A stretch of DNA of 64,000 nt from Microbacterium natoriense (GTDB lineage Bacteria > Actinomycetota > Actinomycetes > Actinomycetales > Microbacteriaceae). A model generated the notes under the pieces. That model was not told the origin of the DNA, ran no database searches, and was given only the letters and a program-made list of their open reading frames with translations. A program made the position numbers and the translations under genes. The stretch spans positions 3,348,001-3,412,000 of the forward strand of contig NZ_JAUSXV010000001.1 of assembly GCF_030816295.1 (NCBI RefSeq). Direction: 5' to 3'. Of this stretch, positions 1 through 64,000 are shown one piece after another. Positions within the stretch are counted from its first letter, which is position 1. Each line of letters opens with the position of its first letter.

Positions 1-1382
1 GGGCTCCTCTCGCCCCCGGCACGCCCGGGCCCGTGAACGGGGCGGACGAGGTCATCGCCTTCGCGAAGGAGCACGGCCTGCCCATCGCGATCAAGGCGGC
101 ATACGGCGGCGGCGGACGCGGCCTCAAGGTCGCCCGCGAGCTCGACGAGGTCGCCGAGCTCTTCGAATCGGCGACGCGCGAAGCGGTGACCGCCTTCGGG
201 CGCGGCGAATGCTTCGTGGAGAAGTACCTCGACAAGCCGCGCCACGTCGAGACCCAGTGCCTCGCCGACGCCGAGGGCAACGTCGTCGTCATCTCCACGC
301 GCGACTGCTCCCTGCAGCGGCGCCACCAGAAGCTCGTCGAGGAGGCCCCTGCGCCCTTCCTCACGGAGGAGCAGAACCGCCAGCTGTACGAAGCGTCGAA
401 GGCCATCCTGAAAGAGGTCGGCTACGTCGGCGCCGGCACGTGCGAGTTCCTCATCGGCGCGGATGGCACCGTGTCGTTCCTCGAGGTGAACACCCGTCTG
501 CAGGTCGAGCATCCGGTATCCGAAGAGGTCACCGGCATCGACCTCGTGCGCGAGCAGTTCCGCATCGCCGCTGGCGGAATCATCGACTACGCCGACCCGG
601 AGCCCCAGGGGCACTCGATCGAGTTCCGCATCAACGGCGAAGACCCGGGTCGCGGCTTCCTCCCCCAGCCGGGTCCTATCCACGTCTTCAAGACCTTCGG
701 GGGCCCCGGCATCCGTCTCGACTCCGGCGTCACGGCCGGCGACTCGGTCTCGGGCGCGTTCGACTCGTTGCTCGCGAAGATCATCGTGACCGGCAAGGAC
801 CGTGCCGAGGCGCTGGAGCGCTCCCGCCGGGCGCTCGACGAGTTCGAGGTGTCGGGCATGCCGACCGTGCTGCCGTTCCACCGCAAGGTCGTGCGAGACC
901 CGGCATTCACGGCGGAGAACGGCGAGTTCGGCATCTTCACGCGCTGGATCGAGACCGAGTTCGTGAACGACATCCCCGCGTGGGACGGCGAGCTGGAATC
1001 ACCTGCTGAGGCCGCGGGGCGCCACACGGTGGTCGTCGAGGTCGGCGGCAAGCGGCTCGAGGTCAGCCTGCCCGACCGCGTGGCCGCATCGGTCAGCGCC
1101 GCGGGCCGCCCGGCCGCCGTGCCGCCGTCGCGCCGCAGCCACGCCACCACAGTGGGCGCCGGCGCATCCGGTGATGCGGTGAAGTCGCCCATGCAGGCCA
1201 CCGTCGTGAAGATCGCGGTCGAAGACGGCCAGCAGGTCGTCAAGGGAGATCTCGTCGTCGTGCTCGAGGCCATGAAGATGGAGCAGCCGCTGCAGGCGCA
1301 CAAGGACGGCGTCGTCGGCAACATCAGCGCGGATGCGGGAACCACCGTGTCAGCGGGACATCAGCTGCTCACCATCAGCTGA
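1..1382 (+). CDS. Acetyl-/propionyl-CoA carboxylase alpha chain (biotin carboxylase + biotin carrier), 5' partial
   Basis: Biotin-dependent carboxylase subunit that carboxylates its own biotin with ATP and bicarbonate; a separate beta subunit would transfer the carboxyl group to acetyl- or propionyl-CoA. The reading frame is already open at base 3, so the apparent GTG at 33 is internal and roughly 130 N-terminal residues lie outside the window. Visible parts in order: ATP-grasp glycine-rich segment ([11 protein letters not shown]), the catalytic stretch [14 protein letters not shown], the biotin carboxylase C-terminal domain, a linker, and a C-terminal biotinyl domain with the biotinylation motif EAMKMEQP. 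The fused layout is the actinobacterial AccA/PccA type. It ends 10 bp from the convergent gene at 1393. Substrate cannot be told from this subunit. Confidence 0.93.
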
Positions 1383-1392
1383 CGCTCGGGCC

Positions 1393-2274
1393 TCACGCGG
1401 TCGGGGCGGAAGCACACCATTCGTCCAACAGCAGCTGCCCCGACGGCGTGCCGAGAATCGCCCGTGAGCTCGGCGAACGGTGGAAGCCGTGCAGCGCCGA
1501 CCACGCCACCTGCGGGTGCATCTGAAGCATCGCCGCTGCAACCGTGACAGTGGCGGGGGCCTGCGTGCCGCCCGTCCCGATCGCGCGTTCCGGGTCGAGG
1601 CGGAGCCGGATCAGCGGAGCCCGGTCCACGCCGCGTCGGGGTTCGGTCACCTCGGCCTCAACACGGCGGATCGCCGCCCACGGCACATGCAAGGTCTCCC
1701 CCACACGGACTAGAAAGACCCCGTCAGAGCCGATGGCCAACCCGACCGGGCGTTGACCGAACGCATTGAACCGATACCGGGCAACGGTCCCTCGCGTCGC
1801 CGCATAGGCGAACAGCGCGGCGAGCAATCCGAGCACCGCCGCACCGAGGAAGGCCTGAGGCCGCCCGGCCGCCCCCATCTGCACGGCCACGGCCGTCGCC
1901 GCGGTCAGCACCATCGCCCACACGGCCGACAGCAGGAGGGCGGCAGCGCCGGCAAGCCGTTCGGGGACGAAATGCACCCGGACATCGGTCGTCGACGTTC
2001 TTCCCCCGGCCAACCTCGCCGTGTCGACCAGCTGCATGCGCCCCCGGCCGAAGGGTCTGCGAGCCGCGACGACCAACGCCGTGAGACCGAAAAGTGCGAG
2101 GACCGCGCCGGACCACAACGGTCCTGCGTCGCCTCCGGAGAAGCTGACCATCGCAGCCGCGATCGCGAACAATGCGATGCCGACCCAGAGCATTCCCACG
2201 TTTCGCCCTGGTCGCCGCTCACCCCAGTTCGCTGGCCACGCCTGCATCGGCGGTACGACGTCAGGGGCGGTCAT
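1393..2274 (-). CDS. Membrane protein with a cytoplasmic PH-like tail, unknown function
   Basis: Function not recognised. The 293-residue protein has four hydrophobic segments in the first about 170 residues (first two near residues 25-70, last two near 110-165), followed by a soluble C-terminal half beginning RYRFNAFGQRP and running through SDGVFLVRVGETLHVPWAAIRRVE. That pattern of beta-strands and a closing helix resembles bacterial PH-type domains. The ATG at 2274 overlaps the TGA of the upstream VanZ-like gene (ATGA), so the two are almost certainly co-transcribed and translationally coupled. A longer open frame runs upstream through the VanZ gene but is a shadow. PH assignment is tentative. 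Confidence 0.72.
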   Translation of the reverse strand: MTAPDVVPPMQAWPANWGERRPGRNVGMLWVGIALFAIAAAMVSFSGGDAGPLWSGAVLALFGLTALVVAARRPFGRGRMQLVDTARLAGGRTSTTDVRVHFVPERLAGAAALLLSAVWAMVLTAATAVAVQMGAAGRPQAFLGAAVLGLLAALFAYAATRGTVARYRFNAFGQRPVGLAIGSDGVFLVRVGETLHVPWAAIRRVEAEVTEPRRGVDRAPLIRLRLDPERAIGTGGTQAPATVTVAAAMLQMHPQVAWSALHGFHRSPSSRAILGTPSGQLLLDEWCASAPTA

Positions 2275-2852
2275 TGCGCGGCTCCTGCACGACCTGACGC
2301 GCGTGCCGAAGGAACCAGCGAACTGCGCTCGGCGATACGGCGCAGACCCCGGTGGCGGGTGAGCAGCAGGAACAGCCCGTAGCCGATCAGTGCGCCCACG
2401 GTGTTCGCGATCAGATCGTCGATGTCGGCCACGCGTCGAAGCCCGACGGCGAGATCCGCGACGAACTGCGCGATCTCGATGGCGAGGCTCGCGAGCAGTC
2501 CATGCAGCAGCACCTGCCAGATCGAGGTGATCCTCCGCACCAGCGGCATCAGAAACCCGAGCGGAGCGAAGAGCAGCGCGTTGAGGAGCAGGCCCGAGGG
2601 GTCGTCGAGGAGATCGGTGAACGGCACGAGGTTGATCCAGACCGACCACTCGGGCGGGTCGCTCTCGGGCGCCAGCGGGATGGGGAACAGGGTATGTCCG
2701 ACAAGGCCTGCCGTGTACACGCACCCGACGATCACCACGATGGCGCGCGGCAGCGTCAGCTCGGTCCGGCGGTGCAGTCGCACGAGCAGCACGACGATCG
2801 CGATGACGGCGAGGGGCGCGAGAACCGGCAGCGCGGGAAGATACGGACTCAT
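2271..2852 (-). CDS. VanZ-like family membrane protein
   Basis: A 193-residue integral membrane protein of the VanZ-like family, whose members are linked to glycopeptide tolerance in some Gram-positives but whose biochemical role is unresolved. It shows four to five hydrophobic segments and the family hallmarks: a polar loop WINLVPFTDLLDD, then LLNALLFAPLGFLMPLV, then a helix ending in SLAIEIAQF and the conserved DIDDLIANTVGALIGYG segment. It is the first gene of a two-gene unit with the membrane protein at 1393-2274, and its stop overlaps that gene's start. Presence alone does not imply antibiotic resistance. Confidence 0.85.
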   Translation of the reverse strand: MSPYLPALPVLAPLAVIAIVVLLVRLHRRTELTLPRAIVVIVGCVYTAGLVGHTLFPIPLAPESDPPEWSVWINLVPFTDLLDDPSGLLLNALLFAPLGFLMPLVRRITSIWQVLLHGLLASLAIEIAQFVADLAVGLRRVADIDDLIANTVGALIGYGLFLLLTRHRGLRRIAERSSLVPSARASGRAGAAQ

Positions 2853-2853
2853 T

Positions 2854-4296
2854 TCAGCTGACGATGTTCACCTTGTGCATCGCTCGAGAGGCGTCGGTGA
2901 TGCTCGACGACAGCGACGGGTATGCGGCGAACACACGAGACACCTGATCGACGGTCAGCCGACGCTCGACGGCGACCGCGATCGGGTAGATCAGCTCGGA
3001 AGCCTTCGGCGCCACGATCACGCCGCCGATCACCGTGCCGGAGCCCTTGCGGGCGATCAGCTTCACGAACCCGTCCTTGATGCCCATCATCTTCGCGCGG
3101 GGGTTCGCCGCCAGCGGGAGCTTGTAGACGAGACCGTCGGCGATGCCGTCTTCCACGTCCTGCTCACTGAAGCCGACCGTCGCGATCTCGGGAGCCGTGA
3201 AGATGTTCGAGGTGATCTTGCGCAGCTCGAGCGGGATCACGATGTCGCCCAGCGCGTGGAAGACGGCCGTGCGCCCCTGCATGGACGCGACGGACGCCAG
3301 CGGGAAGAAGTTCGTGCAGTCGCCGACCGCATAGATGTTCGGCACGGAGGTCCTGGCGACCTTGTTGACGCGGATGTGCCCCGACTCGGTGAGTTCGACG
3401 CCTGCATCCTGAAGACCGATGTCCGCCGTGTTCGGGATCGATCCGACTGCCATCAGACAGTGCGAGCCCTCGACGGTCGTGCCGTCGGACAGGGTCGCGG
3501 TGACGCCGTCCTTCGTGACCTCGACCTTGTCGGCGCGCGACTTCGAGAGCACCTGCATGCCGCCGCGCTTGAACACCTTCTCCAGCACCCGGGCAGCATC
3601 CTGGTCGGAGCCCGGCAGCACCTGCTCGCGGCTGGAGATCAGCGTGACCTTGGCGCCGAGGTTCATGTAGGCGGAGGCGAACTCGGCGCCGGTGACGCCG
3701 GAGCCGACGACGATCAGGTGCTCGGGCAGCGCCTTCATGTCGTACAGCTGGGTCCAGGTCAGGATGCGCTTGCCGTCGGGCTTGGCAGAATCGAGTTCGC
3801 GCGGCGACGCTCCGACGGCGACGACGATGGTGTCGGCCTCGATGCGGTCGAAGTCGGTGCCGTCGACGCCGGTCGACACGACGATCGCGTTGGTCCCCTC
3901 GAGGCGCCCGTGTCCGGGCAGAACTCGCACTCCGGCTTCGAGCAGGGCGGCGCGCATGTCTTCGGACTGCTGACCGGCCAGAGCGATCAGCCGCTTGTTC
4001 ACCGCTGCGAGGTTGATCGCGATCTCGGGCTTGAGCGGCTTGCCGTTCTCCCCCTTGGCATAGAACTGCACTCCCAGGTCGCTGGCCTCGGCGATCGCGA
4101 CAGCCGCGTCGGCCGTGGCGATCAGGCTCTTCGACGGCACCACATCGGTGAGAACCGCAGAACCGCCGATGCCGACGCGCTCGACCAGCGTCACCTCTGC
4201 CCCGAGCTGCGCGGCCGCGAGGGCCGCTTCGTAACCGCCGGGACCGCCGCCGAGGACGGCGACGCGCTGTGTGCGCTCAAAAGGGGTGAAAGACAT
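2854..4296 (-). CDS. lpdA: NAD(P)H-quinone dehydrogenase, LpdA-type flavoprotein
   Basis: A 480-residue member of the pyridine-nucleotide disulfide oxidoreductase fold: FAD-binding GGGPGGYEAA near the N-terminus, NAD(P)-binding VVGSGVTGAEFA in the middle, the FAD signature YAVGDCT, and a C-terminal dimerisation domain. The redox CxxxxC pair of true lipoamide dehydrogenase is absent; the segment reads GIGGSAVLTDVVPSKSLI, as in the mycobacterial Rv3303c-type enzyme that reduces quinones with NAD(P)H. I therefore do not call it dihydrolipoamide dehydrogenase. The upstream ATG at 4305 adds three residues, but the GGAAG-type ribosome site is better spaced for 4296. It is divergent from the purine nucleoside phosphorylase gene at 4354. 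Confidence 0.88.
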   Translation of the reverse strand: MSFTPFERTQRVAVLGGGPGGYEAALAAAQLGAEVTLVERVGIGGSAVLTDVVPSKSLIATADAAVAIAEASDLGVQFYAKGENGKPLKPEIAINLAAVNKRLIALAGQQSEDMRAALLEAGVRVLPGHGRLEGTNAIVVSTGVDGTDFDRIEADTIVVAVGASPRELDSAKPDGKRILTWTQLYDMKALPEHLIVVGSGVTGAEFASAYMNLGAKVTLISSREQVLPGSDQDAARVLEKVFKRGGMQVLSKSRADKVEVTKDGVTATLSDGTTVEGSHCLMAVGSIPNTADIGLQDAGVELTESGHIRVNKVARTSVPNIYAVGDCTNFFPLASVASMQGRTAVFHALGDIVIPLELRKITSNIFTAPEIATVGFSEQDVEDGIADGLVYKLPLAANPRAKMMGIKDGFVKLIARKGSGTVIGGVIVAPKASELIYPIAVAVERRLTVDQVSRVFAAYPSLSSSITDASRAMHKVNIVS

Positions 4297-4341
4297 GCCT
4301 TCCATTCTTCCGCAATCCTGGCGGGTGAGCCGTCACGTTCA

Positions 4342-4347
4342 TAGAGT
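4342..4347 (+). promoter_or_regulatory. -10 box TAGAGT for leaderless punA
   Basis: TAGAGT lies six bases before the ATG at 4354, so the transcript would begin at or next to the start codon. There is no Shine-Dalgarno sequence in front of this ATG, which agrees with a leaderless mRNA. The -35 region is not recognisable. Confidence 0.55.
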
Positions 4348-4353
4348 GGACCC

Positions 4354-5187
4354 ATGCCCGAAACGCACAGCAACCCTCTCGATGACCCGTCCGCGAACCC
4401 GTTCGAGGTCGCCGCCGCCGCCGCGGCCGATATCGCACGGCTCTCCGGCGTCGAGAAGCACGACATCGCCCTCACCCTCGGCAGCGGCTGGGGCAAGGCG
4501 GCAGACATCATCGGCGAGACCGTCGCGACCATCCCGGCCACCGACGTCACCGGTTTCTCCAAACCGGCCCTCGAAGGACACGTCGGCACGCTCCGCAGCA
4601 TCCGCACCCCTGACGGCAAGCACGTGCTCGTGATCGGCGCCCGCACCCACTACTACGAAGATCACGGCGTCCGCCGCGTCGTGCACTCGGTCCGCACCGC
4701 GGCCGCCACCGGCGCCTCGATCATGGTCCTCACCAACGGGGCCGGCGGCATCCGCGAGACCTGGAAGCCCGGCCAGCCGGTGCTGATCAGCGACCACATC
4801 AACCTCACCGCCGACTCTCCGCTCGAGGGCGCGACGTTCATCGACCTGACGGATCTGTACTCGAAGCGCCTGCGCGACGTCGCGCGCACGATCGATCCCA
4901 CGCTCGACGAAGGCGTCTACACGCAGTTCCGCGGTCCGCACTACGAGACACCCGCAGAAGTGCAGATGGCGAAGGCCATCGGCGGCCACATCGTCGGCAT
5001 GTCGACCGCGCTGGAAGCGATCGCGGCACGAGAGGCCGGTATGGAGATCCTCGGCTTCTCTCTCATCACCAACCTCGCGGCCGGCATCCAGCAGACCCCG
5101 CTCAGCCACGCCGAGGTCATCGAAGCCGGACAGCTCGCCGAACCGGTGATCACGAAGCTGCTCGCCCGCGTCATCGAGGCGCTGTGA
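4354..5187 (+). CDS. punA: Purine nucleoside phosphorylase (trimeric PNP family)
   Basis: Phosphorolysis of purine nucleosides to base plus (deoxy)ribose-1-phosphate, a cytosolic salvage step. The 277-residue length fits the trimeric PNP/MTAP family. Recognisable motifs include LTLGSGWG (phosphate loop), GARTHYYEDHG, LTNGAGGI, the substrate-pocket YTQFRGPHYETPAEVQ and GMSTALEAIAAREAGMEILGFSLITNLAAG, the family signature region. The next gene, a phosphosugar mutase, starts inside its stop codon (GTGA), which suggests that the pentose-1-phosphate product is handed to a pentose-5-phosphate-forming mutase. It is probably transcribed as a leaderless message. Confidence 0.93.
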   Translation: MPETHSNPLDDPSANPFEVAAAAAADIARLSGVEKHDIALTLGSGWGKAADIIGETVATIPATDVTGFSKPALEGHVGTLRSIRTPDGKHVLVIGARTHYYEDHGVRRVVHSVRTAAATGASIMVLTNGAGGIRETWKPGQPVLISDHINLTADSPLEGATFIDLTDLYSKRLRDVARTIDPTLDEGVYTQFRGPHYETPAEVQMAKAIGGHIVGMSTALEAIAAREAGMEILGFSLITNLAAGIQQTPLSHAEVIEAGQLAEPVITKLLARVIEAL

Positions 5188-6854
5188 GCGACGCGCTTCT
5201 CGCCACCGCCCGCGCCTGGCTGCGGCAGGATCCCGATCATCAGACCCGCGACGAGCTGGCCGGACTCATCACGAGGGTCGCCGCGGGCGACGACGCGGCG
5301 ACGGCCGACCTCTCCGACCGTTTCGGCGCGCGTCTCGCCTTCGGCACAGCGGGCCTGCGCGGAGAACTCGGAGCGGGGAGCAACCGGATGAACCGGGTGC
5401 TGGTGTCGCAGGCCGCTGCCGGCTTCGCCGCCTACCTGCGTGAGAAGGCCGACGGCCGCACCCCCACCGTCGTCATCGGCTACGACGGCCGACGCAACTC
5501 CCGCGTGTTCGCGATCGACTCCGCTGAGCTGTTCGCGGGTGCGGGCCTGCGGGCCATCCTCCTCCCCCGTCTGCTGCCGACGCCGGTGCTCGCCTTCGCG
5601 GTGCGCCATCTGGGCGCCGACGCCGGAGTCATGGTCACGGCCAGCCACAACCCGCCGAACGACAACGGCTACAAGGTCTATCTGGGCGGCGCCGACGACG
5701 GTTCGCAGATCGTCGCTCCGGCGGATGCCGAGATCGCCGCGCACATCCAGCGGGTGGCAGATGCCGGCGACATCACGGTTCTGCCGCGTTCGACGGCGTA
5801 CGAGACGGCGGGTGACGATGTCGTCGAGGCCTATGTCTCGGCCACAGCAGCGGTCGCTCCTGCCCCGGAGGCTGCGGGCGGACTCCGCTGGGTCTACACC
5901 GCGATGCACGGGGTCGGATGGGAGACGTTCTCTCGGATCGTGAGCGCCGCGGGCTATCCCCAGCCTCTCGTGGTGGACGAACAGCTCAACCCCGACGCGA
6001 CGTTCCGCACCGTATCGTTCCCGAACCCCGAAGAACCCGGCGCCATGGACCTCGCGTTCGCGAGAGCCCGCCGAGTGCAGGCCGATTTCATCCTCGCCAA
6101 CGACCCCGACGCCGATCGGCTCGCCGTCGCCGTCCCCGACAAGAGCGTCGAGGGCGGCTGGCGACGACTGACCGGCAACGAGGTGGGCCTGCTGCTGGGC
6201 GCGCGAGCCGCACGCGCTGCAGAGGGAACACCCGGCGCGTCCCTGGCATGCTCGCTCGTGTCCTCCCCCGGCCTCGGCGCGATCGCCGCACACCACGGTC
6301 TCGACTTCCACGAGACCCTGACCGGCTTCAAATGGATCTCCCGCGCACCGGGCATGGTGTTCGGCTTCGAAGAGGCTCTCGGGTACCTCGTGAACCCCGG
6401 CACCGTACGAGACAAGGACGGCATCTCCGCCGCCGTCGCGATCCTCGGCCTTGCTGCCGAGGCCCGCGAGCGGGGTGTCGGACTCACCGACCTGCTCGCC
6501 GAACTCGGCGAGGTCTACGGCCATTTCGCGAGCGGTCAGGTCTCGATCCGCGTCGATGATCTGTCGATCATCGGCCGGGTCATGCTGTCGTTGCGCACGC
6601 TGCCCCCCGCGCACATCGGCACGCACGCGGTCGTCTCGGCGGAAGACCTCCTCCACGCCCCCGCGGGCGTGCCGTCCGGTGACGTGCTGCGCTACCGCTT
6701 GGCGGACGGATCCCGGGTGATCGTGCGGCCGAGCGGCACCGAACCCAAGCTGAAGGTCTACATCGACGCGAAGGCCGACTCCGCCCAAGGCGCGACGCAG
6801 ACCGTCGCCGACCTCGAAGCAGGCGTGCGCGCGCTGCTCGAGGAGCGCTCCTGA
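5184..6854 (+). CDS. Phospho-sugar mutase (PGM/PMM family), likely phosphopentomutase role
   Basis: A 556-residue alpha-D-phosphohexomutase superfamily enzyme that moves phosphate between C1 and C5/C6 of a sugar. The phosphoserine motif TASHNPP is present (catalytic Ser154), followed by the metal-binding DPDADRL loop, the sugar loop GFEEALGYL and the phosphate-binding RPSGTEPK near the C-terminus. The GTG start overlaps the PNP stop by four bases, so the two are translationally coupled. Placement after PNP argues for ribose/deoxyribose-1-phosphate to 5-phosphate conversion. The family also holds phosphoglucomutases and phosphomannomutases, and the sequence alone does not separate them. Confidence 0.9.
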   Translation: MSDALLATARAWLRQDPDHQTRDELAGLITRVAAGDDAATADLSDRFGARLAFGTAGLRGELGAGSNRMNRVLVSQAAAGFAAYLREKADGRTPTVVIGYDGRRNSRVFAIDSAELFAGAGLRAILLPRLLPTPVLAFAVRHLGADAGVMVTASHNPPNDNGYKVYLGGADDGSQIVAPADAEIAAHIQRVADAGDITVLPRSTAYETAGDDVVEAYVSATAAVAPAPEAAGGLRWVYTAMHGVGWETFSRIVSAAGYPQPLVVDEQLNPDATFRTVSFPNPEEPGAMDLAFARARRVQADFILANDPDADRLAVAVPDKSVEGGWRRLTGNEVGLLLGARAARAAEGTPGASLACSLVSSPGLGAIAAHHGLDFHETLTGFKWISRAPGMVFGFEEALGYLVNPGTVRDKDGISAAVAILGLAAEARERGVGLTDLLAELGEVYGHFASGQVSIRVDDLSIIGRVMLSLRTLPPAHIGTHAVVSAEDLLHAPAGVPSGDVLRYRLADGSRVIVRPSGTEPKLKVYIDAKADSAQGATQTVADLEAGVRALLEERS

Positions 6855-6865
6855 GCGAGGCGGGC

Positions 6866-7129
6866 ATGGCGACGCGGCGGGTCCGGATCACCGCTCTCAA
6901 CGGAGGTCACGCGCGACCCGTCGCGGAGCTCGTCCGCCTCGCCATGGCCCACGACGGGCCGGTCGTCGTACGCAAGGAGACGGGTGCGGAGGCTGATCTC
7001 CGCAGTGTGCTCGCCGTGATGATGCTCGACCTCGCCGAGGGTGACGTGGTGACGCTGGAGACGGCGGATGCGCCGGCATCCGCCTCACTGCTCGATGAGC
7101 TCGCGGCCGTGCTCGACCCGAAGGGCTGA
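6866..7129 (+). CDS. HPr-like phosphocarrier paralogue
   Basis: An 87-residue protein with the HPr fold pattern. The phosphorylation-site motif is NGGHARPVAELVRLA, with the candidate His15, and there is a Ser47 at the position of the regulatory serine in LRSVLAVMML. It differs from the second HPr in the window (9526-9804), which has the canonical GLHARPA motif and sits in the PTS operon. It starts 11 bp after the mutase stop and abuts the convergent mtlR gene stop to stop. It may be a regulatory (NPr/Crh-like) carrier or simply a second HPr for the mannitol system; which one is inference. Confidence 0.82.
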   Translation: MATRRVRITALNGGHARPVAELVRLAMAHDGPVVVRKETGAEADLRSVLAVMMLDLAEGDVVTLETADAPASASLLDELAAVLDPKG

Positions 7130-7135
7130 TCAGCC
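7124..7135. other. Perfect 12-bp palindrome holding two convergent stop codons
   Basis: GGCTGATCAGCC contains the TGA of the HPr-like gene and, on the other strand, the TGA of mtlR, directly abutting as TGATCA. It is short for a terminator, but no other hairpin separates the two convergent genes. Confidence 0.5.
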
Positions 7136-9049
7136 GTCGATCACGGCGACGAGTTCGTCGAGGAACGCCTCGAAGGTCGTTCCACGGCGTACGATGCGCT
7201 GCACGCTGTCGCGCTCGCTGAACACCTCGACGAGCTGCTCGAACACCGTCTGGAACGCGGCCCGGTCGCTCTCGCTGAACGCGGCGAGAGCGACCACCTG
7301 CACGCGTCCATCGCCCCACCCGACCGATCCCTCGGCCACGCCGATCGCGATCGCGGTGCGAGTGGCGGTCATCTGGAGGGCGTGCGGCACGGCGAGGGCG
7401 TCGGTGAAGGCGGTGGACGACATCCGCTCGCGCACGGTCGTGTTCTCGACGTAGTCCTCGCCGATCAGTCCGCGCCGCACGAGCAGGTCGCCGAGACGGC
7501 GGATGATGCTCTCTTCGCCCTCGTCAGGCAGCGGATGCAGGAAGGCCTCGGCGTCGAAATACCGCGACAGCTCGGCGCGGAGGCGATTCAGGCGGCGGGC
7601 CCTGCGCAGTCGCGCGGCCGCCTGCTGCACCCGCTCCGCGTCGGTCTCGGAGAAGAACGGATGGATCCGCACGACGCGGTCGGAGTCATCCGCAGGCTCG
7701 ATCGTGGAGAGCACGAGATCGGTGTCGAAAGATGACCAGTCGGGGTCGACGCTCGTCACGACGCTTGTGACCTCGATGGCCGATCCGAGTGAACGGTCGA
7801 CGCTCGAACGAAGCAGCTCGTGCAGCTCGTAGTACCCCGGGCAGACGATCGTCGCGGTGAGGATCGACGCGGCAGCGCGGCTGCGCTCGATACGGCCGCC
7901 CACGTGCATCGCGATGTAGGCGATCTCGTCATCGTGGATCGGCGAGCCGAGCCTGTCGTGCAGTCCGCTGGCGATCGACACCGCGACCTCGAAGATCATC
8001 GGGTAGGTCGACTTGAGCGACCGCGTCAGCGGGTTCCGCGACAATGCCCGGCTCTCGGCACGGCGCAGCAGGTTCTGGATGTGCAGCGACAACCGCAGCA
8101 CGAAGGAGTCGTCGACCAGATCGAGCCGGTACTCCGCGGCCGCCCGTTCGAGTTCGGCCCGCACCGCCGCTTCCACGCGCGGCTCCACCCCGCTGCGTGC
8201 CGCGTCTCTCGTGGTGGAGTCGCCCGGGGCGACCACGCGGGTGAGCACCAGCGAGGCGAGGTGGGCGACGTCCCCGTCGCCCAGCCGCACGCCGAAATGA
8301 TCGCCGGCGAGACGGGAGATCACGGCGCCCACCTGCGGGATCTCCTCCCGAGCGTGAGCGTCGGCCTCCGACAGCGCGTGCCCCGCGGCGACCCGATCGG
8401 CCGCGATCGCGATGTGCAGCAGGACGTCGGAGATCGCCAGCTCGTTGACGTAGTAGCCGAGTCCGCTCAGCTCCTCCACGAGTGCCTTCTTGAACGGCGC
8501 CACCGCCGTGGTGTCCACCGCGTCGCCGACCAACGCGGTGCGGAACGTCTCAGGATGGAACGACGCCGTCACCGACTCGTCGTGCGCCAGGCGGCTGATC
8601 AGACGGCGGCGGGCTTCCTCCGAACCGCTCAGGCGCACCTGCTCGCGATCCCGCCCCAGTACGAGACCGGTGCCCTCGAGCACGGCGCGAACGCGCGTGA
8701 GATCGGCCTCCAGTGTGGCCTCGCTCACGTGCAGGCGCGCGGCGGCGTCGTACACGTCGATGCCCTCGGCGTCGTCGAGCAGCATCCGCACGACAGCGTG
8801 CAGGCGGTGGCGCGGCGTGCTCTCGCCCGATCGCGTCCGCAGCGCATCGCGGGCCGACGGGCCCGTCCGATAGCCGGCCGGACCGGACTCCACTGCGTCG
8901 CCTGCGGGAACGCGGGCGTTCAGCGACACCACGTACGAGCGGATGCTGCGCGGCGTCACCCCGAGCAGATCGGCCAGGCTCGACGCCGTCACCCACGCAT
9001 CCTCACGCAGCAGAGCGGCGAGGAGCTGATCCTGGCGCTGACGCGACAT
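7130..9049 (-). CDS. mtlR: PTS-regulated transcriptional activator of the mannitol operon (BglG/MtlR type)
   Basis: A 639-residue multidomain regulator. In order: N-terminal helix-turn-helix (SSLADLLGVTPRSIRSYVVSL) and a second winged helix (DVYDAAARLHVSEATLEADL), two PTS-regulation domains in the middle (around residues 180-390), an EIIB-like segment, and a C-terminal EIIA-type domain with the histidine motif ALAVPHA. Known MtlR proteins are switched by PTS phosphorylation and activate mannitol genes. The open frame extends 108 codons upstream, but ATG 9049 has a GGGAGG ribosome site five bases ahead. It is divergent from the mannitol operon, so the 9050-9211 gap should contain its operator. 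Confidence 0.92.
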   Translation of the reverse strand: MSRQRQDQLLAALLREDAWVTASSLADLLGVTPRSIRSYVVSLNARVPAGDAVESGPAGYRTGPSARDALRTRSGESTPRHRLHAVVRMLLDDAEGIDVYDAAARLHVSEATLEADLTRVRAVLEGTGLVLGRDREQVRLSGSEEARRRLISRLAHDESVTASFHPETFRTALVGDAVDTTAVAPFKKALVEELSGLGYYVNELAISDVLLHIAIAADRVAAGHALSEADAHAREEIPQVGAVISRLAGDHFGVRLGDGDVAHLASLVLTRVVAPGDSTTRDAARSGVEPRVEAAVRAELERAAAEYRLDLVDDSFVLRLSLHIQNLLRRAESRALSRNPLTRSLKSTYPMIFEVAVSIASGLHDRLGSPIHDDEIAYIAMHVGGRIERSRAAASILTATIVCPGYYELHELLRSSVDRSLGSAIEVTSVVTSVDPDWSSFDTDLVLSTIEPADDSDRVVRIHPFFSETDAERVQQAAARLRRARRLNRLRAELSRYFDAEAFLHPLPDEGEESIIRRLGDLLVRRGLIGEDYVENTTVRERMSSTAFTDALAVPHALQMTATRTAIAIGVAEGSVGWGDGRVQVVALAAFSESDRAAFQTVFEQLVEVFSERDSVQRIVRRGTTFEAFLDELVAVIDG

Positions 9050-9211
9050 GTGCCTCCCACTCTCCGCGCGGGCGACGCCTGTGTCCCGCGTCTCCATGAT
9101 GTCAGGATCCGCGGCGGCGGGGGCGGAAGGCGAGATTCCGCAGGGGCGGAAATGTTCCTGTTGGCGATCCGGCTCCCTGGCTCCCAGACTGTTCTCAGGA
9201 AGGCGGAATCG
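9050..9211. promoter_or_regulatory. mtlR / mannitol operon divergent promoter region with GCGGAA repeats
   Basis: The gap between the divergent mtlR and the PTS operon holds an inverted repeat GCGGAA-N7-TTCCGC at 9123-9141 and a further GCGGAA at 9146-9151 that leads into GGAA-ATG-TTCC at 9148-9158. These are the obvious candidates for MtlR binding. No confident -10/-35 was identified. A GGAAGG-type ribosome site precedes the ATG at 9212. Confidence 0.5.
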
Positions 9212-9529
9212 ATGAAGATCCTGGTTATCTGCGGCGCGGGCGCGTCGAGCACGTTCGTCGCCCAGCGGCTGCGCCGTGCGGCTGAGGCCGCAGGACTCGA
9301 CTGGGACACGGCCGCCGGCACCGTCCAATCGGTCACCGAATCCAGCGCCGACCTCATCCTCGTCGGCCCCCATCTGAAGGAGCGCGCCGTGGATCTGCGC
9401 GAGGTCCTTCCCATGCCGATCGTCGTGCTCCCCGACGACATCTTCGACGACCGCGACGGACGGCGCACGCTCGCGCTCTCCCGTGCCGTCCTCGCCGACC
9501 CCCGCACCACATCGGAAGGAAGATCATGA
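9212..9529 (+). CDS. Small orphan PTS EIIB protein (lactose/cellobiose-like)
   Basis: A 105-residue protein that begins with a beta-strand and the P-loop-like motif CGAGASSTF, with the phosphorylatable Cys8. This is the pattern of single-domain EIIB proteins of the lactose/cellobiose family. It is the first gene after the mtl promoter region, and its stop overlaps the ATG of ptsH (ATGA). No matching EIIC or EIIA of that family is present in the window, while MtlA already carries its own EIIB domain. A regulatory role towards MtlR, or service to a sugar permease elsewhere, are both possible. The larger open frame covering it from 7820 is an antisense shadow of mtlR. Confidence 0.82.
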   Translation: MKILVICGAGASSTFVAQRLRRAAEAAGLDWDTAAGTVQSVTESSADLILVGPHLKERAVDLREVLPMPIVVLPDDIFDDRDGRRTLALSRAVLADPRTTSEGRS

Positions 9530-9804
9530 CCGTCACACGCACCGTCCGTATCGGTTCGTCGCACGGGCTCCACGCCCGCCCTGCGAAGCTGTTCGCCCAG
9601 GCCGCGAAGGACTCCGGCATTCCCGTGACCATCGCGAAGGATGCGGGTTCGCCCGTCAACGCGGCGAGCATCCTCGGCGTCATCGGCCTCGCGATCGAGT
9701 TCGGCGACTACGTGACGATCACGGCCGACGGCGAGGGCGCAGACGCGGTGCTCGACACCCTCACCGAGTTGCTCACCACCGACTACGATGCGGAGAGCGC
9801 CTGA
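9526..9804 (+). CDS. ptsH: Phosphocarrier protein HPr
   Basis: General PTS phosphocarrier that takes phosphate from enzyme I and passes it to EIIA domains. The 92 residues contain the canonical site SHGLHARPAKLF with His16, and NAASILGVIGL, where Ser48 sits at the regulatory-serine position. The start overlaps the preceding EIIB stop and the stop overlaps the ptsI start (TGATG), so EIIB-ptsH-ptsI are translationally coupled inside the mannitol operon. Confidence 0.95.
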   Translation: MTVTRTVRIGSSHGLHARPAKLFAQAAKDSGIPVTIAKDAGSPVNAASILGVIGLAIEFGDYVTITADGEGADAVLDTLTELLTTDYDAESA

Positions 9805-11471
9805 TGAGCGAGTTGCGCGGAGTGGGAATCGGCCTCGGCATCGCCCAGGGGCCCGTGATCCGGATGACGGAGGCGCTGGCCGCGCCCGAGCAGACGTCGA
9901 GCACGATCGGGGCGGATGCCGAGCGCGCGCGTGCGCGCGCATCGATCGCCGCCGTCGCCGCTGAACTGACCGCCCGCGGGGAACTCGCAGGCGGAGCCGC
10001 CCAGGAGGTGCTCGAGGCCCAGGCGATGATCGCTGAGGACCCGACCCTGCAGGACGAGGTCGACAGCCGCGTCGACGCCGGAAGCACCGCTGAGTGGGCC
10101 GTGCACGATGCGTTCGCCGGTTTCCGCGCCACGCTCGAGGCTGTCGGCGGATACCTCGGCGAGCGCGCGGCCGACCTTGACGACATCGCTCAGCGCGTGC
10201 TCGCGCACCTGCGCGGCGTGGCGGCGCCCGGCGTCCCCGACCCCGGCCACCCTTTCGTGCTGGTCGCCCGGGATCTCGCCCCCGCCGACACCGCTCTGCT
10301 GAAGCTCGATCAGGTGCTCGCACTCGTGACCACCGATGGCGGTCCGACCTCGCACACCGCGATCCTCGCGCGTGAGAAGGGCATCGTCGCGATCGTCGGC
10401 GCCGCAGACGCGGCGGGCCTCCGCGACGGCGAGACGGTCATCGTCGACGCGTCCAGCGGCGTGGTGGTCACCGATCCGTCAGCCGAGGAGCTCGAGCGCG
10501 CGGCGCAGCGCGCCGCAGACCGGCTCTCCGCCGTGGCGGCTCCGCTCACCCCCGGAGCTCTGGCCGACGGCACCGCTGTGCCGCTTCTGGCCAACCTGGG
10601 CAAGCCGGCCGACGCGACGGATGCCGTCGCCCGAGGCGCGGAGGGCGTCGGTCTGTTCCGCACCGAGTTCCTCTTCCTGTCATCCGCGCAGGCGCCGACG
10701 GTCGAGCAGCAGCGCGAGTCGTACCGCGAGCTGCTCGCAGCCTTCCCCGGCAAGAAGGTGGTCGTGCGCATGCTCGACGCCGGTGCAGACAAGCCTCTGG
10801 CCTTCCTCAACGACGCGCACGAGGAGAACCCCGCGCTCGGCCTTCGCGGACTCCGCGCGCTCCGCGCCAGCGAGGACATCCTGCGCGAGCAGCTCACGGC
10901 TCTCGCCGAAGCGGATGCCGCGACCGAAGCCGATCTGTGGGTCATGGCGCCGATGGTGGCCACGGTCGAGGAGACGAAGTACTTCACGTCTCTCGCCCGT
11001 GAGTACGGCCTGAAGACCCCCGGCGTCATGGTCGAGGTCCCCGCCGCGGCGCTCCTGGCCGACCGTGTGCTCGCGCACGCGGACTTCGCCTCGATCGGCA
11101 CGAACGACCTCACGCAGTACACGATGGCGGCGGACCGCATGCTCGGCTCTGTCGCCGACTTCCAGGATCCGTGGCACCCCGCGGTGCTGCGCCTGGTGCG
11201 AGAGGTGGGCGCCGCAGGCGCCCGGCTCGGCAAGCCCGTCGGCATCTGCGGAGAGGCTGCGGCCGACCCGCTGCTGGCCGTGGTGCTGGTCGGCCTCGGC
11301 GCGACCAGCCTCTCGATGGCACCCGCGGCTCTCGCCGACGTGCGCCAGATGCTCCTCGGCCGCACTCTCGACGAGGCCAGGCAGCTCGCCGCCGCCGCAC
11401 TCGACGCAGACGACGCAGCATCCGCCCGACGCGCCGTGGCACAGCTCACGGCGTCCCTTCCTCAGCACTGA
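9804..11471 (+). CDS. ptsI: PTS enzyme I (phosphoenolpyruvate-protein phosphotransferase)
   Basis: Autophosphorylates with phosphoenolpyruvate and phosphorylates HPr in the cytosol. The 555 residues show the N-terminal HPr-binding/swivelling region, the active-site motif TTDGGPTSHTAILARE with His184, the linker, and the C-terminal PEP-binding barrel with GVGLFRTEFLF, MLDAGADKPLAFL, DLTQYTMAADR and the catalytic-cysteine segment GICGEAA. It lies between ptsH (1 bp overlap) and mtlA (28 bp gap). Having EI and HPr inside a sugar operon rather than as a separate pts locus suggests that mannitol may be a major PTS sugar for this organism. Confidence 0.96.
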   Translation: MSELRGVGIGLGIAQGPVIRMTEALAAPEQTSSTIGADAERARARASIAAVAAELTARGELAGGAAQEVLEAQAMIAEDPTLQDEVDSRVDAGSTAEWAVHDAFAGFRATLEAVGGYLGERAADLDDIAQRVLAHLRGVAAPGVPDPGHPFVLVARDLAPADTALLKLDQVLALVTTDGGPTSHTAILAREKGIVAIVGAADAAGLRDGETVIVDASSGVVVTDPSAEELERAAQRAADRLSAVAAPLTPGALADGTAVPLLANLGKPADATDAVARGAEGVGLFRTEFLFLSSAQAPTVEQQRESYRELLAAFPGKKVVVRMLDAGADKPLAFLNDAHEENPALGLRGLRALRASEDILREQLTALAEADAATEADLWVMAPMVATVEETKYFTSLAREYGLKTPGVMVEVPAAALLADRVLAHADFASIGTNDLTQYTMAADRMLGSVADFQDPWHPAVLRLVREVGAAGARLGKPVGICGEAAADPLLAVVLVGLGATSLSMAPAALADVRQMLLGRTLDEARQLAAAALDADDAASARRAVAQLTASLPQH

Positions 11472-11499
11472 ATCCCCTCACCAGAAAAGAGACGACATC

Positions 11500-13044
11500 A
11501 TGACGACGACGTCATCAGCCGCCAAGCCCGGCGGCCTCCGCGTGGGCGTGCAGCGTTTCGGCACGTTCCTCTCGGGCATGATCATGCCGAACATTCCCGC
11601 GCTGATCGCGTGGGGCATCATCACCGCGTTGTTCATCGACGTCGGCTGGACGCCGAACGCGCAGCTCGCCACCATCGTCGGACCGATGATCCACTACCTG
11701 CTGCCGATCATCATCGCCTACACGGGCGGCACGATCGTGTACAAGACCCGCGGCGGCGTCGTGGCGGCGATTGCCGTGATGGGCGTCATCGCCGGCTCCG
11801 ACTTCCTGATCGCCCAGTACAACGCAGAACTCCTCGCAGCGGACCCTGATGCGAAGACCCTCGGCGAGATCCACATGTTCATCGGCGCGATGATCATGGC
11901 TCCGCTCGCGGCCTACACGATGAAGTGGCTGGACTCCTTGTGGGAGGGGAAGATCAAGCCGGGCTTCGAGATGCTCGTGAACATGTTCTCGGCGGGCATC
12001 TGGGGCTTCGTGATGGTCATCGTCGGGTTCTACCCGGTCGCCTGGCTCGTCAACGGCATCATGAACGTGCTGTCCACCGTCGTGAACTGGCTGGTCGACA
12101 CCAACCTGCTCCCGCTCACGAGCATCATCATCGAGCCGGCGAAGGTCTTCTTCCTCAACAACGCCATCAACCACGGCGTGCTCACGCCGCTCGGCACCCA
12201 GCAGGCGACGGAGAGCGGAAAGTCGATCCTGTTCCTGCTCGAGGCCAACCCCGGTCCCGGTGTCGGGCTGCTCCTGGCGTTCACGCTGTTCGGCATCGGC
12301 GCCGCTCGCGCTTCTGCCCCGGGCGCCGCCGTGATCCAGTTCTTCGGCGGCATCCACGAGGTCTACTTCCCCTACGCGCTGATGAAGCCCGTCCTGATCG
12401 TCGCCCTGATCGCAGGCGGCATGACGGGCGTGACGACGAACATGCTGTTCGGCACCGGACTCGTGGCTCCTGCCGCTCCTGGCAGCATCATCGCCGTTCT
12501 CGGGCAGACGTACCGGACCGACTACATCGGCGTGATCCTCTCGGTGATCCTCTCCGCGGCCGTCACCTTCATCATCGCCACGTTGATCCTGCGCGCCAGC
12601 CGCAAGAAGGATCTCGAGAAGGAAGACGCCTTCGCTGCGGCGGTCGCGCAGACCGAGGCCAACAAGGGCAAGTCATCCGATGCGCTGAGCGGTCTCGTCG
12701 CCAAGACGACCGAGACGACCGAGACGACCACCACCGCGGTCGCCACCGCGCCGATCACCAGCATTGTGTTCGCGTGCGACGCCGGGATGGGCTCCTCCGC
12801 GATGGGGGCGAGCGTGCTGCGCAACAAGTTCAAGAAGGCCGGCATCGAGGATCTGAAGATCGTCAACCAGGCCATCGCGAACCTCGACGGCACGGCCGAC
12901 GTGGTGATCACCCAGCAGCAGCTGACCGACCGCGCAAAGGCCCAGTCGCCGAACTCGCTCCACATCTCGGTCGACAACTTCATGAATTCCCCGAAGTACG
13001 AGGAAGTCGTCCAGATGGTCCAGGACCAGCGAAAGGAAGCATGA
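11500..13044 (+). CDS. mtlA: Mannitol-specific PTS EIICB
   Basis: Membrane permease that takes up mannitol and phosphorylates it to mannitol-1-phosphate. The N-terminal 350 residues form the EIIC membrane domain with the conserved opening RFGTFLSGMIMPNIPALIAWG, GGTIVYKTRGG and the substrate motif GGIHEVYFPYALMKP. A charged, Thr-rich linker follows, then an EIIB domain with FACDAGMGSSAMGA and the phosphorylated Cys426. The EIIA function is on a separate protein (next gene), as in many Gram-positives. The ATG at 11500 was chosen from the alignment of the mature N-terminus; the open frame running upstream overlaps ptsI and is not coding. Its TGA overlaps the mtlF ATG. Confidence 0.96.
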   Translation: MTTTSSAAKPGGLRVGVQRFGTFLSGMIMPNIPALIAWGIITALFIDVGWTPNAQLATIVGPMIHYLLPIIIAYTGGTIVYKTRGGVVAAIAVMGVIAGSDFLIAQYNAELLAADPDAKTLGEIHMFIGAMIMAPLAAYTMKWLDSLWEGKIKPGFEMLVNMFSAGIWGFVMVIVGFYPVAWLVNGIMNVLSTVVNWLVDTNLLPLTSIIIEPAKVFFLNNAINHGVLTPLGTQQATESGKSILFLLEANPGPGVGLLLAFTLFGIGAARASAPGAAVIQFFGGIHEVYFPYALMKPVLIVALIAGGMTGVTTNMLFGTGLVAPAAPGSIIAVLGQTYRTDYIGVILSVILSAAVTFIIATLILRASRKKDLEKEDAFAAAVAQTEANKGKSSDALSGLVAKTTETTETTTTAVATAPITSIVFACDAGMGSSAMGASVLRNKFKKAGIEDLKIVNQAIANLDGTADVVITQQQLTDRAKAQSPNSLHISVDNFMNSPKYEEVVQMVQDQRKEA

Positions 13045-13478
13045 TGAGCGTTCTCACCCTCGGCCAGATCCGCATCCACCCGGGCTCCGTCTCGCAGGAC
13101 GCGGCGCTGCAGGAGGCGACCGACATCCTCGTGACGGCCGGTGCGGTGACCCCCGCCTACATCGACGCCATGCGTCAGCGCGAGGTGACCGTGTCGACCT
13201 ACATGGGCAACGGCCTCGCGATCCCGCACGGCACGAACGAGATGAAGGACACGATCCTCGCCTCTGCTCTCTCCGTCGTCCGCTACGACGGCGGCGTGGA
13301 CTGGGCCGGCGAGCAGGCGAACTTCGTGATCGGCATCGCCGGGCGCGGAGACGAGCACCTCGAGATCCTGTCGCAGATCGCGATCCTGTTCTCCGACGAT
13401 GACGATGTCGCGAAGCTCAACGCCGCCGCCACTCCCGACGAACTGTACGCGCTGTTGTCGGCGGTGAACGAGGGATGA
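13044..13478 (+). CDS. mtlF: Mannitol-specific PTS EIIA
   Basis: Cytosolic EIIA of the mannitol/fructose family, passing phosphate from HPr to MtlA. The 144 residues contain the phosphorylation motif [14 protein letters not shown] with His62, and [20 protein letters not shown], typical of this family. There are two adjacent ATG codons (13041 and 13044). The second is six bases from AAGGA and is preferred; the first would give a four-base overlap with mtlA. The TGA overlaps the mtlD ATG. Confidence 0.95.
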
Positions 13479-14629
13479 AGGCCGTCCACTTCGGCGCAGG
13501 GAACATCGGCCGCGGGTTCGTCGGGCTGCTCCTGCACGAGGGCGGCTACGAGGTCGTCTTCTCAGACGTCGCGGACGCGCTCGTCGACGCCATCAATGGT
13601 GCTTCGCAGTACACAGTTCGCGAGGCGGGCCCCGGCGGCGTGAACCGGGTCGTCACCGGGTTCCGGGCGGTCAACAGCCGCCTGGACCCCGACGGCCTTG
13701 CCGACGAGATCGCCTCCGCGGACGTGGTCACGACCGCGGTCGGCCCCACCGTGCTGCGCTTCGTCGCTCCGGCGATCGTCGAGGGGCTTCGCCGGCGGAG
13801 CGCGGATGCCGCGCCCCTCCAGGTGATGGCCTGCGAGAACGCGATCGGCGCGACCGATCAGTTGCGCGACGAGGTCGTGGGGGCAGCAGGAGCGGATGCC
13901 GCTGCACTCGTCGCGCGCGCGGTCTTCGCCAACACCGCGGTCGATCGCATCGTTCCCGCACAGCCCGCTGGAGCCGGTGTCGATGTGACGGTCGAGCCCT
14001 ACTTCGAGTGGGCGATCGAGTCAGGCCCCTTCGAGGGAGATCTGCCGTCGATCCCCGGTGCGCACTTCGTCGACGACCTCGCTCCCTACATCGAGCGCAA
14101 ACTCTTCACGGTGAACACCGGGCACGCGGCCACGGCGTACTTCGGGGCGCGAGCCGGCCTCGAGCGCATCTCGGACGCGCTCGCCGATCCGCGGATCGCC
14201 GCGCAGGTCTCCGCTTGCCTGGAGGAGACCTCCGCCGTGCTGGTGGCCGAGCACGGCCTGGACCCGGCTGAACTCGCCGAGTACCGGGCGAAGATCCTCG
14301 ACCGCTTCCGCAACCCCGAACTCGTCGACACTGTGCAGCGCGTCGGCCGTCAGCCGCTGCGCAAGATCTCGCGGCACGAGCGGTTCATCGGCCCCGGCGC
14401 GATGGCGGCCGAACGCGGGCTGTCGTCGGCAGCGCTCACGGCGGCGGTCGCCGCCGCCCTCGAGTTCGACGACCCGGCCGACGAGCAGTCGGTCGAGCTC
14501 CAGGAGCGGCTGCGCATCGAGGATGCCGTGACGTTCACGGCATCCGCTACGGGCCTCGACCCCGAGCATCCGCTGTTCGCGGCGATCCGCGATGCCGTGA
14601 TCGCCCGCCAGGAGGCCATCATGGTGTGA
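13475..14629 (+). CDS. mtlD: Mannitol-1-phosphate 5-dehydrogenase
   Basis: Oxidises mannitol-1-phosphate to fructose-6-phosphate with NAD, completing entry into glycolysis. The 384-residue protein opens with the Rossmann motif [17 protein letters not shown] and contains the family active-site stretch [18 protein letters not shown]. Length and motifs match the MtlD family of polyol-specific long-chain dehydrogenases. The ATG overlaps the mtlF stop (ATGA), and its own stop overlaps the start of the flavin monooxygenase gene. Confidence 0.96.
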
Positions 14630-15906
14630 TGAGCACCTACGCGATCGTCGGGGCGGGTCCTTCGGGGCTCGCCTCTGCGCGTGCACTGAGCCGACGAGGC
14701 ATCCGTGTCGAGGGTTACGAGGCCTCGCACGGGGTCGGCGGACTCTGGGACATCACGAATCCGCGGAGCACCGTGTACGAGTCCGCTCATCTGATCTCGT
14801 CTCGCACGACCACCGAGTTCGCCGAGTTCCCCATGCGCACGACCGTCGACTATCCCGGTCATCGTGTGCTGCTCGAGTACTTCCGCGACTACGCCGAGCA
14901 CTTCGGCCTGACATCTCTGTTCCGCTTCGGCACCACGGTCACCCGGCTCGAGCCTCGCGACGGCGGCTGGGATCTCACGAGCACGGGCCCAGACGGCCAG
15001 CGCACCCGCCGATACGACGGCGTGGTGCTGGCCAACGGCACTCTCGCGCACCCGAACCTCCCGACTTTCGCCGGAGAGTTCTCGGGCGAGATCCTGCACA
15101 CCTCCGACTACAAGAGCGCCGGGCAGCTGGCCGGCAAGAGGGTGCTGCTGATCGGCGCGGGCAACTCCGGTTGCGATATCGCGGTAGATGCCGTGCACCG
15201 GGCCGCCTCCGTCGACATGAGCGTGCGGCGCGGCTACTACTTCGTGCCGCGGTACCTCTTCGGCCGGCCCAGCGACACCCTCAACCAGAGACGTCAGCTG
15301 CCGCCGCGCATCAAACAGGCGGTCGACAGCCGGGTGCTGAAGGCGTTCACCGGCGACCCCGTGCGATTCGGATTCCCGAAGCCCGACTACCGCATCTACG
15401 AGTCGCATCCGATCGTGAACACGCTCATCCTGCACCACCTGGGTCAGGGAGACCTGCGGGTCCGCCCCGACGTGGAGCGGTTCGACGGCGCCGCCGTGCG
15501 CTTCCGCGACGCCACCTCCGGCGAGTACGACCTCGTGCTCCTGGCCACGGGGTACACGCTCGACTACCCCTTCGTCGACCGCGCCCATCTGCACTGGCAG
15601 GGCGCATCCCCCCGGCTGTTCCTGAACATGTTCCCGGTGTCGTTCAACGGCCTGTTCGTGATGGGCATGATCGAGGCCTCTGGCATCGGCTGGCAGGGAC
15701 GCTACGAGCAGGCCGAACTGCTGGCGGCATATCTCGACGCGGCTCCCGAGAACGCCGCCGCCTTTCGTGATCGCGTCACCGGTGAACCCTGGCCTGACGT
15801 CACCGGCGGCTATCACTACCTCGGTCTCGACCGGATGGCCTACTACGTCAACAAGGACGCCTATCGCGCGGCCGTCAGACGCGAGAAGGCGGCGCTCGTG
15901 ACGTGA
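14629..15906 (+). CDS. Flavin-containing monooxygenase (FMO-type)
   Basis: A 425-residue class B flavoprotein monooxygenase. It shows FAD-binding GAGPSGLASARAL at the N-terminus, the FMO fingerprint FSGEILHTSDYK (FxGxxxHxxxYK), a second nucleotide-binding motif LIGAGNSGCDIA for NADPH, and LLATGYTLDYPF near residue 300. Such enzymes oxygenate nitrogen or sulfur atoms, or carry out Baeyer-Villiger reactions; the substrate is not readable here. It starts one base into the mtlD stop (TGATG), so it is expressed with the mannitol operon, which is an unusual partner. A short hairpin follows its stop. Confidence 0.88.
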   Translation: MSTYAIVGAGPSGLASARALSRRGIRVEGYEASHGVGGLWDITNPRSTVYESAHLISSRTTTEFAEFPMRTTVDYPGHRVLLEYFRDYAEHFGLTSLFRFGTTVTRLEPRDGGWDLTSTGPDGQRTRRYDGVVLANGTLAHPNLPTFAGEFSGEILHTSDYKSAGQLAGKRVLLIGAGNSGCDIAVDAVHRAASVDMSVRRGYYFVPRYLFGRPSDTLNQRRQLPPRIKQAVDSRVLKAFTGDPVRFGFPKPDYRIYESHPIVNTLILHHLGQGDLRVRPDVERFDGAAVRFRDATSGEYDLVLLATGYTLDYPFVDRAHLHWQGASPRLFLNMFPVSFNGLFVMGMIEASGIGWQGRYEQAELLAAYLDAAPENAAAFRDRVTGEPWPDVTGGYHYLGLDRMAYYVNKDAYRAAVRREKAALVT

Positions 15907-15909
15907 CCT

Positions 15910-15928
15910 GCTGAGGTCGCGCCTCAGC
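15910..15928. terminator. Short hairpin between convergent genes
   Basis: GCTGAGG-TCGCG-CCTCAGC forms a 7-bp stem with a 5-nt loop just after the monooxygenase stop. Its right arm overlaps the stop codon of the convergent kinase gene. There is no T-tract; terminator activity is plausible but weakly supported. Confidence 0.4.
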
Positions 15929-16784
15929 CGAGGACGCTGTCGAGCAGCGGATTCAGGTGCCGGGTGCCGAGCACGCTGGATGCCGAGCGGGCGCCGGCAG
16001 CCAAGGCGTCGGAGACCGATGCCCCGGACAGGCTCGCATCGAGCACACCAGCGAGGAACGCGTCCCCAGCGCCGTTCGTGTCGACGACCTCGACGGGCAC
16101 CGCTCCGACGCGATGTTCCGCGCCCTCGGCATCCACCGCGACCGCGCCGTCGGCCCCCAGGGTGCACACCGCGAGGGTCGCCCCCGCCGTGATGCAGGAA
16201 CGCAGGAACGCCACCGGGTCGTCGAGCCTGTCTGCGTTGCAGAACACCGCGTCGGCTGCCTCGAGGAACGGCCGGTGGAACTCCGCCTCGCCGTCGTAGT
16301 CGTGCACGTCGACCCAGATCGGCCGCCCGGTCTCGCGTGCAATCGGCAGCAGCCGCAGCGGCTCCGCGGCGAGGTCGAGGACGATCGCATCAGCTGCCGC
16401 CATCGCCGAGCGGAGCTCGTCGTCATCAGCGCCATCGGTCGCCGAAGGAGACGCCAGATACAGCGACACGCGCCCGCCCTGACGCGTCATCAGGTTCAGA
16501 TGCCGCTCGGTCACCTCCGCACCTCCCCAGCGGGTCGGCACACCGGCATCCGCCAGCGCAGCCCGAACCCGGCCGCCGTGCTCGTCCGAGCCGGCGAGCG
16601 CGTACAGGAGCACCGAGCGTCCCAGAGAAGTCAGACTCAGCGCCTTGCCGGCGCTGGTGCCGCCCACCGTGTCCCAGGTCTCCTCCGCGAACTGCATGTG
16701 CGGCACGGGCTCGGGCAGCCGGTCGAGCACGACGATCGAGTTCCACGATGCGGGGCCGGCGATGAAGACGGAGACGGCAGACAT
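15924..16784 (-). CDS. PfkB-family carbohydrate kinase
   Basis: A 286-residue ribokinase-fold sugar or nucleoside kinase. It has the N-terminal glycine-rich substrate region (VGGTSAGKALSLTSLGR) and the PfkB signature DTNGAGDAFLAGVL with the catalytic Asp. The substrate is unknown; the neighbouring nucleoside salvage genes would allow a ribose or nucleoside substrate, but this is only context. A CAGGAT hexamer six bases before the ATG suggests a leaderless message, so it may have its own promoter rather than depend on the upstream deacetylase gene. It is convergent with the monooxygenase gene. Confidence 0.85.
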   Translation of the reverse strand: MSAVSVFIAGPASWNSIVVLDRLPEPVPHMQFAEETWDTVGGTSAGKALSLTSLGRSVLLYALAGSDEHGGRVRAALADAGVPTRWGGAEVTERHLNLMTRQGGRVSLYLASPSATDGADDDELRSAMAAADAIVLDLAAEPLRLLPIARETGRPIWVDVHDYDGEAEFHRPFLEAADAVFCNADRLDDPVAFLRSCITAGATLAVCTLGADGAVAVDAEGAEHRVGAVPVEVVDTNGAGDAFLAGVLDASLSGASVSDALAAGARSASSVLGTRHLNPLLDSVLG

Positions 16785-16809
16785 GCCCCCATCCTGACAG
16801 CTCGAGCTG

Positions 16810-16831
16810 GGTCCCTGAGCGTGTCGAAGGG
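16810..16831. repeat. Candidate dispersed intergenic repeat (GGTCCCTGAGCGTGTCGAAGGG)
   Basis: The 22-base stretch, which reads GGTCCCTGAGCG then TGTCGAAGGG, fills the gap between two minus-strand genes. It resembles the short GC-rich repeat with CCTGAGC-TGTCGAAGG that I recall scattered between genes in many Micrococcales genomes. Only one full copy is visible in this window; 27321-27331 has just a core match. Confidence 0.4.
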
Positions 16832-17935
16832 TCAGCCGATTCGCTTGATCAGCGCGTCGACCGTCATTCCGTAGTCGATGCGCACGACGGGCAGAGCGAG
16901 CTTGTCGGTGCCGATCGTCACCAGCCCCGGTTCGATCGTGCGGGCCATCTCGTACCCGGCTTGCGCGACGCCCTGCTTGGCGGTGTCGTTGTAGTGCCCG
17001 AAGGGATACGCCATCACCTCACGGACGCCGAGGATGTCACCGGAGGCGTTCAGGTCGGCGGCGATCTGGTCGGCGGTCCAGTTGACCATCCGCCCCTTGC
17101 CGTTGTCGCCCGCCTGATGCATGTCGTTGGTGTGCGAACGACGCTGCACGTAGATCGAGGGCGCCGGGTCCTGCCGGTAGGCGGTGATCATGAACGAGGT
17201 GGACAGCAGCTTGTACTTGTCGATCACCGGGACGGCGAGGTCGAACCAGCTCTGATCGGCATCGTCGTCGGTGATGATCACCGAGTGGGCGGGCAGGAAC
17301 AGCCGACCGTCGATGAACGCGCTCAGCTCGTCCCACGTGGGCATGTAGAAGCCGCTCGAGGCGATGTGGCTCATCTGCGCCTCGAAGTCGCCGATGTACG
17401 CGTAGTTGCCCCGCAACCAGCCCGACTCGCCCTCGGCCTTCGCCGTGAACTGGTGGTACATCAGGATCGGGATCTGCGCGTTCTCGGCGACGTTCTGCTC
17501 GGGCGTCATCCAGCCTGCGAACAGCTGCACCTGCTGATCGACGCACACCACCGCGTCGGCGCCGTTGACGCGCGCAGCCTGATCGAAGGCGGTCGCAGCA
17601 GCCTCGGTCGGGTACCAGCCGCCGAAGACGAACCCTTCACGAGCGGGTATCGGCAGCCCCTGGAACAGGGCGCTCTGCCGCTGCAGCATGGGATCCGCCG
17701 GTGCGCCCTCTCCCGCGAAGCTCAGGGCGCACGCGAGCGGATCGTCCGCGTCGTGCAGCAGCTGCTCCACGGGACTCAGTGGTGGGTGCTCGATCGCACC
17801 GGCCTCCGAACGCGGCACGACAGGCTCGCGCGCCGCCGTCCACGCGAACGCTGCGGCCGCTCCCCCTCCCAAGAGCACGACCGCGCTGACGATGATCGCG
17901 ACGACCTTGAGCCGTCGCCTCCCCCCGGTGGCCAC
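16832..17935 (-). CDS. Membrane-anchored/secreted polysaccharide deacetylase-like protein
   Basis: A 367-residue protein with a single N-terminal membrane segment after a basic start (RRRLKVVAIIVSAVVLLGGG), so it is probably anchored or exported. The C-terminal two thirds resembles the NodB-type deacetylase fold: ILMYHQF, then ITDDDADQSWFD in the place of motif 1 (metal Asp) and RRSHTNDMH in the place of the HxxxH motif 2, and YPFGHYND near the end. The likely role is removing acetyl groups from a cell-surface glycan. The GTG start is three bases downstream of the adenosine deaminase stop, so it is probably co-transcribed with the salvage operon despite the different role. Confidence 0.82.
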   Translation of the reverse strand: MATGGRRRLKVVAIIVSAVVLLGGGAAAAFAWTAAREPVVPRSEAGAIEHPPLSPVEQLLHDADDPLACALSFAGEGAPADPMLQRQSALFQGLPIPAREGFVFGGWYPTEAAATAFDQAARVNGADAVVCVDQQVQLFAGWMTPEQNVAENAQIPILMYHQFTAKAEGESGWLRGNYAYIGDFEAQMSHIASSGFYMPTWDELSAFIDGRLFLPAHSVIITDDDADQSWFDLAVPVIDKYKLLSTSFMITAYRQDPAPSIYVQRRSHTNDMHQAGDNGKGRMVNWTADQIAADLNASGDILGVREVMAYPFGHYNDTAKQGVAQAGYEMARTIEPGLVTIGTDKLALPVVRIDYGMTVDALIKRIG

Positions 17936-17938
17936 GAC

Positions 17939-19054
17939 TCAGACGTCGAAGCCTTCTGCGATCATCTCGACCAGCTCTTCGCGTTCCTCGACCGGCAGGA
18001 ACGCAGCCGCGGCCGCATTGAACTGGAACGTCTCGAGGTCGTCGAGGTCGTACTCGAACGCCTCGACGAGAAGTGCGAGCTCGCGTGTGAGCGAGGTCGC
18101 GCTCATGGTGCGGTTGTCGACGTTCACGGTGACGGCGAAGCCGAGCTGGTACAGCAGATCGAAGGGGTGGTCCGCGAGCGTCCTGCCCCACTTCTCGATC
18201 GCTCCGGTCTGAAGATTCGACGACGGCGACAGCTCGAGCGGGATCTCGCGATCGCGCACCCAGCGGGCGAGGTCGCCGAACTGCACCTGCACCTCGTCGC
18301 CCTCCTCGGTGATCACCTCGAGGTCCTCGGCGATGCGAACGCCGTGTCCGAGCCGCAGCGCGCGGCCGTCGAGCAGCGCGGAGCGGATCGAGGCGAGGCC
18401 GGCGGCTTCGCCTGCATGCACGGTCACCGGGAAGAAGTTCTCGGCGAGGTAGTCGAAGGCCGCGCGATGGTTGGAAGCGGGGAATCCGTCTTCGGCACCT
18501 GCGATGTCGAAGCCGACGGCGCCGCGGCCGCGGAACGAGACGGCGAGTTCGGCGATCTCGCGCGACCGGTCGGCATGGCGCATCGCCGTGATGAGCTGCC
18601 CCACGCGGATGCTGCTGCCGGCGCGATCCGCGGCGTCCTCGCCCTCTTCGATACCCTGCTGCACGGCCTCGACCGTCTGCTCCAATGTCAGACCACGGCT
18701 CAGGTGCTGTTCGGGCGCCCACCGCACCTCGCCGTAGATGACGCCGTCGGCAGCGAGGTCCTCGACGAACTCGCGAGCGACCCGCGTGAGCCCCTCCTGC
18801 GTCTGCATGACGGCCGTCGTGAGGTCGAAGGTCTTCAGGTACTCCACGAGTGAGCCCGAATCGCTCTGCGACGCGAACCACTTGCCGAGCGCGGCCGGGT
18901 CGGTCTCCGGTACCTCGAGGCCGATGGCATCTGCCAGTTCGATGATCGTGGACGGGCGGAGGGCGCCATCGAGGTGGTCGTGCAGAGACACCTTCGGGAG
19001 GCTGCGCAGGGACGCGCCCTGAATGGTGACGTCGCCGTTCGCGTCGATCGACAT
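17939..19054 (-). CDS. add: Adenosine deaminase
   Basis: Converts (deoxy)adenosine to (deoxy)inosine in purine salvage. The 371-residue amidohydrolase-fold protein has the metal ligands LHDHLDG near residue 24, a substrate-binding region FDIAGAEDGFP, VTVHAGEA, LRLGHGVRI, and ELSPSSNLQTGAI, where the family usually has the CPxSN stretch. An AGAGGA site lies six bases before the ATG. It is the third salvage enzyme after cdd and deoA in the minus-strand nucleoside operon; its product feeds the purine nucleoside phosphorylase encoded at 4354. Confidence 0.93.
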   Translation of the reverse strand: MSIDANGDVTIQGASLRSLPKVSLHDHLDGALRPSTIIELADAIGLEVPETDPAALGKWFASQSDSGSLVEYLKTFDLTTAVMQTQEGLTRVAREFVEDLAADGVIYGEVRWAPEQHLSRGLTLEQTVEAVQQGIEEGEDAADRAGSSIRVGQLITAMRHADRSREIAELAVSFRGRGAVGFDIAGAEDGFPASNHRAAFDYLAENFFPVTVHAGEAAGLASIRSALLDGRALRLGHGVRIAEDLEVITEEGDEVQVQFGDLARWVRDREIPLELSPSSNLQTGAIEKWGRTLADHPFDLLYQLGFAVTVNVDNRTMSATSLTRELALLVEAFEYDLDDLETFQFNAAAAAFLPVEEREELVEMIAEGFDV

Positions 19055-19105
19055 GGAATTCCTCTCGGTCGCGGATTCGCTCAGTTCAGGCTAGCGGTCA
19101 GCGGG

Positions 19106-20398
19106 TCACGCCGTGATGCGCTCACGCACGATCGGCCCCGCCGCCGGAGCGGCGTCTCCGACTTCCCACGCGCCATCGAGGGCGTCGAGCGCGCGCGGGA
19201 AACGCGCCTCGTCGTCCGCCGACATCGTGAACAGCGGCTGGCCAGCGACCACGCGGTCTCCCGGCTTGGCGTGCAGGTCGATGCCCGCTTCGAAGATCAC
19301 CGGGTCCTCGGCGCGAGCGCGTCCGGCGCCGAGGCGCCAGGCGGCGATGCCGAACGGCAGGGCGTCCATGCGCGACACGACGCCGTCGGCTGCGGCCGTC
19401 ACGACGTGCGTCTCGCGCGCCGTGGGCAGCGCGGCATCCGGATCGCCGTCCTGCGCGCGGATCATGGCCTTCCAGCTGTCCATCGCACGGCCGTCGTCGA
19501 GCGCCTTCTCGACATCGGCATCGGGCTGGCCTGCGAGCGCCAGCATCTCCTTGGCCAGGGCGATCGTGAGCTCACGCACGTCGGAGGGGCCGCCGCCGGC
19601 GAGCACCTCGACCGACTCGCGCACCTCGTTGGCGTTGCCGATCGCGAGGCCGAGCGGCACGTTCATGTCTGTGAGCAGCGCGGTCGTCGCGACGCCAGAG
19701 TCGGTGCCGAGCGCCACCATCGTGCGGGCGAGCTCGCGGGCGCGGTCGATGTCCTGCATGAAGGCGCCCGAGCCGAACTTCACGTCGAGCACGAGAGCGT
19801 CGGTCCCCTCGGCGATCTTCTTCGACATGATGCTCGAAGCGATCAGCGGGATCGCCTCGACCGTGCCGGTGACGTCGCGCAGCGCATAGAGCTTCTTGTC
19901 GGCGGGGGCGAGGCCGGAGCCCGCGGCGCAGATCACCGCGCCGACGTCGCTCTGCATCTGGGCGAACATCTCGTCGTTGCTGAGCGCTGCGCGCCAGCCG
20001 GGGATGGACTCGAGCTTGTCGAGCGTGCCCCCGGTGTGCCCGAGACCTCGGCCCGACAGCTGCGGCACCGCGACACCGAAGACGGCGACCAGCGGGGCGA
20101 GCGGGAGAGTGATCTTGTCGCCCACTCCGCCCGTGGAGTGCTTGTCGACCGTCTTCTTGCCGAGACTCGCGAAGCTCATCCGCTCCCCCGACGCGATCAT
20201 CGCGTCGGTGAGCACTCGGATCTCGTCGCGCTCCATGCCGCGCTGGAACACGGCCATCGCGAACGAGGCCATCTGGGCGTCCGACACGTAGCCGCGCGTG
20301 TAGGCATCGACCATCCACCGCAGCGCGGGCTCGGTGACGACGCCCCCGTCGCGCTTGGCACGGATGACGTCTACGGCGTCGAAGGGTTCAACGCTCAT
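19106..20398 (-). CDS. deoA: Thymidine (pyrimidine-nucleoside) phosphorylase
   Basis: Splits thymidine/deoxyuridine with phosphate into base and deoxyribose-1-phosphate. The 430-residue sequence has the family opening DVIRAKRDGGVVTEPALRWMVDAY, the signature SGRGLGHTGGTLDKLESIPG, the phosphate-binding KHSTGGVGDK, and VLDVKFGSGAFM. The ATG at 20398 overlaps the cdd stop (ATGA); the longer open frame is a shadow over cdd. It could also act on uridine as a Pdp-type enzyme; the sequence does not decide. Confidence 0.94.
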   Translation of the reverse strand: MSVEPFDAVDVIRAKRDGGVVTEPALRWMVDAYTRGYVSDAQMASFAMAVFQRGMERDEIRVLTDAMIASGERMSFASLGKKTVDKHSTGGVGDKITLPLAPLVAVFGVAVPQLSGRGLGHTGGTLDKLESIPGWRAALSNDEMFAQMQSDVGAVICAAGSGLAPADKKLYALRDVTGTVEAIPLIASSIMSKKIAEGTDALVLDVKFGSGAFMQDIDRARELARTMVALGTDSGVATTALLTDMNVPLGLAIGNANEVRESVEVLAGGGPSDVRELTIALAKEMLALAGQPDADVEKALDDGRAMDSWKAMIRAQDGDPDAALPTARETHVVTAAADGVVSRMDALPFGIAAWRLGAGRARAEDPVIFEAGIDLHAKPGDRVVAGQPLFTMSADDEARFPRALDALDGAWEVGDAAPAAGPIVRERITA

Positions 20399-20793
20399 CG
20401 GGCGTCCTCCAGGTCTCGGGGGCCGAACGCGTCCGGCAGTACTTCGTCGATGGTGCGGATGCCGGAGACGGTCTCCAGCAGCATCCCGGGCATGGCGTGC
20501 TCGAAGAGCAGCTGGCGGCAACGACCGCACGGCATGATCGTCTCTCCGTCGTTGTTGACGCACACGAACGCGACGAGCTTGCCGCCGCCAGACATGTGCA
20601 GGTCGCCGACCAGCGCGCACTCGGCGCACAGAGTCACCCCGTATGAGGCGTTCTCGACGTTGCATCCGGCGACGATGCGTCCGTCGCCGACCAGCGCGGC
20701 GGCGCCGACGCGATAGCGCGAATAGGGCGCGTAGGCCTTGGTCATCGCGTCGGTCGCCACCTGACGCAGCTCATCCCAATCGATGTCGGTCAT
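20395..20793 (-). CDS. cdd: Cytidine deaminase
   Basis: Converts cytidine/deoxycytidine to uridine/deoxyuridine, giving substrate for the next gene, deoA. The 132-residue length is that of the small tetrameric enzyme. The zinc-binding motifs are present: CNVENASYGVTLCAECALVG (catalytic Cys/Glu region) and PCGRCRQLL. AGGAGA lies just before the ATG. It starts 7 bp after the second permease gene and overlaps deoA by four bases. Confidence 0.95.
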   Translation of the reverse strand: MTDIDWDELRQVATDAMTKAYAPYSRYRVGAAALVGDGRIVAGCNVENASYGVTLCAECALVGDLHMSGGGKLVAFVCVNNDGETIMPCGRCRQLLFEHAMPGMLLETVSGIRTIDEVLPDAFGPRDLEDAR

Positions 20794-20800
20794 GTCTCTC

Positions 20801-22075
20801 CTAGGACTTGATGTACGGCTCGCCGTCGGCGGCCGGCGGGCGCGAACGCCCGACGAGACCGGCGACAGCGAAGATCGTCACGACGTACGGAAGCATCAGC
20901 ATGAACTGGCTCGGCACCGGAGAGCCGATCACGCTGAGCACGCCCTGCAGGTTGGTCGCGAAGCCGAACAGGAGAGCCGCCAATGTCGCCTTGATCGGGT
21001 CCCACTTGCCGAAGATCACGGCGGCGAGGGCGATGAAGCCGGCGCCCGCCGTCATCTCCGGGTTGAACCGGGGCACGGAGACCAGCGTGTAGAACGCGCC
21101 GCCCATGCCCGCGATCGCACCCGCGATCAGAACGTTCATGTAGCGGGTGCGCGCCACGTTGATGCCCACCGTGTCAGCGGCCTGCGGGTGCTCACCCACG
21201 GCCCGCATCCTCAGGCCCCAGCGAGTGCGGTACATGCCGTACCAGACCACGAACACGACGGCGTACATCAGATACACGACGATGGTCTGCTTGAACAGGA
21301 TCGGACCGAGGATCGGGATCTCGCTGAGCAGCGGGATCGGCAGGACCGGGAACGGCGTCACCGTGTTCAGCGTCGCCTGGTTGGGCGCGAGGACCTGACG
21401 GAACAGGAAGGTCGTCACGCCGATCACGAGCACGTTGAGCACGACGCCGACGATGACCTGATCCACGTGATAGGTGATCGCGAAGACGCCGAGGATCAGC
21501 GCGACCAGGACGCCGGCGACCATCGCGGCGATGAGCCCAGCCCACGGCGTGCCCGTCGCGGAGCCGACGATCGCGGCGGTGAACGCCCCCGCGAGCAGCT
21601 GGGCCTCGATCGCGATGTTGACGACGCCGGCTCGCTCGCCGATCACACCGCCCAGGGCGCCGAAGATCAGCGGGGTCGCGAGCGCGAGCGCACCGCTGAG
21701 GAGTCCGATCATCGGGAGCGTGCCCTTGCTTCCGGCGGCCGCCCAGGCGAGGAACCCGATGATCAGCGCGACCGCGAAGACCGCGGTGAGCCACAGCGGC
21801 ACGGAGCGGCGGTTCGCCGCCAGCGCCCAGGCCGCTCCCGCGACGACCGCGGCGACGAACACCGCGACCCACGCGGTCGCAGTGCCCGGCACCACGACGT
21901 TCGGCAGTGCGAGAAGCTCGCCACCGGCCGTCAGGCGGAACGTCGAGTCCCCTGCACGCGGGACGAAGAGCGGCAGAAGCGCGAACAGCACGGTGATGAC
22001 CGTGAAGATGACCGGCGTCTTCCAGGAGACGACGGCGACGGTACGGGGCTCTGCATCGAGAGTCACAGCGGTCAT
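20801..22075 (-). CDS. Nucleoside ABC transporter permease 2 (NupQ/YufQ type)
   Basis: A 424-residue inner-membrane subunit of a BMP-type nucleoside importer, with about ten hydrophobic segments. The conserved core reads NIAIEAQLLAGAF, YHVDQVIVGVVLNVL and AVGEHPQAADTVGIN, all typical of the second permease of this family. It starts inside the stop of permease 1 (ATGA) and has a GGAGG site seven bases ahead. The longer open frame covering both permease genes is a shadow. Confidence 0.92.
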   Translation of the reverse strand: MTAVTLDAEPRTVAVVSWKTPVIFTVITVLFALLPLFVPRAGDSTFRLTAGGELLALPNVVVPGTATAWVAVFVAAVVAGAAWALAANRRSVPLWLTAVFAVALIIGFLAWAAAGSKGTLPMIGLLSGALALATPLIFGALGGVIGERAGVVNIAIEAQLLAGAFTAAIVGSATGTPWAGLIAAMVAGVLVALILGVFAITYHVDQVIVGVVLNVLVIGVTTFLFRQVLAPNQATLNTVTPFPVLPIPLLSEIPILGPILFKQTIVVYLMYAVVFVVWYGMYRTRWGLRMRAVGEHPQAADTVGINVARTRYMNVLIAGAIAGMGGAFYTLVSVPRFNPEMTAGAGFIALAAVIFGKWDPIKATLAALLFGFATNLQGVLSVIGSPVPSQFMLMLPYVVTIFAVAGLVGRSRPPAADGEPYIKS

Positions 22076-23327
22076 GCGGCCACCTCCTTCTTCGCGGCGC
22101 GGCGCTGTCGGCGGGTCGTCCGACCGGGCTGCGGCAGTCCGAACATCGCCCGCACGAGCGGCGGAGCGGCGATGAACAGCACGATCAGCGACTGCACGAC
22201 GAGCACGATCTCGATCGGAACGCCCTGGGACGCCTGCATCGTGAACCCTCCGGTCTTGAAAGCGCCGAAGAGCAGGCCCGCCCAGAGGATGCCGAGCGGC
22301 CGCGAACGGCCCAGCAGGGCGACGGTGATGGCGTCGAAGCCGATACCGGCGTCGATGCCGCCGCTGAAGCCCTTCGGCTCCGTGCCGAGCACCTGGCTGA
22401 CGCCCGCGAGGCCCACCAGCGCACCGGCGATGAGCATCACGGTGAAGTACATGCGACCGACCGAGATGCCTGCCGTGCGAGCGGCGGCAGGGTTCTCGCC
22501 CACCGCGCGGAATCGGAAGCCCAGGCTCGAGCGCTCGAGCAGCCACCAGGTGATCGCGACCGCGATCAACGCCAGCAGGAAGCCGAGGTGCAGCTTGTAC
22601 ATGGGGCCGAGGATCAGAGGCAGCACGGCGGACTCCGCCATCGGCGCGGTCTTCGGGTTGTTCGAGCCCGGCGCCTGCAGCAGCCCCTGGGTCGCCAGCA
22701 TCCAGGCCAGGAGGTAGAACGCGATGTGGTTGAGCATGATCGTGACGATCACCTCGTGCGCACCGGTGCGCGCCTTGAGCAACCCTGCGATGCCCGCCCA
22801 GATCGCGCCCGCGACCACGCCCGCCACGAGTGCGGCGATCAGGTGCAGGGGGAAGGGCAGGTCCCAGGCGGTCGCGACGTAACCGGCGGCAGCAGCGGCC
22901 ATCAGCATCTGCCCCTGGCCGCCGATGTTGAACAGGCCGGCGCGGAAGGCCAGCCCCACGCCCAGTCCGGCCGCGATCAGCGGCGTGGCGAACTTGAGCG
23001 TCTCGGTCAGCGGACGGATGCCGATCGCGAACGAGTCTGCGTTGAAGTTGTAGATCGACCCACGGAACAGGGCCGAGTACGCTCCTCCGACGGCGCTGCC
23101 GATCGCACTGAAGGTGTCCATGGGTGCGGCGAAGAAGTAGCCCGCCGCAGCCTGGACGGCGGGGTCGGTCAGAGCGATCATCAGGGACCCGACGATGACG
23201 GCGACGAGCACGGCGAGCACCGACACGAGCGCGTTTCCGTTGACGATCTCGGTGAGGGCCTTGCGCCACTTCGAGGGCGCCGGCGCCTGCGGCGCGATCT
23301 GCGGCGCCGGCTGGGTCTGAGCGGCGG

Positions 23328-23331
<4 letters not shown>
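22072..23331 (-). CDS. Nucleoside ABC transporter permease 1 (NupP/YufP type)
   Basis: A 419-residue membrane subunit with about ten hydrophobic segments and family motifs GLFNIGGQGQMLMAAAAAGYVAT, GAHEVIVTIMLNHIAFYL and AVGENPAAARTAGIS. It pairs with permease 2 (four-base overlap) to form the channel of the nucleoside importer. The N-terminus is rich in Pro/Ala/Gln. It starts inside the stop of the ATPase gene (ATGA). Confidence 0.92.
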
Positions 23332-24845
<1,514 letters not shown>

Positions 24846-24905
24846 GTGTCCGATCCTATTCATGCCGTCGTCGTCTGCGCGGAGATCGCCCGCGCAGACG
24901 ACAGC

Positions 24906-24932
24906 GGGGAGGCCGACTGGGCCGGCCTCCCC
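24906..24932 (-). terminator. GC hairpin between the BMP lipoprotein and ATPase genes
   Basis: A perfect 10-bp stem (GGGGAGGCCG / CGGCCTCCCC) with a 7-nt loop sits 14 bp after the lipoprotein stop and 60 bp before the ATPase start. There is no T-run on the minus strand, so it may be a partial terminator or a 3'-end stabiliser that keeps the binding protein more abundant than the membrane subunits. Confidence 0.6.
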
Positions 24933-24946
24933 GTTGTTGCTTGCTG

Positions 24947-26029
24947 TTACTCGCTCAGGTAAGACGTGACGGTGATCTTGCCGTCGATGATCTCCTGCTT
25001 GATCGCGTCGACCTTCTTGACCAGTTCCGCGTCGACCTTGCTCTCGAAGTTGTGCAGCGGAGCGATGCCCACGCCCTCGTTGTCGAGCGTGCCGATGTAG
25101 GCGTCACCGCTGAAGCTGTCGTCGGCGCTGGCCATGACGGCCTCGTAGGTCGACAGGTCCATGGCCTTCAGCACCGAGGTGAGCACGAAGTCGGCCGTGG
25201 TCGGGTCGGTGTTGAACAGGTCGGCGTCGGCGCCGATCAGGGCGATGTCCTTGCCGGAGTCCTTGATGGCCTGCAGGCCGGACTGGTAGATCGGGCCGCC
25301 GACCGGGAAGAGCACGTCGACACCCTGGTCGATGATGTTCTGCGCCGTGGTCTTGGCGTCCTGGTTGGCCTCGAAGCCACCGGTGAAGGAACCGGTCGTG
25401 CCGTCCCAGCCGACGACCTCGACGGCGGTGCCGTTCTCGGTGTTGTAGTAGTCGACGCCCTGCTTGAAGCCGTCCATGAAGATCGTGACGGTCGGGAACT
25501 CCATGCCGCCGTACGTGCCGACCTTCGCGGTCTTGGTGTAACCGGCCGACAGGTAGCCCGCGAGGAACGCGGCCTGCGCGGTGTCGTAGAGCAGCGGCTT
25601 GACGTTGTCGGGCTTGCTGTCGCCGCCCGCGTCGTCGACGAGGATGAAGTCGGTGTCGGGGTTCGCCGTCGCGGCGTCGACCGTCGCCTGCGACAGCGCG
25701 AAGCCGACGGACACGATGGCGTTGCAGCCCTCGGACACCATGTTGTCGATGTTGGGACCGTACTCGGTCTCGGCGTTCGACTCGGCCTTCTTCAGCGTGG
25801 CGCCGAGCTCGTCCGCGGCCTTCTGCGCACCTTCGTAGGAGAGCTGGTTGAACGACTTGTCATCGAAGCCGCCCGCGTCGGAGACGATGCAGGGGGTGAA
25901 GTCGGAGGCGGCGGGATCGCCCGAACCGCCCGGCTTGTCGGTGGGTGCCTGGCCGCAGCCGGCGAGTGCGAAGACGACGCTGGCAGCGACTGCCGCGCCG
26001 AGAAGCTTCTTGGTGGTGGAGATGGTCAA
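24947..26029 (-). CDS. BMP-family nucleoside-binding lipoprotein
   Basis: A 360-residue substrate-binding lipoprotein of the nucleoside importer, attached to the outer face of the membrane. The signal peptide KKLLGAAVAASVVFALAGC ends in the lipobox LAGC, so the mature protein starts at Cys25. The Med/BMP domain follows with DAGGFDDKSFNQLSYEGAQKA, DFILVDDAGGD, DTAQAAFLAGYLSAGYTKT and GADADLFN. Translation starts at TTG 26029, with GGGAGG about seven bases ahead; the nearby ATG reads a stop within two codons. First gene of the nucleoside operon. Confidence 0.93.
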   Translation of the reverse strand: MTISTTKKLLGAAVAASVVFALAGCGQAPTDKPGGSGDPAASDFTPCIVSDAGGFDDKSFNQLSYEGAQKAADELGATLKKAESNAETEYGPNIDNMVSEGCNAIVSVGFALSQATVDAATANPDTDFILVDDAGGDSKPDNVKPLLYDTAQAAFLAGYLSAGYTKTAKVGTYGGMEFPTVTIFMDGFKQGVDYYNTENGTAVEVVGWDGTTGSFTGGFEANQDAKTTAQNIIDQGVDVLFPVGGPIYQSGLQAIKDSGKDIALIGADADLFNTDPTTADFVLTSVLKAMDLSTYEAVMASADDSFSGDAYIGTLDNEGVGIAPLHNFESKVDAELVKKVDAIKQEIIDGKITVTSYLSE

Positions 26030-26177
26030 CTCATGCCTCCCTCAACGATCCCGCGGCCCTCGCGGATCGCTCAAAGTTACCCAGTGTTTCGACGTTTGGG
26101 CACACCCAGTTCGCGCGCGCAGACGAATGGTTACAAAGCCGAGATCAATCCTGCAGATGAGCATGCAAGCGTGCTCA
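26030..26177 (-). promoter_or_regulatory. Upstream region of the nucleoside operon
   Basis: A gap of 148 bases between manC (stop at 26178) and the BMP lipoprotein start. On the minus strand it carries the ribosome site GGGAGG and, further up, an AT-richer stretch GAAACACTGGGTAACTTTG that is the likeliest promoter location. No operator was recognised. Confidence 0.35.
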
Positions 26178-27293
26178 TCAGAGCACGTCGCCGCGTCCGG
26201 TGAGTTTGAGCGACTCGACCACGCCCTTGACCCGCTGTGCGTGTTCGACAGTGGTCACCAACAGGGCGTCCGGGGTGTCGACCACCACGATGTCCTGCAC
26301 ACCGATCAGGCTGATCACGCGGCTCGTCTGGCTCACCAGGATGCCGCTCGCGGCGTCGGACAGCACCCTCGCCTTCGGGCCGAGCACGGCGAGGTCGTTC
26401 TTCCGGCCGTTGTTGATGAGCTTGGTGAGGGAGGCGAAGTCCCCCACGTCGTCCCAGTCGAAGTGGCCGGGGACGACGGCGAGGCGTCCGCGCTTCGCCG
26501 CCGGCTCCGCGACCGCGTAATCGATGGCGATCTTCTTCAGGCGGGGCCAGATCCGGTCCACGGCGGGCCCGCGCTGCTCGCGGTCGTCCCACGCCTCGGC
26601 GAGTTCCACGAGCCCGGCGTACAGCTCGGGCTCGTTCTCAGCCAGTTCTTCGAGAAGCACGCTCGCCTTGGCGATGAACATGCCCGCGTTCCAGAGATAG
26701 CTGCGATCGGCGACGTACGACCTCGCGGTCTCGAGGTCGGGCTTCTCGACGAAGCTCTCGACCAGCGACGCCTCCCTGGCGCCGTCGACGACGAGCTCCT
26801 CCCCCTGCTTGATATAGCCGAATCCGACGGCGGGCTCGGTCGGTGTGATGCCGATCGTGCAGATGTAGCCCTGACGCGCGACCTCGACGGCGTCCCGCAC
26901 GGCGAACTCGAACACCCGGGTTCCGCGGATCACGTGGTCCGCGCTGAACGATCCGATGATGACGTCCGGGTCGCGGCGATGCAGGATCGCGGCGGCGAGT
27001 CCGATCGCGGCCGCCGACTCGCGCGGCTCGGATTCGAGGAAGACATTGAAGTCGGGGATGCCGGGAAGCTGCTCCTCGACGGCGGCGCGATGCGCCCGGC
27101 CCGTGACGACGGCGATCCGATCGTGCCCCGCGAGCGGCTCGAGCCGATCCCACGTATCACGCAGCAGCGAGTGACCGGAGCCGGTGAGATCATGCAGGAA
27201 CTTCGGAGCATCGGCGCGCGACAGCGGCCAGAGCCTGCTGCCGATGCCTCCGGCGGGGATCACTGCGTAGAAGTCCTTGATCGGTTGAGTCAC
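26178..27293 (-). CDS. manC: Mannose-1-phosphate guanylyltransferase
   Basis: Makes GDP-mannose from GTP and mannose-1-phosphate for cell-envelope glycans. The 371-residue nucleotidyltransferase shows the pyrophosphorylase motif PAGGIGSRLWPLSR at the N-terminus, GSFSADHVI, GFGYIKQGE, the sugar-binding VESFVEKPD, LWNAGMFI, and the late motif FDWDDVGDF. The GTG at 27293 was chosen because the protein then begins MTQPIKDFYAVIPAGG and TACTCT lies six bases ahead, consistent with a leaderless mRNA. The upstream ATG at 27341 has no support. It lacks the C-terminal isomerase domain of bifunctional enzymes. Confidence 0.92.
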   Translation of the reverse strand: MTQPIKDFYAVIPAGGIGSRLWPLSRADAPKFLHDLTGSGHSLLRDTWDRLEPLAGHDRIAVVTGRAHRAAVEEQLPGIPDFNVFLESEPRESAAAIGLAAAILHRRDPDVIIGSFSADHVIRGTRVFEFAVRDAVEVARQGYICTIGITPTEPAVGFGYIKQGEELVVDGAREASLVESFVEKPDLETARSYVADRSYLWNAGMFIAKASVLLEELAENEPELYAGLVELAEAWDDREQRGPAVDRIWPRLKKIAIDYAVAEPAAKRGRLAVVPGHFDWDDVGDFASLTKLINNGRKNDLAVLGPKARVLSDAASGILVSQTSRVISLIGVQDIVVVDTPDALLVTTVEHAQRVKGVVESLKLTGRGDVL

Positions 27294-27299
27294 CTGGCC

Positions 27300-27305
27300 A
27301 GAGTA
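27300..27305 (-). promoter_or_regulatory. -10 box TACTCT for leaderless manC
   Basis: TACTCT on the minus strand ends six bases before the GTG at 27293, and no ribosome-binding sequence is present. Confidence 0.5.
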
Positions 27306-27351
27306 CTCGGCGCCACCATGTCGACAGGCTCTCGACACCATGCAGAAAACC

Positions 27352-27365
27352 TCTCGACATCGAGA
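27352..27365. promoter_or_regulatory. Inverted repeat TCTCGA-CA-TCGAGA upstream of sdhCDAB
   Basis: Perfect 6-bp arms around a 2-bp centre, lying between the divergent manC and sdhC starts. TAGGGT (27370-27375) and TAGGAT (27408-27413) downstream are possible -10 boxes for the sdh operon. The palindrome is placed where a repressor would block transcription; the cognate regulator is not known to me. Confidence 0.5.
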
Positions 27366-27507
27366 CAGTTAGGGTGTCCTTCGTCGCTCACAGCGATCTG
27401 GCAGGAATAGGATGGACACCGATCGGCCGTGCCTGTTGTCTTCTCAGGCTCACACTTGGACCACGCAGTGCACGCGACCGAGTCACTTCGATCCAGGGAG
27501 GACGACC

Positions 27508-27942
27508 GTGTCCACAAGCGCTCGCTTGACACCGTCGATTTCGGAAACCACGTCCAAGTCCCCACGCGGCACCCTCTACCGGGGTCGCGAAGGCATGTGG
27601 TCGTGGGTGCTTCACCGCATCACCGGAGTCGCCATCTTCTTCTTCCTATTGGTGCACGTGCTCGACACGGCGCTGATCAGGGTGTCGCCGGAGGCGTACA
27701 ACGCCGTGATCGGCACCTATAAGAACCCGATCATGGCGCTGGGCGAAGTCGTTCTCGTCGCGGGCATCGTGTTCCACGCGATGAACGGTCTGCGCATCAT
27801 CGCGGTCGACTTCTGGTCTAAGGGCGCCAAGTATCAGCGTCAGCTGTTCTGGGGCGTGCTCCTCGTCTGGGGCATCATCATGGCCGGCTTCGTGCCGCGT
27901 CATCTGATGCTCGCGTTCGCCGGATTCGGAGGGGGTCACTGA
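27508..27942 (+). CDS. sdhC: Succinate dehydrogenase cytochrome b subunit
   Basis: A 144-residue membrane anchor subunit of complex II with three hydrophobic helices. It has the SdhC signature region RGREGMWSWVLHRITGVAIFF and LVAGIVFHAMNGLRIIAVDF, where the His is a likely haem ligand. GTG 27508 has AGGGAGG seven bases ahead; the longer frame from 27412 lacks this. Its stop overlaps the sdhD ATG by one base. First gene of sdhCDAB. Confidence 0.93.
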   Translation: MSTSARLTPSISETTSKSPRGTLYRGREGMWSWVLHRITGVAIFFFLLVHVLDTALIRVSPEAYNAVIGTYKNPIMALGEVVLVAGIVFHAMNGLRIIAVDFWSKGAKYQRQLFWGVLLVWGIIMAGFVPRHLMLAFAGFGGGH

Positions 27943-28385
27943 TGACCGCGCAGACCGTCGCCGCGCCCGTCCGCCGACAGCGTCGATTCAACCTGGAGAT
28001 GTGGGGCTGGGCCTTCATGCGCCTGTCCGGCGTCGCCCTGGTGATCCTCATCTTCGGCCACCTGTTCATCAACCTGATGGTCGGCGAAGGCATCCACGCG
28101 CTGGACTTCGCGTTCATCGCCGGCAAGTTCGCCACGCCGTTCTGGCAGTGGTGGGACGTCATCATGCTGTGGCTCGCCCTGATCCACGGCGCCAACGGCA
28201 TGCGCACCATCGTGAACGACTACGTCACGAACGGCACCGCACGCAAGGTGCTCATCTGGGCTCTGGGCCTCGCGGCCGGACTCCTCATCCTCCTCGGCAC
28301 CCTGGTGGTCTTCACGTTCGACCCGTGCCTCGGAGTGACCGAGTCGAGCACGCTGTGGGACACCTGCCAGGCCGTGGCTAACTGA
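27942..28385 (+). CDS. sdhD: Succinate dehydrogenase hydrophobic membrane anchor subunit
   Basis: A 147-residue anchor with three hydrophobic segments. Conserved features are [26 protein letters not shown] and [20 protein letters not shown], with His residues placed for haem or quinone binding. Together with SdhC it holds SdhAB on the membrane and passes electrons to menaquinone. It starts in the sdhC stop (TGATG) and ends 20 bp before sdhA. Confidence 0.92.
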
Positions 28386-28405
28386 TAGAAGAAGGCATAC
28401 GAAAA

Positions 28406-30232
28406 GTGACTACTGAGGCGCAGGAGTCCGTCGTCCGCGACGGCGTGCACTACCACCAGTTCGACATCGTGATCGTGGGCGCCGGAGGCGCCGGCATGCG
28501 CGCGGCCATCGAGGCCGGTCCCGGCGCTCGAACCGCCGTCATCTCGAAGCTCTACCCGACGCGGTCCCACACGGGCGCCGCACAGGGAGGCATGGCGGCG
28601 GCGCTCGCCAACGTCGAGGAGGACAGCTGGGAGTGGCACACCTTCGACACCGTCAAGGGAGGCGACTACCTCGTCGACCAGGATGCTGCGGAGATCCTCG
28701 CGAAGGAGGCCATCGACGCGGTCATCGACCTCGAGAACATGGGCCTCCCCTTCAACCGCACGCCTGAGGGAAAGATCGACCAGCGCCGCTTCGGCGGTCA
28801 CACCGCCGAGCACGGCAAGACGCCGGTGCGACGCGCCTGCTACGCGGCCGACCGCACAGGCCACATGATCCTGCAGACGCTGTTCCAGAACTGCGTCAAG
28901 CTGGGCATCAACTTCTTCAACGAGTTCTACGTTCTCGACCTGATGACCGTGAAGGATGCGGAAGGCAAGACGCAGGTCTCGGGCGTCGTCGCCTACGACC
29001 TCTCGACCGGAGAACTGCACGTCTTCCAGTCCAAGGCCGTGATCTTCGCGACCGGCGGCTTCGGCAAGATCTTCAAGACCACCTCGAACGCGCACACCCT
29101 GACCGGCGACGGCGTCGGCATCGTGTGGCGCAAGGGACTCCCTCTGGAAGACCTCGAGTTCTTCCAGTTCCACCCGACCGGCCTCGCCGGCCTCGGCATC
29201 CTCCTCACCGAGGGAGCCCGCGGCGAGGGAGCGATCCTGCGCAACGCCTCGGGCGAGCGATTCATGGAGCGCTATGCCCCCACCATCAAGGACCTGGCGC
29301 CGCGCGACATCGTCGCCCGCTGCATGGTGCAGGAGGTGGCAGAGGGCCGAGGTGCGGGCCCGCACAAGGACTACGTGCTGCTGGACTGCACCCATCTGGG
29401 GGCCGAGGTCCTCGAGACCAAGCTCCCGGACATCACCGAGTTCGCGCGCACCTACCTGGGCGTCGACCCCGTGGTCGAGCCCGTCCCGGTGATGCCGACG
29501 GCGCACTACGCGATGGGCGGCATCCCGACCAACAACAACGCCGAGGTCCTCGCCGACAACACCACCGTCGTGCCCGGCCTGTATGCGGCCGGCGAGTGCG
29601 CGTGCGTCTCGGTGCACGGAGCCAACCGCCTCGGCACGAACTCGCTCCTCGACATCAACGTGTTCGGCAAGCGTGCAGGCCGCCAGGCCGTCGAGTACGT
29701 CAAGACCGCCGAATTCGTGCCGCTCCCCGAGGACCCGGCCGGGTTCGTGAAGGGGATGCTCGAGGGCCTGCGCAACAACCAGGGCACCGAGCGCATCGCC
29801 GTGCTGCGCAAGACGCTGCAGGACGAGATGGACAAGGGCGCACAGGTGTTCCGCACCCACGAGTCGCTCGAGCACGTGCTCGGCGTCATCAAGGACCTGC
29901 GCGACCGCTACAACAACGTGCACGTCGACGACAAGGGCCACCGGTTCAACACCGATCTGCTCGAAGCCGTCGAACTGGGCTTCCTCCTCGACATCGCCGA
30001 GGTCGTCGTCTACGCGGCGCAGAACCGACAGGAGAGCCGCGGCGGGCACATGCGCGACGACTTCCCGAAGCGCGACGACGAGAACTACATGAAGCACACC
30101 ATGGCGTATCTGACCGGTGACCCGCACTCGTCGACGCCGAGCGATCACATCAAGCTCGACTGGAAGCCGGTCGTGTTCACGAAGAACGAGCAAGGCGAGC
30201 TCAACTACCCGCCGCTGGAGAGGAAGTACTGA
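28406..30232 (+). CDS. sdhA: Succinate dehydrogenase flavoprotein subunit
   Basis: Catalytic subunit of complex II, oxidising succinate to fumarate. The 608 residues start at GTG, with GAAGG about ten bases ahead. FAD-binding [13 protein letters not shown], the covalent-FAD histidine motif [10 protein letters not shown], the active-site QFHPTGL and [11 protein letters not shown], and [25 protein letters not shown] [15 protein letters not shown] are visible. The C-terminal helical domain is complete. It is followed two bases later by sdhB. Confidence 0.96.
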
Positions 30233-30234
30233 CC

Positions 30235-30993
30235 ATGTCGAACGCTGTTGCAGAGGCACCCGCGAGCGACTCCGGTGTGCAGTCCTTCATCGTCACCTTC
30301 AACATCCGTCGCTTCGATCCCGAAGTAGACGCGGAGCCGCACTGGGTCGACTACGACGTGGAGCTCTACTCGACGGACCGCGTGCTCGACGCCCTGCACA
30401 AGATCAAGTGGGAGGTCGACGGCTCGCTGTCGTTCCGCCGCTCGTGCGCGCACGGCATCTGCGGCTCGGACGCCATGCGCATCAACGGCCGCAACCGGCT
30501 CGCATGCAAGACGCTGATCAAGGACCTCGACATCTCGAAGCCGATCTACGTCGAGGCCATCAAGGGCCTGCCGCTCGAGAAGGACCTCATCGTCGACATG
30601 GAGCCGTTCTTCGCCTCCTACCGCGAGGTGCAGCCGTTCCTGGTCGCGAACTCCGTGCCCGAGAAGGGCAAGGAGCGCGTGCAGACGATCGCCGATCGTG
30701 AGATCTTCGACGACACGACCAAGTGCATCCTGTGCGCGGCGTGCACCTCGTCGTGCCCCGTGTTCTGGACCGACGGCCAGTACTTCGGCCCCGCCGCGAT
30801 CGTGAACGCCCACCGTTTCATCTTCGACTCCCGCGACGACAACGCCGCTGTGCGCCTCGACATCCTCAACGACAAGGAAGGCGTCTGGCGCTGCCGCACG
30901 ACCTTCAACTGCTCCGAGGCGTGCCCGCGAGGCATCGAGGTCACGAAGGCCATCGCCGAAGTCAAGCAGGCTGTGCTGCGCGGACGCCCCTGA
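30235..30993 (+). CDS. sdhB: Succinate dehydrogenase iron-sulfur subunit
   Basis: Electron-transfer subunit of complex II. The 252 residues carry the [2Fe-2S] ligands in RSCAHGICGSDAMRINGRNR followed by LACK, then CILCAACTSSCP and CRTTFNCSEACPRGI for the [4Fe-4S] and [3Fe-4S] clusters. It is the last gene of sdhCDAB; a strong hairpin follows its stop. Confidence 0.96.
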   Translation: MSNAVAEAPASDSGVQSFIVTFNIRRFDPEVDAEPHWVDYDVELYSTDRVLDALHKIKWEVDGSLSFRRSCAHGICGSDAMRINGRNRLACKTLIKDLDISKPIYVEAIKGLPLEKDLIVDMEPFFASYREVQPFLVANSVPEKGKERVQTIADREIFDDTTKCILCAACTSSCPVFWTDGQYFGPAAIVNAHRFIFDSRDDNAAVRLDILNDKEGVWRCRTTFNCSEACPRGIEVTKAIAEVKQAVLRGRP

Positions 30994-31011
30994 CGGCCGG
31001 CCGACCGCAGT

Positions 31012-31049
31012 GACGAAGGGCGGACTCCTCCGGGAGCCCGCCCTTCGTC
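31012..31049 (+). terminator. Terminator after sdhB
   Basis: A 12-bp stem (GACGAAGGGCGG / CCGCCCTTCGTC) with a smaller inner CTCC/GGAG pairing, starting 19 bp after the sdhB stop. The right arm ends in CGTCG without a T-run, as is common in high-GC actinobacteria. Confidence 0.75.
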
Positions 31050-31068
31050 GTACCGGGTTGCCGATATC

Positions 31069-32229
31069 GTGAGGACGTGTCCGACCGCGCCCCTCTCCGC
31101 ACCCGGCCTCGACGTGCGCCTGGAGCAGATCGCCCAGCTGAAGGACCGGACGCTCGCCGTCTTCCCCGTCCGCGTGTGGCGCAACTTCTCGTACAACAAC
31201 GGCTTCCTGCTGTCGGCCGGGATGAGCTACTACGTCCTCTTCGCGCTCTTCGCCCTGTTGTACGTCGCCTTCGCCGGCGCCGGGCTGTGGCTGGGCGCGA
31301 GCCCGGCCGCGATCGACGCTCTCGTACGTCTGATGAACACCTACATCCCCGGGCTGATCGGCACCGGCGACTACGGCCTGGTGTCGGTCGACGACGTCAC
31401 GGAGATCGCGAAGAGCTCGGGAAGCCTGCTGGGCGCGACTGGCGTGATCGCGCTGGGAGTGGCGATGTGGACCGCCGTGGGGGCGGTGACCTTCGCCCGT
31501 CGGGCCGTGCGCGATCTGTTCGGTCTCGCCTACGACACTCGCAGCTACTGGCTGCTGAAGGCGCGCGACTTCTTCTCGGCGATCGTGTTCGGAGGCGCGA
31601 TGCTGATCGGCGCGGTGCTCAGCTGGGCCGGCGTCTGGGCACTCGAGCAGTTCTACCACCTCGTCGGCTGGAGCACCGGATCGTGGTCCTTCAACCTGAC
31701 GGTGCGCCTGCTCTCGATCGGCGTGGCGTTCGGGCTGGATGCCGGGGCGCTCGCCCTGCTGGTCCGCTTCCTCACCGGCACGAACCTGCGCTGGCGGTAC
31801 ATCTGGCCGGGCGCCCTGCTCGGTGGAGGCGCGATGGTCGTGCTCCAGCTCGGAGCGGGACTCCTCCTCTCGCGTGTCCCGGGCAACCCCCTCCTCGCGT
31901 CTTTCGCGGTCATCGTGGGCCTGCTGCTGTGGTGCCGGTGGCTGGCGATCGTCGTGCTGATGGCCGCCTCGTTCATCGCCGTGACGGCGATGGATCACGA
32001 TCAGCCGCTCGAGCGCGAGGACGAGGGCGCCGCCCGCCGAGCCGAGGAGCAGGCGATGGTGCTCGCCGCACGCATCAGGCTCCGCAGGACGCAGGAGGCG
32101 GCTGAGCTCGCCCCCTGGTACCGCCGCGCAGCCGCCCGGCGTGCGGTGCGCCGTGCACAAGAGGCCCTCGGGGCGGCCGAGGCGGAATACGACTCGTCCG
32201 AATCGGCCGATGTCGTACCCCGCGCCTAG
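31069..32229 (+). CDS. YihY/BrkB-family inner-membrane protein
   Basis: A 386-residue integral membrane protein with about six hydrophobic segments. The family features are VWRNFSYNNGFLLSAGMSYYVLFALFALLYV near the N-terminus, GVIALGVAMWTAVGAVTFARRAVRDLFGL in the middle, and LRWRYIWPGALLGGGAMVVLQL. The C-terminal 70 residues are cytoplasmic, charged and helical. Function of the family is unresolved. The start is uncertain: GTG 31069 has no ribosome site, GTG 31114 is possible, and the best-looking leaderless start, GTG 31077, is in another frame (see findings). Confidence 0.85.
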   Translation: MRTCPTAPLSAPGLDVRLEQIAQLKDRTLAVFPVRVWRNFSYNNGFLLSAGMSYYVLFALFALLYVAFAGAGLWLGASPAAIDALVRLMNTYIPGLIGTGDYGLVSVDDVTEIAKSSGSLLGATGVIALGVAMWTAVGAVTFARRAVRDLFGLAYDTRSYWLLKARDFFSAIVFGGAMLIGAVLSWAGVWALEQFYHLVGWSTGSWSFNLTVRLLSIGVAFGLDAGALALLVRFLTGTNLRWRYIWPGALLGGGAMVVLQLGAGLLLSRVPGNPLLASFAVIVGLLLWCRWLAIVVLMAASFIAVTAMDHDQPLEREDEGAARRAEEQAMVLAARIRLRRTQEAAELAPWYRRAAARRAVRRAQEALGAAEAEYDSSESADVVPRA

Positions 32230-32232
32230 GCT
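32227..32232 (+). promoter_or_regulatory. -10 box TAGGCT for leaderless xth
   Basis: TAGGCT ends six bases before ATG 32239 and overlaps the stop of the preceding gene. No Shine-Dalgarno sequence is present. Confidence 0.55.
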
Positions 32233-32238
32233 TGAGCC

Positions 32239-33078
32239 ATGCCTCATCTGCGTATCGCCACGGTCAATGTGAACGGAATCCGAGCCGCCGCCCGCAACGG
32301 CATGAGCTCCTGGCTCGACGCCGCTGACGTCGACATCCTCACGCTGCAGGAGGTCCGCGGCCAGGACGAGCATCTCGAGGCGGCGCTCCCCGGATGGACC
32401 TTCGTCCACGACGAAGCCACTGCCAAGGGCAGAGCGGGCGTCGCGATCGCGAGCCGCATGCCCTCCCTCGCCTCACGCACGACCTTCGGTCCCGACGATT
32501 TCGACTCCAAGGGCCGCTGGATCGAGGCGGACTTCCTGATCGGCGACCGTCCTCTCACCGTCGTGAGCGCCTATGTGCACTCGGGCGAGGCCGACACCCC
32601 CAAGCAGGACGAGAAGTGGAAGTTCCTCGATGCCTTCGGGGTGCGCCTCGGCGAGCTCGGGCAGGAGGGAGCCCTCGCCCTCGTCACGGGCGACCTCAAC
32701 GTCGGCCATCGCGAACTCGACATCAAGAACTGGCGCGGCAACCGCAAGAAGGCCGGTTTCCTCCCACGCGAGCGCGCCTACTTCGACCGGTTCCTCGGCG
32801 AGGCCGGAGCGCAGATCGAGGGCGTGGACGGGTCGGTGGGCACCGGACTCGGGTGGGTAGACGTAGGCCGTCGTTTCCACGGCGAGGTCGACGGCCCCTA
32901 CACCTGGTGGTCGATGCGAGGTCAGGCCTTCGACAACGACTCGGGCTGGCGCATCGACTATCACCTGGCCACTCCCGCTCTCGCCGAGCGCGTGCAGACG
33001 TACCACGTGGCTCGTGCGGCCGCCTACGACCAGCGCTGGAGCGATCACGCCCCTGTCGTCGTCGACTACACGTACTGA
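32239..33078 (+). CDS. xth: Exodeoxyribonuclease III (AP endonuclease)
   Basis: DNA repair enzyme that cuts at abasic sites and degrades 3' ends. The 279-residue protein has the EEP-fold motifs: ATVNVNGIRAAARNG, LTLQEVRGQ (metal Glu), VSAYVHSGE, VTGDLNVGHRELDI, GWRIDYHLAT, and the terminal WSDHAPVVVDY with the catalytic Asp-His. Start chosen by alignment to the family opening and the -10 box six bases ahead. It ends abutting a convergent small membrane protein gene (TGATCA). Confidence 0.94.
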   Translation: MPHLRIATVNVNGIRAAARNGMSSWLDAADVDILTLQEVRGQDEHLEAALPGWTFVHDEATAKGRAGVAIASRMPSLASRTTFGPDDFDSKGRWIEADFLIGDRPLTVVSAYVHSGEADTPKQDEKWKFLDAFGVRLGELGQEGALALVTGDLNVGHRELDIKNWRGNRKKAGFLPRERAYFDRFLGEAGAQIEGVDGSVGTGLGWVDVGRRFHGEVDGPYTWWSMRGQAFDNDSGWRIDYHLATPALAERVQTYHVARAAAYDQRWSDHAPVVVDYTY

Positions 33079-34467
<1,389 letters not shown>

Positions 34468-34479
34468 GCATCACCGCCT

Positions 34480-34485
34480 TAGGAT
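34480..34485 (+). promoter_or_regulatory. -10 box TAGGAT for a leaderless membrane-protein gene
   Basis: TAGGAT ends six bases before GTG 34492; the six bases (GGGGGC) do not offer a normally spaced ribosome site. Confidence 0.5.
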
Positions 34486-34491
34486 GGGGGC

Positions 34492-35247
34492 GTGACTGAT
34501 CCGCAGCTGCCCCCGCCGTCCGGTGCTGTTCCCCCGGCGCCTCCCGCGTTCCCCGCTCCGCACAGCGCGGCTCCAGGGGCGCAGCCCGAACGCCCGGCGG
34601 CCCCGGCGGCAGCACCCGCGCCGCAGCCGCCCGCAGCTTTCCCGCCTCCGGCTGCAGCCCCGTCAGCACCCGTGACACCGGCCGCTCCCCCGGCTTATCC
34701 GGCCGCAGCCCCGTCCTACCCCGCTGCACCGGCCTATCCCGCCGTGCCGCAGGCTCCCGCCGTTGCGCAGGTTCCCGCTCCGCAGGCTCCTCCCGGGGCG
34801 TACCACGTCCCCGTCGGCGGCTACGCCGCGCCGCAGGGCGGGTATGTCGCACCGCAGGTCGCGCCGACGCAGTCCGGCGGCTTCCTCGGCATCCTCTCGC
34901 TGATCCTCGCCGGCATCGCTGCGATCATCATCCCGATCATCGCCGGCGTTGCCGGCTTCGAGATCGGCGTGCGCATACCCTCGGGCATCGACACGACCGA
35001 CCCCGACTTCCTGAGCGCCCTCTCCCCCGCACGCACGCAGGTGCTGTGGGCCGAGATCGCCTTCTGGGTGGGCACGGCGCTCGGCATCGCCGCGATCGTC
35101 GTCGGGATCATCGCAATCCGCAAGAAGCAGCGCCGCGCCCTCGGCATCGTCGGCATGGTGCTCGCCGTGCTCGGCGCGGCCATCTTCTGGATCGTGCTGG
35201 TGGCGACGTTGTCGGCCGGTATGGCGACGGGCTTCGTCAACTACTGA
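34492..35247 (+). CDS. Proline/alanine-rich membrane protein (DUF4190-like)
   Basis: A 251-residue protein. The first about 120 residues are a low-complexity Pro/Ala-rich region with repeated PAAP and AYPA-type units and few charges. The C-terminal half has three hydrophobic helices (GFLGILSLILAGIAAIIIPII, AEIAFWVGTALGIAAIVVGII, IVGMVLAVLGAAIFWIVLV) with the turn RKKQRRALGIVGMVL, as in small DUF4190-type proteins. Function unknown. Its stop abuts the pth stop on the other strand (TGATCA). Confidence 0.78.
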   Translation: MTDPQLPPPSGAVPPAPPAFPAPHSAAPGAQPERPAAPAAAPAPQPPAAFPPPAAAPSAPVTPAAPPAYPAAAPSYPAAPAYPAVPQAPAVAQVPAPQAPPGAYHVPVGGYAAPQGGYVAPQVAPTQSGGFLGILSLILAGIAAIIIPIIAGVAGFEIGVRIPSGIDTTDPDFLSALSPARTQVLWAEIAFWVGTALGIAAIVVGIIAIRKKQRRALGIVGMVLAVLGAAIFWIVLVATLSAGMATGFVNY

Positions 35248-35829
35248 TCAGCGCGGGGCGTGGTGCTTCTGCTGCGCTGCCAGCAACCCTTCGGCCACGA
35301 GCATCTCGACCGCATCGGCGGCGTCGGACACCAGGACCGGCAGGTTCGCACGCTCGTCTTTTCCGAACGGCGAGAGCACCCAGTCGGCCGGATCCTGCCG
35401 CCCTGACGGACGCCCGATGCCGACGCGCACGCGGGGGAACTCGGGTGTCGTGATCGCCTTGGCGATGTCGCGCACGCCGTTGTGGCCACCGTGTCCGCCT
35501 CCGATCTTGAGCTTGACGGTGTCGAACGGGATGTCGAGTTCGTCGTGGACCACGATGAGGCGCTCGGCCGGCACGGAATAGAACCTGGCCAACGCGGCCA
35601 CCGGTGTCCCCGAGACGTTCATGAAGGTGTTCGGCTTGGCGAGCACCAGCTTGTCGGCGCCTGGGCGAAGCCAGGTCTCGACGACCCGTGCGCCGCCCTT
35701 GTGCTCCCGAAAGCTCTCACCCCGCCGCGAGGCGAGTTCGTCGACGACCATCTGGCCGACGTTGTGCCTGGTCGCCGCGTACTGGGGGCCGGGGTTTCCG
35801 AGACCGACCACGAGCCAGGTCGATGCCAT
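35248..35829 (-). CDS. pth: Peptidyl-tRNA hydrolase
   Basis: Releases tRNA from stalled peptidyl-tRNAs. The 193-residue protein has [24 protein letters not shown] (catalytic His), [40 protein letters not shown] and [11 protein letters not shown], all conserved positions. It lies about 100 bp downstream of the L25 gene on the same strand, an order common in actinobacteria (rplY-pth), with a hairpin between them. Confidence 0.95.
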
Positions 35830-35874
35830 GTGAATGTCCTCTCTGCGAGCCGCGCGGCCTCGGTCAGGATACGA

Positions 35875-35907
35875 CAGAGGGGACGCGATCTGCTCGCGCC
35901 CCCTCTG
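35875..35907 (-). terminator. Hairpin after the L25 gene
   Basis: CAGAGGGG / CCCCTCTG outer stem (8 bp) continues past a one-base mismatch into CGCGA / TCGCG with a 5-nt loop. It sits 18 bp downstream of the rplY stop and before pth. There is no T-run, so readthrough into pth is possible. Confidence 0.6.
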
Positions 35908-35925
35908 CGGTGGATCGGTCGGAGA

Positions 35926-36510
35926 TTACTCCGCAGCGGCCTCTTCGGCGGCGTCGGCCGGAGCCTCTTCTGCAGCCTCAGCCGAGACGGCCACGATCAG
36001 CACGTCGCCGTCGGTGATGAGCGTCGAGCCCTTCGGCAGGACGACATCGGCAGCGGTGATGTGGGTGCCCTCTTCGAGTCCCTCGACGGAGACCTCGACG
36101 TTCTGGGGGATGTGGGTCGCCTCGGCCTCGATCGAGATCGTGGTGGCGTCGAGGTTGACGATCGTGCCGGGAGCGGCCTCGCCCGTGACGAGCACGGGGA
36201 TGTCGATCGTGACCTTCTCGCCCTTCTTCACGACGAGGAGGTCGATGTGCTCGATGATCTGCAGCACCGGGTCACGCTGCACGTCCTTGACGAGGGCGAG
36301 CTCCTGCGTGCCCTCGATGTCGAGCTCGAGCAGGGCGTTGGCGCGACGGATGATCAGCGAGACCTGGTGACCCGGCAGCGCGACGTGCACGGGGTCGGTG
36401 CCGTGGCCGTAGATGACGGCGGGGATCTTGCCGGCGGCGCGCAGGCGACGGGCGAAGCCCTTGCCGAACTCGGTGCGACGCTCTGCTGCGACCTTGGTGT
36501 CTTCAGACAT
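35926..36510 (-). CDS. rplY: 50S ribosomal protein L25/Ctc
   Basis: Binds 5S rRNA in the large subunit. The 194-residue Ctc-type form has the N-terminal L25 domain (ERRTEFGKGFARRLRAAGKIPAVIYG, the HVALPGHQVS region) and the C-terminal TL5-like domain, ending in an acidic Ala/Glu-rich tail (EEAPADAAEEAAAE). AAGGAG lies seven bases before the ATG. The upstream extension to 36732 is a shadow over the divergent promoter region. Confidence 0.95.
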   Translation of the reverse strand: MSEDTKVAAERRTEFGKGFARRLRAAGKIPAVIYGHGTDPVHVALPGHQVSLIIRRANALLELDIEGTQELALVKDVQRDPVLQIIEHIDLLVVKKGEKVTIDIPVLVTGEAAPGTIVNLDATTISIEAEATHIPQNVEVSVEGLEEGTHITAADVVLPKGSTLITDGDVLIVAVSAEAAEEAPADAAEEAAAE

Positions 36511-36730
36511 GTGGTTCTCCTTCGGGGCACACAACGGGAGCTGTGCGGTGGTCTGGGAAATCGTGATCTCGAACGCAGACACGTGAAGAAGCCGCATGGC
36601 TCTCGCCGCGTCGATAACGGACGTCCGCGCACGCGCAGAAGCGTCCCTCGCCGAGGTACTCCTCAATGGTACCCGATGACCCGGTAGGCTGAGAACACCG
36701 GTCCCTTCCTCGCAGATCACGGAGAATCCC
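36511..36730. promoter_or_regulatory. Divergent promoter region, rplY / small membrane protein
   Basis: This 220-base gap holds the rplY ribosome site near its left end and, towards the right, a TAGGCT -10-like hexamer about 40 bases before the small ORF's ATG (36731). I see no RNA gene or riboswitch in it. Confidence 0.4.
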
Positions 36731-36856
36731 ATGCTCGACGGCGCTTTCCTCTCTCACGCAATCGGCTGGCTGATCGGTGCGATGACCGTGTGCGCCGCCG
36801 TCGTCACGTTCGGAGCCCTGTTCGCCATGGGCCGCTCGGGCTACCGCAAGGACTGA
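36731..36856 (+). CDS. 41-residue single-pass membrane protein
   Basis: A short gene not longer than 42 codons. The protein opens MLDGAFLSHAIGW, continues into one long hydrophobic helix (IGAMTVCAAVVTFGALFAMG) and ends in a basic tail, RSGYRKD. Support comes from a GGAGA ribosome site five bases before the ATG, third positions that are almost all G or C as in neighbouring genes, and a separate upstream -10-like box. Its stop is one base from the convergent gntK stop. Function unknown. Confidence 0.6.
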   Translation: MLDGAFLSHAIGWLIGAMTVCAAVVTFGALFAMGRSGYRKD

Positions 36857-36857
36857 G

Positions 36858-37340
36858 CTACGCCGCGGCGGCCTCGGCGATCCTCGCCGCCGCCGTCGCC
36901 ACGTCTGCCGATTCGTCGATCCGGATGCCGCGCTCGTCCTCGCGCAGAGGCTCGAGGGTCTGCAGCTGAGAGTCGAGCAGAGACGCCGGCATGAAGTGTT
37001 CTCCCCGCGACAGCATCCGCTCCGCCAGGGTCCGCCTCGCGATGGCGAGCTCCCCGAAGAAGGCGTCGGGCGCCTCGGCCCGGATCGCGTCGCGATAGCG
37101 GCGCTTGAGGGCGCTGCACGCGATCACGATGTTCGGCGACTCCTGCAATGTCGCACCGACCAGCTGCAGCCAGGGCATCCGATCCGCATCGTCCAGGGGG
37201 ACGCCGGCCGCCATCTTGGCCACGTTGGCTTCGGGGTGCAGGTCATCGCCGTCGACGAATAGCGCCCCGATCCGCTCGGCGAGCGCGAACCCCACGGTGG
37301 ATTTGCCGGAGCCGCTGGGTCCCATCACGACGATGCGCAC
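36858..37340 (-). CDS. gntK: Gluconokinase
   Basis: Phosphorylates D-gluconate to 6-phosphogluconate, the substrate of Gnd encoded at 44348. The 160-residue P-loop kinase has Walker A GPSGSGKST, the family motif DGDDLHPEANVAKMAAGVPLDD, ACSALKRRYRD and SRGEHFMPASLLDSQLQTLE. GTG start, with AAGGA six bases ahead, begins two bases after the idnD-like stop. Last gene of the minus-strand sugar-acid operon starting at the symporter. Confidence 0.94.
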   Translation of the reverse strand: MRIVVMGPSGSGKSTVGFALAERIGALFVDGDDLHPEANVAKMAAGVPLDDADRMPWLQLVGATLQESPNIVIACSALKRRYRDAIRAEAPDAFFGELAIARRTLAERMLSRGEHFMPASLLDSQLQTLEPLREDERGIRIDESADVATAAARIAEAAAA

Positions 37341-37342
37341 AT

Positions 37343-38380
37343 TCAGTCCTTCAAGCCGAAATCGAGGAGCACCTTGCAGGAGCTCGAGGGATCGGCGGCG
37401 AGAGCGAACGCCGCGAGAGCGTCGGCAGCCGGCCGCACCTCGCTCACGATACCGGTGACGTCGAGCGATCCGTCGGCCAGCGCGGCGATCACGTCGTCGA
37501 ACTCCGCAGCGAACCGGAACGATCCCGTCAGGGTCAGCTCACGCGTGATGGCCGTCGACAGCGGGACCGCGACGGCTCCGGCGCGCTGAAGTCCGAGCAT
37601 CACCACGGTCCCACCCCGCACAGCGGCCGAGACGGCTGCGGACAGGCCCGGCTCCGTGCCGCTGGACTCCACGACGACGTCGGCATTCAGGGAGGCGATC
37701 GCATCGGCATCGCGGGCGTCGAGCGAGCGGATGCCACGCGCCTCCGCGATACGGCGCGGCTTCTCGTGCAGGTCGGTGACGGTCACGACCGATGCGCCGG
37801 CACGCCGAGCGACCGATGCCACGAGCTGGCCGATGGGTCCCGCGCCGATCACCGCCACGCTCCTGCCTTCCACATCCCCCGCGCGAGCCAGCCCATGCCA
37901 GGCGACAGTCGCAGGCTCGGCGAGGGCGGCGACACGCAGGCCGAGCGATGCCGGAACCTCGTGCAGCATGCGAGCGGGAACGGCGACATGCCGGGCGAAT
38001 GCGCCCTGCGTGTGCGGCAGATGGAGAGCCGAACCGAGATAGCTCGATGCGGGCGCGAGGTTCGGCCGATCCGCCGGCCACGGGGTGACGCCGTCTCCGT
38101 GCGGGGTCAGCGGGTGCACCGCGACCGGGGTGCCCACCGCCGGTCCCGAGCCGTCGGCGGCCGCGACAGCGACCACCCCGGACACCTCGTGGCCGAGAAT
38201 CATCGGCTCACGAAGGATCGATGCGCCGGCCGCACCGTGGCGCCAATAGTGCAGATCGGACCCGCAGATCCCGCCGTAGGCGATCTGGACGACGGCCTCG
38301 TCGGCGGCGGGCATCGGAGCCCCCGCGTCCTCGACACGAAGGTCATCGGCCGCATGGGCGACGACGGCGAGGTTCGGCAT
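37343..38380 (-). CDS. Zinc-type alcohol dehydrogenase, L-idonate 5-dehydrogenase-like
   Basis: A 345-residue medium-chain dehydrogenase. It has the catalytic-zinc region YGGICGSDLHYWRHGAAG, ILGHEVSGVV, and the NAD-binding GAGPIGQLVASVARRAGASVVTVTD. The usual four-cysteine structural-zinc lobe is missing, as in some sorbitol/idonate-type enzymes. The HYWRHGAAG stretch is characteristic of the L-idonate dehydrogenase group, and the neighbours (SDR, gluconokinase) support oxidation of L-idonate to 5-ketogluconate. ATG 38380 has AGGA six bases ahead. Exact substrate is inferred. Confidence 0.85.
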   Translation of the reverse strand: MPNLAVVAHAADDLRVEDAGAPMPAADEAVVQIAYGGICGSDLHYWRHGAAGASILREPMILGHEVSGVVAVAAADGSGPAVGTPVAVHPLTPHGDGVTPWPADRPNLAPASSYLGSALHLPHTQGAFARHVAVPARMLHEVPASLGLRVAALAEPATVAWHGLARAGDVEGRSVAVIGAGPIGQLVASVARRAGASVVTVTDLHEKPRRIAEARGIRSLDARDADAIASLNADVVVESSGTEPGLSAAVSAAVRGGTVVMLGLQRAGAVAVPLSTAITRELTLTGSFRFAAEFDDVIAALADGSLDVTGIVSEVRPAADALAAFALAADPSSSCKVLLDFGLKD

Positions 38381-38396
38381 CTCTGTTCCTCTCACG

Positions 38397-39119
38397 TCAC
38401 ACCAGGGGCGTGACCAGTTCGACTCCCGCCACGCGGATCGTCACGGTCTGTCCGGGGCTCACCGGAGACTGGGAATGCGGGGCGCCGGTCATCACGAGGT
38501 CGCCGGGTCCCAGTGGCGTCCAGAGCGCGACATACGCGAGGCATTCCCTGATCGCCATGGGCAGCTCACGACTGCCGGTCTCCGCGACGCGGACACCGTC
38601 GACCTCGACGGCGAGCGAGACGTCGTCGATGCCGGCATCCGTGTCGATCCATGCAGCGAGCGGCGTGTATCCGACGCCGGACTTGGACTCGAAGTTGCGA
38701 GGATCGGCCACCCCGCGATCAGGGCTGGAGAGGTCGTTCACCGCAGTGACCCCCAGCACGTACTCGTGCGCGTTCTCGACGGTGAGGCCCGAGGTCGCAG
38801 CACCCATCACGACGCAGATCTCGCCTTCGGCGACCGCTGTTCCGGCGTCGCGGCGCAGCACCACCTCCGAACCGCTCGCGATCACGGTGCGGGGGCTCTT
38901 GAGCCACGCCTGCACCGGGGAGGCATGGGCGGGGCCGTTCTGCGCGATGCCGACGATCACCACAGGATCAGCGGCGGGGAGCTGCTCCCCGTCGACGCGG
39001 GGGCCGAGCACGGCGGGAGCTCGCCCGGCGGCGAGAGCGGCGAACGGGTCCTCGACGAGCGATCGATCGCCGTCGACCCAGTGCACCCCGTCGGCGTTGC
39101 GGATCCTCCCGATCAGCAT
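38397..39119 (-). CDS. Fumarylacetoacetate hydrolase-family protein
   Basis: A 240-residue FAH-fold enzyme. The metal-binding and active-site region is recognisable as VVLRRDAGTAVAEGEICVVMG, then VTAVNDLSSPDRGVADPRNFESKSGVGYTPLAAWI, and the late motif PGDLVMTGAPHSQSPVSPGQTVTI. These enzymes hydrolyse, decarboxylate or hydrate 2-keto or diketo acids. In this operon a ketogluconate side product or 2-keto-3-deoxy acid is a plausible substrate. It starts in the stop of the SDR gene (TGATG). Confidence 0.85.
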   Translation of the reverse strand: MLIGRIRNADGVHWVDGDRSLVEDPFAALAAGRAPAVLGPRVDGEQLPAADPVVIVGIAQNGPAHASPVQAWLKSPRTVIASGSEVVLRRDAGTAVAEGEICVVMGAATSGLTVENAHEYVLGVTAVNDLSSPDRGVADPRNFESKSGVGYTPLAAWIDTDAGIDDVSLAVEVDGVRVAETGSRELPMAIRECLAYVALWTPLGPGDLVMTGAPHSQSPVSPGQTVTIRVAGVELVTPLV

Positions 39120-39892
39120 CAGACCACCGCCGTCATGCCGCCGTCGACGAACAGCGTCTGTCCGTTGACGAAGTCGCTGGCCGCGCTCGCGAGGAACACG
39201 AGGGCGCCCACGAGGTCCTTCGTGTCTCCCCATCGCCCGGCGGGCGTCCGGCCGCGCACCCAGGCTGAGAACGTCTCGTCCTCGACCAGCGCTCGCGTGA
39301 GCTCGGTCGCGAAGTAGCCGGGGGCGATCGCGTTGGCCTGGATGCCGTGCGGCGCGAGATCGGCGCACAACCCCTTCGTGAACATCACGATCGCTCCCTT
39401 CGTCGCCGAGTACGCGGCGATCGACGGACGCGCGAGCTGCGACTGCACGCTGCCGATCTGGATGATCTTGCCGCTCCCCCGCGCGATCATTCCCGCAGAG
39501 ACCCGTCGCGACAGGTGGAACACGCTGGAGAGGTTGGTCTGGACGAGCACGTCCCAGTCGGCATCGGAGAACTCGGCGATCGGCGCACGGCGCTGCACGC
39601 CGGCGTTGTTCACCAGGATGTCGGGGGTGCCTATCAGCCGCTCGACCTCGCTGAGGCCCTCGTCGACGGCTGCGGCATCCGTCACGTCGAAGACCACGCT
39701 GTGCGCGACGCGGCCGGTCGCCGCCGAGATCTCGGATGCCGCACCGGCGGCCTTCACCGCATCGCGACCGTGCACGACCACCGTGGCTCCGGCGACGGCG
39801 AGGCCCTCGACGAGGGTGCGGCCGATGCCTTGGCTCGATCCGGTCACCAGAGCCGTCCTGCCGGTGAGATCGAAGGCGGCGAGGCCGGTCAC
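39119..39892 (-). CDS. SDR oxidoreductase, gluconate 5-dehydrogenase-like
   Basis: A 257-residue classical short-chain dehydrogenase: TGSSQGIGRTL cofactor motif, NNAGVQRR, catalytic Ser in QIGSVQSQ, and YSATKGA. It has the usual length and the FVNGQTLFVDGGM C-terminus. The N-terminus FDLTGRTALVTGSSQGIG is typical of 5-ketogluconate reductases (IdnO/Gno), which fits the idonate-type dehydrogenase and gluconokinase in the operon. The GTG at 39892 overlaps the symporter stop (GTGA). Confidence 0.88.
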   Translation of the reverse strand: MTGLAAFDLTGRTALVTGSSQGIGRTLVEGLAVAGATVVVHGRDAVKAAGAASEISAATGRVAHSVVFDVTDAAAVDEGLSEVERLIGTPDILVNNAGVQRRAPIAEFSDADWDVLVQTNLSSVFHLSRRVSAGMIARGSGKIIQIGSVQSQLARPSIAAYSATKGAIVMFTKGLCADLAPHGIQANAIAPGYFATELTRALVEDETFSAWVRGRTPAGRWGDTKDLVGALVFLASAASDFVNGQTLFVDGGMTAVV

Positions 39893-41301
39893 AGCCCGAC
39901 GGCCTTGATCGAGACCGTCGTGGCGTAGACGCCGTCTCCGCCCTCGTTGCGAGAGACCTTGATCGCGTCGTCGGTCCTGGTGAGGTCCCGGCGCAGCGTC
40001 TCCGGCACGAGGAACGTCGATGCGGTCGTGATCAGCGCGAGCGTCGCCATGTACGTCGCGAGCAGCACCCAGTCGCCGCCCGAGACGCTGATGATGTACG
40101 AGCCGAGAACTCCTGCGAGACCGCCGGCCAGGACGGCAGAGATCTCTCGCGCCATCGCGACGCCGAGGTAGCGGTGCCGGTTGCCGAACATCTCGGGCAG
40201 CATCGCGCACTGCGGGCCGAGCATCGTGGCCACGGCGAAGCCGATTCCGATCGCGATGACGGCGATGGCGATCGCGTGGTTGCCCAGCGACAGCAGCCAC
40301 CATGCGGGGAACGTGTAGACGAGCATGAACACGGCACCGGCGCGGTAGATCGTTCGGCGGCCGAAGCGGTCGGAGAGATGACCCGCGAACGGCACCGAGA
40401 AGACGCCGATCAGGGACCCGATCGTGACGCCCCACGTCAGCAGGCTCTTGTCGGCCGAGGGGCCGAGGACCGAGACGAAGAAGGCGAGCCCGAGGGTCTG
40501 GAACATGTACGAGCCGCCGTTCTCCGCCATGCGGAGCCCGATGCCGACGATGACCCCGGGAAGGCCGTGGGTGAAGATGTCGCGAATCGGGCGGTCGGCG
40601 ATCTGATCGTGCTTCTCGAGTTCGACGAACGTCGGGGTCTCACGCAGGCGCATGCGGATGAACAGAGCGAGCAGGATCAGCGCGAACGAGGCGAGGAAGG
40701 GCACGCGCCAGCCCCACGAGAGCAGCTGGTCCTCGGGGAGCAGCGCGATGACGCTGAACACGAGCGCAGCGAGCAGCGTGCCCGCCTGGATGCCGATGAA
40801 CGGCAGCGCCGAGAAGAACCCGCGTCGCTTGACGGGCGCGTACTCGGCCATCAGGACCGTGGCCCCCGCCTGTTCGGCGCCGGCGCCGAACCCCTGCAGC
40901 AGCCGGAGCACGACCAGGATCACAGGCGCCCAGAACCCGATGGCCTCATAGGTGGGCAGCAGGCCGATCGCCGTCGATGCCCCGCCCATCAGCAGGATCG
41001 TGACCACGAGGACCCACTTGCGCCCGAGCCTGTCGCCCAGCACGCCGAAGAACAGGCCGCCGAACGGACGGGCCAGGAACCCGACACCGAACGTGGCGAA
41101 GGCGAGCACGGTCGCCATGCCAGGATCACCCTGCGGGAAGAACAGTACGTTGAAGATCAACGCGGTCGACAGGCCGTAGAGGGCGAAGTCGAAGTACTCG
41201 AGCGCGCTGCCGAGACTCGAGGCGAGCGTCGCTCGACGCAGATTCGCCGCGTACTCGGGGTCGTCGTGCACCGGGCTGGTGGTGAGGGGGGAATCGGTCA
41301 C
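39889..41301 (-). CDS. MFS transporter, metabolite:H+ symporter (MHS) family
   Basis: A 12-helix inner-membrane proton symporter of the MHS subfamily (relatives carry citrate, shikimate, ketoglutarate and other carboxylates). It has the family signature ASSLGSALEYFDFALYG in helix 1, FGGLFFGVLGDRLGRKWVLV (loop 2-3), LRLLQGFGAGAEQAGATVLMAEYAP and GHLSDRFGRRTIYRAG. It is probably the sugar-acid importer of the operon. The ATG at 41307 would touch AAGGAG directly, while GTG 41301 is six bases from it and is preferred. An operator-like element lies upstream at 41357-41381. Confidence 0.9.
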   Translation of the reverse strand: MTDSPLTTSPVHDDPEYAANLRRATLASSLGSALEYFDFALYGLSTALIFNVLFFPQGDPGMATVLAFATFGVGFLARPFGGLFFGVLGDRLGRKWVLVVTILLMGGASTAIGLLPTYEAIGFWAPVILVVLRLLQGFGAGAEQAGATVLMAEYAPVKRRGFFSALPFIGIQAGTLLAALVFSVIALLPEDQLLSWGWRVPFLASFALILLALFIRMRLRETPTFVELEKHDQIADRPIRDIFTHGLPGVIVGIGLRMAENGGSYMFQTLGLAFFVSVLGPSADKSLLTWGVTIGSLIGVFSVPFAGHLSDRFGRRTIYRAGAVFMLVYTFPAWWLLSLGNHAIAIAVIAIGIGFAVATMLGPQCAMLPEMFGNRHRYLGVAMAREISAVLAGGLAGVLGSYIISVSGGDWVLLATYMATLALITTASTFLVPETLRRDLTRTDDAIKVSRNEGGDGVYATTVSIKAVGL

Positions 41302-41356
41302 TGCCATCTCCTTCGATCGGCTTCGCCCTTCGGCGTCATCTCGAATGTACCAGCCT

Positions 41357-41381
41357 GTTGAATTCGGTACAACCCTTTGGA
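41357..41381 (-). promoter_or_regulatory. Operator-like element, copy 1 (symporter promoter)
   Basis: The minus strand reads TCCAAAGGGTTG then TACCGAATTCAAC. It aligns without gaps to the element at 43356-43379, sharing TCCAA, GG, TTG, A and TTCA at the same spacing. The second half forms GTTG...CAAC. It lies 56 bp upstream of the symporter start and 140 bp from the IclR gene that is a candidate to bind it. Confidence 0.55.
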
Positions 41382-41425
41382 CTTTCTTCGGATGCAGACC
41401 AACCCACCAGGGCGGAGCCCAGCCG

Positions 41426-42217
41426 TCAGCGCCGTCGAGCCGCGGCGCTGAAGGGGTTCGTCAAGGCCGCGGCGGCAGCCTGCAGCGCGTCGCCGACGCG
41501 CTCGATTCGTTCGTAGTCCGCCTCGGCGGCGCGGATCGCGACGCCGAGCGCCAGCGGCGGGTCGGACGGAGCCCAGCCGTCCAGAGGCACGGCCACCCCG
41601 ACGACGCCGCGGAACGACTCCTCTGCGTCCAGCGCCCACCCGCGCTTGCGCGCGGAGGCGAGAACCTCGAGGAGTCCCGACATGGTGGTGGTGCTGCGTT
41701 CCGTGAGTGCGGGGAAGACGGCGTCCGCGCCGAACAGCGCGGTGACCTCCTCGTCCGTCATGCGCGACAGCAGGGCTCGACCGGTGGCTGACAGCGGGGC
41801 CGGAAGCCGGGAGCCGAGCGGCGTGCCGAGGCGCAACGAGGACGAGCCCTCGTGGCGCGCCAGGTAGAGCGCGTCTGCGCCGTCGAGCATCGCCACCTGC
41901 ACGAGCTCCGTGCGCAGCACTGCTGACGAGTCGCACACGGTGTAGAACTCGCGCACCTGGTTGAACTGGGCGGCGAACGCGCCGCCCAGTTCGGCGGTGC
42001 GCAGCCCGAGTCGATACCCCTGCGCGGTGCGGTCGATCATCCCGGCCGCCTCCAGGGCGAGGCACAGATTCGCCGTCGACGACTTGGCCAGCCCCAGCGC
42101 GCCCGCGAGCTCGGTGAGGGTGAGCGGTGCGCGAGCGTCAGCCAGCAGACCGAGAAGTCGGATGCTGCGCGTGACCGCGGGCGCAGGATCGCGCCCTTCC
42201 TTGACGTCCTCGTCCAT
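41426..42217 (-). CDS. IclR-family transcriptional regulator (sugar-acid operon)
   Basis: A 263-residue regulator with an N-terminal winged helix (TLTELAGALGLAKSSTANLCLALEAAG) and a C-terminal IclR effector domain (PLSATGRALLSRMTDEEV, RKRGWALDAEESFRGVVGVAVPL). ATG 42217 is six bases from AAGGGG; GTG 42223 is less likely. It lies between the symporter operon and the 2-hydroxyacid dehydrogenase gene on the same strand, with which it may be co-transcribed. The paired operator-like elements at 41357 and 43356 suggest it controls both units. Confidence 0.9.
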   Translation of the reverse strand: MDEDVKEGRDPAPAVTRSIRLLGLLADARAPLTLTELAGALGLAKSSTANLCLALEAAGMIDRTAQGYRLGLRTAELGGAFAAQFNQVREFYTVCDSSAVLRTELVQVAMLDGADALYLARHEGSSSLRLGTPLGSRLPAPLSATGRALLSRMTDEEVTALFGADAVFPALTERSTTTMSGLLEVLASARKRGWALDAEESFRGVVGVAVPLDGWAPSDPPLALGVAIRAAEADYERIERVGDALQAAAAALTNPFSAAARRR

Positions 42218-42238
42218 GCGCACCCCTTCAGAGCGAGT

Positions 42239-43303
42239 TCAGTAGAACTCGACCGTATCGACCACCGCACGCAGCGGGTGACCATCGAGCAGGCGCGCCG
42301 CGTTCTCGGCGAAGCGACGGGCGATGCGCTCCTCCTCCTTCGAACTCAGAGCGGCCGTGTGCGGACTGACCAGGACGTTCGGGTGCGACCACAGCGGCGA
42401 CTCGACGGCGAGGGGCTCGTTCTCGAACACGTCGAGGGCGGCGAAGGCGATCCGCCCGTCATCGAGGGCGGGAAGAAGGGCCTGCTCGTCGATCACGGTT
42501 CCCCGACCCACGCTCGCGAGGATCGTCCCGGGGCGCACCGCCTCGAAGACATCGGCTCCGATCAGGTGGTGGGTCTGCTCGGTGCCGGGGAGCGTGACGA
42601 CGATCGCGTCGACGTGACGAGCCGCGTCGACGAGGCCGTCGAGCGGCACGAGGCGATCCACGCCCTCGACGGATTCTCCCGAACGCGTCGTGCCCCAGAC
42701 CTGGGCGCCGAGCGCGTGAAAGCGCCGCGCGCATTCTGCGCCGATCCCGCCGAGACCGACGACGAGGACCGTCATCTCGTCGAGCTGACGCATCTCCCAC
42801 CGCTCCGGCCACACGCGGTCCTGCTGGTCGCGCGCCAGGCGCGCGAGCCCCTTGGCGCCCGCGAGCACGCCGAACACGGCGAACTCGGCGAGCGGCCCGC
42901 CGTGCACGCCCGCGCTGGTCGTGAACGTGATGCGATCGAGGTCGGCTCTCCCGAGACCTGCGGACTTCACCTGCGCACCGCCGCCCGCCGCCGTCGTCAT
43001 CACCCAGCGCAGACGCGGGTTCGCGGCGACGGTGCGCGCCAGCGCCGCCGGGTCGACGTCAGGGATGCCGAACAGCGCATCGGCCGAGTCGATCATGGCC
43101 TCGAACGCCGTCTGCTGCTCGGCGGTGCGGGTATGCTCCGGATCACCGGACCAGTCAGCCGGGCCGCGCATGGGGTGCATCAGCGAGTGATCGCGGATCA
43201 TCTCGACGCGCGGCTCGATCTCTTCGATGAGCCGGCAGAGCTCTTCGGTCAGGGGCACTGCGGCGACGGCGCGCAGCTTGTTCTCGATGTCGGCCATGCT
43301 CAT
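42239..43303 (-). CDS. D-2-hydroxyacid dehydrogenase family protein
   Basis: A 354-residue NAD(P)-dependent dehydrogenase: a catalytic domain split around a Rossmann domain with VVGLGGIGAECARRFHALGAQVWGTTR, then LPGTEQTHHLIGADVFEAVRPGTILASVGRGTVIDEQAL and the late HTA motif (VLVSPHTAALS). It probably reduces or oxidises a 2-keto/2-hydroxy sugar acid, for example a ketogluconate reductase role, inferred from the operon. Start could be ATG 43303 or 43297. It is divergent from a 3-hydroxyacid dehydrogenase gene with an operator-like site between. Confidence 0.88.
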   Translation of the reverse strand: MSMADIENKLRAVAAVPLTEELCRLIEEIEPRVEMIRDHSLMHPMRGPADWSGDPEHTRTAEQQTAFEAMIDSADALFGIPDVDPAALARTVAANPRLRWVMTTAAGGGAQVKSAGLGRADLDRITFTTSAGVHGGPLAEFAVFGVLAGAKGLARLARDQQDRVWPERWEMRQLDEMTVLVVGLGGIGAECARRFHALGAQVWGTTRSGESVEGVDRLVPLDGLVDAARHVDAIVVTLPGTEQTHHLIGADVFEAVRPGTILASVGRGTVIDEQALLPALDDGRIAFAALDVFENEPLAVESPLWSHPNVLVSPHTAALSSKEEERIARRFAENAARLLDGHPLRAVVDTVEFY

Positions 43304-43355
43304 CCCTTCCTCGGGAAGTCTCTCGATGAGATCAGCCTAGCTCAGATCCACTCTG

Positions 43356-43379
43356 CTGAACACTATTCAATCCATTGGA
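43356..43379 (-). promoter_or_regulatory. Operator-like element, copy 2 (divergent dehydrogenase promoters)
   Basis: The minus strand reads TCCAATGGATTG then AATAGTGTTCAG, matching copy 1 at 41357. It contains ATCCA-A-TGGAT and TTGAA-N5-TTCA inverted repeats. It covers the expected -35 position of the leaderless promoter at 43387, so binding would block that gene. Confidence 0.55.
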
Positions 43380-43386
43380 TCTTTGC

Positions 43387-43392
43387 TACCGT
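43387..43392 (+). promoter_or_regulatory. -10 box TACCGT for a leaderless dehydrogenase gene
   Basis: TACCGT ends six bases before ATG 43399, and there is no ribosome-binding sequence. Confidence 0.5.
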
Positions 43393-43398
43393 GGCAGC

Positions 43399-44289
43399 AT
43401 GAGCACCTCTTCCGCCAGCGTCGGCATCATCGGACTCGGCGCGATGGGCCGCCCCGTGGCCGATCGCCTGCTCGCCGCGCACGGCACCCTGCACATCCAC
43501 GCGCGCCGCCCGCAGCCCGAACTGGTCGCCGCAGGAGCCACCTGGGCCGACAGTCCGCGTGAACTCGCGGCGGCGGTCGACGTTCTCGTCTCCTTCCTCC
43601 CCGACCTCCCCGAGCTCGAGGAACTGCTCTACGGCGACGACGGCCTGATGGCGGATGCGGGCGACCTGCTCATCCTCGTCGGCTCGACGTCATCCGCCCC
43701 CGCCGTCCGAGAGCTCGCCGAGCGTCTGCACACGCAGTCGGGCGGACGCGTGCGCATGGTCGACTGCCCCGTGTCCGGCGGCGTCGACGGCGCGACCTCC
43801 GGAACCCTCTCCATCATGCTCGGCGGCTCGCCGGACGACGCGGCCCTCGCGGCATCCGTCCTGGCTCCGTGCGGTACGCCTGTGCTGCTCGGTCCGCTCG
43901 GGGCGGGCGAGGTGGCCAAGGCCTGCAACCAGCTGGTCGTGTCGGCGACCATCCTGGCCCTCGGCGAGGCGACCGTCCTCGCCGACCGCTCCGGCCTCGA
44001 CCTCGACGCGCTGTGGACGCTGCTCGGCGGCGGCTATGCCGGCTCCAACCTGCTGGAGAGCCGCCGGCACAAGCTCGTCTCCGGTGACGACTCCCCCAGC
44101 GGCATGGCGAAGTACATGGTGAAGGATCTGCGGTTCGCGGCCGACATCGCCGAGGCGACCGGCATAGCCCCCGTGCTCCTGCCCGCTCTCCGCGCGGCCT
44201 TCGACGGCATCGTGGACGCCGGTCTCGGCGATCGGGACATCTCGGTGGCACGCAGGTTCGTGCAGTCCCGTGACACACAGGCGTCCTGA
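43399..44289 (+). CDS. 3-hydroxyisobutyrate/tartronate semialdehyde reductase-type dehydrogenase
   Basis: A 296-residue beta-hydroxyacid dehydrogenase. It has the NAD-binding GIIGLGAMGRPVADRLL, the substrate-binding signature DCPVSGGVDGATSGTLSIMLGG, and the catalytic lysine region GAGEVAKACNQLVV (K in AKxxNN-type motif). Substrates of this family include 3-hydroxyisobutyrate, tartronate semialdehyde and other 3-hydroxy acids; here an aldonate-derived acid is plausible. It is divergent from the D-2-hydroxyacid dehydrogenase gene and is followed 58 bp later by gnd. Confidence 0.88.
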   Translation: MSTSSASVGIIGLGAMGRPVADRLLAAHGTLHIHARRPQPELVAAGATWADSPRELAAAVDVLVSFLPDLPELEELLYGDDGLMADAGDLLILVGSTSSAPAVRELAERLHTQSGGRVRMVDCPVSGGVDGATSGTLSIMLGGSPDDAALAASVLAPCGTPVLLGPLGAGEVAKACNQLVVSATILALGEATVLADRSGLDLDALWTLLGGGYAGSNLLESRRHKLVSGDDSPSGMAKYMVKDLRFAADIAEATGIAPVLLPALRAAFDGIVDAGLGDRDISVARRFVQSRDTQAS

Positions 44290-44347
44290 CACCGGCCGCC
44301 ACGATAATCTGAGACCATCCCCTAACTTCACGATCGAGGAGCCCTCT

Positions 44348-45796
44348 GTGCCCGAAGCATCAGCGAACATCGGAGTCGTCGGACTCGCCGTCATGGGTTC
44401 GAATCTCGCCCGCAACCTCGCGAGCCGCGAGGGCAACACCGTGGCGATCTTCAACCGCAGCTACGAGAAGACCCAGTCGGTCCTCGACGCGCACCCCGAA
44501 GCGGGCTTCATTCCGGCTGCGACCTACAAGGAGTTCGCCGACTCGCTGCAGAAGCCGCGCACCGCGATCATCATGGTCAAGGCCGGCGCCCCGACGGATG
44601 CCGTGATCGACTCCCTCGTCGAGGTCTTCGAGCCCGGCGACATCATCGTCGACGGCGGCAACGCGTTCTTCCCCGACACCATCCGCCGCGAGAAGGCCGT
44701 CCGCGAGACGGGCATCAACTTCGTCGGCGCTGGCATCTCCGGCGGCGAGGAGGGCGCGCTCCTCGGTCCGTCGATCATGCCCGGCGGTTCCGACGAGTCG
44801 TGGGTGACCCTCGGGCCGATCCTGAAGTCGATCGCCGCGGTCGCCGAGGGCGAGCCCTGCGTCACGCACGTCGGGCACGACGGCGCAGGCCACTTCGTCA
44901 AGATGGTGCACAACGGCATCGAGTACGCCGACATGCAGCTGATCGCCGAGGCGTACGACCTGATCCGCCGCGGCACGGGCAAGTCGCCGGCCGAGATCGC
45001 CGAGATCTTCGCCGAGTGGAACAAGGGCGAACTGGAGAGCTACCTGATCGAGATCACCGCCGAGGTGCTGCGCCAGAACGACGCCGCCACCGGCCAGCCG
45101 CTGGTCGACGTCATCGTCGACCAGGCCGGCGCGAAGGGCACCGGCGCCTGGACCGTGCAGACCGCGCTGTCCCTTGGCGTGCCGGTGTCGGGCATCGCGG
45201 AGGCGACCTTCGCCCGCTCGCTGTCGTCGCACCCCGAGCAGCGCGCCGTGGCATCGGCTCTTCCCGGTCCCGACGAGGAGTTCACGGTCGCCGACCAGGA
45301 CGCGTTCATCGAAGACGTGCGCCTCGCGCTGTACGCCTCGAAGATCGTCGCCTACTCGCAGGGCTTCGACGAGATCCGCGCCGGCGCCGCCGAGTACGAC
45401 TGGAAGATCGACCTCGGGGCGATCTCGAAGATCTGGCGCGGCGGATGCATCATCCGCGCCCAGTTCCTCAACCGCATCGCCGACGCCTACGACGCCGAGC
45501 CGGGCCTTCCCGTGCTGATGACGGCTCCCTACTTCGCCGAGGCCCTCACGCGCGCTCAGGCGTCGTGGCGCCGCGTCGTCGTCTCGGCGGCCGAAGCCGG
45601 CATCCCCGCCCCCGCGTTCTCGTCGTCGCTGTCGTACTACGACGGCATCCGCGCCGACCGTCTGCCCGCGGCGCTGGTGCAGGGTCAGCGCGACTTCTTC
45701 GGAGCGCACACCTACAAGCGCATCGACAAGCCCGGCACCTTCCACACGCTGTGGTCGGGCGACCGCACCGAGATCGAGGCCGAAGACACGCACTGA
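44348..45796 (+). CDS. gnd: 6-phosphogluconate dehydrogenase, decarboxylating
   Basis: Converts 6-phosphogluconate to ribulose-5-phosphate, CO2 and NADPH in the pentose phosphate pathway. The 482-residue enzyme has GVVGLAVMGSNLARNLA, VDGGNAFFPDT, FVGAGISGGEEGALLGPSIMPGG, the catalytic GAGHFVKMVHNGIEYADMQLIAEAYD and the C-terminal helical domain ending GTFHTLWSGDRTE. GTG start, seven bases after GAGGAG. It would use the gluconokinase product made by the neighbouring sugar-acid operon. A perfect 16-bp hairpin follows. Confidence 0.96.
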   Translation: MPEASANIGVVGLAVMGSNLARNLASREGNTVAIFNRSYEKTQSVLDAHPEAGFIPAATYKEFADSLQKPRTAIIMVKAGAPTDAVIDSLVEVFEPGDIIVDGGNAFFPDTIRREKAVRETGINFVGAGISGGEEGALLGPSIMPGGSDESWVTLGPILKSIAAVAEGEPCVTHVGHDGAGHFVKMVHNGIEYADMQLIAEAYDLIRRGTGKSPAEIAEIFAEWNKGELESYLIEITAEVLRQNDAATGQPLVDVIVDQAGAKGTGAWTVQTALSLGVPVSGIAEATFARSLSSHPEQRAVASALPGPDEEFTVADQDAFIEDVRLALYASKIVAYSQGFDEIRAGAAEYDWKIDLGAISKIWRGGCIIRAQFLNRIADAYDAEPGLPVLMTAPYFAEALTRAQASWRRVVVSAAEAGIPAPAFSSSLSYYDGIRADRLPAALVQGQRDFFGAHTYKRIDKPGTFHTLWSGDRTEIEAEDTH

Positions 45797-45809
45797 TCGC
45801 GTCCGCATA

Positions 45810-45845
45810 CGAAGAGGGCCCCGGCATGCGCCGGGGCCCTCTTCG
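45810..45845. terminator. Perfect bidirectional terminator hairpin after gnd
   Basis: A 16-bp perfect stem (CGAAGAGGGCCCCGGC and its complement) closes a 4-nt loop, 13 bp after the gnd stop and 12 bp before the convergent SMP-30 gene stop. It probably ends transcription from both sides and marks the left border of the catabolic island. Confidence 0.85.
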
Positions 45846-45857
45846 CATCTCCCGGGA

Positions 45858-46745
45858 TCAACCGACGGTCTCAGGCGTCCCCTTCCAGGGCAGCGCCGGA
45901 GTGCCTCCGACGTCGACCTGCACGCCGAGCAGAGCGCCGTCGGCCGGCGCGGGGTCGGTCAGACCGACACTCGCCGTCGTGATCACGAGGAGCCGGTCGA
46001 CGAGCGTGACAGCCGTGGGCCTCGTCGCGGGAAGGCGGATGGTCTCGACGAGCGCCCCCTCCGGCGAATAGCGCCGCACCTCGGCGGCATCCCACACCGC
46101 GACCCACAGCATCCCCTCCTGGTCGATGACCATGCCGTCGGGGTTGCCCCCCTCGACCCGGCACACCGTGCGACGCCTCGAGAGTTCACCATCCGGGGCC
46201 ACGTCGAACGCCTCGATGCTCCGATTCGGCAGCGTGTCGATGTAGTACAGCGTCGACCCGGAGGAATCGAAGGAGAGGCCGTTGGACACCGTCACCCCGC
46301 CGAGCCGCTCAGTGGGCGCTCCATCGGCGTCGATGCTCCACAGGGAGCAGTGCGGGTCCCTCGGCATGGCTTGGCTTCCCACCCAGAAGCGCCCGGCCGG
46401 GTCGCAGCCGCCGTCGTTCATGTAGTCGCCCGGCGCGGTGAGATCGGTGACGACCGCCGACACGACATGGTCGTCGCCGACGTGCACCATCCCGCGGTCG
46501 ACCGCGACGACCCACCCGGCACCCGGTTGCGCGAGCGGCGCAGGAGCCCCGATCTGCGCCCCGATGAACACCGACGACTCCGGCACGATCTTCCCCGCGT
46601 CGAGCCGGCCCCGGTGCAACCGCCCTGTCGACATGTCGATCCACGCGAGCCGGCCGTCGCGACCGTCCCACCGCGGCGATTCGGCCTGCACGTATCGCGC
46701 CTCGGAGAGGATCTCGACGGTTCGTGAGCGGGAGGAGGGCGACAT
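45858..46745 (-). CDS. SMP-30/gluconolactonase-family lactonase
   Basis: A 295-residue six-bladed propeller enzyme that hydrolyses sugar lactones. It has the metal-ligand start EARYVQAESPRWDGRDGRLAWIDM, the mid-protein YMNDGGCDPAGRFWVGS (Asn/Asp ligands), VTVSNGLSFDSSGSTLYYIDTLPNRSIEAFD and GNPDGMVIDQEGMLWVAVW. It would open the lactone made by a sugar dehydrogenase in the same island. Start may be ATG 46745 or 46754. It is divergent from the aldolase gene across the region at 46755-46857. Confidence 0.9.
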   Translation of the reverse strand: MSPSSRSRTVEILSEARYVQAESPRWDGRDGRLAWIDMSTGRLHRGRLDAGKIVPESSVFIGAQIGAPAPLAQPGAGWVVAVDRGMVHVGDDHVVSAVVTDLTAPGDYMNDGGCDPAGRFWVGSQAMPRDPHCSLWSIDADGAPTERLGGVTVSNGLSFDSSGSTLYYIDTLPNRSIEAFDVAPDGELSRRRTVCRVEGGNPDGMVIDQEGMLWVAVWDAAEVRRYSPEGALVETIRLPATRPTAVTLVDRLLVITTASVGLTDPAPADGALLGVQVDVGGTPALPWKGTPETVG

Positions 46746-46754
46746 GCTGACCAT

Positions 46755-46857
46755 CTTTCGCTGGTAAGGGCTAACCGTTATGTGGCAGACTATCTCACAA
46801 TATGCATACCACTTGCGAGAATTTGATTCTTGCGCAGACGAAGCGGGGAACCGGTCG
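46755..46857. promoter_or_regulatory. Divergent promoter with the two-part island motif (copy A)
   Basis: Contains TAACCGTTATGTGG (46772-46785) and CTCACAATATGCATACC (46794-46810). Both halves recur at 51792-51830 with the same 30-bp spacing between TAACC and ATGCATA. This is the likely control site of the lactonase and aldolase-SDR units. Confidence 0.55.
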
Positions 46858-47775
46858 ATGACTCTGACACTCCACGGGCTGATGCCCATCCTGGCGACGC
46901 CTTTCGATGACACGGGCGCGCTCGATCGGGTCGGACTGCGCCGGCTGGTCGAGTTCCAGCTCGCCTCTGGCGTCGACGGCGTCGCGGTGTTCGGCATGGC
47001 CAGCGAGGGTTTCGCCCTCACCGCCGATGAACGAAGGACGATCCTCGACGACGTCGTCCGGATCGTCGACCGGCGGGTCCCCGTCATCGCGGGGGTGAAC
47101 GGCACGTCGACCGCCACCTCGATCGAGCAGGCGCTTCTCGCGGAGGAAGGGGGCGCCGACGCGCTCATGGTCCTGCCGCCGTTCATGGTCAAGCCTCCTG
47201 CCTCGACCCTCGTCGACTTCTACGGGGATGTGGCCGCGGCCACCTCCCTGTCGGTCATGGTGCAGGACGCCCCAGGGGTCACCGGCGTCGCCATGCCCGC
47301 GAGCCTCATCGCCGAGCTCGCACGCCTCGACAACGTCGACTCCGTGAAGGTCGAGGCCCCACCCACGGCCCCCAAGGTCGGCGCGGTCGTCGACGCGATC
47401 GACGACGCGGATTTCGCCGTGCTCGGCGGCCAGAACGCGCAGTTCTGCCTGGAGGAGTATGCGCGGGGCGCCGTCGGCACCATGCCCGCCTGCGAGTTCC
47501 CTGATCTGCTCGGCCCGGTGCTCGCCGACTTCGTCGCGGGGCGCGTCGACGAGGCGCGGGCCGGCTTCCGTCGTATGCTCCCTCTCGTGCTGATCGGACT
47601 GCAGGGCGGCATCGCGTGGGCGGTGCACAAGGAGATCCTCGTGGCGCGCGGCATCATCGAGCACGCGACCGTGCGCTACCCGGCGGCTCGCCTCGATGCG
47701 GGGAGCCGTGCGGCGGTGGACCTCGTGATCGAGGAGCTCGACCTTCCGCAGCTGCCGACGGCGGTGCGCGTGTGA
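46858..47775 (+). CDS. DHDPS-family aldolase/dehydratase (2-keto-3-deoxy sugar acid type)
   Basis: A 305-residue TIM-barrel class I lyase that forms a Schiff base with a keto acid. It has the pyruvate-binding GxxGE equivalent VFGMASEGFALTADER and the Schiff-base lysine in VDSVKVEAPP (Lys164). It differs from DapA and fits 2-keto-3-deoxy-aldonate aldolases or keto-deoxy-sugar dehydratases. In this island it would act after the enolase-type dehydratase. The GTG of the next SDR gene overlaps its stop. The ATG at 46858 is seven bases from GGGGAA. Confidence 0.88.
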   Translation: MTLTLHGLMPILATPFDDTGALDRVGLRRLVEFQLASGVDGVAVFGMASEGFALTADERRTILDDVVRIVDRRVPVIAGVNGTSTATSIEQALLAEEGGADALMVLPPFMVKPPASTLVDFYGDVAAATSLSVMVQDAPGVTGVAMPASLIAELARLDNVDSVKVEAPPTAPKVGAVVDAIDDADFAVLGGQNAQFCLEEYARGAVGTMPACEFPDLLGPVLADFVAGRVDEARAGFRRMLPLVLIGLQGGIAWAVHKEILVARGIIEHATVRYPAARLDAGSRAAVDLVIEELDLPQLPTAVRV

Positions 47776-48491
47776 CCGGCCGCGGTGTGCTTCTCATCGG
47801 TGGAGGCTCGGACATCGGGCTCGCGATCGCGCGCGCCTTCGCGGCGCAGGGCGACCGGGTCGTCGGCGTCGGCCTCGAGTCCTCGGCCGACCAGGTGTTC
47901 GAGGACTACCTCGTCGCCGACTGCAGCCGAGCAGATGCCGCCGAGGGTGCCGTCGCGGATGCCGCAGCGGCCCTCGACGGCATCGACGTCGTGGTGCTCG
48001 CCGCCGCGCGCATGCCCATCGGACGCGCGGATGCGACGAGCGACGCGGATTGGCGCGGCGCGCTGGGCGCCACGCTCGACTCCGCCTTCTTCGTCGCCAG
48101 GGCAGCGCTGCCCCGTCTCGCGCGAGGTTCATCGATCGTCGCGGTGACCTCCGTCAACGCGACACTCGCCGCCCCCGCTCTTCCGGCATATGCCGCAGCG
48201 AAGGCGGGCGTGGAGGCCCTCATGAGGCAGCTCGCTCTCGACTTCGGCCCGCATGGGATCCGCGTCAACTCCGTGCAGCCGGGGAGCATCTCCTCGGTCG
48301 ACACGGGCGAGACCGAGGGATATCCCCTTGGCCGGATCGGGCGGCCGGAGGAAGTCGCCTCCGTCGTCGCGTTCCTCGCATCCGACGCCGCGTCCTTCGT
48401 GACCGGCGCCACGATCCCCGTCGACGGCGGCCTGTCGATGTCCTCCCCCGCCGCCTGGCTGAAACCTGCACTGCGCGAGCGCTGGCTCTGA
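47772..48491 (+). CDS. SDR oxidoreductase (sugar dehydrogenase candidate)
   Basis: A 239-residue classical short-chain dehydrogenase with LLIGGGSDIGLAIARAF (cofactor), LAAARMP in place of the NNAG motif, catalytic Ser in VAVTSVNA, YAAAKAG, and PGSISS. In the island it is the best candidate for oxidising the imported sugar to its lactone. It starts in the aldolase stop (GTGA), so they are coupled. A perfect hairpin follows. Confidence 0.87.
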   Translation: MTGRGVLLIGGGSDIGLAIARAFAAQGDRVVGVGLESSADQVFEDYLVADCSRADAAEGAVADAAAALDGIDVVVLAAARMPIGRADATSDADWRGALGATLDSAFFVARAALPRLARGSSIVAVTSVNATLAAPALPAYAAAKAGVEALMRQLALDFGPHGIRVNSVQPGSISSVDTGETEGYPLGRIGRPEEVASVVAFLASDAASFVTGATIPVDGGLSMSSPAAWLKPALRERWL

Positions 48492-48511
48492 CCCCGGCAC
48501 CCGCCTGACGA

Positions 48512-48549
48512 ACGAATGCCGCGCCGGTGATATCCGGCGCGGCATTCGT
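48512..48549. terminator. Perfect bidirectional terminator hairpin
   Basis: A 16-bp perfect stem (ACGAATGCCGCGCCGG and its complement) with a 6-nt loop, 20 bp after the SDR stop and 12 bp before the convergent binding-protein stop. Confidence 0.85.
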
Positions 48550-48561
48550 GTGCGGAGATGC

Positions 48562-49869
48562 TCAGGTGTTCGAGTCGAGCAGCCCCTGCACCTCCTTCTT
48601 GAGAGCGTTGAGACCGGTCTGCACGTCCACCTGGCCGGCGAGGATGGTCGCGACCCCGCCGCCGATCGCGGTGTCGATCTGGGCGGTCACCGCGACACGG
48701 TCCCACGCCGCGCCCCGCGCGTGCTCCGAGACCTCGGTGCGGAAGGCGACCTGGAACTTGTCGGCGGCGAGAGCCGGGATCTTGTCGGCAACGCTCTTGG
48801 CTGCGGGCGCCACCGCGGAGCGCTCGTAGAGTGCGGTCGCCGCCTCGACGTTGGTCGCCGCGTAGGTGATGAACTCACGGCTCGTGAGCTCGCCCTCACC
48901 GGCACTGGCGAACAAACCGCCTCCCCATGCCCGGTTGAACGACTTCTTCTTGCCGGAGGTGGGCCTCGAGATCGCGCCGATGTTGTCGACGATGTTCTGG
49001 GCCGCCCCGTTGGTCTTCACGAAGGTCGAGGCGAGCGGTGCGTCGTCGTAGAGGGCTGCCCGTCCGCTGGCGAACAGGATGCGGGCGTCGCTGCGGGCGA
49101 CGTTCGTCTGCGTCAGCCCGTCGTCCTGCAGGGACTTGTACCAGGTGATCGCCTCGACGCTCTCGGCGTCGCCGATCGTGCAGGTGAAGTCGTCTGTGAC
49201 GACCTCGCTGCCGAACCCCCACATCCAGTGCACGGCATCCTTGAGGTCGGGGTTCTTCGTGACCGCCGCATACGGGATGAGCGAGGAATCCTGGGACTTG
49301 ATCTTCTCCAGCGCGGTCGCGAACTGCTCGACCGACATGCCCGACTTGATTCCCACGCTCTTGGCGATCTCGCCGTTCGTGATGAGGCCGATGCCGGCGG
49401 CGGTGAGCGGCAGCACGAGGAGCTTGCCGTCCATCGTGTAGGAATCGAGCACGCCCTGCGGGATGCCGAGCCCCTCCGCCAGCTCCGAGAGGTCTGCGAG
49501 CACGTTCATCGGGGTGAGCACCTGCCAGCCACCGGACTGTCCGACGCCGAGGAGCTTGCCGGAGCGGCCGGTCAGGGCCAGCTGCGTGGCGGCCTGATCG
49601 TAGGGGTAGATCACCGGCGCGACGGTCACGCCGGCCTTCTTCGAGAAGCCGTCGAGGATGCCCTGCCAAGCGGGCTTCAGCGCCTCCTCGCCGAGCGAGT
49701 TGCCGTAGAAGTTGATGGTCTTGGCCTTGGTCGCGGCGTTCTCCGCCGTACCGGGCGGAGTCGCGACCGGCGTGGCGCAGCCCGCGAGGGTGAGGGCGCC
49801 GAGCGCGACCAGTGCAGTGCTGCCGCCGAGAAAGGCGCGACGACTCAGCTGCGTGTGGGAGATGTTCAT
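48562..49869 (-). CDS. ABC sugar-binding lipoprotein (family 1)
   Basis: A 435-residue extracellular solute-binding protein. The signal peptide has a twin-arginine motif (LSRRAFLGG) and a lipobox LAGC, so it is probably exported through Tat or Sec and lipid-anchored. The mature part has the family-1 pattern (TINFYGNSLGEEALKPAWQGIL, GLITNGEIAKSVGI, GRAALYDDAPLAS, NRAWGGGLFAS). ATG 49869 is eight bases from AGGAG. It lies downstream of the two permease genes on the same strand, about 50 bp apart. No ATPase gene is present in the cluster. Confidence 0.9.
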   Translation of the reverse strand: MNISHTQLSRRAFLGGSTALVALGALTLAGCATPVATPPGTAENAATKAKTINFYGNSLGEEALKPAWQGILDGFSKKAGVTVAPVIYPYDQAATQLALTGRSGKLLGVGQSGGWQVLTPMNVLADLSELAEGLGIPQGVLDSYTMDGKLLVLPLTAAGIGLITNGEIAKSVGIKSGMSVEQFATALEKIKSQDSSLIPYAAVTKNPDLKDAVHWMWGFGSEVVTDDFTCTIGDAESVEAITWYKSLQDDGLTQTNVARSDARILFASGRAALYDDAPLASTFVKTNGAAQNIVDNIGAISRPTSGKKKSFNRAWGGGLFASAGEGELTSREFITYAATNVEAATALYERSAVAPAAKSVADKIPALAADKFQVAFRTEVSEHARGAAWDRVAVTAQIDTAIGGGVATILAGQVDVQTGLNALKKEVQGLLDSNT

Positions 49870-49917
49870 GGGCACTGCTCCTTCGTGGATGGGATCGGGT
49901 TATTCGAGGACATTCCG

Positions 49918-50775
49918 CTACCCCTTGACGGCGCCGGCTGCGAGGCCGGAGACGAAATAGCGCTGGAGGAGGACGAAGATGATGACGAGCGGCAGCGATG
50001 TGATGAGGGATGCCGCCATGAGAGCCGGCCAGTCGGCCGTGCCCTCGCGGATGAACGCCTGGGTGAGGCCTGCCGGCAGCGTCTGCTTGTCGGGTCCGGC
50101 GAGCGTGAGCGCGAAGAGGAGGTCGCTCCAGCCGCGCATGAACGCGAACATCGCGGCCGTGATGAGCCCGGGCACCACGAGGGGGAACACGATGCGGAAC
50201 ATGGTGGCCGTCCGGGAGAGCCCGTCGACCTTCGCCGCCTCGAGGATGTCGTCGGGGAGGCCGTCCATGATCCCCTTGAGGAGGAACACCGTGAGCGGCA
50301 GCGTGAAAGTCGTGAACGAGATGATCAGCGCGGTGTACGTGTAGAGCAGGCCGGCGGAGCTCAGCATCAGGTACAGCGAGATCAGCAGCAGCGCACCGGG
50401 GATGAGCTGTCCGATCAGGAACATGAACATGATCGCGTTGCGGCCGCGGTAGCGGAACTTCGACAGCGAGTAGGCCATGAGCCCGCCGACGAGGACCGCG
50501 AGGAGTGCCGTGCCGCTCGAGACGATGATGCTGTTGCCGAGGTTCTTCAGGAGCGCGTCGTTCTGGAAGAAGCCGACGAAGTTCTCGATCGTGGGGTTCA
50601 CGGGGAAGAACGGCCGGTCCTGCGAGAAGACGTCCTCCTTCCTCGTGAACGCCGTGGCGGTGAGCCAGTACACGGGGAGCAGGCCGAAGAGGGCGAGCAG
50701 GAGGAGGGCGATGCGCCCCGGGATGGACAGGCGAGGGCGGATGATCGACTCGCCGATGTCGCGGCTGCGCAGCAT
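49918..50775 (-). CDS. ABC sugar transporter permease (MalG type)
   Basis: A 285-residue inner-membrane subunit with six hydrophobic helices and the EAA-loop motif DGLPDDILEAAKVDGLSRTATMFRIVFPLVVPGL, which docks to an ATPase. ATG 50775 is in the stop of the first permease gene (TGATG), with GGAG five bases ahead. It pairs with the permease encoded at 50775-51707. Confidence 0.93.
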   Translation of the reverse strand: MLRSRDIGESIIRPRLSIPGRIALLLLALFGLLPVYWLTATAFTRKEDVFSQDRPFFPVNPTIENFVGFFQNDALLKNLGNSIIVSSGTALLAVLVGGLMAYSLSKFRYRGRNAIMFMFLIGQLIPGALLLISLYLMLSSAGLLYTYTALIISFTTFTLPLTVFLLKGIMDGLPDDILEAAKVDGLSRTATMFRIVFPLVVPGLITAAMFAFMRGWSDLLFALTLAGPDKQTLPAGLTQAFIREGTADWPALMAASLITSLPLVIIFVLLQRYFVSGLAAGAVKG

Positions 50776-51707
50776 CACTTCTCCAGTCGTCGGTTGAGGA
50801 GCAGGTAACCGCTCGAGATGATCGCGAGCAGGACGAGCCAGAGCGCGCCCATCGCGGAGGCCTTGCCGAGCTCGTAGCTGCCGAAGGCCAGGTGGTAGAG
50901 GCTGACCGCGAGCGTCGTGGTCGAGTCGCCGGGGCCGCCGCCGGTCATGACGAAGATCGTGTCGAAGTTGCCGAAGTTGTAGATGAACTCGAGCACTGCG
51001 ACGAGTGCGACCGGGCCGGCGATGTGCGGCAGCGAGATGTAGCGGAAACGCTGTGCTCTCGTCGCGCCGTCGATCGTGGCCGCCTCGATCTGCTCACCGG
51101 GCAGGGTCTGGAGCACGGCGAGTGCGACGACCATGATCCAGGGGAAGGAGTGCCAGGTCTTCGCGATGATGACGGCGGCCATCGCCCCGGTCGGATTTCC
51201 CAGCATGCTGATCTCAGGAAGCCCGAAGACCGCGAACACGTGGTTCACGACGCCGTAGCTGTCGTTGAAGATCCACGCCCAGAGGAAGGAGACCACGACG
51301 CCGGGGAGCAGCCACGGCAGCATCAACGCGCCCCGGAGGATGTTGCGCCCGCGCATGCGCGAGTTGAGGAGCATCGCGAGGGCCACGCCGAGTACGAGGG
51401 GGAAGACCGTGGAGAGCGATGCGAACACGAGGGTGGTCCCCAGTCTCGCCACGAACTCGTCCCAGATCGCCGCATAGTTGTCGAAGCCGACGAACGTGCG
51501 CTCTGGTCGCAGCAGCGACTGGTCGTACAGGCTCGTGCCGATGCTCGACACGAGCGGGAAGATCGCGATCACGAGGAACAACAGGACCGCGGGAAGTGCG
51601 ATCATGAAGCCGAAGGTGCGGTCCTTGGCGCCCAGCGTTGAGCGTCGCCCGGAGCGCGGCTCGACCTGCTCGCGACTCGCGGGCCGCTCGAGGGTGGCTT
51701 GTGGCAT
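50775..51707 (-). CDS. ABC sugar transporter permease (MalF type)
   Basis: A 310-residue subunit with six hydrophobic helices, the coupling loop EQIEAATIDGATRAQRFRYISLPHIAG, and the family-typical GFDNYAAIWDEFVARLGTTLVFASLSTVF. The first 30 residues are charged and cytoplasmic. ATG 51707 is nine bases from GGAAAG. It is the first gene of the transporter operon, divergent from the IclR regulator. It would need a shared MsiK-type ATPase encoded elsewhere. Confidence 0.92.
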   Translation of the reverse strand: MPQATLERPASREQVEPRSGRRSTLGAKDRTFGFMIALPAVLLFLVIAIFPLVSSIGTSLYDQSLLRPERTFVGFDNYAAIWDEFVARLGTTLVFASLSTVFPLVLGVALAMLLNSRMRGRNILRGALMLPWLLPGVVVSFLWAWIFNDSYGVVNHVFAVFGLPEISMLGNPTGAMAAVIIAKTWHSFPWIMVVALAVLQTLPGEQIEAATIDGATRAQRFRYISLPHIAGPVALVAVLEFIYNFGNFDTIFVMTGGGPGDSTTTLAVSLYHLAFGSYELGKASAMGALWLVLLAIISSGYLLLNRRLEK

Positions 51708-51924
51708 TGGATTCACTTTCCGAGTAGGGGCGACCCCGTTCGGGGCCCTGCACATCGTCGTCGCAGTCGTCGACGATGACGTGGGGCCAGTTAACCACAA
51801 TGCGGATTCGAAATCCATAAAATGCATAACGCACCCACATTTGTCTTGCCTGGTGCAACGACTCTCATTAGGATGACTGGCAACGGCGTTGCAGATGCGG
51901 CGCCGGCATGGAGGAGGACTCACG
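51708..51924. promoter_or_regulatory. Divergent promoter of transporter operon and IclR gene (island motif copy B)
   Basis: Contains TAACCACAATGCGG (51792-51805) and TCCATAAAATGCATAAC (51814-51830), the same pair as at 46772-46810. It also holds GGATT-CGA-AATCC (51804-51816) and GCAACG-G-CGTTGC (51880-51892), with another GCAACG at 51855. The last palindrome is closest to the regulator gene and may be its autoregulatory site. Confidence 0.55.
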
Positions 51925-52728
51925 ATGGCATCGGAATCGGTGGGCGGCACACAGACGGTCGAACGGGCGATGTCGCTGCTCGCATGCTTCACCGAGGAGT
52001 CCGGTGAGCTCAGGGTCTCCGAACTCTGCACTCTGACCGGTCTCGGACAGTCGACGGTGTCGCGCATGATGTCTGCTCTCGACCGGATGCGGTTCGTCGT
52101 GCAGGACGGACGGACGGGTCTCTACCGGCTCGGCCCCGCAGCCGTCTCGCTCGGCACGATCGCCCTCAACGGCTCTCCCGTCTTCCGCGCGTCGCGGCAG
52201 ATCGCGCAGAATCTCGCCCGACGCATCGAGATCGGCGTGAACGTCGCCGAGCTCAGCGGGTTCACCTTCACCTATCTCTGCAACTTCGAAGGCGCGCTGG
52301 CGCCGAAGTCGTTCGCGATGGCCGGCCGCACCGGCCCGCTTCACGCCACCGGCCTCGGCAAGGCGCTGCTGTCGGGGATGCCGGATGACAAGGTCGATGC
52401 GTACTTCGAGCACTCCCCTCAGCGATTCACCCCGCACACGATCGTCGACCGCGAGAGCATGCGTGTCGCGCTCGACGAGACGCGCAGTCGCGGCTACGCG
52501 ACCGAGATCGAAGAACTCGCGTTCGGCCGGGCCTGCATCGCCGCGCCGATCCACGACCGGGCCGGAGACATCGTCGCCGCGCTCTCCGCGAGCGGTCCCC
52601 TGTCGGTTCTCGACCTGCACGCCCCTCATCAGGAGCTCGCCCTGCAGCTCATCGAGGCGGCCGACGAGATCTCCGTCGCCCTCGGCTACAGCCCCTCCCG
52701 CTCGGCGACGGCGTTCGCCGCCCTCTGA
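51925..52728 (+). CDS. IclR-family regulator of the catabolic island
   Basis: A 267-residue regulator with an N-terminal winged helix (VERAMSLLACFTEESGELRVSELCTLTGLGQSTVSRMMSALDR) and an IclR effector domain (TGPLHATGLGKALLSGMPDDKV, TRSRGYATEIEELAFGRACIAAPI). GGAGGA precedes the ATG by about eight bases. It is followed 92 bp later by the dehydratase gene and is divergent from the transporter operon, the usual position of a local regulator. Confidence 0.92.
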   Translation: MASESVGGTQTVERAMSLLACFTEESGELRVSELCTLTGLGQSTVSRMMSALDRMRFVVQDGRTGLYRLGPAAVSLGTIALNGSPVFRASRQIAQNLARRIEIGVNVAELSGFTFTYLCNFEGALAPKSFAMAGRTGPLHATGLGKALLSGMPDDKVDAYFEHSPQRFTPHTIVDRESMRVALDETRSRGYATEIEELAFGRACIAAPIHDRAGDIVAALSASGPLSVLDLHAPHQELALQLIEAADEISVALGYSPSRSATAFAAL

Positions 52729-52820
52729 CCTGCGACGCCGCATCGACTGCGGCGCCCTGACCCCTCGCCGAGGCACCCCGCCGTCGGCCTCTTCCCTCAC
52801 GACTGTCTTCGGAGACCCCT

Positions 52821-53981
52821 GTGAAAATCGCGCGCGTGCAGACCTTCCCGCTCTTCCTGTCGAGGGAGGTTGCCGATGACTCCTACGCGGGTGACACGGG
52901 CGTGGCGCATCGCGGCTACGTCGTCCGGCGACCGTGGCGGAGCCTGTACTCCCCCGGCTACGAGACCCTCCTGGTGAAGATCGAGACCGACGACGGCCTC
53001 ATCGGCTGGGGAGAAGCACTGGCCCCGGTCGCACCGGAGGTCGCCGCCGCGATCGTTGATCGCCTTCTCACGCCGCTGATCATCGGCGAGGATCCCCGCT
53101 CGGTCCGGACGCTGTGGCATCGGATGACGGAGTCGATGCGCGAACGCGGCCACCTCACGGGCCATCAGGCCGATGCCATGGCAGCGGTCGACATCGCCCT
53201 GTGGGATCTCTGGGGTCACGCGACCGGTCTCTCCGTCTCGGAGCTCGCCGGCGGGCGCTTCGCCGAGGTGCTGCCCACGTACATCTCCGGCATCCGCGGG
53301 TCCGACGACGCGGACAAGGCCGACAAGGCCGCCGAGATGGTCGAAGCCGGCGTGCGGCGGATCAAACTGCACCTCGGAACCGACATCCGCACGGATCTCG
53401 CCACCTACGACGCCATCCGCGCCGTGCATCCCGACCTCGATGTCGCATTGGACGCTCACTGGACCTACCGCCTCGGCGAGGCGAAAGCGCTCGGACGCGA
53501 ACTCGACGACCGTCGGGCGTGGTTCTTCGAGGCGCCGCTGGCGCCCGAGGACGTCGAGGGCCACCGCGACCTCGCCGCCTCGCTCGCCACTCCCATCGCG
53601 GTCGGCGAGGCGATGCGCAGCCGGTTCGAGTTCACCGACTGGCTCACTCGGCGCGCCGTCGGGCTCACACAGCCCGACATCGGACGCACCGGCATCACCG
53701 AGGGTCTCGCGATCGCCGCCGTCGCCGATGCGTTCCACGCTCAGGTCGCACCGCACCACTCGGCGGCCTTCGGCATCGCGATGGCCGCGGGAGTGCATGT
53801 GGCGGCGAGCGCGACCTCTCTGCTCGCCTTCGAGTACCAGCCGTTCACGCTGCCGGTGGCGAACCTCATCCTCACCACTCCGCTCGAAGTCCAGCCCGAC
53901 GGCGGGTTCGTCGTCCCCACAGGACCCGGACTCGGCGTGACCGTCGACGAGGACGCCGTCCAGCAGTACGTGCGGCGCTGA
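52821..53981 (+). CDS. Enolase-superfamily sugar-acid dehydratase (mandelate racemase/muconate lactonizing type)
   Basis: A 386-residue enzyme that would dehydrate an aldonate to a 2-keto-3-deoxy acid. The capping domain occupies the first about 130 residues. The barrel carries metal ligands Asp211 (LDAHW), Glu237 (FFEAPL) and Glu263 (VGEAM). There is a His at Asp+2 (His213), as in galactonate/mannonate-type dehydratases, a second His pair in APHHSAAFG (312-313), and Lys182-Leu-His184 in place of the KxK pair. GTG start, with GGAG seven bases ahead. Substrate unknown; the island argues for a neutral-sugar-derived acid. Confidence 0.88.
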   Translation: MKIARVQTFPLFLSREVADDSYAGDTGVAHRGYVVRRPWRSLYSPGYETLLVKIETDDGLIGWGEALAPVAPEVAAAIVDRLLTPLIIGEDPRSVRTLWHRMTESMRERGHLTGHQADAMAAVDIALWDLWGHATGLSVSELAGGRFAEVLPTYISGIRGSDDADKADKAAEMVEAGVRRIKLHLGTDIRTDLATYDAIRAVHPDLDVALDAHWTYRLGEAKALGRELDDRRAWFFEAPLAPEDVEGHRDLAASLATPIAVGEAMRSRFEFTDWLTRRAVGLTQPDIGRTGITEGLAIAAVADAFHAQVAPHHSAAFGIAMAAGVHVAASATSLLAFEYQPFTLPVANLILTTPLEVQPDGGFVVPTGPGLGVTVDEDAVQQYVRR

Positions 53982-54000
53982 ACGCCTGCAGGAACCGCCG

Positions 54001-54038
54001 AGAGGGGGCGGACCGGTTCACGCCGGTCCGCCCCCTCT
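54001..54038. terminator. Perfect bidirectional terminator hairpin
   Basis: A 16-bp perfect stem (AGAGGGGGCGGACCGG and its complement) with a 6-nt loop, between the dehydratase stop and the convergent stop of the large secreted protein gene. Confidence 0.85.
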
Positions 54039-54039
54039 G

Positions 54040-57000
54040 TCAGTCCCCGGTGCGGACGAACTGGGCGGCGCTGACCCGGTGGATGCTCGTGTTGCGGACT
54101 TCCAGCCGCACCACCCCGACCGCGCCGGCGTCGTAGCGGAAGGTGCCGAGCGCACGCCAGGCGCCCGCGCCTTGGGTCTGGTCCACGATGACCTCGCTGC
54201 TACCGCTCTGATGCTCGACGACGTAGGCCGCCGATGTGGTCGTCGTCGGGTTGGTCGGATACCAGACCGAGACACGGTAGAGCCCGGCCTGCGGCAGCTC
54301 GACGTTCCACGTCACGGTGCTGCCGACCGAATCGGTGTCGCTGTAGCGCGTGCGGGTCCCGTTCCACCCGGACAGACCGCTCGGGTACCAATGGCCTGTC
54401 TCGAGGTATCCCGGCCACGGCGACTGCGTGTGCGCGATGATGCCCTCGTCGGCGACCCGGACCAGCACACCCTTGCGCAGCGTCTGGTCGAGCCGGGCCT
54501 CGAATCTCGTCGTCGACCCCGGCGCGATCGTCGATCCCGCCGTCACCGTCCACGTGTGGGTGACGTCGGAGCGCGGAGGCACGACGACCACCGCATCCCG
54601 CTGACCGATCGTCCATCCCGTGGCGCCGTAGAGACCCAGCGTCCCCTGCAGCGGTGTCACACCGGTGTTGATCACCAATGCGGTCAGCTTCACGACCGCT
54701 CCAGGGCCGCTCGCGATCTCGGTGTCGCTGGTCAGCGAGACGAGTCGGCGCCTGTCGATCACCTCGACGGTGGCCGGACGCAGGGCGAGCGCGGCAGCTC
54801 CCGGTTGTGACAGCGTCGCCGACACCGCGACCTCGCCGGGAGCCGCCGCCGATCCGATGACCACCGCCGACTCCACACGTGTGGTCCCGTGTGCAGAAAC
54901 CGTCACCGGCGGCACTGTGCCCTCGAGCTGCCAGCCGCCGGGCGGCGTCAGCGCCACGGTGCCCGAGACCGGGTGACCGGTGCCGTTGCGCACCTCGATG
55001 ATCAGGGGAACCCTGTCCCCCGCCGTTCCTGTGGCCTGGGCCACCACGTCTCCAGACACCTCGGCGCCGACGCCGGCGATGCGCCTTGGCAGGTGCAGAG
55101 TGACCTCGTCCGTGGTGGCGCCTCCCGAGGTGACCGTGTAGCGGAAGGTCTTGCGTGGATCGTCGACCCCGATCGTCCACTCGTAGGGATACTCCTTGAG
55201 CGGGGCCTGCTGCGCGGCCTGTCCGTCGATCCTGTACGTGAGCGTCGCCGCCTGCTCGGTATCGATCTGGACATAGGCGTCGTAGCCCTCGCCGCCCGGG
55301 CGCACGAGCAGCATTCCGCGGACGAGCCCGTAGTCGGTTCCCGGCGCCGAGTCGAATTCGTGGAAGCTGTCGACGCCGTGGTCCACGACGTCATCGAAAG
55401 GCAGGCTGGGGCGCTCCACAGTCACGTTCCGCACCACCAGGGCGAGCAGTCCGTGCCCGGGCACGCTGACGGAGACCCTGCCGTGCGACGCCGTCGCAGA
55501 AGAGCGGATGCCGTCGGCCGTCACCACCTCGACCACCGGAGAAGCGGAGCGGGACACTCCCGTGAGGTCGCCGACGAGATCGACGACGACCTGCTGCACG
55601 CCCGCCGAGGAGTTGGTGAGGCTGATGTAGAGCGCGTCGTCGCTCGCCCCCGCGATCCAGTTGATCAACGGGTTGTCGAGCGAGATGAGTCCGTCGGGGA
55701 AATAGGGCCACACGCCCGCCTCTCCGAAGAACGTGCCGGGTGCGTGTCCGTAGGCGAAGAACTTGAAGTAGGCGAAGTCCGCCTCGAAGACGTGCGGGAA
55801 GTCGATGCGCCCCCCGCTGCGGTAATAGCTCTCGCTGATCAGGTAGTCCATCGCCAGACCGAGCTGCGCCGGAGCATGGTGGAAGTAGTAGCCGGTGATG
55901 CCGACGGGGCCGCTCGTCGCGAAGTCGGGTTTCATGTGGGCCACCTGGAACTGCCGGCCGTAGTAGCCGGGATAGGTCGTGAACCGCCCGATCACCATGT
56001 TGTGCGCGACGTCGGCCAGCAGCGTGTCCCCCGTGTGGTGCGCCAGCCTGAGCAGGGCACCCGCCCAGCACGGGTTGAACACGTATCCACCACCGGGATC
56101 GGTCAATGAGCTGACCCCGAGCTTGAACGACGACAGCGCCTCGAAGGTGAGCCCGGATGGCGAGACGTACCACGCGGGGACGGTCTCGGTGGGGACCGAG
56201 GTCGTCGGATAGGCGGGCAGCGACGAGCGCGACTCCCAGTCGTACTGCTGTTCTATGACATGTCCCACCGGCACCGTCACGGTCTGATCCGGCACCGGCC
56301 GCACTGCCGTCTGGGTGATGAAGCGCTGGGCCTCGCGGTACGCCCCGTCCAGGAACTCGGGATCTCCCGTGACCTCGAACAGCTCGAGGAGATCGACCCA
56401 GTACTTCGAGAAGCTGTAGGCGAAGCCGCCGGGCGGCTGGCCGTTGCTGCGGTAGGGGGTGAGGATCTGCTCCTGCACGTACCGCTTGCCGATGAGCGTC
56501 GCCTCCGCCAGGAACGCCGGATCCCCGGTCGCGCGGTAGGTGGCGAGTGCGGTCGAGAACGGGGCGCGGCTCTGTCCGACGACACCGGACTTGGTGGCCT
56601 GCACAGCCAGGCGCTGGATGCCGGCGTTGCGGCCGTGCGTGAGCTGATAGAGCGCCGTCAGGTTCACGGCATCCGTGGGGATCCTTCCGATCCGGTACTG
56701 GGTCGTGTCGTTGTAGACGGGGCTGCCGATGATCGGCGAATGCCCGATCCCCTTCCGCGACACCTGGTACTCGATGAGCGGACGGGCTCGGCGAGCGTAC
56801 AGCGTGCTGTCGGGGGTTCCTGTGAGGTAATGAGCGGAGAGCACGACGCCGCTCGCCGCCGATCTGACGGCATCCTCGTTCTCCACGTCGACGAACCCCT
56901 TGGCGCGGTTCCACCAGCCGGAGTACGACGGGATGTAGTCGATCGCGTCGTCGCCGTCGGGCTCGACGGCGATGAGCGCCGCCATGGCGTGGACGGCATC

Positions 57001-58056
57001 CGTCAGCGATCGCTCGTAGACGTTGCTCCGATACGCCACCAGGCCGTACTCCGTCCGGCACAGGTCGGCATAGGTCGCGTACAGCGTGTCGGCGCGCACG
57101 GCGATGCCGAACGCGAAGCCGCGCTGCGCACCTGCCGCCATCGCCGTGCGCAATCCCGGCTGCGGGGAGTACATGCACGGCACCACGTCGAGGCTGTCGT
57201 TGCGCAAGCTCATGCCGTACGGCTGGCGGTCCGCCATGAGCTGCCGCTCGTGCACGAACTCCGCCACTTCCGAGGGCAGGTAGACGCCCGAAGTGACCGG
57301 GATGCCGCCGACGGCGTACTGGGTCAGCGCCATCGGCGCGAACAGCTCCCACGCGCCGAGCGGCGCGGAGCCGTCGAGGACGGACAGCGCGTGCTGGTAC
57401 GAGCCGCAGAGCACCTCGTCGACATCGTCGAGCGACCGGGTGTCCTGGCTCTGGTATCCGACGATGTAGTCGCCGGCGTTCTTCGCCGTGAGCACGTAGT
57501 GAGCCTCGGGGTGCGCCCCCTCCAGACGCCAGCGCACGACCAGCTCCACGTCGTCGGTGCTCGTGCGCAACTCGATCGCCTGAGGGCCCAGCACCTGATA
57601 GGAGGTGAAGCCCAGCCAGCTCGGCGTCAACGGACCGTAGAGCTCCGGCGCACTCCCGGACGGCAGCGTACCCGCCAGCACCACCCACTGCTCGTCGAAT
57701 CGGTGCGCCGTGTCGGTCACCGGCAGCCAGCCTCCGCCGTGTGCGACTTCGAGGTCGCGCACGATCGTCTCGCCGCCATCCCACGTCGCTCGGAAGAACG
57801 TCATCCGATGACCCGACCCAGTGAGCTGCGCGATCTGCGACACCGACAGATTCGGCATGCTCAATCGGCGCAGCGCATCGGGGTAGGCGCCGGACGAGGT
57901 CGTCGGCTCCATCGGCATGATCGATGCCGAGGCCGCAGAGTCGTACCCGCCCAGCACGGGTGGGAGCACCCCCGCGATCACGAGCATGCGCAGCACTGAC
58001 CGGCGGCTCCATTGCAGCGGGCGGTCCTCTTCTTCGGAGTTCGGCGTTGAATCCAT
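54040..58056 (-). CDS. Large secreted protein, putative carbohydrate-active enzyme with C-terminal binding domains
   Basis: A 1338-residue exported protein. The N-terminus has a Tat-type signal (WSRRSVLRMLVIAGVLPPVLGG). The next about 800 residues are of a type I do not recognise with certainty (possibly DUF5695). They are rich in aromatic residues, with stretches such as SYSGWWNRAKGFVD, GGFAYSFSKYWVDLLELFEVTGDPEFL and YYFHHAPAQLGLAMDYL, suggesting an (alpha/alpha)-barrel glycan-active enzyme. After a strand-rich segment come two NEW3-like domains (about 1020-1110 and 1110-1190) and a golvesin-type C-terminal domain (about 1200-1335: YLETGHWYPSGLSGWNG, YRVSVWYP, RALGTFRY). The ATG 58056 is judged leaderless. 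It probably releases the island's sugar outside the cell. Confidence 0.82.
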   Translation of the reverse strand: MDSTPNSEEEDRPLQWSRRSVLRMLVIAGVLPPVLGGYDSAASASIMPMEPTTSSGAYPDALRRLSMPNLSVSQIAQLTGSGHRMTFFRATWDGGETIVRDLEVAHGGGWLPVTDTAHRFDEQWVVLAGTLPSGSAPELYGPLTPSWLGFTSYQVLGPQAIELRTSTDDVELVVRWRLEGAHPEAHYVLTAKNAGDYIVGYQSQDTRSLDDVDEVLCGSYQHALSVLDGSAPLGAWELFAPMALTQYAVGGIPVTSGVYLPSEVAEFVHERQLMADRQPYGMSLRNDSLDVVPCMYSPQPGLRTAMAAGAQRGFAFGIAVRADTLYATYADLCRTEYGLVAYRSNVYERSLTDAVHAMAALIAVEPDGDDAIDYIPSYSGWWNRAKGFVDVENEDAVRSAASGVVLSAHYLTGTPDSTLYARRARPLIEYQVSRKGIGHSPIIGSPVYNDTTQYRIGRIPTDAVNLTALYQLTHGRNAGIQRLAVQATKSGVVGQSRAPFSTALATYRATGDPAFLAEATLIGKRYVQEQILTPYRSNGQPPGGFAYSFSKYWVDLLELFEVTGDPEFLDGAYREAQRFITQTAVRPVPDQTVTVPVGHVIEQQYDWESRSSLPAYPTTSVPTETVPAWYVSPSGLTFEALSSFKLGVSSLTDPGGGYVFNPCWAGALLRLAHHTGDTLLADVAHNMVIGRFTTYPGYYGRQFQVAHMKPDFATSGPVGITGYYFHHAPAQLGLAMDYLISESYYRSGGRIDFPHVFEADFAYFKFFAYGHAPGTFFGEAGVWPYFPDGLISLDNPLINWIAGASDDALYISLTNSSAGVQQVVVDLVGDLTGVSRSASPVVEVVTADGIRSSATASHGRVSVSVPGHGLLALVVRNVTVERPSLPFDDVVDHGVDSFHEFDSAPGTDYGLVRGMLLVRPGGEGYDAYVQIDTEQAATLTYRIDGQAAQQAPLKEYPYEWTIGVDDPRKTFRYTVTSGGATTDEVTLHLPRRIAGVGAEVSGDVVAQATGTAGDRVPLIIEVRNGTGHPVSGTVALTPPGGWQLEGTVPPVTVSAHGTTRVESAVVIGSAAAPGEVAVSATLSQPGAAALALRPATVEVIDRRRLVSLTSDTEIASGPGAVVKLTALVINTGVTPLQGTLGLYGATGWTIGQRDAVVVVPPRSDVTHTWTVTAGSTIAPGSTTRFEARLDQTLRKGVLVRVADEGIIAHTQSPWPGYLETGHWYPSGLSGWNGTRTRYSDTDSVGSTVTWNVELPQAGLYRVSVWYPTNPTTTTSAAYVVEHQSGSSEVIVDQTQGAGAWRALGTFRYDAGAVGVVRLEVRNTSIHRVSAAQFVRTGD

Positions 58057-58063
58057 GATGCAC

Positions 58064-58092
58064 ATATTGCAATGAGTATGCGATCATGTCAA
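58064..58092 (-). promoter_or_regulatory. Promoter TTGACA-N17-CAATAT of the large secreted protein gene
   Basis: On the minus strand TTGACA (58087-58092) and CAATAT (58064-58069) are separated by 17 bases. Transcription would start about seven bases later, on the A of ATG 58056, giving a leaderless mRNA; no ribosome site exists. Confidence 0.6.
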
Positions 58093-58159
58093 TGGGCCCT
58101 CATGCACGATCATGGATGCCGACGACCATCACGCCACAGATCCGGTGAGGAGCCGCACG

Positions 58160-59146
58160 GTGATCCAGGACCACCCCGAGGAGATGACCGAGTACTCCCT
58201 GTCGGCCCTGCTCGCGCCGACGGACGGTCCTGAGGAGCCTTCGGACTTCGACGAGTTCTGGCAGTCGAGCTTCGAGGAGCTCGGCACCGGACCCATCGCA
58301 TGGAGAACTCTCGGCGAACTCGCGCCGACGCCGTCGCATCGCGTGACAGAGGTCCGGTTCTCTTCGTCGGCCGGCGAGGATGCCGCGGCCTACGTCATGA
58401 TTCCGCACACCTCAGGGGCCGTTCGTCGCGGACTCGTCGTCGGTCACGGATACGGAGGCCGCAGCGGACCCGACCTCGAACTGGTCCCCTCGGACACCAC
58501 CGCGATCTTCCCGTGTGCACCGGGCACCCATGCCCGCACTCCCAGCCGCTTCCCCTCCGCACCGTCAGAGCACGTGCTCGCAGGCATCGCACATCGCGAC
58601 ACCTACTCGCACCGCTTCGCGGTCGCGGACATCTGGCGTGCAGCGACGGTTCTGCTCGACATGGCCCCCGCAGCTGCGGCAGCTCTCGACTTCCACGGCA
58701 GCAGCTTCGGAGGCGGGATCGGAGCGATGGCGCTCCCGTGGGACTCAAGATTCCGTCGCGCGTGCCTGGACGTACCGAGCTTCGGTCATCACGCGGTCCG
58801 CCTGAGCAGGCGGTGCACGGGCAGCGGCGAGGCAGTCCGGCAGCATCTTCTGCGTCACCCCGACGCACGTCCCGTGCTCGACAGCTTCGATGCGGCAGCG
58901 GCTGCACGACGTCTTCGCCTGCCGGTGCTCGTCGGGGCGGCGCTGCTCGATCCCGCAGTCGACCCCCGCGGACAGTTCGCGGTCTACCACGCTCTTGCCG
59001 GCCCACGGCGGCTTCATGTGCGGGCGAACGGGCACCTCGAGGGTCCGATCGGCGAGCTGTCCGATCGCCTCGCGCTGCAGGCTGCGATCGACTTCCTCGC
59101 CCTGCCCGCGGACCGGGTGGAACCGAAGCTCCCAGACAACGCATAG
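58160..59146 (+). CDS. Acetyl-xylan-esterase-like alpha/beta hydrolase
   Basis: A 328-residue hydrolase of the AXE1/cephalosporin-deacetylase type. It has the N-terminal family segment DFDEFWQSSFEELG, the oxyanion region VVGHGYGGRSGPDLE, the nucleophile motif DFHGSSFGGGIGAMAL (Ser182), VPSFGHH, and late Asp/His candidates (GAALLDPAVDPRGQF and ANGHLEGP). There is no signal peptide, so it probably deacetylates imported oligosaccharides. The GTG at 58160 is seven bases from GAGGAG; an in-frame ATG at 58112 has no ribosome site. It is divergent from the large secreted protein gene, which suggests a shared substrate. Confidence 0.86.
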   Translation: MIQDHPEEMTEYSLSALLAPTDGPEEPSDFDEFWQSSFEELGTGPIAWRTLGELAPTPSHRVTEVRFSSSAGEDAAAYVMIPHTSGAVRRGLVVGHGYGGRSGPDLELVPSDTTAIFPCAPGTHARTPSRFPSAPSEHVLAGIAHRDTYSHRFAVADIWRAATVLLDMAPAAAAALDFHGSSFGGGIGAMALPWDSRFRRACLDVPSFGHHAVRLSRRCTGSGEAVRQHLLRHPDARPVLDSFDAAAAARRLRLPVLVGAALLDPAVDPRGQFAVYHALAGPRRLHVRANGHLEGPIGELSDRLALQAAIDFLALPADRVEPKLPDNA

Positions 59147-59171
59147 GGCTCTCCATAGGAATCCCATAGGA
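59142..59171 (+). promoter_or_regulatory. Three CATAGG direct repeats upstream of the response regulator
   Basis: CATAGG begins at 59142, 59154 and 59165; the last two lie in the longer repeat CCATAGGA. Spacing of 11-12 bases is what OmpR-type regulators use for tandem binding. The first copy overlaps the end of the esterase gene. Confidence 0.55.
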
Positions 59172-59190
59172 GATTCCGCAGAATAACTCT

Positions 59191-59919
59191 ATGAGCACCG
59201 TGCACCCCGAACTGCGCCGCCCCGACGGCTCCCCGCTGCGCATCCTCGCCGTCGACGACGAGCAGATGCTGACCGACCTGCTCGCCATGGCGCTGCGGAT
59301 GGAGGGCTGGGAGGTGCGCACCGCATCCTCGGGCCTGGAAGCCCTTCAGGTCGCGCGCGAGTTCGAGCCCGACGCACTGGTGCTCGACATCATGATGCCC
59401 GACCTCGACGGCTTGTCGGTGCTGAAGCGCCTGCGCGAGTCGGGGAGCCTCGTGCCCGTGCTCTTCCTGACCGCGAAGGACGCAGTGGGCGACCGAGTCG
59501 CTGGCCTCACCGCGGGCGGCGACGACTACGTCACCAAGCCCTTCAGTCTGGAGGAGGTCATCGCACGCTTGCGCGCGATCATCCGCCGCACCGGGCACGC
59601 CACCGCCGACGACGGCCAGTCGATCCTGCGCGTCGCCGATCTCTCCCTCAACGAAGACAGCCACGAGGTGGTCCGCGACGGCACCGAGATCGAGCTCACA
59701 GCCACCGAGTTCGAGCTGCTGCGCTACCTGATGCGCAACGAGCGCCGTGTGCTCTCCAAGGCGCAGATCCTCGACCGGGTGTGGAGCTACGACTTCGGCG
59801 GCAAGTCGTCGGTCGTCGAGCTCTACATCTCCTACCTGCGCAAGAAGATCGACGCGGGGCGCACGCCCCTGCTTCACACCGTGCGCGGCGTGGGCTACAT
59901 GATCAAGGCTCCACAGTGA
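59191..59919 (+). CDS. OmpR-family response regulator
   Basis: A 242-residue two-component regulator. The receiver domain has the acidic pair in LAVDDEQ, the phospho-acceptor Asp66 in VLDIMMPDLDG, a Thr in FLTAKD and the Lys in VTKPFS. The C-terminal winged helix (ELTATEFELLRYLMRNERRVLSKAQILDRVW, ELYISYLRKKID, HTVRGVGYMIK) binds DNA. It is followed by its kinase with a four-base overlap. The direct repeats just upstream suggest autoregulation. The stimulus is not known; it resembles the mycobacterial TcrX/MprA-like group only in general. Confidence 0.94.
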   Translation: MSTVHPELRRPDGSPLRILAVDDEQMLTDLLAMALRMEGWEVRTASSGLEALQVAREFEPDALVLDIMMPDLDGLSVLKRLRESGSLVPVLFLTAKDAVGDRVAGLTAGGDDYVTKPFSLEEVIARLRAIIRRTGHATADDGQSILRVADLSLNEDSHEVVRDGTEIELTATEFELLRYLMRNERRVLSKAQILDRVWSYDFGGKSSVVELYISYLRKKIDAGRTPLLHTVRGVGYMIKAPQ

Positions 59920-61406
59920 GCTCCACGAGGATGACGCGCCGGCCGCTGACTCTGCAGGCGAGGCTGATGACCGCGGTCATCGGCTTCGTGTCGCTCATCC
60001 TCGTGATCGTCGCCGTCATCACCACCGCGATTCTCGGGAACACTCTCGAACGTCAGCTGGACGACAAGCTCCTGTACTACTCGAACGCTTACCGCCAGTA
60101 TGTGGAGCAGTTCCCGCCCGCGGGCGTGACCGCACAGAATGTGCTCGGGGGCAAGCAGGTTCCTCCGGGTCTGCTGTTCGCGGTGTCCAGTGCGACCACC
60201 GGTACCACCGGCCTCGTCGTAGCCGCCACCGAGAAGGACTTCGGGACGTCCACGGCCCTCACGACCGAACAGCTCATGCAGATCAACGACGCTCTCGACG
60301 ACAGTCACACCGGAACGGTCTCGATCTCGGGGATCGGCTCGTACCGCGTCTCGATAGTTTCGACGAGCAACGGCACCGTCGTGGTGACGGGTCTCCCCCG
60401 CGGCGACATCCAGAACCAGCTCGCCACTCTGCTCACGGTCATCGTGCTCGCGACGCTCGGCGGCCTCATCCTGCTCGCCCTCACCACCGCGATCACTATC
60501 CGCGTCGGTCTGCGCCCGCTGCGCGCCGTCGCGGCGACGGCGACTCGCGTCGCCAACCAGCCCCTGGACCGGGGCGAGGTCGAGATCACCGAACGCGTCC
60601 CGGCATCCGAAGCCGACCCTCGCACCGAGACCGGTCTGGTCGGCGCAGCGCTGAACAAGCTCCTCGATCACGTGAACACATCGCTGTCCGCTCGTCAGCG
60701 CAACGAAGAGCGCATGCGCCAGTTCGTCGCCGACGCGAGCCACGAGCTGCGGACGCCGCTCGCGTCGATCCGCGGATACTCCGAGCTGTCGCTGCGTGCG
60801 CTCAGCCAGCAGCAGGGTCCCGCGGCGATCGAGGGGACGACCACTTCGCTCGAGCGCATCCAGGCGCAATCCCTGCGGATGACCAGGCTCGTCGAGGATC
60901 TGCTCCTGCTGGCCCGACTCGACGAGGGACGCGAACTCGTCTACGGCACGGTGGATCTCGCTCAGCTCGCCCTCGAGGGATTGTCGGATGCTCGGCCGAC
61001 GGCCCCTGAGCACCGGTGGAACATCGACGTGCCCGACGAGCCGGTCGTCGTGGTCGGCGATACCGGCCGTCTGCATCAGGTCGTCACAAATCTGCTCGCG
61101 AACGCGCGGACGCATACCCCTGCGGGCACGGAGATCACGCTGAGCGTGACGCGCGAGGGCGACGAGGCGGTTCTTCGAGTGCATGACGACGGGCCCGGCA
61201 TCGATCCGGCGGTGCATGAGGAGCTCTTCGCGCGGTTCGCCCGCGGCGACAGCTCGCGCGCCCGGCAGACCGGCGGAACCGGTCTGGGCCTCGCGATCGC
61301 CAAGGCGATCGTGGAAGGTCACCACGGCCGCATCGAGGTCTCCAGCGTCCCTGGCGACACCACGTTCTCGGTGCACCTGCCCCTGAGCCCGGTCCTGGGC
61401 GCCTGA
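59916..61406 (+). CDS. Sensor histidine kinase
   Basis: A 496-residue membrane kinase. Two membrane helices (about residues 15-42 and 168-192) enclose an extracellular sensor region of about 125 residues. HAMP segment follows, then the H-box FVADASHELRTPLASI with His276, and the ATP-binding N-box NLLANARTHT, DDGPGIDP, FARFARGDSS and GGTGLGLAIAKAIVEGH. The GTG overlaps the regulator stop (GTGA), with AAGG seven bases ahead; ATG 59931 is an alternative. The sensor part has no recognised domain. Confidence 0.94.
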   Translation: MSSTRMTRRPLTLQARLMTAVIGFVSLILVIVAVITTAILGNTLERQLDDKLLYYSNAYRQYVEQFPPAGVTAQNVLGGKQVPPGLLFAVSSATTGTTGLVVAATEKDFGTSTALTTEQLMQINDALDDSHTGTVSISGIGSYRVSIVSTSNGTVVVTGLPRGDIQNQLATLLTVIVLATLGGLILLALTTAITIRVGLRPLRAVAATATRVANQPLDRGEVEITERVPASEADPRTETGLVGAALNKLLDHVNTSLSARQRNEERMRQFVADASHELRTPLASIRGYSELSLRALSQQQGPAAIEGTTTSLERIQAQSLRMTRLVEDLLLLARLDEGRELVYGTVDLAQLALEGLSDARPTAPEHRWNIDVPDEPVVVVGDTGRLHQVVTNLLANARTHTPAGTEITLSVTREGDEAVLRVHDDGPGIDPAVHEELFARFARGDSSRARQTGGTGLGLAIAKAIVEGHHGRIEVSSVPGDTTFSVHLPLSPVLGA

Positions 61407-61421
61407 GCGGGTGAGCCGTCA

Positions 61422-61510
61422 CGATCACTTTGTCGGGAGGATTCCGGCCTGTCGGGTGGTTTCGACTAGACGCGCCGGACTACAAGGGGCGCCTCCCGAC
61501 GAAGTGATCG
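61422..61510. repeat. Palindromic element E1, left flank of the DUF559-like gene
   Basis: Outer arms CGATCACTTTGTCGGGAGG (61422-61440) and CCTCCCGACGAAGTGATCG (61492-61510) pair over 19 bp with one T-G mismatch. Nested inside are TCCGGC/GCCGGA (61443-61448 with 61474-61479) and GTCG/CGAC (61451-61454 with 61463-61466). It shares blocks with E2 (TGTCGGGAG, GGTTT, CGCGCCGGA, CTCCCGACGAA) in the same order. It may also terminate the kinase transcript. Confidence 0.75.
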
Positions 61511-61582
61511 GCGATCGGATGGATTCTCCACAGATTCGGACGCGGCATCCCATCGGTCGCCTGCACGGACGACGATCGACGC

Positions 61583-62416
61583 ATGCAATCCGCGGCCTTC
61601 ATCCTCGCTCACCACGGCGGCATCGCCCGAGGCACGCTGCTCGGGCAGTACGGCTTAAGCAGGCGGATGCTGCACGCAGAGCTGAACGCGGGACGAATCG
61701 TCCGCGTGCGTCAGGGCGTGTTCGCCCTCCCGACGACCGCTCCGGACATCATCACCGCCGCGGAGCACGGCGGCGCCCTCACGTGCCGGCGAGCTCTTCG
61801 ACTGCACGGAGTCTGGGTACTCGATGACGACCCGCAGATTCATGTCTGGCTCGGCGGTCGAGGGCGATCGCACCACACGGACTGCGAATGCACTGGGCAC
61901 TACCACGCAGGCACAGCGGGCCTCGGACTCGCGCCGATCGAAGACGTGCTCGTGCATGCGTACCGCTGCGCATCAGACGAGGTGTTCTTCGCGGCGCTCG
62001 AATCGGCGTTGGTGCAGCGAAAGGTCAGGCGGGCGGGTCTCGCTCGCATCCGCGCGCGGATTCCGTCCCATGGCCGCTGGCTCGTCGACCTCGCGCGGGA
62101 CGATGCTGACAGTGGGCTCGAGTCGCTGCTGCGGCTCCGGGTGCACCTTCTCGGCATCACCCTCGAGTGCCAAGTCGAGATCCCTACCGTCGGCCGCGTG
62201 GACTTCGTTATCGCGGGGCGGTTGATCCTCGAGGCCGATGGCAGAGAGAACCACGAGAGCGACACGAAGCGCCACAGCGACCGGGTGCGGGATGCCGCGG
62301 CATCCGCCCTCGGATACGAGACTCTGCGTTTCGACTACGCGCAGATCGTCCACGACTGGCCGTCCGTCGAAGCCGCGATCATCGCGGCCGTCGTTCGGCT
62401 GCACGAGCGCGACTGA
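61583..62416 (+). CDS. AbiEi-like/DUF559 protein with Vsr-type nuclease fold
   Basis: A 277-residue protein. The N-terminal about 100 residues read as a winged-helix AbiEi-antitoxin-like domain (GGIARGTLLGQYGLSRRMLHAELNAGRIVRVRQGVFALP). The C-terminal 100 residues carry a DUF559/very-short-patch-repair-like fold with possible catalytic acids Glu180 (DSGLESLLRL), Asp207 (VGRVDFVIAG) and Glu217 (ILEADGRENHESD). It contains a rare TTA codon. It sits alone between palindromic elements E1 and E2, and its stop codon lies at the edge of E2. No partner toxin gene is adjacent. Function is not established; nuclease activity is inferred from fold resemblance. Confidence 0.78.
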   Translation: MQSAAFILAHHGGIARGTLLGQYGLSRRMLHAELNAGRIVRVRQGVFALPTTAPDIITAAEHGGALTCRRALRLHGVWVLDDDPQIHVWLGGRGRSHHTDCECTGHYHAGTAGLGLAPIEDVLVHAYRCASDEVFFAALESALVQRKVRRAGLARIRARIPSHGRWLVDLARDDADSGLESLLRLRVHLLGITLECQVEIPTVGRVDFVIAGRLILEADGRENHESDTKRHSDRVRDAAASALGYETLRFDYAQIVHDWPSVEAAIIAAVVRLHERD

Positions 62417-62498
62417 TCGCTCTGTCGGGAGCCGCAGGCGGTTTTCCAGCGCGTCGCGCCGGAAGGCCCCGACGGAGCGGAATCCTCCCGACGAATCG
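62415..62498. repeat. Palindromic element E2, right flank of the DUF559-like gene
   Basis: Starts GATCGCTCTGTCGGGAG and ends CTCCCGACGAATCG; the arms GTCGGGAG (62424-62431) and CTCCCGAC (62485-62492) pair over 8 bp. The interior has GGTTTTCC and CGCGCCGGA as in E1. Its right end GGAATCCTCCCGAC (62479-62492) is an exact inverted copy of the start of E1 (61432-61445). It overlaps the stop of the gene. Confidence 0.72.
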
Positions 62499-62521
62499 AA
62501 CGCGGAAGGCCCGAGCGCGGC

Positions 62522-64000
62522 TCAGTACCCGGCGAACGCGTCGGTCGTGAGGTTGTGCGCCTTCTGCAGGGCCGGGGCGAGATCGGCGATCAGCCGCGGC
62601 GGGCCGGAGATGAACGCGTGGCGGGATGCGAGGTCTGCCACGTGCTTCTCCAGGGCCACGGCGTCCAGCCGCGCGCCCTGCGCCCAGGTCCAGCGCGCGG
62701 GCAGGTCCGTGGGCTCTTCGCGGGTGAAGACCACGACGCGGGCGCCGGTCGCGGCGAGCTCATCGCGGAACGCGAGCTCGGCGGGGTCGGACGCCACGTA
62801 CACGAGCACGACGTCGCGCTTCTCCCCCGTCACCTGCAGCTGCCGGAGCTGGGACACGAACGGCGTCACTCCGATGCCGGCCGCCACCATCAGGACGGGT
62901 ACATCGCCCTTCGGCAGCAGGAAGTCGCCCCAGGTGCCGGTCACCGCGAGCGTGGCGCCCGGCTGGGCTGCGGCGAGTGCGCGCTTGTAGCTCGACGGAT
63001 GCTTCTGGTCGCCGTCCTTGTATGCGATCCGCAGCGTCGGAAGGTCACCGGGCGCCGAGACGATGCTGAACTCGCGGCGCGTTCCGCGGGCGTCCGGGCG
63101 ACGGTGCGGGACGTCGAGCTCGAGATACTGGCCGGGAAGGAACCGCAGCCGGCTCTTGGTGCGGAACGTGAGTTCCTGCACGGTGGGCGTGATGAACGCG
63201 CGCTTCTCGAGCGTGAGGCGCACCGATCCGCGCACCGCGAACGCGAAGGCCAGCAGGTTGCCGATCAGCAGCGCGCGCTCCTGCCCGAGCGTGAAACCTG
63301 CGACGAAGATCGGCCATCCGGCGAGCACGCCGACCAGGGCAGCCACCGAGAACTGCTGCCAGCGCCGTGGGGGCAGCGTCAGCGGCTCCGAGAGCATGAA
63401 CGCGCCGAGGAAGAAGTACGGCGACTGCAGCACTGCGAACGACAACGCCTGGCCGGCGTCGAAGGGCAGACCGCCCTGGGTGAGCTGCACGTACTGGCGC
63501 AGCAGGGAGACCGCGATCGCGATGACGAGGAACACCAGCACGAGCCGCACCTTCTCGGTGCGCCACAGCACGAACAGTCCGAGGATCACGACCGGTACGA
63601 ACAGCGCGGGGGTGCCGACCCACCACGACGAGGTCGTGCCGAGACCTGTGATCGTGACGACGGCGGCGCCGAACGCCGCGGGGTTCAGGATGTGCCGTCC
63701 GCGCCACGCGATCACGTACTTCGAGACGCTGGCCAGGGCTCCGGCCAGGGCGAGCCCGCCGAGGGCCTCGGGAGCGAGGCCGGATGCCGGCGCGAGGACG
63801 AACAGCAGGATCAGCGCGGTGACCAGCGACGACTCGATGCGCCATGGCAGATGAAGCAGCCGCTGCACGGCGGCGTCGACTGCGGAGATCACCACGGCGA
63901 GGACGACGAAGGAGACGAGGATCTCGAACGGCTGCGGCGCGACCAGCCCCGCGAACGAGAGCAGCTCGGCGAACAGAGCCAGCGCGAGGAGCGAGAACAG
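62522..64000 (-). CDS. NqrB/RnfD-like membrane domain fused to ferredoxin-NADP reductase domain, 5' partial
   Basis: The frame is open to the right edge of the window, so the start lies beyond 64000; the GTG at 63895 is internal. At least 492 residues are visible. The first about 260 form eight or more hydrophobic helices with an NqrB/RnfD-like look (GRHILNPAAFGAAVVTITGL). The rest is an FNR-type flavoprotein: QYLELDVPH, RREFSIVSAPGD (FAD), AGIGVTPFVSQLRQL (NAD(P) binding), and a terminal GPPRLIADL. It probably moves electrons from NAD(P)H through FAD to a membrane acceptor. Partner subunits are not in the window. Confidence 0.82.
   Translation of the reverse strand: MFSLLALALFAELLSFAGLVAPQPFEILVSFVVLAVVISAVDAAVQRLLHLPWRIESSLVTALILLFVLAPASGLAPEALGGLALAGALASVSKYVIAWRGRHILNPAAFGAAVVTITGLGTTSSWWVGTPALFVPVVILGLFVLWRTEKVRLVLVFLVIAIAVSLLRQYVQLTQGGLPFDAGQALSFAVLQSPYFFLGAFMLSEPLTLPPRRWQQFSVAALVGVLAGWPIFVAGFTLGQERALLIGNLLAFAFAVRGSVRLTLEKRAFITPTVQELTFRTKSRLRFLPGQYLELDVPHRRPDARGTRREFSIVSAPGDLPTLRIAYKDGDQKHPSSYKRALAAAQPGATLAVTGTWGDFLLPKGDVPVLMVAAGIGVTPFVSQLRQLQVTGEKRDVVLVYVASDPAELAFRDELAATGARVVVFTREEPTDLPARWTWAQGARLDAVALEKHVADLASRHAFISGPPRLIADLAPALQKAHNLTTDAFAGY

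Follow-up and report, generated by a model that had tools for sequence, protein, structure and literature searches.

REPIN/RAYT systems consist of dispersed palindromes that also flank the gene of a co-evolving enzyme (PMC3116915, PMC8266576, PMC3733652). REPs are found for the most part where the neighbouring genes converge or run in one direction (PMC3733652), and REPINs persist in E. coli genomes that lack a RAYT gene (PMC8049555), so that partnerless copies do not by themselves refute a partnership. REP-like palindromes with an unknown mover are a standing puzzle, and CGTC repeats are an example: their authors found no transposase partner for CGTC-tagged REPs (PMC3733652). Here, we describe a partnership between nuclease genes and palindromes that is real, genus-wide and apparently undescribed. 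Among the papers listed by our searches of open-access literature we found no report linking DUF559 or AbiEi-nuclease genes with palindromic repeats.

The window, i.e., the whole stretch of 64,000 nucleotides that was analysed, corresponds to positions 3348001-3412000 of a 4.19-Mb genome assembled in one contig (G000). Its sequence confirms the order proposed by the original prediction, in which a gene for a nuclease of 277 residues lies between two related palindromic elements, E1 and E2 (Table 1). E1 is, as had been claimed, a 19-bp inverted repeat with one mismatch, its 19-nt arms (61422-61440 and 61492-61510) being 95% complementary, and the perfect inverted repeat of 15 bp described between the start of E1 and the end of E2 is likewise present. 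The reported overlap of the stop codon with E2 holds for E2 as it was earlier drawn, but the clear arm of E2 begins only at 62423. E1 and E2 form an inverted pair that is 70% complementary over an alignment of 88 nt. The histidine kinase gene ends 15 nt before E1, and the oxidoreductase gene, which is convergent with it, ends 19 nt beyond E2; orthologues of the kinase adjoin the same site in relatives. A genome-wide pattern search also matched E1 (G000:C1:3409431-3409500), and a search against Rfam gave nothing at the gathering threshold anywhere in the window. An insertion sequence or transposon would be expected to have terminal repeats with a target-site duplication; here the flanking repeats match, and by eye we saw no short duplication at E1/E2. 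The 19-nt direct repeat inside E1 (61431/61450) is a feature of the family that had not been mentioned before.

Table 1. Features of the element-gene-element locus and its neighbours; positions refer to the window.
Feature	Position	Strand	Remarks
Sensor histidine kinase, left neighbour	59781..61406	+	longest ORF, within which the true start probably lies; HisKA, HATPase_c
E1, imperfect dyad	61422..61510	.	outer arms TTTGTCGGGAGG / CCTCCCGACGAA
TGTCGGG word, twice in E1	61431..61463	.	copies at 61431 and 61450, offset 19 nt
15-bp perfect inverted pair, left half	61432..61446	+	by reading of the sequence
Half-core GACGCGCCGG in E1	61469..61478	.	similar to CGACACGCCGG, the inner core conserved in the sister clade
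DUF559 gene, 277 aa	61583..62416	+	AbiEi-like residues 1-172, EDxHD/Vsr-like nuclease 177-275
E2, second copy, inverted relative to E1	62415..62502	.	arms TGTCGGGAG / CTCCCGAC at 62423-62492
15-bp perfect inverted pair, right half	62478..62492	-	by reading of the sequence
NAD-binding oxidoreductase, right neighbour	62522..64000	-	runs off the window; RnfD-like part below the Pfam cut-off

The window protein belongs to Pfam family PF04480 (DUF559; E 5.3e-7). Comparison of its AlphaFold2 model (pLDDT 90.7) with the PDB revealed matches to an AbiEi antitoxin and to EDxHD nucleases of the I-Bth0305I/Vsr type, and the model thus combines an AbiEi fold with an EDxHD/Vsr fold that carries conserved acidic residues. 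These residues, E180, D207, D219, and D233, are conserved at 1.00 in an alignment of 89 copies, which argues for a functional nuclease. In the AbiEi part, the set C68, H87, C101, C103, H106, and C129 is 90-100% conserved in the same 89 copies and might bind metal. PADLOC returned weak matches to AbiEi only (best value for the window protein 3.3e-5), and two of the proteins were assigned to no family in an NCBIfam search. G000 contains eleven DUF559 matches, seven of them over the curated cut-off, the window gene among them. The named relatives of the gene come from Microbacterium and one Agromyces MAG; Microbacterium DUF559/AbiEi genes are named in their sources as antitoxin-domain proteins or 'very-short-patch-repair endonucleases'.

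The likeness of E1 and E2 exceeds chance. Their similarity of 23.5 is higher than that of all 1888 control pairs, which were taken as random 400/830/400 pieces from the rest of the window (99th percentile 16.0, maximum 18.5). By contrast, the length of the arms is undecisive by itself: between 61300 and 62700, the longest inverted pair with one mismatch spans 19 nt and the longest perfect one 16 nt, compared with means of 14.9 and 12.4 and maxima of 19 and 18 in 60 dinucleotide shuffles, self-overlapping palindromes being counted as well.

Paired palindromes recur around homologous genes. Matching 400 nt upstream against 400 nt downstream of 89 homologous DUF559/AbiEi genes, 88 of them from the same genus, gave flank pairs above the control 99th percentile in 76 genes and above the control maximum in 70. 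This set comprises 29 of the 30 best-per-genome loci (the truncated L059 was excluded) and 60 further copies, and both totals hold after removal of matches between masked runs of N, with L095 scoring 44. In a second set of loci from genome contigs, which shares some genomes with the first, 23 of 28 scored above 16. The palindrome pairs are linked to these DUF559 genes, and the unit is not special to the window gene, which is one of many, each with its own word. Pairing is not universal among DUF559 genes, however: in a class-wide sample only 9 of 28 exceeded the 99th percentile of a mismatched-pair control, and the same architecture was clear by eye in L319 only. Among the 13 copies below threshold, L087 and L107 are flanked by core elements at either end and L088 at one end, and by eye L039, L043, L049, and L051 have an element on one side.

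The best flank pair of L047, L069, and L071 consists of terminator-like hairpins rather than word elements. Such hairpins (type GGATGCCGCGAGG...CCTCGCGGCATCC) stand at both outer sides of the unit; they are identical at 43 of 43 positions in L069, and their likeness is greater within than between genomes. Judging from sequence, these duplicated hairpins would represent long target duplication or gene conversion. The upstream flank of L179 carries a tandem array of about six word units arranged head-to-tail.

The elements are imperfect dyads, each about 70-92 nt long. Of 152 elements, 46 repeat a word at an offset of exactly 19 nt, and each other offset from 5 to 44 occurs in 2-9. In the sister clade, a constant inner core, CGACACGCCG-N18/19-CGGCGTGTCG, is enclosed by an outer word that varies gene by gene; this core was itself the search key (up to 3 mismatches allowed) that yielded 53 flanks among the 89 genes. 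In an alignment of 28 core elements, both partners vary in 16 of the 17 outer pairs, and pairing is kept in 75.9% of the outer cells and 89.0% of the inner ones. The covariation score of these elements is 0.328; shuffles gave 0.127 and slid structures no more than 0.103, the dyad being favoured in this comparison by having been derived from the same 28 sequences. Only about 16 of roughly 360 paired outer cells are G-U, and this scarcity of wobble pairs favours a dyad at the DNA level over RNA hairpins. Among the elements of any one of four genomes, the word and the core are conserved, and the spacer and the loop are not. On the window, the covariance model R2 detected E2 weakly (E 0.047) and missed E1, since it was built from sister-clade elements; to trace the word of the window, an exact pattern was used. 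In units such as L081 and L052, the counterparts of E1 and E2 are nearly identical, loops included, which fits either one element duplicated around the gene or gene conversion.

The palindrome words go with the gene among close homologues and diverge with the protein. On the protein tree, neighbouring genes tend toward a common word and distant clades differ. Comparing 66 genes (L047, L069, L071, L095, and pairs at or below 18.5 were left out), we found that element similarity between genomes exceeded 20 in 70% of the 27 pairs whose proteins are 70-90% identical, in 14% of 153 pairs with 60-70% identity, and in 3% of 987 pairs with 40-50% identity. Different genes within one genome reached this similarity in 3% of 38 pairs. 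Correlations of element similarity with the wHTH, middle, helical, and nuclease segments were only 0.08-0.18 (Spearman), and no word-reading part was singled out.

Related palindromes also occur as solo copies, a point that the original prediction had proposed to check, and these are dispersed in the genomes with no DUF559 gene nearby. The core pattern is present in 17 of 58 genomes, and a reversed control gave 0 matches in all 58. R2 matched at least 28-101 times in each of 14 chosen genomes and, at a stricter threshold, in at least 27 of 88 relatives; these element counts are lower bounds and include both strands and gene-flanking copies. From the best matches listed, we took 60 dispersed loci in eight genomes, all away from the known genes; one of them came from the core-pattern search and the others from R2. 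By the criteria used, 77 elements were read in 56 of these loci and none in L225, L247, L251, and L272; a DUF559 homologue was encoded in none of the 60 stretches. One weakly symmetric element was dropped and the other 76 were scored. Of these, 59 were most similar to a gene flank in their own genome and 17 to that of a gene of another genome, and the mean score of dispersed copies against gene flanks was 13.3 against 6.8. In eight genomes, the outer arms match the flanks of the resident gene, the true assignment being the single best of 40,320, although this test is not fully independent of descent, since G000/G021 and G020/G072 share words as related genomes. Palindromes spread without any link to DUF559 genes would have spoken against the predicted unit; instead, the solo copies in these eight genomes bear the resident gene's word. 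The two genes of G021, L033 and L080, differ in their words, and copies of both words are dispersed in this genome.

The word of the window itself, searched as TGTCGGGAG-N38-62-CTCCCGACA, has exact matches in 6 of 88 genomes. Four of these, G000, G002, G021, and G022, are the ones in which the gene at this locus bears the window word; they contain 1, 5, 8, and 6 copies, respectively, of which 0, 1, 2, and 1 flank the gene. G005 and G034 contain the word once each. In G000, the solo copy lies at 1877159 and a weaker copy at 1959733. Over 53 genomes of the same genus, window word and gene are associated (Fisher test, 5e-5), and so are core-clade genes and core elements (17/3/8/25, 1.9e-5). Clade membership was assigned by position in the tree for 17 genomes; for G016, G044, and G046, the score band alone was used. 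If genomes whose matches do not exceed the yield of two flanking sites count as lacking elements, the latter table becomes 15/5/5/28 (2.2e-5). Of the 33 genomes that lack a core-clade gene, 8 contain core elements, and of the 20 that have one, 3 contain none. G011 contains four core elements (L332-L334) with the word GTGCAGATCGGCGGGAG or a one-base variant, a population without known partner, as its two checked DUF559 genes have other flanks. In L234 and L237, whole identical elements are spaced 173 and 232 nt apart.

The site between the kinase and oxidoreductase genes was compared in 30 genomes by reading 260 nt from the stop codon. Five genomes (G000, G021, G002, G022, and G029) have the element-gene-element arrangement, with the gene in either orientation. 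In G005, the gene is missing and a single element of this family stands alone. By eye, G001, G052, and G011 contain other palindromes and the remaining genomes no palindrome. The original prediction had proposed looking for an empty site, and three states of the locus are indeed seen: no element, a solo element, and the full element-gene-element arrangement. It had also raised the case of orthologues at this locus that lack the elements; the close homologues in G021, G002, G022, and G029 possess them, whereas a distant DUF559-like gene in G018 (E 2.7e-5) has unpaired flanks. In the orthologous gap of G012 (L145), a short tandem repeat of type TGTGAGTTCTCGTTCACATATCG follows the oxidoreductase stop. 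At a second convergent site, G029 contains an element with the G029 word and partial repeats, G021 two elements with the G021 word, and G001 two core-type elements; the core element is absent there from G002, G014, and G023, which have other short hairpins instead. Among these is a short palindrome of type CTTCCCGTGCACTCG...CGAGTGCACGGGAAG, perfect in G002 (L359) and with a mismatch in G014 (L362). The differing occupancy shows that copies are gained or lost between species, and in G029 and G021 the copies have the carrier's word.

A partnership of nuclease and palindrome, with word reading and copying by repair, is in our view probably the best explanation of these data. The AbiEi-like protein fused to an EDxHD nuclease would read a two-fold symmetric site of about 70-92 bp, composed of a gene-private outer word, to which the main sister clade adds an inner core that is constant. 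Recognition of the palindromes by the protein is likely, as predicted. The AbiEi part may bind the sites, with the protein acting as a dimer or higher oligomer, and the EDxHD part may occasionally cut at or near a site; subsequent repair copying would keep the copies alike, spread them, and carry the gene into sites where an element already stood, turning one element into two around the gene. Active spread of the palindromes, with cutting as a presumed step, makes a good hypothesis. In the genomes checked the resident gene's word is dispersed elsewhere, mainly at gene ends.

Alternatively, the AbiEi part could control its own gene through the flanks, the dispersed copies being regulator or organiser sites and the nuclease inactive or rarely active, without any movement. 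AbiEi antitoxins regulate transcription and bind inverted repeats, Pfam and PADLOC give AbiEi names, and regulation would explain the matching of words and proteins equally well. We nevertheless consider it unlikely that regulation is the sole function: the second element stands downstream of the gene, the four acidic residues of the nuclease are invariant, and occupancy of one orthologous site varies by species. Moreover, the divergent, promoter-side placement is rare. The 70 units comprise 32 convergent, 11 co-directional, 2 divergent, 23 unsure, and 2 too short cases; the 18 own-word solos 9 convergent, 2 co-directional, 0 divergent, and 7 unsure; and the 56 core clusters 19 convergent, 19 co-directional, 3 divergent, and 15 unsure. 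Divergent placement thus accounts for 3/41 (core clusters), 0/11 (solos), and 2/45 (units) of the callable places, with gene direction taken from a codon score for which a single gene family served both as training set and as self-test (150/150).

Less probable still is that the palindromes are primary, i.e., REP-like hairpins of transcript ends that another enzyme, slippage, or gene conversion spreads and into which a free-standing homing gene inserts. Their convergent and downstream placement would fit such an origin, as would the tandem arrays in L179, L234, and L237, the G011 population, and the duplicated hairpins around L047, L069, and L071. However, wobble pairs are few, and the words track the gene rather than the genome while dispersed words match the resident gene, which means that palindrome and gene are not independent. 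That the nuclease serves defence or addiction by attacking DNA that carries or lacks the palindrome, with the copies marking the chromosome, is very improbable: AbiEi is part of an abortive-infection system and the weak PADLOC matches are to AbiEi, but the two adjacent genes encode neither a toxin nor a methylase.

The broader form of the partnership, in which actinobacterial AbiEi-EDxHD nucleases move a whole class of REPIN-like repeats, every gene copy recognising its own long dyad, cutting duplex DNA there, and having both the palindrome and itself copied by repair, so that a single genome would hold several independent repeat populations that do not cross-react, seems to us to have slightly less than an even chance of being correct. 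If true, it would constitute a second evolutionary origin of a REP-enzyme partnership, one that proceeds by double-strand homing and not by single-strand HUH transposition; REP-enzyme partnerships would then have arisen repeatedly and by different chemistry. Microbacterium DUF559/AbiEi genes would gain a testable role. The private words also offer ready enzyme-site pairs whose long targets lend themselves to direct assay.

I-Bth0305I, other EDxHD homing endonucleases, and Vsr differ from the system described here, in which we saw no intron, the DNA-binding part is AbiEi-like, and the proposed target is multi-copy and flanks the gene as well. The AbiEi antitoxin of the type IV toxin-antitoxin system AbiE differs in that the AbiEi part is here fused to a nuclease, and the AbiEii nucleotidyltransferase toxin is absent from the two adjacent genes, which encode the histidine kinase and the NAD-binding oxidoreductase. 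CGTC-tagged REPs are compared here as a class of palindromic repeats for which no transposase partner was found, by that trait and not by sequence. A GTAG/CGTC tag beside a palindrome of 20-40 bp was not found on reading the consensus of four genomes, and the dyads are much longer. The original comparison with REP-associated transposases is apt as to behaviour: as in REPIN/RAYT, extragenic palindromes are dispersed and also flank an enzyme gene, co-evolve with the enzyme, and sit between convergent or unidirectional genes. Unlike in REPIN/RAYT, the dyads are 70-92 bp long, many with 19-nt word repeats, and several genes per genome each have their own word. The system therefore behaves like REPIN/RAYT but lacks its defining enzyme, the HUH Y1 transposase, in place of which Pfam and the structural model place an AbiEi domain joined to an EDxHD nuclease.
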